Below are positions 1-33,742 of a DNA stretch of 33,742 nt, piece after piece. Below the pieces are notes generated by a model. The model made no database searches. It saw only the letters and a program-made list of their open reading frames with translations, and was not told the DNA's origin. The first letter of the stretch is position 1. Each line of letters starts with the position of its first letter. Where the stretch lies: positions 1-33,742 of IMG/VR virus record IMGVR_UViG_3300008117_000168; one strand, 5' to 3'. The DNA comes from a virus. The position numbers and the translations under genes were made by a program.

Positions 1-10
1 TATTGGCCAT
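1..10 (-). CDS. Start of a further minus-strand gene, cut by the window edge
   Basis: Only the start codon and two full codons (Met-Ala-Asn) are inside the window. The start is supported by an AAGGA Shine-Dalgarno sequence on the minus strand at 17-21, six bases ahead of the ATG, and by a late-promoter box at 37-43. It probably continues the leftward structural operon. Nothing can be said about its product. Confidence 0.6.
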
Positions 11-36
11 TTTCTATCCTTGCATAGATTCTATGG

Positions 37-43
37 TATTTAT
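37..43 (-). promoter_or_regulatory. Probable T4-type late promoter (ATAAATA)
   Basis: On the minus strand the sequence reads TAATAAATA. The first TAA is the stop codon of the 1,002-residue fibre gene and the box overlaps it. By analogy with T4 late promoters, transcription would begin near base 31. That leaves a leader of about 20 bases containing the AAGGA ribosome-binding site of the next gene. The motif is short and AT-rich, so position relative to a gene start is the main support. Confidence 0.55.
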
Positions 44-3000
44 TAAAAAGTCCCTGCATCAATTATGCCACCATAATCTGTGGAATATAATGATCCTGCG
101 AAAATTGCACCAGCCACACCAGCTCCACCAGCGAGTATTAAATCTCCAGAATTTGTATTTACAGATGGAAAACCACCAGCTATTCTCAATGTTCCGGTCA
201 TTGTATCACCTGGTCTTTGAACAGCATTTGTAGTCTGACTTAATGCTGTTGTTGCATCAATTAAGGCTTGTGCAGCATAACCGTATGCCACATTTGCACT
301 ATCAAAAGCTGCGGCCGCATAGTTAAAGGATGAGTTTGCAGTATTTCTTGCATACTGATCAACATTGTTTGGTAAAGTGGCATCAATTGCTTGTTGAGCT
401 AAGGCTAATGCTTGTGAGATTCTATTATTCTGTGTACCATCAACATTAGATTGATATTGTATCTGACTATTGATATCATTAATGGTGCCTGCAAAAGACT
501 CTACTGTAGAGATTGCAAGATTTGCTTTATTGAAAGCGGAATTAATTGCTGATTGTTGAGAATTGGCTTTATCAAAAGCTAATTGTGCCGTTACTTGTAC
601 AGTATTGGCTTTATTAAACGCAGCCTGTGCATGAGAAAATGCAGAATTAGTTCTGCTGAATACCAAATCAGTATAAGTTATTGCAGAGTTTGCTCTATCA
701 TAAGCACCATTAGCTTTTGATCTTGCGTAACTATCTGTAGAAGATATGGTAACATTAGCGGAATTAGCTTTGTCAAATGCTGCTTGAGCTAATATTGTTG
801 CATCATTAGATTTTGAAAAACTTGCTTGAGAATAATTAGTTAGATAAGCAATGTCTGTTCGTGCAACAGTATCTATTTGATAAACACTATTTGATTTTGC
901 ATATGCAGCTTGTGCAATATTAAGTGCCGAATTTGCTGTTATACTTGTTGCATTTACTCTTGATCGAGCCCAAGGGTCAACATTATAAACAGTAACATCA
1001 ACGTTTGCCAATGCACCAGAAGAAACAACAATATTATTTGCATCAACCCATCTTAATGTTCCAAAACCATCTGTCGATAGAATTTGGCCCATTTGACCAA
1101 AAGAACCATCAGCATATATTCCACCATCAATATAAAGATTATACCAATGATGTGATATGTCACCTAAATTTTGGCCTAGTACCTTTGGAGATATATCACC
1201 ATCAAGTTCAATACTTCCATCAATGTTGAGCATTCCTGAACCAACATTAATATTTGGAACAAATAATGTATTTGTTGAAGAATCAAATCTTAAATTTGCA
1301 GAACTACCAAAAATACCATTATTGTTATATTGAACCCAAGTATTATTTCCTGTAATTGTTGTTACGCCATTTGCTTTATTGAAAGCGGCTTGCGCTAATG
1401 AATTTGCAGAGTTGGCTTTATTAAATGCTGATTGTGCTGAATCTGTGGCTGCATTTGCTTTATTGAAAGCAGCTGGATTATATGTGTAATTGTTTGCATA
1501 ATCATATGCGGCTTGTGCTATACCTCTTATATGAAGAATTTCATCATCTTGTATAATATTTTGTGCTTGAGCTTCAAATGCTTCTGTAAGTGCAGTATTA
1601 GCTTGTCCAAAAGCTAATTGTGAATATGTTATTGTAGAGTTTGCTCTTGCGTATGCCGACTGTGAATAATTATCAATTGCTGATATTCTGGTATTCTGTG
1701 TTGTATTAACGCCAGCTTGATATGATATAGAAGAATTGGCTGTGTTTAATGCACCTTGTAAATACTGACCTTTTAAAGAAGCATCTATAGCGGTATTGTC
1801 TGCACCAAAAGCAAGAAGGAACGCATCGTTGGCACGGTCAAATACTGTAGATACTCTAGATGATACTGCATTAATATTATTGTTTTGTGTGGTATTAGTA
1901 GCAAACAATATAGAAATATTTGCATTTGCAGCATTGATCGCACCTTGCAAGTAAGAAATATTTGCAGATACATTTGTTGCATTGGCTGCATTAAATGCCA
2001 GTTGAGATATTGTTTGTGCAGTATTGGCTGCTGCATAGGCCGCATCTAATCTGTCTGATAGACCAGTTACACGGGTGTTTTGTGAAATATTTATTAATGA
2101 AACAACATCAATATTTGCATTAGCCGTATTCAATGCACCTTGTAAATAGTTTGCCAAATTGGCTGCACTATTGGCTTGATTGAAAGATGCTTGAGAAATT
2201 GAAGATGTGGAATTTGCTTTGGTGAAAGCTGCATCTAATCTGGTACTAGTTTGGCTTATCTGAGTGTTCTGCCAGTCATTTAGATTGTTTAATCTTTCTA
2301 TGTTGACATTCGCACGGTCTAAACCACCTTGTAAGTACAATGTATTTGCCGATGCGGTATTAGCCTTATCAAATGCAGATGCAACAGATGGCTGAAGTGC
2401 AATAGTATTGGCTGAAGCAGAGTATGCAATCGTATTTGCAGTATTTGCTTGTGTATAAGCATTGGCTGCGGCTAGTTCTACATGACCTAGTCTGGTGTTC
2501 TGTGTTGCATCGATGCCATACAGAACAGTTATGTCTGATACTGCACCAGACACCAGAGGTTGTAATGTTACTGTGTTGGCTGATGCAGAATATGCAACTG
2601 TGTTAGCTGCATTTGCAATAGATAGTGCGGCTTGTGCGGCTACATTTGCAGATATTCCATTGGCTGCAGCCGAAGTTGCAAGAATGTTGGCTGCATTGGC
2701 CAAATCGTATGCAGAATTTGCTTTGTTGCTGGCAAAAGTAATGCTATTATTTTGAGTTGTTTGTATGCCAAAAAGATAACCTATATTGGCTTCAACTGCA
2801 TCAACTTCTACTTTTAATGTTACTGTGTTAACTGAAGCTAGAGTTGCAGTATTTTGTGCATTATTGGCTGCATTGAATACTATCTGTAAATCTCTGGATA
2901 TATCAGAATCAATAATCTCAACAACAGAATTGACACCATTTACAGATTTACCAATGTATAGTGTATTGGATACAAAAGAATAAGCTAACTGGCCATCTTC

Positions 3001-3051
3001 TAGAAAAGCTGGTGCTGTATTACTATATGAACGAAGAATCTGATCGGCCAT
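43..3051 (-). CDS. Long repeat-built tail fibre protein
   Basis: This 1,002-residue protein is dominated by Ala, Asn, Thr and Ser. Its basic unit resembles AFNKANSA followed by a spacer, and in the clearest stretch (SAQSAFNKANSANSLAQ and neighbours) the period is 14 residues. In the N-terminal half a larger repeat recurs, with YLQGALNTANANI and then a TQNTRI-like box. The C-terminus carries GDTMTGTL, a motif typical of phage fibre ends, followed by a Gly-rich tail. Such regularity fits an extended trimeric shaft, probably attached to the baseplate periphery. The start codon overlaps the upstream stop as TAATG, so translation is probably coupled. I cannot assign a receptor-binding domain. The fibre role is an inference from composition, repeats and position. 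Confidence 0.85.
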   Translation of the reverse strand: MADQILRSYSNTAPAFLEDGQLAYSFVSNTLYIGKSVNGVNSVVEIIDSDISRDLQIVFNAANNAQNTATLASVNTVTLKVEVDAVEANIGYLFGIQTTQNNSITFASNKANSAYDLANAANILATSAAANGISANVAAQAALSIANAANTVAYSASANTVTLQPLVSGAVSDITVLYGIDATQNTRLGHVELAAANAYTQANTANTIAYSASANTIALQPSVASAFDKANTASANTLYLQGGLDRANVNIERLNNLNDWQNTQISQTSTRLDAAFTKANSTSSISQASFNQANSAANLANYLQGALNTANANIDVVSLINISQNTRVTGLSDRLDAAYAAANTAQTISQLAFNAANATNVSANISYLQGAINAANANISILFATNTTQNNNINAVSSRVSTVFDRANDAFLLAFGADNTAIDASLKGQYLQGALNTANSSISYQAGVNTTQNTRISAIDNYSQSAYARANSTITYSQLAFGQANTALTEAFEAQAQNIIQDDEILHIRGIAQAAYDYANNYTYNPAAFNKANAATDSAQSAFNKANSANSLAQAAFNKANGVTTITGNNTWVQYNNNGIFGSSANLRFDSSTNTLFVPNINVGSGMLNIDGSIELDGDISPKVLGQNLGDISHHWYNLYIDGGIYADGSFGQMGQILSTDGFGTLRWVDANNIVVSSGALANVDVTVYNVDPWARSRVNATSITANSALNIAQAAYAKSNSVYQIDTVARTDIAYLTNYSQASFSKSNDATILAQAAFDKANSANVTISSTDSYARSKANGAYDRANSAITYTDLVFSRTNSAFSHAQAAFNKANTVQVTAQLAFDKANSQQSAINSAFNKANLAISTVESFAGTINDINSQIQYQSNVDGTQNNRISQALALAQQAIDATLPNNVDQYARNTANSSFNYAAAAFDSANVAYGYAAQALIDATTALSQTTNAVQRPGDTMTGTLRIAGGFPSVNTNSGDLILAGGAGVAGAIFAGSLYSTDYGGIIDAGTF
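521..1470 (-). repeat. Near-identical DNA repeats encoding FNKAN units
   Basis: The plus-strand string tttgctttattgaaagcgg occurs identically at 521-539 and 1370-1388. Its first 17 bases recur at 1454-1470. Many degenerate versions, such as tttatcaaaagc or tttattaaacgc, lie between. They encode the AFNKAN units of the fibre. Some copies are identical at the DNA level, suggesting recent duplication or continuing recombination between units. Confidence 0.75.
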
Positions 3052-3305
3052 TAGTATCTTCCAGAATCCGTGCCACTAATCTGTGACAAGAATGTTGACA
3101 CAGGAATGGTTTCAAACTTACCTGTGTTTGCATTGTATACAATTACGGAATTATTGGCCAGTTGAGTTGTGTCCATATCAGTCAGAGATTTCAATGTTCT
3201 ACTGCCATATGATATGGTAGATACCTTTGCCTTGGTATCTTTAACTTCTACTTTTACGGTAGATAAACTAGTTGGTGTGATTTTGACACGAATGTTTGAT
3301 GACAT
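3051..3305 (-). CDS. Small virion protein, probable fibre connector
   Basis: This 84-residue protein is not identified by name. It has a Lys/Val/Thr-rich beta-like N-terminal half and then a segment reading LANNSVIVYNANTGKFETIP. That segment resembles the 'N-x-V-hydrophobic-Y-N/D-x-x-T-G-K' element seen near the N-terminus of many phage fibre proteins. It lies three bases after the preceding gene and its stop overlaps the start of the long fibre as TAATG. This suggests a structural partner or attachment piece for that fibre. The role is inferred from context. Confidence 0.7.
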   Translation of the reverse strand: MSSNIRVKITPTSLSTVKVEVKDTKAKVSTISYGSRTLKSLTDMDTTQLANNSVIVYNANTGKFETIPVSTFLSQISGTDSGRY

Positions 3306-3308
3306 TTT

Positions 3309-3647
3309 CTACCTTGTGACAGCTGGAGAAACCTCAAAGATTCCCTCCAAGATCCTAGTTGTTGTATTATTTGCACTTTCTCTAATGATAGTGTCATAAA
3401 CATAACGACCAGGAGCAATATTTGCTGTCACAGTTGCAGGTAGTGTAAGTGTAATGGTACCTTCAGACACATTTATAGATGTCGAAAAGGTTGCTGTTGC
3501 GTTTGCAGAGTAATATGACTTACGAATCTGGCTATTTGCTGTATAACCAGTCAAGTCATAATTTTGATTGTAGGCGTCATCGACCGTTATTGTTATTGTA
3601 AAAGTCGAGCCTTGTTCGGCGAATAGGTTGGAGTATGCAGCTGGCAT
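3309..3647 (-). CDS. Small beta-rich virion protein
   Basis: This 112-residue protein shows alternating hydrophobic/polar strands, as in FTITITVDD, GTITLTLPATV and RYVYDTIIRES. This fits a single beta-sandwich domain. Similar small proteins (AEQGSTFTITITVDD, then YDLTGYTANSQIRKSY) occur near tail-fibre genes in T4-like marine phages, as I recall the family. The ATG has a good ribosome-binding site (TGAGGAAAC). A late-promoter box lies about 30 bases upstream, so this is the first gene of a short operon ending with the long fibre. Precise function is unknown. Confidence 0.75.
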   Translation of the reverse strand: MPAAYSNLFAEQGSTFTITITVDDAYNQNYDLTGYTANSQIRKSYYSANATATFSTSINVSEGTITLTLPATVTANIAPGRYVYDTIIRESANNTTTRILEGIFEVSPAVTR

Positions 3648-3774
3648 TGTTTCCTCATTAAAAAAACCTTCTGGACTATTTAGTTGCCATTAGGACGCCA
3701 GGAGTAAAATCGCTTTTTTAAGACCAGGAAAGCGTCCGGAGTTTTTTTGGGCCGGAACGAAAATTTTCGAAATT
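3648..3774. other. Structured intergenic region (127 bases), possible terminator plus promoter
   Basis: This is the largest gene-free gap in the window. It contains several possible hairpins. GGACGC (3693-3698) pairs with GCGTCC (3732-3737). CGCTTT (3711-3716) pairs with AAAGCG (3729-3734). TCCGG and CCGGA flank a run of T on the plus strand. There is also a perfect 12-base palindrome, CGAAAATTTTCG, at 3758-3769 just past the stop of the 223-residue gene. CCAGGA occurs twice as a direct repeat. Runs of A/T next to stems could terminate transcription before the next late promoter. The alternative pairings are mutually exclusive in part. Confidence 0.5.
3677..3683 (-). promoter_or_regulatory. 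Probable late promoter (CTAAATA)
   Basis: The minus strand reads CTAAATA in the only sizeable intergenic region, 30 bases ahead of the 112-residue gene. A start site about six bases downstream would give a leader of roughly 24 bases containing GAGG. CTAAATA is a late-box variant I associate with T4-like marine phages. The box also lies within a four-codon minus-strand reading frame (ATG GCA ACT AAA TAG), probably by chance. Confidence 0.55.
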
Positions 3775-4446
3775 TTAGGTTTCTTGAGTTTCTATCCAGG
3801 AATGAAGATTTGCCAAATGTTCTTCATTCAAACATAATAACTGTGGAAAAACATTTAACCACAAGTAATCGACACCTGGTACGGTTGCTTTAATTGACAA
3901 AGCAGCTGGTCCTTCTCTTAGTAGATCAAAAGTACAAGTAGCACCATTTACCACATATGTTGATTTTTGAGATGCACCTAGACCATTGATAGAAATGGTA
4001 TCAGAATTGTCACCTGTTGTGTTGTTTTTAATTCTTATATTTTGAATTTCTTCACAAATATTATGGTTTTCATCATAAACACCAACTTTCAAGGTAATGC
4101 GATTGTTTTCACCATATATCTTCTTCAGGTTTGTGTCATAATATGTGTGGTCAAGCAATTCTACCTGTAATTGTTTTAAATGCACAGTTCTATTGTCATT
4201 ATCTAAAAAAGCCATCATTTCTTTATTGTTAATACTCATACTTAACATAGTATATTCTTCTTTTGTTAAGTTCTGAAGGTGGTATGAAGGCCATCCAGCA
4301 CCATCGTTCAGTCCTTCAACAGGAACAATGAAACCAACAAAACCAGTAATATGTCTATTTTCTGGATTAACATATACAGTATAATTTTTTCTTGGATCAT
4401 ACTGTTGTTCAACAGCAATTTCCGTAACTTGTTCAAATTGTGACAT
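3775..4446 (-). CDS. Unrecognised beta-rich protein next to the U32-like gene
   Basis: I do not recognise this 223-residue protein. It has no signal peptide or membrane segment. The N-terminal half is mixed polar with an Asn- and Glu-rich character. The C-terminal part looks like a beta domain: YVVNGATCTFDLLREGPAAL, then KATVPGVDYLWLNVFPQLL. It starts three bases after the stop of the U32-like gene, with an AAAGGTAA ribosome-binding site, and is followed by the structured gap. The pair therefore looks like a two-gene unit. It could be a virion protein, a fibre-assembly factor or a partner or substrate of the U32-like protein. None of these can be chosen from sequence. Confidence 0.7.
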   Translation of the reverse strand: MSQFEQVTEIAVEQQYDPRKNYTVYVNPENRHITGFVGFIVPVEGLNDGAGWPSYHLQNLTKEEYTMLSMSINNKEMMAFLDNDNRTVHLKQLQVELLDHTYYDTNLKKIYGENNRITLKVGVYDENHNICEEIQNIRIKNNTTGDNSDTISINGLGASQKSTYVVNGATCTFDLLREGPAALSIKATVPGVDYLWLNVFPQLLCLNEEHLANLHSWIETQET

Positions 4447-4449
4447 TTT

Positions 4450-5460
4450 TTACCTTTTTAACCTTGGAAACAATTTAATTAATACATCATCACATAAAGT
4501 ACATTCTGTACCACAAACATTTTTACAATTTTCTGTAACTTTATTAAATCCTACATCAGTCAATTCATCCGCAGAAGTGTTCATCAATATATTTGGCGGT
4601 TTAGTTGAAAATAGGTCTTTTAATTGAGCACTACTATCTTCATACATATAAGCTTTGGTCAATTTAAGCCATTTTTCAATTGGAACACCACGACCAGCAA
4701 GTTTATATATATCAACTAAATCATCAAACTTCTGTAAATTATTTGGTAGAGTAAAAGCAGTTTTTAAGTATTGCTGAGGCTTTTCCTCAAAGTAATCCGT
4801 ACAACCTAACTTTTGGTGTACAATATTGATGACTTTCATATTTGATTTCTCATTGGTTTGAGCAATCATCATGTCATCTATATTCTTCCACAAACAATCC
4901 ACAATACAACCTTCATTTATCAACATGGTAATTGGTATATTCAGACTATTACAATATTCTCGGATCTTTTTCAACTCATCTAAATTACGGTTAAGTGAAC
5001 GATCTACAATAATACTGCGAATAGACAAAACTTCAACCAAAAACATCACATCTTTAAGTGTTCTTGGTATGTTATTAACTGAATTCTTTACTTCTAATGG
5101 TTTACCATCATTTCTCACATTCCTGAGAGCGCTCATAAAAAGATGATCTCTCATTACATAAGTGTTGTTCATGCAAACTATGTCAGGATCAACTTGTTTT
5201 ATGTGAGCAAGAACTTTATCTAATTCTTCATAAAACTCATTCGAATAATAATTACCATTAATTAAATATTGTAACTTGATACCATATTTTTCTCTAAGTT
5301 CATAAAGCTCTGAATAATTTTCAGGCTTAAGTGATAAAGCTCTGGCTGAGCCAAATGCATTATCAGAGAAATATATGTCATTAATTCTTTTTGTTGGTAA
5401 TTCTTCAATAACATCAATTATGCCAGGTGTGTATGGCAACGAAAACATCCTATTTTTCAT
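4450..5460 (-). CDS. U32-like TIM-barrel protein with Fe-S-type cysteines
   Basis: This 336-residue protein is unlike its fibre neighbours: it is soluble, mixed alpha/beta and cysteine-rich. Alternating helix-strand segments suggest a TIM barrel. NEGCIVDC (Cys185, Cys189), Cys220 and then YKLAGRG (252-258) followed by a helix match the order of conserved elements in U32 family proteins (NE-x-C-x3-C, Cys, 'FKI-x-GR'). Known members of that family (UbiU/UbiV, RlhA, TrhP) carry out or support O2-independent hydroxylation, and several bind a 4Fe-4S cluster. A second cluster, C312-x3-C316-x3-C320-x2-C323, closes the protein. The start at 5460 is preferred over Met5 because an AGG lies too close to Met5. 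The substrate is unknown. The family assignment is from memory of motifs and is moderately secure; phage function is open. Confidence 0.6.
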   Translation of the reverse strand: MKNRMFSLPYTPGIIDVIEELPTKRINDIYFSDNAFGSARALSLKPENYSELYELREKYGIKLQYLINGNYYSNEFYEELDKVLAHIKQVDPDIVCMNNTYVMRDHLFMSALRNVRNDGKPLEVKNSVNNIPRTLKDVMFLVEVLSIRSIIVDRSLNRNLDELKKIREYCNSLNIPITMLINEGCIVDCLWKNIDDMMIAQTNEKSNMKVINIVHQKLGCTDYFEEKPQQYLKTAFTLPNNLQKFDDLVDIYKLAGRGVPIEKWLKLTKAYMYEDSSAQLKDLFSTKPPNILMNTSADELTDVGFNKVTENCKNVCGTECTLCDDVLIKLFPRLKR

Positions 5461-5477
5461 AATGTACTTTCAATCAA

Positions 5478-7409
5478 TTATGGATTATAACCTAAATTCA
5501 AATATAAGTTTCTTTTCTTGGTTGCAAGTCCAAACCAACGGGCACCAATATTTGCATTGTGGTATGTAGCAACTGCATACACATTACATTCAATATTGTA
5601 GTGACCCCAATAAGGACTTGTAAAATCTGTTGTAACTGGTGTCATATTAACATAAAATGCCATAGTTGCGCCTGTACCTTTTGTAGAATTTCCTGGTGAA
5701 GAACCGCTCAACCATGGATAATCCCAAAAGTTAATTTCGTATATTTTAAACAATGCAGAGAAAGCTTGGAAATCGTAATTGCCTTTCCAATCTGGTCTTG
5801 TATTTGCTTCATTTTCAACTCTACCAGCAATATATCGTGTATTTGATAGACCGGCTGCATTGGCAACATCTATACGCATTGTAATTATAGCTCTATAACC
5901 ACCGCCACCCGTTGTATTATATGTAGAATTAATGACGCTATAATTTTGGCCAATTGTGTTTGCTTGACCGGTGATGCTGGCATTAGTTTGATTGTAAATA
6001 TATGATGGTGCGCCTGCTTGTGTAACACTTCCATCTAATGCATTTGTAGCAGTCAGCTGAATATCAAGAGAACCTAATACATTGATAAACAAATCAGAAG
6101 GTAAAGAAACAAGATCAGATAAACGAACAGCAGAATTTGCACCTAATGGTTCTGGAATATTAGATAATGCAGTTATAATTGCACTATTAACATAAGTAAC
6201 AACTGTTGTTGGTGGTGTGTTACCAGTAATCAATTGACTGGTTACATTTGTAATATTTACACCATTTGAAAAAAGATTTCCTGATGCGTAAATATTTCCT
6301 GCATTAATATTAGCTGATCTAAAAGAAGCATGATTAATGTCAATATTATTATTTGAATCAACTTCTGGTTCATAATTATAAAATGCATAAAAATCTGTAG
6401 TTCCAGATTTTCTAAAAAAACCAGCATGACGATTTGTTGCGCCATCATTATAGTTACTTACAAATCCAATATCATGTGTGTCTGAATAATAATTATTTGC
6501 ACCAAGATACATCAATGTGTCATTGGCTGTAATTGATGAAGTTAGAATTTCTGTTGTGGTGCCTTCAACAATTAAATTTCCTGTTACATTGAGATCACCA
6601 ATTTGTAATGCGGCATTGTCAATTTTTATAGAACCGTCAACTAATTTGATAGCTGCATTTCCAATATAAACAGATCCGGGACCAACATAAACAGAATGAA
6701 AAGGACTATTTGCAGAACCTAAATCATAAGTATTGGCAGTTGTTGGTAAAACATCACCCGAAACATAACCAGCATAATTGAAAACAGAACTTTGTGATAT
6801 CCATGTATTACCATTAACGGCAGAATACATCAGAATATTGTTTGCAGCACCAGGTGTTACTTCTTTTAATGGATTTAAACCATTACCAACTAACACCGAA
6901 TCAGGTGTTGCATTAATAACTTGTCGTGCTAATAATGTGTTATATGCTGTTACTATTCTTACAAAATCATTTTCTCTGGCCGGTATTTGAAGAATTATAT
7001 TTTCACCATCAGAAGCTTGATAATCTAGATTGCCTAATTGAACACCGTTAACATAAACATCAACATAACCTAAATCATACCTTTGAACTGGAAAAAGTGT
7101 TTGTCCAGAAGTGGCATAATATTCAGCTACTTGTCTAAATGTTTTTGGTGCTGCGATGCCTGAAGCTGGAATAGCAAGGTATCTTATTTGAATATTACTT
7201 GTGCCAGCTGCAGGTGGTGTGGCAAATTTTATATAAGTTCCATCGAAATAATAATCTTCTGGACTGATAACAGCTCCATCTATAACAACGATAGCTGAAA
7301 CAGGAGAACCAGGTTCAATTGTTGTCACAAATGAATCTAATACGCCGTTTCCACTAAAAGAATCGTAGTAATATTCTGCTATTAATGGTTTTGCGCCGAT
7401 GTAACTCAA
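5478..7409 (-). CDS. Tail fibre protein with tandem N-terminal modules
   Basis: This 643-residue protein starts with TTG (minus strand 7409-7407), preceded by AAAGGAA and a late-promoter box. Its N-terminus (MSYIGAKPL, SGNGVLDSF, NIQIRYLAIP) matches the start of the 470-residue fibre gene. A second, diverged copy of the same beta module follows (AEYYATSGQTLFPV, then VDVYVNGVQLG). Next comes a VGNGLNPLKEVTPGAANNIL module shared with the two neighbouring fibres, and a middle region with TGNLIVEGTTTEI. The C-terminal part (from about residue 490) is different, aromatic-rich and contains GGGGYRAIITMRID; it may be the receptor-binding tip. The role is inferred from modular architecture. Confidence 0.85.
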   Translation of the reverse strand: MSYIGAKPLIAEYYYDSFSGNGVLDSFVTTIEPGSPVSAIVVIDGAVISPEDYYFDGTYIKFATPPAAGTSNIQIRYLAIPASGIAAPKTFRQVAEYYATSGQTLFPVQRYDLGYVDVYVNGVQLGNLDYQASDGENIILQIPARENDFVRIVTAYNTLLARQVINATPDSVLVGNGLNPLKEVTPGAANNILMYSAVNGNTWISQSSVFNYAGYVSGDVLPTTANTYDLGSANSPFHSVYVGPGSVYIGNAAIKLVDGSIKIDNAALQIGDLNVTGNLIVEGTTTEILTSSITANDTLMYLGANNYYSDTHDIGFVSNYNDGATNRHAGFFRKSGTTDFYAFYNYEPEVDSNNNIDINHASFRSANINAGNIYASGNLFSNGVNITNVTSQLITGNTPPTTVVTYVNSAIITALSNIPEPLGANSAVRLSDLVSLPSDLFINVLGSLDIQLTATNALDGSVTQAGAPSYIYNQTNASITGQANTIGQNYSVINSTYNTTGGGGYRAIITMRIDVANAAGLSNTRYIAGRVENEANTRPDWKGNYDFQAFSALFKIYEINFWDYPWLSGSSPGNSTKGTGATMAFYVNMTPVTTDFTSPYWGHYNIECNVYAVATYHNANIGARWFGLATKKRNLYLNLGYNP

Positions 7410-7432
7410 AATAGTTCCTTTATTTTCTCAAA

Positions 7433-7439
7433 TATTTAT
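7433..7439 (-). promoter_or_regulatory. Probable late promoter (ATAAATA)
   Basis: The minus strand reads AATAAATATT, overlapping the stop codon of the 74-residue gene. It lies 24 bases before the TTG start of the 643-residue fibre. A start site six bases downstream leaves room for the AAAGGAA ribosome-binding site in the leader. The spacing matches the other late-promoter candidates. Confidence 0.55.
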
Positions 7440-7660
7440 TGTGTTTTTGGAGGAAAGGGTTTTACTACCGCTTCAACCGAATCATAGTAAGATGTGCCTG
7501 GATGTGTTGAACTTAAACATTCAATCCAGAAAAGAGGTTCTCCAACAGGAAATTCTTGTCCATCTTCTACAACTTGAACAACTCTTTTTCCAATTACTGG
7601 TGGATTTTCTTGTACTCTAGGATCTTTAACAACTTCATTAGGTGATATTAAAGCTTTCAT
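7436..7660 (-). CDS. Small conserved-type protein between fibre genes
   Basis: This 74-residue protein begins MKALISPNEVV and contains GKRVVQVVEDGQEFPVGEPL followed by FWIEC. Proteins of this size and pattern occur beside fibre genes in T4-like marine phages, as I recall. No enzymatic motif is visible. The hydrophobic/aromatic pattern with many Pro and Val suggests one small beta domain. Its ATG overlaps the stop of the upstream fibre gene (TAATG), so it is probably made with that fibre. It could be a fibre chaperone or a small virion component; I cannot decide. Confidence 0.7.
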   Translation of the reverse strand: MKALISPNEVVKDPRVQENPPVIGKRVVQVVEDGQEFPVGEPLFWIECLSSTHPGTSYYDSVEAVVKPFPPKTQ

Positions 7661-8547
7661 TAGTTATACTCCGCCCAAGATACTACTGATGTGTTTCCAG
7701 CATTGTTAGTGACTATAGAATATGTATTTGATGCTGGGACAAGAAATGATATTGATTGTCTATCTCCAGAATTTCTTATGGTATTACTTGCAATAGTTAC
7801 GGCACCAACGTTAGCAGTAACAGTTATTGCGGAAGCACTTGTTGTTGATGCCCAAACAAAACTAACAATCATTGGTTTGTTTGTAGAATTTGTATACGAT
7901 GTGCCGAGTGCTCTAACACCAGTTCTATCAGTTAATGTTTGTTGATAACCAAATAATCCTTGATTGTACCAATCAAAATAATCATATGTTCTAGAAATCC
8001 ATGCTGTTCCATTTGAAACATATGTGCTGTTTGCTGTGCCTGGATGTAAAAACAATCCGTAAGATGGATAACTGATCCAATCATTGCCAGTATCTACAAG
8101 GATATTATTAGCAGCTGCAGGTCTTGGAATAATACCAATGCCACGGGTTGTGGCATTTGCCGAATACCATTTTGTACCATCAGAAACAATCACATTATTT
8201 GGTGATCCTGGAGCAATGGTATCTACCGGATTGAGGCCTCTGCCAATTAAAATACAATTGTTTGCTAACTCTGAACCGCCAGTCCCTCCAGAAGTGACAG
8301 GAAGTGTGTTGGATGTCAAACTGCCTGTTGTCAGAGCGTAGATCGCACCGCCGACATTGAAAGACGCCAGGCCTGTTCCTCCAATATTTGTTGGTAATGT
8401 TCCAACTTGTATAATATTGTTGCCTGTGGTAAAGTGCAAAGCACCATTTGCATGATAGGCATCTCTACCAGTACCACCACGCCAGATATTTAAAATACCA
8501 AAATTTGTATTACTTGCTAAATTGGCTAGATTTGCTGCTTTTGTCAT
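7660..8547 (-). CDS. Tail fibre protein
   Basis: This 295-residue protein begins MTKAANLANLA. It then shows GGTGRDAY, IGGTGLASF and SGGTGG repeats, the Gly-Gly-Thr-Gly units typical of phage fibre shafts. ILIGRGLNPVDTIAPGSPNN is the module shared with both adjacent fibre genes. The last 90 residues or so (from about GVRALGTSY) form a Thr/Ser/Val-rich beta domain, a candidate tip. An AAAGGCAAAT ribosome-binding site precedes the ATG. It lacks the MSYIG attachment module of its neighbours, so it may bind the distal end of one of them. This arrangement is inferred. Confidence 0.8.
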   Translation of the reverse strand: MTKAANLANLASNTNFGILNIWRGGTGRDAYHANGALHFTTGNNIIQVGTLPTNIGGTGLASFNVGGAIYALTTGSLTSNTLPVTSGGTGGSELANNCILIGRGLNPVDTIAPGSPNNVIVSDGTKWYSANATTRGIGIIPRPAAANNILVDTGNDWISYPSYGLFLHPGTANSTYVSNGTAWISRTYDYFDWYNQGLFGYQQTLTDRTGVRALGTSYTNSTNKPMIVSFVWASTTSASAITVTANVGAVTIASNTIRNSGDRQSISFLVPASNTYSIVTNNAGNTSVVSWAEYN

Positions 8548-8557
8548 TTATTTGCCT

Positions 8558-9970
8558 TTAGTATTCTATCAGAACCATTCCATCAGGTATAGATGCTGCA
8601 TCTGGCCGATGATCACCTTGACCATAAGAGAACAATGAACCAGCAGGTTTGAATGATTGTCCTGTTATATTGAAATCTCCTGTGGCACCCAATCCATCTC
8701 CGCCATCTTGAGCAACACCCCAATAATCATAATAACCACCAGAACCACCAGTTGCAGTACAGTATGCACCGAAAGATGTTGTGCCTCCGGTATTTGCTGT
8801 TCCAGAGTATGCATTGATTGATGCACCTTTTGTGCCAATCGTAACAACAACATTTTCACCACCATTTAAACCTGTAATATATTTAACAGCTATTCCACCG
8901 TTACCTCCACGGGAACCATATAATAGATTAGGTGAAACTGCAAAACCTCCACCACCACCAACGCAAGTAACTTTTAAGTTTCTGATACCTTGTGGTACGG
9001 TATATGTTGTGCTTGATGTTATTTTTGTTCCTCGGCCACCACCAGCAAGTTGTGTTGTTGCAATTCCGTAATCTAGCACATTGCCTGATACCCAATTTGT
9101 TCCATTTGAAACAAGAATATTGTTTGCTGTGCCTGGTGCAACAGTAGAATAAGGACTTGCACCATTTGTGATTACAACAGAATTTGCAGTTGGGCTACTT
9201 AATCCTGTTCCACCTGCAACAGAAGGTAGTGTGCCGGTTGTTAATGTTGAACCATTAATTGCATATAGAGCTGTGTTTGCAACGAAAGATGTTAAACCTG
9301 TTCCACCATTTGCAGTTCTTAGTGTACCACCTAGTGTAACATTTCCTATTGTTGCAACCAAAGGTGTTAAACCTGTATTGCCACCACTAAAAGATGTTTG
9401 CAAAAGATATCTATATGTTGAAGCACCCGTTAAATATGTATCTCCGTTTGCGGTACCTGTTCCAAGGACAGTTGGACTAACAATGTTGTGATCAATGCTC
9501 TCTGCATTAATGCCTGTTAATGTATATGCATTACCATAATAATATCCATCGATGTAGATATTCGAATTTGCGTGTAATACATTTACATTTGCCCAATTAC
9601 CATAAACGGTAAAATTCCTTAGAATATTAACATCACCTTGAGAATTCCATTCTGGTGCACCAATAGCTAGAGATCTATAAGAAACTGTGCCTTGAGCAGG
9701 AGCAATTAAAGATGTTTGTCTAGAAAGATAACGAACAACAATATTATTTGAACCATTTGTTGGTGCAGTATAAAATGTTAGTTCATTTGTTCCTCTATTA
9801 ATATAGTACGTTGCTGGATTACCAACAAGACCATTAACAACCACTTGAACATCATTTTCAGATTCAACATATCGTGTGAGTTGAAATCCTGTTCTTACAC
9901 CATTACCAGAAAAAAATTCTATTCCAGGTGTAATCCAGTTTTCTATATTAGAATTGCCAATGTAACTCAT
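8558..9970 (-). CDS. Tail fibre protein with glycine-rich C-terminal domain
   Basis: This 470-residue protein opens with MSYIGNSNIENW and the same SGNGV and NNIVVRYLSRQ elements as the 643-residue fibre, suggesting a common attachment site on the baseplate. Two GGTGL repeats and the PYSTVAPGTANNILVSNG module follow. From about residue 330 the sequence becomes a glycine-rich domain: VTCVGGGGGFAV, SRGGNGG, TGGSGGYYDYWG, QDGGDGLG. Gly-rich tips of this kind act as receptor-binding adhesins in several T4-like phages. The chain ends IPDGMVLIEY. An AAAGGTTGAC sequence precedes the ATG. The adhesin role is a family-level inference. Confidence 0.85.
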   Translation of the reverse strand: MSYIGNSNIENWITPGIEFFSGNGVRTGFQLTRYVESENDVQVVVNGLVGNPATYYINRGTNELTFYTAPTNGSNNIVVRYLSRQTSLIAPAQGTVSYRSLAIGAPEWNSQGDVNILRNFTVYGNWANVNVLHANSNIYIDGYYYGNAYTLTGINAESIDHNIVSPTVLGTGTANGDTYLTGASTYRYLLQTSFSGGNTGLTPLVATIGNVTLGGTLRTANGGTGLTSFVANTALYAINGSTLTTGTLPSVAGGTGLSSPTANSVVITNGASPYSTVAPGTANNILVSNGTNWVSGNVLDYGIATTQLAGGGRGTKITSSTTYTVPQGIRNLKVTCVGGGGGFAVSPNLLYGSRGGNGGIAVKYITGLNGGENVVVTIGTKGASINAYSGTANTGGTTSFGAYCTATGGSGGYYDYWGVAQDGGDGLGATGDFNITGQSFKPAGSLFSYGQGDHRPDAASIPDGMVLIEY

Positions 9971-9981
9971 GTCAACCTTTA

Positions 9982-10317
9982 TTATTGGTTAGTTGGTACA
10001 ACTTCTAAAATTGATAAAAATACATCGCAGGCACTATTTGCAGAAGGTTTAACTTTAACCGCATCTCCTGCCTGAAGAACTAATTTTTGTTCTAGACCTG
10101 CGACAACAAGAGAACCACCAACAGGAATTGTGGCATTAGCAACCATGTAGTAATCGATTGATTCACGGGTAATAAAAACGTTTGCTTCATATGGTGTTCT
10201 TGATGTATTTGCAATAATCAAACCAACGCCTATTGTTTGTGTCGATGCAGGCACAGTATATACTGTTGCACCTGATGTTGTAACATTTTTTGAAGGATAT
10301 GATTTAAAAGTATTCAT
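9982..10317 (-). CDS. Small beta-sandwich virion protein
   Basis: This 111-residue protein has no catalytic motif. Strand-like segments alternate throughout (VTTSGATVYTVPA, GVGLIIANTS, ANVFITRESIDYYMVA, KLVLQAGDAVKVKPSA). The layout resembles small phage proteins with a 'G-x-x-L-V-L-x-x-G-D-x-V' C-terminal strand pair that attach to or decorate tail structures. AGGAATATAA precedes the ATG. It lies between the fibre genes and the DUF4815 operon and is probably a structural component. Exact function unknown. Confidence 0.7.
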   Translation of the reverse strand: MNTFKSYPSKNVTTSGATVYTVPASTQTIGVGLIIANTSRTPYEANVFITRESIDYYMVANATIPVGGSLVVAGLEQKLVLQAGDAVKVKPSANSACDVFLSILEVVPTNQ

Positions 10318-10330
10318 TTATATTCCTATA

Positions 10331-10708
10331 TTAACTTAAAGCAACTGAAACTGCTAAAGCATCATCTAAAATTCTTTGTCTAAATTGTATGATTGCGGTA
10401 CCACCAACAGACCCCGTTATGACAAGATTATTTCCTGTTATTGTATCTGCAACAGTCAAATCGTTACCAACATTTGCACTATTTGTAACTTGTAATGATG
10501 TTCCTGGTCCTGTCATCAATACATTACCAGTAAATAATGCGGTATTAGAAACTTGCAGACCTACACCAGAACCATTCAGTACAAGTGTACCTTCCATTGT
10601 GTAGGTACCTTTGCTAAGACGATTTAGTTCGTTAGCAATGTCATTGGTGTTAATCATCCAATCGCCAAATGTATTGGCGTAACTTAGAACGGATACGGTA
10701 TTTGCCAT
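10331..10708 (-). CDS. Small fibre-like virion protein
   Basis: This 125-residue protein begins MANTVSVLSYANTFGDWMIN, a start I associate with conserved structural proteins of T4-like marine phages. The helical N-terminus (IANELNRLSKG) is followed by short beta repeats: GTLVLNGSGVGLQVSNTALF, then GTSLQVTNSAN. The chain ends IQFRQRILDDALAVS. The repeats resemble the shaft start of short fibres, so it may be a short connector to a longer fibre. The gene start overlaps the stop of the 73-residue gene (TAATG). Role inferred from context. Confidence 0.7.
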   Translation of the reverse strand: MANTVSVLSYANTFGDWMINTNDIANELNRLSKGTYTMEGTLVLNGSGVGLQVSNTALFTGNVLMTGPGTSLQVTNSANVGNDLTVADTITGNNLVITGSVGGTAIIQFRQRILDDALAVSVALS

Positions 10709-10929
10709 TATTGTTTATCTATCAGTAGACGTATTAAGGATTTGATTTCACCAATATCATTCTTTAATTCTGTAATTTCACTATTCATCTTATTTATCTG
10801 CTCTTTTTGTGCTCTCAAAAGTTTGACTTTATTATAATATTCATTCTTCTCATTAACATCTGTATTCATAATAGCCATACTTTTTGTGTCACGAATAAAA
10901 TTGGTTCCGGTTACTTTTACCAAGGCCAT
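10708..10929 (-). CDS. Small coiled-coil virion protein
   Basis: This 73-residue protein has a short N-terminal motif (VTGTNFIRDTKSMAIMNTD) and then a heptad-patterned helix (YYNKVKLLRAQKEQINKM, ITELKNDIGEIKSLIRLL). The helix predicts a coiled coil over residues 30-70. Similar small proteins, with 'NFVRD...SMALINTD' followed by a coiled coil, sit directly after the giant DUF4815-type gene in T4-like marine phages, as I recall. It begins one base after the stop of the 2,334-residue gene (TAATATG), implying coupled synthesis. It may trimerise and tether a fibre or the DUF4815 protein. Confidence 0.75.
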   Translation of the reverse strand: MALVKVTGTNFIRDTKSMAIMNTDVNEKNEYYNKVKLLRAQKEQINKMNSEITELKNDIGEIKSLIRLLIDKQ

Positions 10930-10930
10930 A

Positions 10931-13900
10931 TTATAGTCCTATTCCTGAAGGTAGAGCAAGTGCTCGGATGTCTGATAAAAATGGTACATTTGTTCTGTCT
11001 GATGTTGCAAGGACAATCTTGATTGCAAACTGACTGAATTCTGTATATACTTGACCATTTGTACTTGTATAAGAAATATTATTATTTGCACCAAAACCCC
11101 ACATACCAGGTCCAACCTCATATTCAATCATATTTGTTCTATCTTTTGAATATGAAGTTGTCAGATTTACTGGTGCCATGAGCTGCCACTCTTGTGCTTC
11201 AAATTGCTCTGTGTCATTACGGTTTTGTATTTTGTAATACACATAAACTTCTGAACCTAATGGTTTGTAAGCAGTATAGTAAACTCTTAAATCGCCAGAA
11301 TCATTTTCTGGTGTGAGAATGACTTTCTTGGTGAAATATTTTGCAAATGCAGGACCACCGTCTGGTGAAGTTTCACCAACAACAGTTACTATCGCATTTG
11401 AACCATTTCCTGATGCATCAACTAAAGAAACTGTAGGTGTTTTTGCATATCCTGAACCAGGGTATGTTACAAATACAGTTTCAATGGCACCTGTTGATGT
11501 ATTTGTTGTAAAGTCGAGCACAGCACGGTCTATACCAAAATCTGGTGCGCTTACTGTAATCGATGTTGCATTTGCGTTATAATTTGCACCACCATTAACA
11601 ATATTAATTAACGAATCACTTTCAATACCAAGATTGTTAACATATTGTTGAATATTGAACAGAGATAGTCCGTCATCTGCCAACAATGGGCTTAAATTTG
11701 GATCTGAAGAAGAAAGTGTTGCAAACAATTGGAAAGAATTGCTTGAAGATTTTTTCAGAATACGTTCACCAAGGCCATCTGAGAAATAGATGTTATCTTG
11801 TAATGGTGTTCCCATTTTACCTGGTGTAACAGATGTTGGTGCAGTTACACTCAAATCACTCGACAATGTTGTACTGTAAGTATAATTGATATTTGTAAAT
11901 GTTGGTACAAAATCAGTTGTACTTAAATTAAAAGCGTGCATCGGACTTGTTGGTGCACCATTCTGATTAACAGCATTTGAAATTAATTCTTTGTCAATTG
12001 AAGAAAGAACATCACTTGAACCTAATTTGTTTGCTGGTAAACCTTCTGGTGTAACAAACTGCAATCTTGGTGTTTTTGTTGTATCAAATACACATTGCTC
12101 AATTACAAACATCAAGTCTTTAGATTGATCAGCAGTCCATGTCATGGAGTTCTGTGATTCAAATAGAGCACCAATATATGGTGAACCACCAATTTTGGTT
12201 GGTTGACTTGGTGCTGCATCTGTTGGCAAAGCTTTTGCAGTAGAAGAAATAGCAACTTGATTTTGTTGTGCATAGTACACATAGTAATCAGATGTACCAG
12301 CAGAAATCAATATTGCATAGAGAACACCAGACTGCACATAAACTGGAGCTGGGAATTTAAACTCAGTATATGATGTTGGATCCAAATAATGTGGATTGTT
12401 TGAAGTTACAACATCGTCTGCATCTAATGTAACTCTAGAATAATCTAGAGTATTTCCGTTTGGTTGACCATTTAATGTATTGACAATACCAACTGTGATT
12501 GGAAGTATTGGTCTTACGTTACCAGGGAATGGCGAAAAGAACAGTTTAACAGAGCTTAAGAAAACACCGTTTGGATAGTTTTCTTTAGATATGATAAATG
12601 TTTGTGCAATTGGATCATTAGGTGATTGTGATTCAACAACATTGTATGTCTGCAAACTTAGTGGTGTAAATTTCTTAGAAGAAGAATCTACAGATGGAGA
12701 GAAGTTTGAAGAATTTGTTGTTTGTATTGCACCTGCAACAAATGTTGATTCAGCATATGTTGTTGCTGTTTCTGGTGCACCTGCACCACTTCTGTTGTCT
12801 ATGCGGAATACACGGGAGCCAATATGAAATACGGAACCTGGTATATTAAAGATTGCAATAAACTGACCTTTTTCATCCGTTGTCAAAGAAGCAGGACGAT
12901 CACCTTCACGAATAACATCTGCATAACTTGCAGCCTGACCTTTGACAGAATACTTTGCAGTAATATTACCAACAGAAGCACTTCTACCAAAAGATATCTT
13001 TAGTGCTTTATTAACTGTTACTGTGCGGGTTTCGCCATCATATTCTGTAACTGTTGCATAATCAGTATCAACAGCACTTAAAATAAGTGTTTTGTCTTTA
13101 ATTGATTGTGCCGCATCGTAAATTGGTTGCCAAGTTGCCATTTGTGTACGCCACAATGCTACCCAGCCTGCGTCACCATCACCGCCTATCGTTGGTCTTG
13201 GTGGAACATAAATTGCACCAAACTTATATTCATACAAATAAGTAGATGTCACAGTAATTGTTGCACCAGTATAATATGCATCAATATTACTTGCAGCTTT
13301 GTCTAACTGAAACTTTGTAACGCCGATGAAATATGACCCACCATCAGGCATCTTGTATTCTGTACCAATCGCATCAAAATTCAAACCATTTGGTGTTTGT
13401 GTATTCCAAAACATTGTTCCATCAGGTCCGGTTATTGTCATTGCAAAACCTGCAACGGATTCTGCATTGTTAATAGACCAAGTTAAAGTTTTTGTTCCTA
13501 CTGTTGCGGTATAGTTATAAGTATATTCTGTATTTCTTGCTGCAACGTTTATGATTTGTGTGCCATTGATACTTACTGTTCCTGTACCTGTTGCGTATAC
13601 TCTGACAGTATAAACACCTGCTGTTTCTATCTCAAGTGGATATGTTGGAGCATATGGGTTTGCATTACTTTGATTACCCCAAACAGAATATTGATTAAAC
13701 CATGTTGGTTTTCCGTTTAGATTGGCTGTTTTAAATATGTTTTGAGCAACAGCAGAAACGGATGAAGTAAATGTTCCACCAACACCAGCTACTGTTCCTG
13801 AATTATGTGTACTTGTGAAACTTCCATTCTCAAATACAATTGTTCCTCTTGCAGAAGAACTAATGTAATTTCCAGCAATATCAAAAGTTGCGTTGATTAG

Positions 13901-16900
13901 AATGTCAGATGTTACATACTCTGGTGGATTTACAATTTCTCCAACATACAAACGAACACTTGTTCCATTTGGATATTTGTAAACACCAGCTACACGACAA
14001 ATTGGGAAGAATTGATCTGCATTGTCATCATAAACACCAACAATATCATCTTCAAAGAATTTGCCTGTCACATTGATTAATTCAATTGTATTTGGCAATG
14101 TCATGTAAGAATCTACATTATATCCATCAAACCAACAAGAAACTGGAGTATTAATCTTCATGCCTTTTGCACGAACAATAATTTCTTGTGGTTGTATGTG
14201 TGGAAGAACTGCGTTATTTGTTATATAACCTTTGTTCTGTGCAAGACCTTCTGCCGCTGAGGAAGATGCATCAGCAGCCATTAGTCCTTGTGTTTGTTTT
14301 ACATAAGAATCTTCGATGGCCTTTTTAGTTTCATTTACGGATGCTGTTGTACCTATAACTGATTGCCAATCACCAGCATTTAATAAATTAATACCACCAT
14401 ATTGTTGTTCAAATTGCATATTTGGATTTGCAATTGTAATTTGTGGTGGTTGATTGGTATTAACCCAATTGTCCATTGGTGGGTTAAGTGTCATAACACC
14501 TTCATATAAAGCAACATCAAATGGGTTACAACTAATTGCACCACTTGCTAATTGTTGCTTTACTAGGCTTCTCTGTGTATATGGTAAAGTATATACGTTG
14601 GTACGACCACCTGCCATGCTATGTGCAGTATATGTGTTTGTTTTCTTTATTGTACCAAATGAATTTATTGTAGAAGGATCTTGCAATGCAAACTTGTCAA
14701 CATAATTTAATGCGGTCATCTGCTTCTTGCGGATATTGATGTTTGCAGAGAAGTTTTTGGCTGTACTGTCTGCTGTACCAAAAGATGAGAAGTCATCAAC
14801 AAGAATACCGTTTTTGAAACGATTTAATCCATTTTCATCTGGAATCTGTAGTGCTTGTGCATTTGATTCTAACAGATTTAATGATGTATAGTATTCAAGA
14901 TTATCAACTTGATTCTGTAATCTTGTAATATCTTCTTTTGCCCAACGTTTATGAAGAATCTTATTGATGGAAATATTTGAAGGAGATGTTCTTAAAACAA
15001 CACCAAAACGACCTTGTCCTGGAATATAATTTGGTCCTTCATTTGGAACATATGCAGTATATGGATCATATGTAATGTTTGCAAGAACCAATGCACCATC
15101 TGGTTCAGCAGGCAATAAAGGATTGAGAGAAGGTGTTCCTCTTATTAACAAGAATTTACTATCTTTTGTTAGAACAAGTTTGTCTTTTCTACCAAGATAA
15201 TAAGAATAATTACACAAATAATTTGTTAGTGCATTAGGTATTAATGTACCCTTAATGTTAACGTTATTTGAATTGGTTATTGTTTTGTACTCCCAAACAT
15301 AACCAGTTTGTAGATTTGAACGGCATGGTCTAAAGTCTAAACAATCTCTCAGATTGTAGATGATACCATTCTTTGCAACATATCTTGGAATTTCTGGATA
15401 AGTTTCTGGTAATGCAGAACTTAAATATGAATTAACGCTAAAGTATCCATCGCCGCCAGAGTGTTGATAATAATCAAAAATAACAAGAATGTTGCCTTTT
15501 GGTTTTGTAACACCGGGTTGCATTTTTAGTGTTGAATGGTCATAGAAGTTATCTCTTTGTCCATTATCCAACAAGAATGATGTTGTAATATCTGTATAAT
15601 TTGCAAGAGATATTGCATTGTTTGGTGTTGCAGAACCAACATCTAAAATTGCTTTAATTTTCTTAACATCATTGACATACAAACTCATTGGAGTTGTTGT
15701 GATGCCTTCATTTTTAATTAATATTTGTGCGCTTTCTAAATCAACTAAAGTATTTGCAACAACTGTAGTAAATGCAGAACCAGCGTGAGTTGTGTTACCT
15801 TGAATTAAGTCTTTATTCTTTAATATAAGGTTAGTATTGTTTCCGTTAGAAACAAATACAGATGCATAAACATCAATACCATAAGTGATATTTGCAAATG
15901 CAGCAGATGTGAAGACTGCACTAGTTGAAGATGTTAATGTAACACTATTTGCAGTTGTGTTGAATGGTAGAATTTCTCCAGTTGAACGGTTGACAACAGT
16001 AAACAATTGTTTAAATGTGTCACCATAAATTGGTGTGTTTAATGAACCATGAAACTGTATTGGAGAAATTGTATTAATTGTAAATGTATTACTTACAGGG
16101 GAGAAACCAACATTTCTGAATATCTGTGTAGAATAGTAGGACGAATCATTTACGTTGGCTGTGTAATCATAACCAACTTTGAAAATTAATTCTGGTGCTT
16201 CTGGTGCTTCAAATACAGTATCACCTGTACCTTCTATCTTACCATCTGGACTTATATTTGCCCACGAAGTTAGATCCCAATTGCTTGTGTTAACTTGTGT
16301 TAGAGATTCGACATCTTTTGTTTGAAAGTCTAATGCAAATGTGCTTGTGTTATCTGGTGTAATATTCCATTCAGTATCTACAGTAAATGTTTTTGTTGAA
16401 CCATTATAATCTGTAACATATCTAAAGTCGCCAGAGTTTGTTCCACCAGTAATAACTAACTTAACACCAATATAAGCATTATTTGATGTAGAAAATTTGC
16501 TTGTTGCATCTAAAATTTGCAATGTTGTGGTAGTTGCTGTGTTTGCAACTCCAGTCAAAGTATAAAGATTAACATCACAAACATGAGCATTAAATGTATA
16601 ATTTGCAGTATTAGAACCTGTTCCAGATACAAAATCAAATGAACGAATTAATGCTTTACCAATTAATGTAGAATTATATCCTGCTTGATTTGTTTCATTA
16701 ACCAAATCTGCTTCAACACAATGCAGATCAACATATTCCATTTGTGTTGAATTAAATAAATTGTTTGCATTATCGACAATAAAATAACTTCCATAATTAA
16801 TAAAAATGGAAGCTGGGTCTACTAGTTTTGTATCTCTTGCACGGTCACCGACAAGTCTTAATTGAGATTGATTTTCAATACGATAACCACGAACATAAGC

Positions 16901-17935
16901 AATACCTTTGCTAATAGTTAAGTCGTATTTTGAACCATCACCATCTTCATTTGGTTCTGGTATAAGTTTAAAATCTTCAACAACATAATCACCATTTGAT
17001 TCATAATCACGCTTTGCAAAATAATCATCGATTGCAGAGTAAACAGTAGAATCGGTTTGCTTTAGAATTTTACCATCTTCAATACGCATTAATTCAATAA
17101 AGTTATCATCGTTGCCAGGTGTTAATTCAATTGCAGTTAATTCTAAGTTAATTTGATAACGGTCTGCACCTGGTGCTTGATAATTTGAGTAACCTGATGC
17201 TGGATCTAGTAAAGATATGTCATCTGAACTTGTAATTGTATTTTCAACAATTAATAAACCAACACGATATGATGGTGTATTGTCGTATTTTTCTAGAATA
17301 ATTGTCTGTGGTTGTACATTTACAAAATTACCAATTTGATATTTTGAGGTTGTACCATCAGCATTTTCGACATCGTTATATCCATTAACAACATAAAAGA
17401 CACCTTCTGAGATAGATGCAACAGAAGATCTACCAATAGATGTAACTCCACCAGCAACTCCAATTGTGGTTGCTAAAGGTGCGGTAACAGATAAACCACC
17501 AGAGTTGATTCGAACATTCATTGCATCAGAGAATTTTCCACCAGATGTATATGATACAATAAGAGTTGGTGGATCACCAGGAGTTATAGCATTTCCTGTG
17601 GCTTCAGCATATGCAATAACTTTTGCAGAAACGGTTCCGGTGTCATCAGTAATTGTTTTACCTAAGAACTGGTCTAAAACAATAGAAGAACCTTCAATGA
17701 ATTGATTTAACTTGATATATTCACAAATAAGGTTTGTGGTAATTTTACCACCAGTAACGGGTGTATTTTGTGAATAAATTGCAGAAGCAAACTTTGAGAT
17801 TTGATTCTGAAGAATCGTTTGAGATTGTGTTAACTCTCTTGCTTGAACTGCAACACCAGGTTTGAATAGAATCCTATGATAGTTTTTATTAGGATCGTAA
17901 TCGTCATAGTAAGGTTCTACATTGTAATTTTTCAT
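10931..17935 (-). CDS. Giant baseplate-peripheral structural protein (DUF4815 type)
   Basis: This 2,334-residue protein begins with a typical DUF4815 start: YYDDYDPNKNYHRILFKPG, then AVQARELTQSQTILQNQI. A conserved helical segment (RWAKEDITRLQNQVDNLEYY) lies near residue 1,000. Residues about 1,400-1,512 (NQYSVWGN, GVYTVRVYATGTGTVSINGT, TVGTKTLTWSI) form a beta domain resembling PA14 or carbohydrate-binding folds. Near 2,105-2,190 is a glycine-tyrosine beta repeat (IVNGGANYN, YPGSGYAKTPTVSL) shared with the two upstream genes. It follows gp8-like and precedes fibres, where T4 has its gp9-gp12 peripheral genes. It is probably the peripheral wedge or fibre-attachment protein. AAGGTAGATAA precedes the ATG. 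Confidence 0.85.
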   Translation of the reverse strand: MKNYNVEPYYDDYDPNKNYHRILFKPGVAVQARELTQSQTILQNQISKFASAIYSQNTPVTGGKITTNLICEYIKLNQFIEGSSIVLDQFLGKTITDDTGTVSAKVIAYAEATGNAITPGDPPTLIVSYTSGGKFSDAMNVRINSGGLSVTAPLATTIGVAGGVTSIGRSSVASISEGVFYVVNGYNDVENADGTTSKYQIGNFVNVQPQTIILEKYDNTPSYRVGLLIVENTITSSDDISLLDPASGYSNYQAPGADRYQINLELTAIELTPGNDDNFIELMRIEDGKILKQTDSTVYSAIDDYFAKRDYESNGDYVVEDFKLIPEPNEDGDGSKYDLTISKGIAYVRGYRIENQSQLRLVGDRARDTKLVDPASIFINYGSYFIVDNANNLFNSTQMEYVDLHCVEADLVNETNQAGYNSTLIGKALIRSFDFVSGTGSNTANYTFNAHVCDVNLYTLTGVANTATTTTLQILDATSKFSTSNNAYIGVKLVITGGTNSGDFRYVTDYNGSTKTFTVDTEWNITPDNTSTFALDFQTKDVESLTQVNTSNWDLTSWANISPDGKIEGTGDTVFEAPEAPELIFKVGYDYTANVNDSSYYSTQIFRNVGFSPVSNTFTINTISPIQFHGSLNTPIYGDTFKQLFTVVNRSTGEILPFNTTANSVTLTSSTSAVFTSAAFANITYGIDVYASVFVSNGNNTNLILKNKDLIQGNTTHAGSAFTTVVANTLVDLESAQILIKNEGITTTPMSLYVNDVKKIKAILDVGSATPNNAISLANYTDITTSFLLDNGQRDNFYDHSTLKMQPGVTKPKGNILVIFDYYQHSGGDGYFSVNSYLSSALPETYPEIPRYVAKNGIIYNLRDCLDFRPCRSNLQTGYVWEYKTITNSNNVNIKGTLIPNALTNYLCNYSYYLGRKDKLVLTKDSKFLLIRGTPSLNPLLPAEPDGALVLANITYDPYTAYVPNEGPNYIPGQGRFGVVLRTSPSNISINKILHKRWAKEDITRLQNQVDNLEYYTSLNLLESNAQALQIPDENGLNRFKNGILVDDFSSFGTADSTAKNFSANINIRKKQMTALNYVDKFALQDPSTINSFGTIKKTNTYTAHSMAGGRTNVYTLPYTQRSLVKQQLASGAISCNPFDVALYEGVMTLNPPMDNWVNTNQPPQITIANPNMQFEQQYGGINLLNAGDWQSVIGTTASVNETKKAIEDSYVKQTQGLMAADASSSAAEGLAQNKGYITNNAVLPHIQPQEIIVRAKGMKINTPVSCWFDGYNVDSYMTLPNTIELINVTGKFFEDDIVGVYDDNADQFFPICRVAGVYKYPNGTSVRLYVGEIVNPPEYVTSDILINATFDIAGNYISSSARGTIVFENGSFTSTHNSGTVAGVGGTFTSSVSAVAQNIFKTANLNGKPTWFNQYSVWGNQSNANPYAPTYPLEIETAGVYTVRVYATGTGTVSINGTQIINVAARNTEYTYNYTATVGTKTLTWSINNAESVAGFAMTITGPDGTMFWNTQTPNGLNFDAIGTEYKMPDGGSYFIGVTKFQLDKAASNIDAYYTGATITVTSTYLYEYKFGAIYVPPRPTIGGDGDAGWVALWRTQMATWQPIYDAAQSIKDKTLILSAVDTDYATVTEYDGETRTVTVNKALKISFGRSASVGNITAKYSVKGQAASYADVIREGDRPASLTTDEKGQFIAIFNIPGSVFHIGSRVFRIDNRSGAGAPETATTYAESTFVAGAIQTTNSSNFSPSVDSSSKKFTPLSLQTYNVVESQSPNDPIAQTFIISKENYPNGVFLSSVKLFFSPFPGNVRPILPITVGIVNTLNGQPNGNTLDYSRVTLDADDVVTSNNPHYLDPTSYTEFKFPAPVYVQSGVLYAILISAGTSDYYVYYAQQNQVAISSTAKALPTDAAPSQPTKIGGSPYIGALFESQNSMTWTADQSKDLMFVIEQCVFDTTKTPRLQFVTPEGLPANKLGSSDVLSSIDKELISNAVNQNGAPTSPMHAFNLSTTDFVPTFTNINYTYSTTLSSDLSVTAPTSVTPGKMGTPLQDNIYFSDGLGERILKKSSSNSFQLFATLSSSDPNLSPLLADDGLSLFNIQQYVNNLGIESDSLINIVNGGANYNANATSITVSAPDFGIDRAVLDFTTNTSTGAIETVFVTYPGSGYAKTPTVSLVDASGNGSNAIVTVVGETSPDGGPAFAKYFTKKVILTPENDSGDLRVYYTAYKPLGSEVYVYYKIQNRNDTEQFEAQEWQLMAPVNLTTSYSKDRTNMIEYEVGPGMWGFGANNNISYTSTNGQVYTEFSQFAIKIVLATSDRTNVPFLSDIRALALPSGIGL

Positions 17936-17944
17936 TTATCTACC

Positions 17945-19315
17945 TTAAAAACTTAAAACGAGTCTGAGTTGTTCATTACCATTTGGTGATCTTTGCACAG
18001 GACTTCTATTTTCGACATACATTAGATATCCGGAGCCTATCGCAATTTCGGTTGGATCATATTGAACGGATACTCTTGTGGTACCAGAAGTTGCACCAAT
18101 AATTGCTTCACCCAATGTATGTGTACCTTGTGTATTTATTAGATGTAATATATTGTTTGATGAGTCCCAAGAACAAACTTTTCCTATAAATGATGCTTGA
18201 TATAGGTTAGCACCTTGATATACTTGTTCACCCACACTATAGTTTCCTGCTCCAAAGGTTACATAACACAAATCTGTTGTATTATATATTGTTCCAGTAG
18301 GAATACTACCTGTTTTTAATTGAGGGTTTACAACAATTCCAACCTGTCTAAAAGAGATGTCTGTTGGTATTTTTTCACCTTCCGTACCATTCAGTTCAAC
18401 CGAAATCATCAATCGGTCACATCCTAATTCCGAAATTGGATCTGAACCATGGCCACCGACTGGAGAAATTATAGGAATTGCTGTTGCGTTTGCACCAGGA
18501 TAACCAGCGGGTACTGTTATTGTTGCTGTTGCATAAGTGTAATTGTTTCCGGTTTCAGTAACAATAATGTCTTGGACTTGACGGTTGTATACATTTGCAT
18601 ATGCTTTTGCACCTTGGCCGTCACCAGTTATTGTTACTACAGTAGAATCTGTTCCATTAGTATAATTGTTGCCTCTGGTGACAACATTAATAGCATTAAT
18701 CTCACCCAAACCGGCTGGTCTTGTAGAATCTGCTCTGGCTTGACCTACGGTTAATGGCATCCATGTGTCATCAAAAAAGTTTTTCTTCAATCCTTTGTCA
18801 ATTGTGGTTACATATATCCATTTGTAACCATCTGCAAGAATTAGTGTTTGTCCTGGTTGTGTTGTTCCAGGTTGTAGAATTGGTTCTACTGTTGAATTTC
18901 CATCGTTATTATTATAAAGACATTTAAAAATTTGATCAAAACGATTTCTAACATAAAATTTTTGAATTAATTTTTTATACTCATCTCTAGCAAACATATC
19001 TTCATAATCTTTGTAATAGTCATAGACTGTTCCTGTCGTCCAATCAATTCTTTCAACTACTGGACACATATTTGAAGATGTGATGAGTTTAGCTGCAATC
19101 ATATTCTTTAGAATACCTTTGACTACAACCTGATTTTGTGTTGGTGCTGGTGGATCAGTATCATCCAACCAAGGATCTACGCTACCAATAAACATATAAG
19201 AACTGGTATCGTGTTTTGGTGAATAACCTGAACCAGAAACAACGAAGAAATAACCTGATTCGACCTGTGCTGTCGAAGCGTAAGTTGTTAGTAATCCTTT
19301 AACGACATTTGCCAT
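17945..19315 (-). CDS. 8: Baseplate wedge protein gp8-like
   Basis: This 456-residue protein is longer than T4 gp8 (334). The N-terminal part with VKGILKNMIAAKLITSSNMC and the box YVRNRFDQIFKCLYNNN (residues 121-137) match the gp8 family of T4-like phages. GYKWIYVTTIDKG is a further family-type segment. Extra length comes partly from a beta repeat near residues 205-290 (INVVTRGNNYTNG, IVVTETG-type NNYTYATATIT) not present in T4 gp8. gp8 dimers lie at the outer part of the wedge and bind gp7 and gp10. The gene sits between gp7-like and DUF4815, as expected. The ribosome-binding site is weak (AAGTAAAAATT), and the gap from gp7-like is 12 bases. Confidence 0.8.
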   Translation of the reverse strand: MANVVKGLLTTYASTAQVESGYFFVVSGSGYSPKHDTSSYMFIGSVDPWLDDTDPPAPTQNQVVVKGILKNMIAAKLITSSNMCPVVERIDWTTGTVYDYYKDYEDMFARDEYKKLIQKFYVRNRFDQIFKCLYNNNDGNSTVEPILQPGTTQPGQTLILADGYKWIYVTTIDKGLKKNFFDDTWMPLTVGQARADSTRPAGLGEINAINVVTRGNNYTNGTDSTVVTITGDGQGAKAYANVYNRQVQDIIVTETGNNYTYATATITVPAGYPGANATAIPIISPVGGHGSDPISELGCDRLMISVELNGTEGEKIPTDISFRQVGIVVNPQLKTGSIPTGTIYNTTDLCYVTFGAGNYSVGEQVYQGANLYQASFIGKVCSWDSSNNILHLINTQGTHTLGEAIIGATSGTTRVSVQYDPTEIAIGSGYLMYVENRSPVQRSPNGNEQLRLVLSF

Positions 19316-19327
19316 AATTTTTACTTA

Positions 19328-22087
19328 TTAAGTGTTTAGAGAACTTATCCAAATGTTACTTGACATAACGTTTTGTTTAAATGTCAAGCTGGTTGTTAAA
19401 TTGTTTGCATATGCAGAATTTACACGAATTCTTAATGGAGGTATTAATTCACCCAAAACATACTGTGGTTGATCAACAGAAGTTATGGTTTTATATGTAT
19501 TACCACCATCAAGTGAAACAAAATCATAAGGATGCATGAAATCACTAAAGAATATTACTCCATTTCCTGTTGCGATATTCCATGCCTCGGTTAAGTTGGT
19601 AATATTTATGTAGTCTGAACCAGAGATTACATTAGCGGTTGCAACATTTGGTACAATAGTTGTCCAATTATCTTGTATAGTTATAGTATTTGCAGTTGCA
19701 GATCTAATTTTAGAATACAAAATTTCATTTCTTCTATTATAGAGTGTCACATAACTATTAGAAGTTAAATATATTGAATTTCGTACATTGGCCGCACCAA
19801 TATTTGTGAAAACAATGGTGTTGGAACTTCCATTTGCCAAATCTGCAACATACGAACTGGTACCAATTAAGGTACTTAATGCATTTACTCTATAGTCCGA
19901 TTGTTGTACCGTCATACTATAACTATTTGAATTTCTTAAAATGTTATAGGTCGAATAATTTAAACCAGAAGGATGTAAGAAACCGAGAACTTTTTCTTTA
20001 TATTTGGCCAAAGCTTCTTCAACTTGAAGCATATAGGTGTATTCATTGTATATTTTATTTTGCAATACGGAATACGAAGATGGAAATCCGTCTTGATTTG
20101 AGTATTGGCCTTCATCAAGGTTGATACCTTCTAAGAATACTGCATCGGCCTTTGCATTTCCATTACCATATATTTTTCTGCCGTTTGTAAATTTTGTATC
20201 TGTTATGGTATTTGCAAGTCTGACCTGTGTTGAAACATCTTCACCACCACGCCATATTGAAAAATTATTTGCACTATTTAAAATACCATCATAATCATAT
20301 GTTCTTAAATTATATACAGCCAACATAGTGTTTGCATTTGCTGTATAAGTAGAAATTGAATCTACGTTCGCTCTAAAGTATAGATTTGTAAATGTATTTC
20401 CTTGATAAATTATATCGCCACTTTGCGGCATAACATTAATATTTGTAATTAATAAATCTTGTACTCTAAGAGAAACTTCAGGAGTTTCAACATAATTTAA
20501 ACCAGGATTTGTTATTGTTACTTCTAAAATTTCACCATAAGGAGAACCAGTAACAGCAAATTCTGCATCACCACCAACCAACTGTCTGACAGTTAAAACT
20601 GAACCACCTCCAGTATTACTACTAACTTCTATATCTGGTAAAAATTTATTATAACCCATGCCGCCTAATGGATAAATTGCACGACCAGCTGGATCATCAA
20701 CATAGGTAATTTCAGTTATAGCACCTGTTTCTGGTTGAACCGCTGTAACATTTGCGTATGCACCATATCCTGAACCTCCTACAAATCTTATTTGATCACC
20801 AACAATATAATTTTCTCCTCCATCTATAATAATAATTGGTGGGAGAATACCTATAGTTGGCAAAGCTGATCTTGAACCTGATTCTGTTGCATAGAATCCT
20901 GTTGCGGATGCAATTGTTGTGCCGTCATATCCTGTACCAGCAGAAGTGATAGTTGTTTCTTCAATACCGTAAGTAGTTAAAACGGGGAAAGTTAATGCTT
21001 CTGCAATTACAGTATTGGCATTTGCAAATTCATTGTTTGCAAAATTATAAACACTATTTCCAATTGGATTTGCACCCCAACTAAATGTGGTGTTACCGAG
21101 ATATGTGTTAGCTTTAGATTGTATTTGATCTTCTGGAACATAATATACAATCAAAGGTTCATCATTTAACTTTGTCAATATACTTTTTGCACCAAATCCT
21201 GTTCCAGGTGGAGAAAGTAGATTGATTTCTGTAAATGAACCTGCACGATAACCGTGTCCAGGATAAATTGGTGTTGTACCTTTAATTGTTGCACTTGTTA
21301 CTTTTGAAATATAAGCATTAGCTGCAACAGGTGGGTCAACTGTTGGGTCCAAACCACCATAAAACACCACAGGATCACCAACATCATATGAAACACCACG
21401 ACTTCTTTTATTTAATTTTACTGTTGCAACTGATCCAATAATACGAGCTCTAGGTGTATAATTGTTAAATGAATGAATTCTACCATGAACATCAACAATT
21501 TTTACATATTCACCTGCTTCAAATGTTCTTTCAATATTAGATAAAACAATTTTAGTTTCTCTATCACTTGTTATAACATTTTGAACAGTTGCATATGCTT
21601 TAGACGTTTCACCAAAAACTCTATATCCTATTGTTTGTGTCCAAACTGGTGAAGTGTTTGATACTCGAATTGAACGAGTGGCAACCCATTTACCATCAGA
21701 TGCTTTAAGAATGTAATCTTTTGTATTGTATAAATTGACATCAGAATTGTAAAGAACTCTGAATAAAAATTGAAATGATGCTGGTATACCTTTAGATTGG
21801 TATAATTCTTTTGCAATCTTGATTAATCGTCTTTCATCAACCAAAGCATCTTTTGGAAAAAAAGACAAGAAATCATTTTTAAAATACTCTAAAAATTCAG
21901 AAATCGTTGTATCTATATCCCAATATTCAGATATACTTTTTGAATCGTACAAAACTCCACGATTTTCTTCCATCCACTCATAGTAGGATTTTAAGAATAA
22001 AACAAAATTGGTATAATCTTCACTACCACGAATAAAATCGGGTAGTTGATATGGTATTAATAAAGATGTTTTGTTATTAGCCAGCAT
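19328..22087 (-). CDS. 7: Baseplate wedge protein gp7-like
   Basis: This 919-residue protein compares with 1,032 in T4 gp7. The N-terminus (YQLPDFIRGSEDYTNFVLFL, SYYEWMEENRG, then LFRVLYNSDVNLYNTKDYIL) is a recognisable wedge domain of T4-like marine phages. The middle (about residues 255-550) holds beta repeats with GHGYRAG, TSAGTGYDG, GGENYIVGDQ and NPGLNYVETPEVSL. A helical YTYMLQVEEALAKYKEKV segment lies near residue 690. gp7 bridges gp6, gp8 and gp10 in the wedge. Its position between gp6 and gp8 supports the call. The start overlaps the gp6 stop as TAATG. The assignment rests on the N-terminal pattern and synteny. Confidence 0.75.
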   Translation of the reverse strand: MLANNKTSLLIPYQLPDFIRGSEDYTNFVLFLKSYYEWMEENRGVLYDSKSISEYWDIDTTISEFLEYFKNDFLSFFPKDALVDERRLIKIAKELYQSKGIPASFQFLFRVLYNSDVNLYNTKDYILKASDGKWVATRSIRVSNTSPVWTQTIGYRVFGETSKAYATVQNVITSDRETKIVLSNIERTFEAGEYVKIVDVHGRIHSFNNYTPRARIIGSVATVKLNKRSRGVSYDVGDPVVFYGGLDPTVDPPVAANAYISKVTSATIKGTTPIYPGHGYRAGSFTEINLLSPPGTGFGAKSILTKLNDEPLIVYYVPEDQIQSKANTYLGNTTFSWGANPIGNSVYNFANNEFANANTVIAEALTFPVLTTYGIEETTITSAGTGYDGTTIASATGFYATESGSRSALPTIGILPPIIIIDGGENYIVGDQIRFVGGSGYGAYANVTAVQPETGAITEITYVDDPAGRAIYPLGGMGYNKFLPDIEVSSNTGGGSVLTVRQLVGGDAEFAVTGSPYGEILEVTITNPGLNYVETPEVSLRVQDLLITNINVMPQSGDIIYQGNTFTNLYFRANVDSISTYTANANTMLAVYNLRTYDYDGILNSANNFSIWRGGEDVSTQVRLANTITDTKFTNGRKIYGNGNAKADAVFLEGINLDEGQYSNQDGFPSSYSVLQNKIYNEYTYMLQVEEALAKYKEKVLGFLHPSGLNYSTYNILRNSNSYSMTVQQSDYRVNALSTLIGTSSYVADLANGSSNTIVFTNIGAANVRNSIYLTSNSYVTLYNRRNEILYSKIRSATANTITIQDNWTTIVPNVATANVISGSDYINITNLTEAWNIATGNGVIFFSDFMHPYDFVSLDGGNTYKTITSVDQPQYVLGELIPPLRIRVNSAYANNLTTSLTFKQNVMSSNIWISSLNT

Positions 22088-23919
22088 TATTTTGTTGTTA
22101 CTGTAACTGTAATTGCATATGGATCTAATTCATCCAATGTTATGATTCTATTATATGTGGAGGAAACGATTCTTTTTGCTGGATATGCAACAATACGCAT
22201 CATGCCGTCAGTACTAGCCAATGCAGTTGGTGCAAAATTTTTGAGTGTTACTGTACCAGAAGAATAATCAACTACACCAGCATTTGTATCTGCTGTTGAA
22301 CTAACCAACATATTTTTTACACCATTCTCAAAGTAATATGTTTGTAGTGTTCCGTGGTTAGTATCAGATTCTTCAAAATAAACAGCAGGATAGAAGTTAA
22401 CTTTTGCATCATATTGTGAAAAAGACGGTGTAATTGTTACTCTTTTCTCACCAAATCCTTTTTCCAATTGATTACCAAAATTAATAATATAATCTAAGTT
22501 TTTATTAAATGTTGGTATAAGTCTCTTTTGTAGATAAAGATCAAAATCAACTGCAACAATAGAAGCATTTAATCCTTTAACATATGTTATTAAATCTGAA
22601 AGAATAAATGTTGAATTGAATGTATTTAAATTTGCGTTACAGAAAGTGATGATACCTTGTCTAACTAAAGTTTTAATTTGTGCAGCAGTCAATGTTGTTT
22701 TGTTTTGATCGTACAGAATGTCACTCTTTAGAATTAAATAAACATAATCAACTTCTACCAATTCTGGTGTTACTGTTACCACAGAAATTGGTTTAATAAC
22801 ATCTTCAAGTATAACTTGTTTTTCATAGTCTGTCAAATTGTACGCACCTTGTGGTTTGATTGCAATTAAGACTTGACCGTAACGAGGTGGATTATTTTCT
22901 TCACCACCCCAAACAGAAACAGCTTGAATTGGTATATTAAATTTATTTTGTTGAATAACTGTCATGTAATCATTTTTTGTAACTGCACGGCCTTGAGCTG
23001 CGTATGCTTTTGGTGCCTGAAATTTAATAGAATCTACACTTTCTCTGTTAGATCCAAAAGAAGCTTTTTGTAAAGGTGTTATTGTTGGGTTGCCGTAACC
23101 ACTCACACTTTGTGTTATAGTAAAATTATTTGCACCTCTGGATGATGTACCTCTTGTAACAATGTATGAAATGTATACAATGTTTCCATTATCTAATTTT
23201 TTACCTAATACTCCATCGCCAAATTGAATTTCGTATTTTCCATCAATACTTTCTTGCAAGAAAAATACTTTACTTGTATCTTCTAATGTTAGATGGTTTG
23301 TTGCAAGTGTGTAAGTATCAGAAGTGTTATCGATTGATGATTTTTGTACGATAACAGAAATTGATGATGTGTCTACCGTTACTTCTGGTATACTAAAAAG
23401 AAGTTTTGGATTTGTTGACAAATTAACAACGTATGTCAAACGAGCTGGTATACCTTGTTTTAATGTTACATTTGAAAATAAAGCGATATTATTTGAAGTG
23501 TTTACTGTAGTTTCATCAACCGTTACAAAGTTATAGTTGATACTGTTAACAGCTTCAGAAATAAAATTGGTAAATTTTGGTAATGTTAATGAACCTTCTA
23601 CCACATTATTAAATTGAATATTTACTTTGGCTGTTGGTGCAGTATAAGATTGTGGAGAATAATTTAAAAGTTTTGCATGAGAAACAACTGATGCTCTTTG
23701 AGTAGCTGTATCTAAAAACATCTCATTTGCAACCATATTTAAATAATAAGCATTGTATTGTGTATTATACGCCAATATGTCAATTAATGTTGCAAGTGCA
23801 GAACCTTCATAGTTATAGTCATTTAATACGTTTTGAGATTTTAAATAAGTTTTTAGATTTTGTTTTATCGTATCAAAATCTAATTCTGTTATTTTCATTT
23901 CTGAGTTTGCGCCAGCCAT
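22087..23919 (-). CDS. 6: Baseplate wedge protein gp6 (baseplate J-like)
   Basis: This 610-residue protein is close to T4 gp6 (660). The N-terminal helical box, with LATLIDILAYNTQYNAYYLN and EMFLDTATQRASVVSHAKLL (residues 42-85), is the hallmark of gp6 and the baseplate J family. GYGNPTITPLQKASFGSNRE and APKAYAAQGRAVTKNDYMTV are further conserved segments. gp6 dimers form the iris ring that holds the wedges around the hub and drives sheath contraction. The gene starts one base after the gp25 stop (TAAAATG), and its own stop overlaps the start of gp7-like. Confidence 0.92.
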   Translation of the reverse strand: MAGANSEMKITELDFDTIKQNLKTYLKSQNVLNDYNYEGSALATLIDILAYNTQYNAYYLNMVANEMFLDTATQRASVVSHAKLLNYSPQSYTAPTAKVNIQFNNVVEGSLTLPKFTNFISEAVNSINYNFVTVDETTVNTSNNIALFSNVTLKQGIPARLTYVVNLSTNPKLLFSIPEVTVDTSSISVIVQKSSIDNTSDTYTLATNHLTLEDTSKVFFLQESIDGKYEIQFGDGVLGKKLDNGNIVYISYIVTRGTSSRGANNFTITQSVSGYGNPTITPLQKASFGSNRESVDSIKFQAPKAYAAQGRAVTKNDYMTVIQQNKFNIPIQAVSVWGGEENNPPRYGQVLIAIKPQGAYNLTDYEKQVILEDVIKPISVVTVTPELVEVDYVYLILKSDILYDQNKTTLTAAQIKTLVRQGIITFCNANLNTFNSTFILSDLITYVKGLNASIVAVDFDLYLQKRLIPTFNKNLDYIINFGNQLEKGFGEKRVTITPSFSQYDAKVNFYPAVYFEESDTNHGTLQTYYFENGVKNMLVSSTADTNAGVVDYSSGTVTLKNFAPTALASTDGMMRIVAYPAKRIVSSTYNRIITLDELDPYAITVTVTTK

Positions 23920-23920
23920 T

Positions 23921-24310
23921 TTATCTATTTCTCTCTAAAATAAGTTGCACTTCTATAGGTGTTGTTGAATTTTCCATGTAGAATGACAAGCTCAATGAAT
24001 ATGCGTTTTTATCTGGTTGTGGGTTTACGTGTAAACTTTTTATGATTGCTCTAGGTTCATATTTTTCCAACATTGATCTACATTCTTTTTCTAAAGCTAT
24101 ACCAGTCAAAGGTGATATCAACTCAAATAAGAGTGCGTCAAGATTGGATCCTAGGTCAGGATTAAAAGGTCTTTCAAATTTTCTGGTAGACAATAAATTG
24201 CGAATAGACCTAAGAACTGCTTTTTCGTTATAACTTAAAGCAATATCTTTGGTTACCGGTTTTTTGGTAAAAGTAAAATCTATATCGGAATATATTATTT
24301 CGGTTGCCAT
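23921..24310 (-). CDS. 25: Baseplate wedge protein gp25
   Basis: This 129-residue protein matches T4 gp25 (132) in length. The family core is clear: LRSIRNLLSTRKFERPFNP, DLGSNLDALLFELISP (residues 33-67), then EKYEPRAIIKSLHV. gp25 belongs to the gpW/gp25 lysozyme-like fold family. It joins gp6 and gp53 at the wedge base and nucleates the sheath. It sits directly upstream of gp6. The ribosome-binding site is weak: AGGG lies about 13 bases ahead of the ATG, so translation may be coupled to the upstream gene, whose stop is 10 bases away. Confidence 0.93.
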   Translation of the reverse strand: MATEIIYSDIDFTFTKKPVTKDIALSYNEKAVLRSIRNLLSTRKFERPFNPDLGSNLDALLFELISPLTGIALEKECRSMLEKYEPRAIIKSLHVNPQPDKNAYSLSLSFYMENSTTPIEVQLILERNR

Positions 24311-24320
24311 CTGTTATTTA

Positions 24321-25139
24321 TTACCCTATCCTATCAAGTAGTTTATCAGATCCTACATAATTCTTCAATAAAGCAGATTCTGAGTTACCTATATCTTTGA
24401 ATTGAATGACATTCTGTACTTTGTCTACTGTAGTTTTAACATTTGTGTAATAAGTAATATCGTGGGTTTGTCTGGTTGACAAAAAGGTATTGATATTTGT
24501 CATTAATGTGTTAAGAGTGGTTTTTATGGAAGATGAAAGGTTTGAACTTTTACTTGTAGAACCAAATTCATCAGTACTAACCGATACAGAATTTTGCACC
24601 GTACTTGAATATGGTGCAAAAGAAACTGCGTTAGCACCAACCTGTGGTCCAACTAAAACACTAGTAAAAGAACCCATCATAACCGAAGTATTAGTAATGT
24701 CATCAGTTTGATTTGAAATGTATACAAGTTGTTTTGAATAATTAACTGCAGGTCTATAATAAGGATTTACCGTATCATTTGGATCCCATGCAGTTACACC
24801 AGAAATTCTATTTGTATGTGCCAAAAAGTTTGTTGATGTCTGCAACAAAGCATAAGACACATTGGCTACAGTTTCTAATCCAGAACAACCATTGGCCCAA
24901 TAGTAAATATTATTTGCTGTGTTTATAATTGTTGATGTATTGGTTGAACAAGGATTTTTAAAATAACCTCCAACAGTATTGTTTGTAACATCCTGTGCCA
25001 TCCAAGAATCCATAAATGGAGGCATTTTGTCCAACATATTTAAAGTATTTTGTGGATATTCTTCTACTGCACCATTTGGATCATCAAAGTTGTAACCCAA
25101 TGTATCATAAAATCCTTCTGCATTTTCAATTTTTGCCAT
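24321..25139 (-). CDS. Unrecognised virion protein between needle and gp25
   Basis: This 272-residue protein is rich in Asn, Thr and Ser. The chosen start (MAKIENAEGFYD) has an AAGAGG ribosome-binding site six bases upstream. The longer reading frame from 25169 adds ten residues and would overlap the needle gene without a good site. The N-terminus holds YPQNTLNMLDKMPPFMDSW. The middle carries YYWANGCSGLETVANVSYAL and is Asn-rich. The C-terminus has a helix (SLSSSIKTTLNTLMTNINTF) then DITYYTNVKTTVDKVQN. No enzyme motif, signal peptide or membrane span is seen. Its place between spike and gp25 suggests a baseplate component. I do not know the family. Confidence 0.7.
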   Translation of the reverse strand: MAKIENAEGFYDTLGYNFDDPNGAVEEYPQNTLNMLDKMPPFMDSWMAQDVTNNTVGGYFKNPCSTNTSTIINTANNIYYWANGCSGLETVANVSYALLQTSTNFLAHTNRISGVTAWDPNDTVNPYYRPAVNYSKQLVYISNQTDDITNTSVMMGSFTSVLVGPQVGANAVSFAPYSSTVQNSVSVSTDEFGSTSKSSNLSSSIKTTLNTLMTNINTFLSTRQTHDITYYTNVKTTVDKVQNVIQFKDIGNSESALLKNYVGSDKLLDRIG

Positions 25140-25145
25140 TATTAA

Positions 25146-25151
25146 CCTCTT
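25146..25151 (-). promoter_or_regulatory. Ribosome-binding site that decides a start codon
   Basis: The minus strand reads AAGAGG, six bases ahead of the ATG at 25139. It lies at the stop codon of the needle gene. This supports the internal Met (MAKIEN) over the upstream in-frame ATG at 25169, which has no comparable site. Confidence 0.75.
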
Positions 25152-26007
25152 AAACCATTGGTGGGCCAATTAATGGTGTTGGTGCACCAAGATTGCCCGT
25201 GTGTACATGAGAATTATACATAGATACGTTTATCACATCAGTCATCCAAATTGCCTGCATAACAGAAAATAGTCCTAATGGTGCAACCACACTACCTATT
25301 GGTGCAAAAATACTACCAATAACATGAATACAACCTGGAACGGCTACAGGTGTTGCTGGTGTTGGCCAACCGAGTGACAAACCACCAGTTGAAGAACAGA
25401 AACCATATGGTCCTGCATACACACCCATGTTTGCATTGATACGACTTTCTGCTGTCAATGAATCACATACAATTGAACCATTTACATACATATCAGAGTT
25501 TACATCAAGCGAAAAAGCACCAGATAATCTTACTGCACCGCCAAAGTTTTCATTTGCTTTGAGTGCAATATCCATGTCACCAAGAAATTCCATTTCACCT
25601 TTTGCTCTGAGATTATAATCACCTTGAACAATCATGTTATAGTCACCGTCAACCCTAGTTGACATATCACCTTTTACGTGCATATTTGCATCGCCATGTA
25701 TGGTAATATTGCAAAAACCTTTGATTTCTACGTTATTTTTGCCTGCAATAATCTGATAATTGTCACCAAAGACTTTATACACCTGGTCACCGTTAGTATG
25801 CATCTCAATAAAGTTTTTTGATTTGCCGTGCTGCAGGCGAATACGTTCTCTGGATGGCGTATCATCCATTTCAAACTTATGACCAGATTCCGTTTGTGTT
25901 ACACGATTATATGGGTATAATGCAGGAAACTCTGGTGATTGAGATTCTGGTTCTTGCCATAAACTAGTATCCCTAGGTTCTTTGGGATTTTGCACATCAT
26001 CAGCCAT
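25150..26007 (-). CDS. 5: Central spike needle protein (gp5 C-terminal beta-helix as a separate protein)
   Basis: This 285-residue protein shows the VgrG/gp5 spike pattern. Residues about 43-73 read HKFEMDDTPSRERIRLQHG and FIEMHTNG. Residues 75-150 are regular octad-like strands (VYKVFGDNYQ, NMHVKGDM, NMIVQGDYNLRAKGE), as in the T4 gp5 trimeric beta-helix. The end reads YNSHVHTGNLGAPTPLIGPP. H267-x-H269 resembles the HxH element that binds iron at the apex of P2 gpV and phi92 spikes. No lysozyme or OB domain is in this chain; the OB domain is encoded two genes upstream. The start overlaps the preceding stop (TAATG). It presumably forms the membrane-piercing tip. The gene symbol applies only to this part of gp5. 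Confidence 0.85.
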   Translation of the reverse strand: MADDVQNPKEPRDTSLWQEPESQSPEFPALYPYNRVTQTESGHKFEMDDTPSRERIRLQHGKSKNFIEMHTNGDQVYKVFGDNYQIIAGKNNVEIKGFCNITIHGDANMHVKGDMSTRVDGDYNMIVQGDYNLRAKGEMEFLGDMDIALKANENFGGAVRLSGAFSLDVNSDMYVNGSIVCDSLTAESRINANMGVYAGPYGFCSSTGGLSLGWPTPATPVAVPGCIHVIGSIFAPIGSVVAPLGLFSVMQAIWMTDVINVSMYNSHVHTGNLGAPTPLIGPPMV

Positions 26008-26891
26008 TATGCAGGACCTTTACTGTCACTTGGTGAAAAATTTTGAATTATATTTTGTTCTATTTGTGCAGGAGTTGGTATAGTTGATCCAACTTTCTTC
26101 AATATTTGATCAGAAGCTCTAAGATCAGCTGCACTTGTTGGTGAAGTTAAACCTGTTGTTGCAGCACCTGCAATTGCAACCGTATTTGTAACAACTTGTT
26201 GAGCACCAACCAAAACTTGTTGAGCTGCTGTAAAAACTTCTCCTGCGGCGCCGATTAAATCTTTATAACTTCCAGGTGGATCTCCTACACCAAATTGATC
26301 AAAAGCTCCGGTAGCATCACCGGCAGCTGCTGCTTCTTCTGCTAAAACTTCCGACCAAACATCAGCAAATAATGATCCTATTGCTTTTAATATTTGGCCA
26401 ATACAACCTTTAAACCACGATAATACTCTAGCTGGTAAACTAAGAATCCATTGTAAAATGGCTTTTAATCTAATGATAACAGCAAGAACATATTTTTGAA
26501 AATCTAAAATTGGTTTAATGTATTCTTTATATATTGTCTTTATTTCTTGCGCTATTTGTTTAAGTTTATTAATCAATGCTGATGGTACACCAGAAGGATC
26601 TCCTAAACCCAAAAATCTTTGAATTGCTCTAATACCAGTTCGAACAGCTTGAGCGATTGCTTTTAGAAACTTTTTAACACCTATGTTTTTCTTTAACTCC
26701 AAAGAAAAGTCACAAGAATGTGCTCTAGATGCATTTGTTGCAGATGTACTACTATTTGCAACACGACCTACGGCTGGTGATGGTATTGTTGGTATTCCAA
26801 CTACTTGAGAATCGTATGTATAATTTGGTCTAGGTGCATTGGTTTCTATACCAGATGCATTTGTTGGAGCTAATTTTGCATCACTTGCCAT
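26007..26891 (-). CDS. Unrecognised helical protein in the spike cluster
   Basis: This 294-residue protein has a Pro/Ser/Thr/Asn-rich, probably disordered N-terminus (1-60). A long series of amphipathic, hydrophobic helices follows (about 68-95 and 103-185), including KKFLKAIAQAVRTGIRAIQ, YVLAVIIRLKAILQWILSLP and WFKGCIGQILKAIGSLF. An Ala-rich C-terminal part follows. No lysozyme or transglycosylase motif is visible, although T4 has a lysozyme domain in the equivalent place between OB and needle. It overlaps both neighbours as TAATG. It could be a hub-internal plug, a pilot protein or a membrane-active factor delivered with the spike. Family unknown. Confidence 0.7.
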   Translation of the reverse strand: MASDAKLAPTNASGIETNAPRPNYTYDSQVVGIPTIPSPAVGRVANSSTSATNASRAHSCDFSLELKKNIGVKKFLKAIAQAVRTGIRAIQRFLGLGDPSGVPSALINKLKQIAQEIKTIYKEYIKPILDFQKYVLAVIIRLKAILQWILSLPARVLSWFKGCIGQILKAIGSLFADVWSEVLAEEAAAAGDATGAFDQFGVGDPPGSYKDLIGAAGEVFTAAQQVLVGAQQVVTNTVAIAGAATTGLTSPTSAADLRASDQILKKVGSTIPTPAQIEQNIIQNFSPSDSKGPA

Positions 26892-27352
26892 TATGCGTCC
26901 CTCTCAGCGTTTGATTGATTAACATAAATTGATTCACCGTAAAAGTTTTCTTCACCTTGTACATCTGCATCAGTTGATGATTGTGTGCCACCAACAGATG
27001 ATGGTGTCAAGTCAAACGATTGTGAACTCGATGTGCCAGATCCTGGTCTAGAAGATGCACCTCTTTTTATACCAGGCAGAACACCCATCATGACAGGAAA
27101 CTGTGCTGCATCACCATCCATGAAAAACCCCACAACCCAATCACCAATTCTAGGTGTACTAAAGGTATCAGCGTTATTTATTGGATGCATAGCAGCTGCC
27201 CAAGGCAAATCTTTGGTTGGTAATTTTTGTTGATTGTTATCATGCCAACCAAATATTCTAACTTGACAGCGAGCGAGGCCCAATGGATCAACTCTAGTCT
27301 CCACAACACCAACCCACCAACGAAAACCATCTTTACCTAAAAAATTTTCCAT
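26891..27352 (-). CDS. 5: gp5-type OB-fold hub protein (no lysozyme domain)
   Basis: This 153-residue protein corresponds to the N-terminal OB domain of T4 gp5. It has GFRWWVGVVETRVDPLGLAR, CQVRIFGWHD, DLPWAAAMHP, and RIGDWVVGFFMDGDAAQFPV then MMGVLPG (residues about 10-97). In T4 this domain binds gp27 and is fused to lysozyme and needle domains. Here the chain ends after a Ser-rich linker and the peptide DADVQGEENFYGES, a motif also found twice at the end of the adjacent gp27-like protein. The start overlaps the gp27-like stop (TAATG). The peptidoglycan-degrading activity, if any, must be elsewhere. The gene symbol applies only to this domain. Confidence 0.85.
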   Translation of the reverse strand: MENFLGKDGFRWWVGVVETRVDPLGLARCQVRIFGWHDNNQQKLPTKDLPWAAAMHPINNADTFSTPRIGDWVVGFFMDGDAAQFPVMMGVLPGIKRGASSRPGSGTSSSQSFDLTPSSVGGTQSSTDADVQGEENFYGESIYVNQSNAERDA

Positions 27353-28887
27353 TAAATCGATTCACCATAAGTATTGTTTCCGTAAAAATCTTCATTGCCT
27401 TGTATATCTGCATCTGCGTTAACATTATTGTTAACAACATTGACATTTATGGCTTCACCATAAAAGTTTTCTCCACCTTGAATATCTGCATCACCAAAGC
27501 CAGTTCGTAAATTTGAAATGTCATTGTAAAAATCTGTTATGCCAGATAAAGACCTATTTTGTGCAGTATCTTGATCGATATCTGCATGGTCTTGTATAGA
27601 ACTGTCTTTAGCAACCTCTAAAACTGTTTGATATACTGATGGTGCAACAATAACGTGCCGCACGGCATTTACCAAATATCTTCCAGAGAAAAATTTATCA
27701 AGTTCTTTATTAGTTCCTGTTGATAAAGAATATAAATTAAATTCAATTACTTGACCTGGAGTAATATTTGGATCTCCTGGTATTGTCATTTTTAAAACAT
27801 TATAATTTGCCATAGCCAACTCTGCGGTTCTATGTGGCACAAATTTTTCTATTCTTATATCTTCACCAAGAGTTTCTTTTGATCCATTTATAAATGGTAC
27901 ATTATTTTGATCTTTATTTGTAACTACTAATTTAAGTTTACCTTCAGGTGATTGTGTCTGAGTTGCGCCTTTTTTATTTCTTTTAAAATTTACTGCATCA
28001 CCAGGATTTAAACGTTTTTTATAATTTTGATTGTAATTGTAATCAGTTACATTAAAGTTTCTTGTTAAAGGATCTATTGAAATTAATCGATTTGAAAAAG
28101 TTCCAGAATCAATATCTTCTAACATATCATGTGTTTTAATAACTTCAAAATTTAATACACTTACCATGTCAGATTGAAAATTTTGATATTGATCTGGTAA
28201 ATTTAAAGCTTGATATTTGTATTTTGCGTATGATTTTTGTCCCATCATACGTGATAACGAATCGAATTGAAAGCCATTTTTATTCTCAAAAAATATCATA
28301 TCAGCAGTTTCGCCACCGTTGTATAGTGGTCGAGCATAGTTTGATAACCAACTGATTGCTTCGATAGGTTTTGCTCTTGGTATTACAAAATCATACAAAC
28401 CACTTGTAGGTAATATGTTTAGTTTTGATGTTGGTATTCTTAACTCTAAATTTAGAATTGTTGCAACCATTTCAGATATTGGTTTGTCTTTAAATACTCT
28501 CACAACCTTTGACTGTTCAGACAATAACAATTCTTCTGAACAAAAATATAAAGTATAGAATTCCACCATCATATTGCCTGAAGGTGTTCTTGGTCCAATC
28601 TTGTATACTCTAAATTTTTTCTTTACTCCAGAGTTACCACCAGAACCTAAACTCTTATCAAATTGCACCTCTATAATTTCATTACCACTTAGTTGTAACT
28701 TTTGTATAAGACCTAAAGCATCTGAAATTGTAACAAAACCAGAAGTTACAAAACCATATAAATCTTCATAATATGAAAACTCATACATTAACTGTTTAAT
28801 GTCTATTTGTACATTATTTCCAGTAATTAAATTTAATTTTTCAAGAGAAAAATCTTGTGCAAAAGCTAATCCTGAACCAATAGCCAT
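27352..28887 (-). CDS. 27: Baseplate central hub protein gp27-like
   Basis: This 511-residue protein is longer than T4 gp27 (391). The N-terminus (LNLITGNNVQIDIKQLMYEF, YYEDLYGFVTSGFVTISDA) and the segments KKKFRVYKIGPRTPSG and SWLSNYARPLYNGGETADMI fit the gp27/VgrG barrel architecture. The part PGDPNITPGQVIEFNLYS and FFSGRYLVNAVRHV fits the second barrel domain. gp27 forms the trimeric hub that carries gp5 and connects to gp48/gp54. The C-terminus adds two copies of DADIQG-x-E-N/D-FYG (residues 466-478 and 492-503), not found in T4 gp27. It is followed directly by the OB protein that should bind it, supporting the call. Confidence 0.85.
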   Translation of the reverse strand: MAIGSGLAFAQDFSLEKLNLITGNNVQIDIKQLMYEFSYYEDLYGFVTSGFVTISDALGLIQKLQLSGNEIIEVQFDKSLGSGGNSGVKKKFRVYKIGPRTPSGNMMVEFYTLYFCSEELLLSEQSKVVRVFKDKPISEMVATILNLELRIPTSKLNILPTSGLYDFVIPRAKPIEAISWLSNYARPLYNGGETADMIFFENKNGFQFDSLSRMMGQKSYAKYKYQALNLPDQYQNFQSDMVSVLNFEVIKTHDMLEDIDSGTFSNRLISIDPLTRNFNVTDYNYNQNYKKRLNPGDAVNFKRNKKGATQTQSPEGKLKLVVTNKDQNNVPFINGSKETLGEDIRIEKFVPHRTAELAMANYNVLKMTIPGDPNITPGQVIEFNLYSLSTGTNKELDKFFSGRYLVNAVRHVIVAPSVYQTVLEVAKDSSIQDHADIDQDTAQNRSLSGITDFYNDISNLRTGFGDADIQGGENFYGEAINVNVVNNNVNADADIQGNEDFYGNNTYGESI

Positions 28888-28888
28888 A

Positions 28889-29491
28889 TTATGCCATCAA
28901 TTCCAAAAGTTCTTTTTCCAACTGGTCTGCATATGCAGCATTGATTAATTTTATTTTTCTCTTTTTTTCATTTAAATTATACTCATAATCATATACAGAA
29001 ACGGATCTTTTTGTTATTACAATTTCTACTTGGCCTGTTGCTGTTGTAACAATCGATTTTGATTCTACGGTAGAATCCCATGTTTCTTGATCAACCCGCA
29101 CAGAAAAAGTAACTTTTCTATTTGTTGTTAATTCTGTTTGAGTTATTACTTTTTCATAATGATTTAAAAGATTTTGTGTATTAACATTGGGATATTTTGA
29201 TTCCATGTAATTTTTAAAAACAATAGACTCTAAAGGCCAACCCCATTGTGCATCTAATATATTGTTTGGCAATAAAACCATCCAAAACCTAAAAGGATCA
29301 TCATAATATTTGGCTGCAATAATTTCTGGTGTATCCGATTCTTGTATATCATATTCATAGTAGATTGATGAATTTTGTAATATTGCAGGTCTAACACTTG
29401 CTCTTGCTAATAAATTGGTATAAAGTATGGAATTACCATTCTTTGTATAAACAACTGTTGGAAGAGTATCAAAATATCTTAATGAACCCAT
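28889..29491 (-). CDS. 53: Baseplate wedge protein gp53
   Basis: This 200-residue protein matches gp53 of T4-like phages (T4: 196). It begins MGSLRYFDTLPTVVY. Residues 45-88 contain YYEYDIQESDTPEIIAAKYY, DDPFRFWMVLLPNN and AQWGWPL, the LysM-like core of gp53. The C-terminal half is charged, with KRKIKLINAAYADQLEKELL. gp53 clamps neighbouring wedges and binds gp25 and the hub. The gene lies between gp48 and gp27-like with one base separating the gp48 stop from its ATG. Confidence 0.92.
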   Translation of the reverse strand: MGSLRYFDTLPTVVYTKNGNSILYTNLLARASVRPAILQNSSIYYEYDIQESDTPEIIAAKYYDDPFRFWMVLLPNNILDAQWGWPLESIVFKNYMESKYPNVNTQNLLNHYEKVITQTELTTNRKVTFSVRVDQETWDSTVESKSIVTTATGQVEIVITKRSVSVYDYEYNLNEKKRKIKLINAAYADQLEKELLELMA

Positions 29492-29492
29492 T

Positions 29493-30473
29493 TTAATATC
29501 CTTGATTAATCATGTTTTTATCTATGAGTTCTATTTCTTTAAAATTCATAGTCAATGTTGTTTGAACCGGAGCTCCATCACTATGAGCAGACCATCCATT
29601 AGGTGCATAATTAACATCAATAGATGTTATAACACTTTCTGCAACTTTTGTAATGTGTTTATTTCTTACACCATTAAATAAAAAATCTACTTCAAAAGTA
29701 TTAGGTATGTCATATAACATTCCAGCCACTCCACTACGAATCGTTGGTGCAGCTGCACTTCTAAATTCTTTTACTATATTTCTGACTTCTATAGCTTCTT
29801 CTCTTGAAGTTGGTGTAAATGTAAATGCTAATTGATAGTCTCTAAATGTTATGCCATCAAATAAAACTTGTTCTCTTGGATTTATAGCCAAACCACCAGT
29901 ATTCAATAATAATTTTGTTACTGGTGAGTTTGCAATAGATCCTACAGTTTGAGATAGTTTTCCTAAACCAGGTATGGCACTAGATGCTGCCAGAGCTACA
30001 TCTTTTAAACTGGTTGCTCCATAACTTGGAGTATAAGGAAATGCAACAGTATCTGGCATATATAACGCTATAGTTTTAATTGGTGTTTTTTTTCTTTGTA
30101 CAAAACTTGCATCTTTTAAAGCCGCTCGGCCACTTTCTGCAATTCCAGTAGCAACTTGGCCAGCTGCACTCCAAAGTTTTCCAATTCGATCCGTCGCAGA
30201 TTGATCTTCGCCACCTACAGCGCTCGAAGCAGTTTCAAAGGCACCTGATACAGATTTGGCAGTATTTGTAGCGAGGTGAGAAGGTTCGATTTTATTAATC
30301 GTAAAATGAATATAATGACCTTTTGTTGCAGAACTTAAATCTTTTGGATATTTGTAACCAGCAAGATCATATCGAGAAGTTCCGAATAAAACACCTAAAG
30401 GTCCACCAGGTACATTAGTTATTCCAGGTATGGCAACTCCACCAAGAGAATCGGGGATAGAAATGATGGCCAT
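29493..30473 (-). CDS. 48: Baseplate tail-tube cap protein gp48
   Basis: This 326-residue protein (T4 gp48: 364) contains KTIALYMPDTVAFPYTPSYG, FDGITFRDYQLAFTFTPTSR and NTFEVDFLFNGVRN. It ends with VNYAPNGWSAHSDGAPVQTT then LTMNFKEIELIDKN. This C-terminal pattern is the tube-fold signature of gp48 and its relatives. gp48 rings sit on top of the gp27 hub and together with gp54 start the tail tube. It is the first leftward gene, with a perfect TATAAATA late box 30 bases upstream. The ribosome-binding site is weak (AGAAAG). An internal Ala/Ser-rich helical insert (about residues 75-130) separates the two parts. Confidence 0.9.
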   Translation of the reverse strand: MAIISIPDSLGGVAIPGITNVPGGPLGVLFGTSRYDLAGYKYPKDLSSATKGHYIHFTINKIEPSHLATNTAKSVSGAFETASSAVGGEDQSATDRIGKLWSAAGQVATGIAESGRAALKDASFVQRKKTPIKTIALYMPDTVAFPYTPSYGATSLKDVALAASSAIPGLGKLSQTVGSIANSPVTKLLLNTGGLAINPREQVLFDGITFRDYQLAFTFTPTSREEAIEVRNIVKEFRSAAAPTIRSGVAGMLYDIPNTFEVDFLFNGVRNKHITKVAESVITSIDVNYAPNGWSAHSDGAPVQTTLTMNFKEIELIDKNMINQGY

Positions 30474-30502
30474 GAGATTGTCTTTCTAAGGTTGAATATA
30501 CA

Positions 30503-30510
30503 TATTTATA
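30503..30510 (-). promoter_or_regulatory. 48: Late promoter TATAAATA for the leftward baseplate operon
   Basis: This is the only perfect eight-base T4 late consensus noted ahead of a gene start here. Its distance to the gp48 ATG (start at 30473) implies a leader of about 24 bases. The box also overlaps the first base of the divergent gp4 start codon (ATG at 30510-30512). Polymerase bound here might therefore interfere with a ribosome-binding leader for gp4. No equivalent box is visible for the plus-strand unit. Confidence 0.7.
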
Positions 30511-30944
30511 TGGCATACCAAGGATTATTCAAACCAAGAAACCCACAAAAGTATGTGGGTGATACTAAAAACATAGTTTATCGCTCTTCATGGGAATGTA
30601 GGGTGATGGATTGGCTCGACCGCAATGATGATGTGATATCGTGGGCATCTGAAGAACTTTTTATACCTTATATGTCACCAGTTGATGGTCGTAGACATAG
30701 ATACTTTCCAGATTTTTTAATCAAAATTAGATCAAACAATGGTATCAGAACAGAACTATTAGAGATCAAACCTAAAAAACAAACACACCCACCAGAACAA
30801 AGAAAAAGAGTAACAAAGCAATATATTCAAGAAGTTGCAACTTGGGGTGTCAATCAAGCCAAATGGAAAGCAGCAGAAGAATACTGTAAGGACCGTGGCT
30901 GGACCTTCAGAATCATCACAGAAGATCATTTGGGTCTCAACTAA
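30510..30944 (+). CDS. 4: Head completion nuclease-fold protein gp4
   Basis: The 144-residue protein from this ATG aligns from its first residue with T4 gp4 (150). MAYQGLFKPRNPQKYVGD corresponds to T4 MAYSGKWVPKNISKYRGD. YRSSWECRVMDWLDRN, YFPDFL, LLEIKPKKQTHPPE and KWKAAEEYCKDRGWTFRIIT are also shared in pattern. Asp68 and Glu85-x-Lys87 fit the PD-(D/E)xK nuclease-like core of this family. gp4 closes DNA-filled heads before tail joining. An upstream in-frame TTG at 30492 would add MNIHIY but has AAGG immediately next to it, and T4 similarity stops at this ATG. No good ribosome-binding site is seen close to the ATG. Confidence 0.93.
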   Translation: MAYQGLFKPRNPQKYVGDTKNIVYRSSWECRVMDWLDRNDDVISWASEELFIPYMSPVDGRRHRYFPDFLIKIRSNNGIRTELLEIKPKKQTHPPEQRKRVTKQYIQEVATWGVNQAKWKAAEEYCKDRGWTFRIITEDHLGLN

Positions 30945-30952
30945 ATAGTGAG

Positions 30953-31549
30953 ATGGCATCAGCACTTAAAACACTATCATCTGGATTAAAAGAGGCACAG
31001 GTTCAACCTATGTCTAGTGATTCTATGAGATGGTTAATGACTAAGATTGCTGAACTTAGAAACCCACTTAAAGTCGCAAGTGATATAAACAAAGATACTG
31101 GTCGTAAAGTCACAAGATTTGGTCCAGGAAAATTGTATTGTTTCTATTACGATCCAAAAGGTAAGAGTGAAATGCCATATTATGACAGATTTCCTTTGGT
31201 ATTGGTATTACAAAAAGATGTGGATGGTTTCCTAGGTTTAAATCTACATTATCTACCAATAAATTACAGAATTGCCTTTTTAGGTAAGCTTTTAAAATTT
31301 GCGATCCTAGACGATGAGAACAATGTTGAACGTCTGAGAGTGTCTTATGACATTCTGAGTGCCTCCAGACGCCTAAAAGAGTTTAAACCGTGTTTAAAAA
31401 AGTATTTGACTGGTCATATCCAGTCAAGATTACTTGCCATCCAACCTGATGAATGGGAAGTGGCAGCTATGTTGCCTATGCAGCAGTTTAGGAAAGCTAC
31501 CGTTCAAGAAGTTTGGCAAGATTCCACAAGAAAAATAAGGAAAGATTAA
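30953..31549 (+). CDS. Probable gp2-like DNA-end protector/head protein
   Basis: This 198-residue protein is basic. It contains RWLMTKIAELRNPLKVASD, GPGKLYCFYYDPKGK, MPYYDRFPLVLVLQKD, GFLGLNLHYLPINYR and, near the end, SRLLAIQPDEWEVAAMLPMQ. I associate this combination (YDPK, Y-x-DRFPL, GLNLHYLP, then EW-x-x-A) with proteins annotated as gp2, the DNA-end protector, in T4-like marine phages. T4 gene 2 is next to gene 4, as here. The match is from memory and length differs from T4 gp2 (274), so the name is left open. ATG follows GTGAG eight bases after the gp4 stop. If correct, it enters the head at the end of packaging and shields DNA ends from RecBCD. Confidence 0.5.
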   Translation: MASALKTLSSGLKEAQVQPMSSDSMRWLMTKIAELRNPLKVASDINKDTGRKVTRFGPGKLYCFYYDPKGKSEMPYYDRFPLVLVLQKDVDGFLGLNLHYLPINYRIAFLGKLLKFAILDDENNVERLRVSYDILSASRRLKEFKPCLKKYLTGHIQSRLLAIQPDEWEVAAMLPMQQFRKATVQEVWQDSTRKIRKD

Positions 31550-32503
31550 ATGGCCTGGATAGATGATCTATTTTCAGTACCAGAAAGAATAACGAATCAA
31601 ATCAATCAAGCTGTAACAGGTGCGATAGGTATTCCAAATTCCACAAAAGGAAGAATTTCTGATTTCAAATCTAGTTTTGTTAAAGACCTTGCAAGACCAA
31701 GCCGATTTGATATTCTTCTTCCAATACCTTTTGCCATGACACCATATATTTCTTCTTCTAGAAGTTTACAATATCGATGCGAAGCAACACAATTGCCAGG
31801 AAGAACTTTTGCAACTACAGAACAAAAGACTTATGGTCCAATAGAAAAACATCCATATCTAACAACATTTAATGATATAGATTTAACTATCATTGTTGAC
31901 GATGATATGAATCAAAAGATATTTTTTGATGCGTGGTTAAATTATATTAACCCACAATACAATAACAATTTTAGATATCGTGATGATTATTCTTCTACAT
32001 TAACAGTTAATCAGTATGATGTAACAAATCAATTATCATATTCGATCAATTTGTACAATGCATATCCAATTGCAATCAATCAAATGGATTTAAATTGGAA
32101 TGACGATGGTTATCATAGACTATTGGTAACATTCTCATACACATATTGGAAAAATAATTCATTACAAGCAATTGGTATGGAACTGATAGATCAAGGCCTT
32201 GCAGACTTTTCCAGCATTTCAGACGGCCTTGGTCCAATAGCCGCTATTGGTGGTGCAGACAGAGGTTCTATGCCTATAGTAGATTCTCCAACAACTGAAG
32301 GTTGGATTGATCCAACGTTATATGAAGGTGGTTTGGATAATTCTGACTTAATGGGTGATATAGACAATTGGGATCTAATGAATCCAATTGGCGGCGATAC
32401 ACCAAATGAAGTTTCGTTTGAAAACCAAAACACAGAAGAAAATAACTTTGGTTTGGATAATTCGGAATTGATAGGTGATATAGATAATTTTGATCTACAG
32501 TAA
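31550..32503 (+). CDS. 54: Baseplate tail-tube initiator gp54-like
   Basis: This 317-residue protein matches T4 gp54 in length (320). It carries a tail-tube fold: PSRFDILLPIPFAM, LQYRCEATQLPGRTFATTEQ, DIDLTIIVDDDMNQKIFFDA and WLNYINP. YSINLYNAYPIAINQMDLNW then TFSYTYWK follow. This order also occurs in gp19 tube proteins, but the longer size and the hub-gene context favour gp54. gp54 sits on gp48 and starts tube polymerisation. The C-terminus is acidic and holds two copies of GLDNS-D/E-L-x-GDIDN-x-DL (261-277 and 301-317), absent in T4 as far as I know. ATG directly follows the upstream stop, with GGAAAG as ribosome-binding site. Confidence 0.75.
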   Translation: MAWIDDLFSVPERITNQINQAVTGAIGIPNSTKGRISDFKSSFVKDLARPSRFDILLPIPFAMTPYISSSRSLQYRCEATQLPGRTFATTEQKTYGPIEKHPYLTTFNDIDLTIIVDDDMNQKIFFDAWLNYINPQYNNNFRYRDDYSSTLTVNQYDVTNQLSYSINLYNAYPIAINQMDLNWNDDGYHRLLVTFSYTYWKNNSLQAIGMELIDQGLADFSSISDGLGPIAAIGGADRGSMPIVDSPTTEGWIDPTLYEGGLDNSDLMGDIDNWDLMNPIGGDTPNEVSFENQNTEENNFGLDNSELIGDIDNFDLQ

Positions 32504-32541
32504 CCAGATGGTGATTAATTTTTTAATGGAGTGAAAATAAA

Positions 32542-33267
32542 ATGGCTTTACCTAAAATTGATGTACCAACTTATGAAGTTGAATTGCCGGTTTCTAAAAA
32601 GAAAATTAAATTTAGACCGTTTCTAGTCAAAGAACAAAAAAATTTACTGATGGCTATGGAATCATCGGATTCTATCACAGTACAGCAAGCAATTTCTGAT
32701 ATACTCAATAATTGTACACTAACAGACAATATCAATATTGACAAACTTCCAATTGTTGATATTGAATATTATTTTTTACAACTGAGATCAAAATCTGTTG
32801 GTGAGGTTGTTGAATCAAAATATCGATGCAACAATGTTGTTGACGATAAAGAATGTGGTAATATAATGGAACACAATCTTGATTTGACACAAATCAAAGT
32901 GCAACAAGATGAATCTGTTTCTCCAGAAATTCAATTAACAGATAAATTAATGATAAAGATGAAATACCCACAGTTTGGCATAGTAAAGGACTCTTTAATG
33001 TTGGAAGATATTAATGAAGTTACCTTTAATATGATTTCACAGAGTATAGAATATGTTTATGATGGTGAACAGTTTTACTATGACCACGAAGCACAACCAG
33101 GTGAAATGTTGGAGTTTGTAGAAGGTATGAATCAAGAACAATTTACAAAGGTTGAAAAGTTCTTTAATAATCTTCCAAAATTAAAAAAAGATATAGATTT
33201 AACTTGTAGTAAATGTGGTTTTAAACATAAAATTGCAGTAGAAGGCTTAGAAAATTTTTTCGGTTAA
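32542..33267 (+). CDS. 26: gp26-type baseplate hub/assembly protein
   Basis: This 241-residue protein fits the T4 base plate protein gp26 family (Pfam T4_baseplate). It has YEVELPVSKKKIKFRPFLVK then EQKNLLMAME, a central VDIEYYFLQLRSKSVGEVVE, and FVEGMNQEQFTKVEKFFNNL. Two cysteine pairs, C-x8-C near residues 94-103 and C-x2-C near 227-230, look like a zinc-binding knuckle. GGAG lies ahead of the ATG. The end (GLENFFG) reads through an A-AAT-TTT-TTC slippery sequence, so a longer -1 product is probable. A gp26-with-extension arrangement resembles the G/GT tail assembly chaperones of long-tailed phages. The role in assembly is inferred. Confidence 0.85.
   Translation: MALPKIDVPTYEVELPVSKKKIKFRPFLVKEQKNLLMAMESSDSITVQQAISDILNNCTLTDNINIDKLPIVDIEYYFLQLRSKSVGEVVESKYRCNNVVDDKECGNIMEHNLDLTQIKVQQDESVSPEIQLTDKLMIKMKYPQFGIVKDSLMLEDINEVTFNMISQSIEYVYDGEQFYYDHEAQPGEMLEFVEGMNQEQFTKVEKFFNNLPKLKKDIDLTCSKCGFKHKIAVEGLENFFG
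33240..33261 (+). promoter_or_regulatory. 26: Programmed -1 frameshift signal: SD-like element plus slippery heptamers
   Basis: The zero-frame codons are GAA AAT TTT TTC GGT TAA. Two overlapping X-XXY-YYZ heptamers are in the correct register: A-AAT-TTT (33252-33258) and T-TTT-TTC (33255-33261). AGAAGG (33240-33245) lies six to nine bases upstream and could act as a stimulatory Shine-Dalgarno, as in dnaX. The -1 frame is open only from 33231, and the zero frame stops at 33267, so the site lies within a 37-base overlap. No strong hairpin follows closely; AACGAA-CTT-TTCGTT (33302-33316) is about 40 bases away. Confidence 0.75.
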
Positions 33268-33449
33268 CTTTTCGTCATGACAATCTGAGAAATTATTACA
33301 AAACGAACTTTTCGTTAATGCAGCACCACAAATATAGTTTGACCGAACTTGAAAATATGTTACCATGGGAAAGAGATATTTACATAGCTCTGTTGATTTC
33401 GTTTATTGAAGAAGAAAATCAAAAAATACGAGAGAGACAGAGAAAATAG
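33261..33449 (+). CDS. -1 frame extension of gp26 (T-type assembly partner)
   Basis: In the -1 frame, 62 codons run from the slippery site to TAG. They encode RLTFRHDNLRNYYKTNFSLM, then QHHKYSLTELENMLPWERDI and YIALLISFIEEENQKIRERQ. This is a typical charged, helical, gene-like sequence. The first in-frame ATG (33318) has no ribosome-binding site and would lose the conserved-looking HDNLRNYYK part. The reading frame does not start independently upstream. It is therefore best read as the C-terminal part of a gp26 fusion, taking the place of gene 51 in T4 order (26-51). I do not claim it is homologous to T4 gp51, which is much longer. An N-P-W-E-R-E/D type box is common in such extensions, from memory. 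Confidence 0.7.
   Translation, partial: RLTFRHDNLRNYYKTNFSLMQHHKYSLTELENMLPWERDIYIALLISFIEEENQKIRERQRK
33266..33315 (+). repeat. Ten-base direct repeat after gp26
   Basis: AACTTTTCGT occurs at 33266-33275 and again at 33306-33315, exactly 40 bases apart. The second copy is part of a six-base-pair hairpin (AACGAA/TTCGTT). The interval is not a multiple of three, so the copies encode different residues in the extension. It may be chance or part of the frameshift region. Confidence 0.4.
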
Positions 33450-33452
33450 TAA

Positions 33453-33742
33453 ATGCCTAAACAAATTGGTGAACAAACCAAAAAGACCGTTGGCGTCTTA
33501 TTAGGAGGTAGTGGCGTAAATGCCAGTACCACCAAAGTCAATTCCATCTCACCAAAAATAACTACTGCTAAAAAAGTTGATGCGATAGATCCTTCTTTGG
33601 CTGGACTATCTGCTGTTCAATTACTTGGTTCAATATATGAAGAATTAAAAAAACAAGAAACAGCAAGACGATTCGAATCGGAGTTGGATAGTCGTTTTCA
33701 AGAAGAAATAAATCTTGAAGAAGATTTAAGACATAGAGAATT
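33453..33742 (+). CDS. Partial gene, possible tape-measure/hub protein N-terminus
   Basis: The frame is open from ATG to the window end: 96 codons plus two bases. It begins MPKQIGEQTKKTVGVLLGGS. Lys/Ser/Thr-rich and probably flexible sequence follows, then a helical part (LSAVQLLGSIYEELKKQE, LDSRFQEEINLEEDLRHRE). It starts four bases after the TAG of the extension frame, with only a weak AGAGAGAC-like ribosome-binding sequence. In T4-like and other tailed phages the tape-measure gene usually follows the chaperone pair, so this may be its start. The visible part is too short to confirm that. Confidence 0.65.
   Translation, partial: MPKQIGEQTKKTVGVLLGGSGVNASTTKVNSISPKITTAKKVDAIDPSLAGLSAVQLLGSIYEELKKQETARRFESELDSRFQEEINLEEDLRHRE

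Follow-up and report, generated by a model that had tools for sequence, protein, structure and literature searches.

Gene 26 of the phage studied here very probably gives rise to a short and a long tail-assembly chaperone by −1 ribosomal frameshifting at the slippery heptamer T_TTT_TTC, a reading drawn from sequence, in which the anatomy of the gene, the reading frame, its conservation, the missing start codons, the coding constraint and the homology to T4 gp26 and gp51 can all be seen directly. The analysis covered a stretch of 33,742 nucleotides from a viral record (IMG/VR IMGVR_UViG_3300008117_000168), hereafter the window, together with related loci from viral contigs and isolate genomes.

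Gene 26 and the −1 frame extension

Gene 26 (32542..33267, + strand) encodes a 241-residue product, the putative short chaperone form (TAC-N), which in profile comparisons matches the Pfam family T4_baseplate (PF12322, E 1.8e-59) and phrog_150 (E 6.3e-64), and to which both T4 gp26 and T4 gp51 are homologous. The 3' end of the gene reads GAA AAT TTT TTC GGT TAA, the last triplet being the zero-frame stop (33265..33267, + strand). An earlier note on this DNA had placed two in-register heptamers before that stop, and both are present: A_AAT_TTT at 33252-33258 and T_TTT_TTC at 33255-33261 (both + strand, in the gp26 frame), the latter one sense codon before the stop. As slip sites they fared differently among relatives, where T_TTT_TTC is conserved and A_AAT_TTT is in register in just 6 of 143 representatives, the codon elsewhere being AGT, GAT, TCT or GCT; A_AAT_TTT is therefore probably incidental. 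In the 10,981 codons of 28 window genes, a single in-frame T_TTT_TTC was counted, 3 nt before the gp26 stop, and the −1 frame that follows an in-frame T_TTT_TTN runs for 64 codons at gp26 and for no more than 10 at every other site in the window.

After a TAA at 33228-33230, the −1 frame stays open over 33231-33449 and spans the gp26 stop. Read after a slip, the extension (33261..33449, + strand; gp51-like, TAC-C) comprises 62 codons and a TAG stop (33447-33449), such that translation would add 62 residues (33261-33446) and give a predicted long form of 302 aa, with the N-terminal part common to the 241-aa and 302-aa forms; across the junction the −1 frame translates as ..FFRLTFRHDNLRNYYKTNFSLMQHHKYSLTELENMLPWERDIYIALL... 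The extension (P0001) hits phrog_634 at E 3.5e-29, a family named 'baseplate hub assembly catalyst', and also matches the C-terminal end of phrog_150. Differences between relatives 3' of the gp26 stop fall on −1-frame codon positions 1:2:3 in the ratio 3797:1540:11957, and synonymous codon differences outnumber non-synonymous ones three to one; by this measure the −1 frame after the stop shows the pattern of coding sequence. The absence of an independent start from this 62-codon frame, which had been proposed earlier, was borne out, the first ATG, GTG or TTG being the ATG at 33318.

Conservation of the slippery heptamer

Among 420 related loci gathered from viral contigs and isolate genomes, a gp26 match was found in 419 and the extension was recognised in 412; of the seven loci lacking it, one is T4 and six are contigs that stop no more than 24 bases from the gp26 match. 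The extension lies in the −1 frame in 412/412 of these loci, and T_TTT_TTN (N = C, T, A or G) is in register at the junction in 409. Dereplication at 80% yielded 143 representative lineages, and at 50% yielded 30. The first Phe codon, at which the slip would occur, is TTT in all 143 representatives against a background of 75% (P about 9e-19), and the codon 5' of it ends in T in all 143 (log10 P about −27), with both values indicative only, since lineages were treated as independent and residual relatedness was ignored; for the TTT slip codon alone, the 30 lineages give P 2.6e-6. The T-ending codon specifies Ser, Asp, Asn, Ala or Thr across lineages. Within the cluster to which the window belongs (cluster 1), codons −1, 0 and +1 show no synonymous change at all, the lowest value among 234 three-codon windows, where the gene mean is 0.41.

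The alignment of gp26 relatives thus returned a retained heptamer and −1 frame with synonymous-site constraint at the slip codons, as the earlier note had anticipated. Its central proposal, a gp26/gp26-51-like pair produced by −1 frameshifting, is well supported: relatives retain the frame, the heptamer, the lack of a start codon and the constraint on synonymous sites, and the extension is similar to gp51 at its C-terminus. Conservation on this scale independently confirms the predicted frameshifted chaperone pair in cyanophage-like T4 relatives.

Alternative origins of the extension

It is very unlikely that the extension is a separate small gene, of the kind annotated 'gp51' in many cyanophages, expressed from a start of its own such as the ATG at 33318 or through re-initiation coupled to termination at the gp26 stop. 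Many records carry this annotation (for example, P-SSM2 gp51, beginning just after gp26), and the ATG at 33318 is present in the window sequence and kept at that position in 74 of 78 readable near relatives; four close relatives, however, have ATA, ATT or GTA in place of this Met codon, and the conserved start of the extension domain, FFR(L/I).., lies upstream of nearly every candidate start. Start codons in the −1 frame 5' of the slip site (ATG, GTG or TTG) occur in 3/143 representatives, and 31/143 have a −1 stop no more than one codon away from the slip site. Downstream, −1-frame starts are scattered over many positions between lineages, such that the first possible start varies from one lineage to another and none is found within 22 codons in 10/143. 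The ATG at 33318, which sits well inside the conserved extension domain, was accordingly rejected as an independent start, being lost in some near relatives amid starts that scatter among lineages. A separate gene would also leave the invariant TTT TTN unexplained, and in T4 the extension and a gp26-like domain form one fused protein.

Still less likely is an alternative frame arising from slippage of RNA polymerase on the T run, with no part played by the ribosome. A T homopolymer is always there, reaching T7-T8 in 22 of 88 lineages; in the other 66, however, the run is just T6, which is short for known bacterial transcriptional slippage, and transcription would need neither the conserved register in the gp26 frame nor the Shine–Dalgarno (SD)-like element at 9–10 nt. 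Chance or sequencing error, whereby heptamer and open frame are meaningless or an indel has split one fused gene, has a negligible probability, for although the genome is AT-rich (35% GC) and holds 72 in-frame heptamers of all X_XXY_YYZ types in 28 genes, the identical arrangement at 412 loci, including isolate genomes of several families, refutes it.

Possible stimulatory elements and the proposed frameshift

Under −1 ribosomal frameshifting, most ribosomes would read gene 26 through to the TAA at 33265 and release the 241-residue gp26 (TAC-N), while a minority would pause over an SD-like AGAAGG and, on T_TTT_TTC (33255-33261), move one base backwards, with both Phe tRNAs re-pairing with TTT TTT. 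Translation would then proceed in the −1 frame from CGG at 33261 to TAG at 33447, generating a 302-residue TAC-NC with a gp51-like C-terminal domain. That ribosomes shift here, how often they do so, what the SD-like element contributes and that the products act as chaperones are inferences.

The AGAAGG reported earlier upstream of the junction is indeed present (33240..33245, + strand), 9 nt upstream of T_TTT_TTC, and is a probable stimulator. SD-like AAGG, GAGG, GAAGG or GGAGG motifs precede the heptamer in most of the 143 representatives, usually at a distance of 9–10 nt; GGG and GAG are preferred among the Gly and Glu codons that form them, with p about 1e-5 for each, and pairing of the motif with the anti-SD is stronger than a synonymous null (p = 1.7e-6). 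The pairing predicted in the window phage is weak (−3.3 kcal/mol), though the motif is kept and codon-selected in relatives. A search for downstream RNA structure gave nothing convincing in the window phage. Over 88 lineages, the region 3' of the heptamer is mildly more stable than controls (mean z −1.1 vs about 0 to −0.4), and in P-SSM2 a strong hairpin is predicted at 2510-2565 of the locus (L084; −15.6 kcal/mol), starting ~5 nt after the heptamer. A downstream hairpin was rejected as a general stimulator, being strong in P-SSM2-like loci, missing in the window and weakly enriched overall; frameshift stimulators may differ between lineages.

This organisation resembles that of Escherichia coli dnaX, where a slippery heptamer follows an SD-like stimulator about 10 nt upstream. 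The dnaX heptamer is A_AAA_AAG and is accompanied by a strong downstream hairpin, whereas the window phage has T_TTT_TTC and no clear hairpin.

Separate genes 26 and 51 in T4-type phages

The window gp26 is related to both T4 gp26 (208 aa) and T4 gp51 (249 aa), which also resemble one another: the end of T4 gp26 coincides with that of the frame-0 protein, and gp51 runs on into the extension, consisting of a gp26-like part and the extension domain. The short form in the window phage thus corresponds to T4 gp26, and its extension to the C-terminal part of T4 gp51. T4, RB69, CC31 and KP185 have a separate gene 26 and a full-length gene 51, two genes without a slippery site, in contrast to the one gene and −1 shift of the window phage. 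The gp26 Phe-Phe is kept in these four phages as TTC TTT or TTC TTC, so spelled without the heptamer, and no extension follows it in any of them; they provide a natural control, indicating that the heptamer tracks the frameshift arrangement and not the Phe-Phe residues. T_TTT_TTC and a −1 extension are present in two further members of T4's own family, Straboviridae, Cronobacter phage LPCS28 (L416) and Aeromonas phage AS-zj (L417), so that both strategies exist within this family.

Vladimirov, Gautam and Davidson (2022, Virology 566:9-15) reportedly describe frameshifting as conserved in several T4-like groups; the finding in the window is therefore not new in kind. For the window taken alone, the result is expected and not surprising, the trick having been described already in T4-like phages, although the phage itself is new and uncharacterised. 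The identification of gp26 as the T4-like tail-assembly chaperone is likewise already published (Vladimirov et al. 2022, as cited in a passage of PMC10885494), and the same passage of that paper, which describes PRFect, cites Vladimirov et al. 2022 for some T4-like phages having one short and one fused long gene with no frameshifting.

Junctions lacking a standard heptamer

A −1 extension without a standard X_XXY_YYZ heptamer is found in Ackermannviridae (genera Kuttervirus, Taipeivirus, Limestonevirus, Agtrevirus, Miltonvirus and Tedavirus) and in deep relatives (overall, loci L412, L413, L420-L425 and L428-L445), as well as in Pseudomonas phage Cygsa01 and Vibrio phage K369; a scan with the gp26 of K369 returned no match. 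All of these loci carry NTT TTC A before the gp26 stop, whereas the −1 codon that overlaps this stop varies, with ATG at some loci and ATT or ATC at others; the junction would be a non-standard slip site or a start that overlaps the stop.

It is conceivable, if somewhat short of probable, that the gp26 family has switched its way of making two chaperone forms more than once: Kyanoviridae and rhizobial phages, together with some Vibrio and some Straboviridae phages, would use T_TTT_TTN frameshifting, Tevenvirinae would rely on gene duplication, and Ackermannviridae and related phages on the heptamer-less −1 extension.

Proposed chaperone function and the downstream gene

The hub assembly chaperones of T4 include gp26 and gp51, both of poorly understood role, and gp51 is required yet absent from the particle (PMC3004832). 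The two-form reading would link these two T4 hub chaperones to tape-measure chaperoning. Structure prediction, carried out on viral-contig sequences for the short form of gp26, gave a model with a pLDDT of 88.9, the top PDB match of which is the HK97 tail assembly chaperone gp13 (2ob9); the match is weak and not significant (E 0.96, probability 0.51, ~60 residues). A sequence search of solved structures returned no match.

The functional analogy is with phage lambda, for which Xu, Hendrix and Duda reportedly described in 2004 the −1 frameshift giving gpG and gpGT, together with similar tail chaperone pairs. In lambda, as is proposed for the window phage, one gene supplies a short and a long chaperone through a −1 slip shortly before the first frame ends, the extension lying in the next frame and ahead of downstream tail genes. 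The lambda heptamer is G_GGA_AAG, differing from T_TTT_TTC in the window phage, and no sequence similarity between the systems is expected. By this analogy, the short and long forms of gp26 would form a coat on the tape-measure protein and bring in the subunits of the tail tube.

The systems differ in the gene 3' of the extension, which in the window phage carries a lysozyme domain and is not an identified tape measure. Its start only is within the window (33453..33740, + strand), from which it runs off; in a near-identical locus (L002; region 3912-6617) the gene is complete (480 aa), and its product combines a Pro/Ala-rich stretch with a phage-lysozyme domain. The earlier statement that the product precedes the tape-measure gene was not established here, because the next gene carries the phage-lysozyme domain. 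The large gene just downstream in two other loci (L410 and L414) weakly matches tape-measure families. The second protein after the extension features the motif KARMTG.KEKFDPLNIAKFLTGGS, which recurs in genes after gp26 in two relatives (L011 and L042).

Annotation of the extension

What many cyanophage records list after gp26 as a 'gp51 / baseplate hub assembly catalyst' gene is most likely no gene of its own, and a good share of these records therefore need a joined CDS. That the extension is easily missed in annotation, as the earlier note held, is true of several records in which nothing is annotated; elsewhere it has often been labelled, as a separate 'gp51'. In P-SSM2 and others, the annotated gp51 begins after the conserved FFR start, and the −1 extension is unannotated in isolate cyanophage genomes including L083, L086 and L087.
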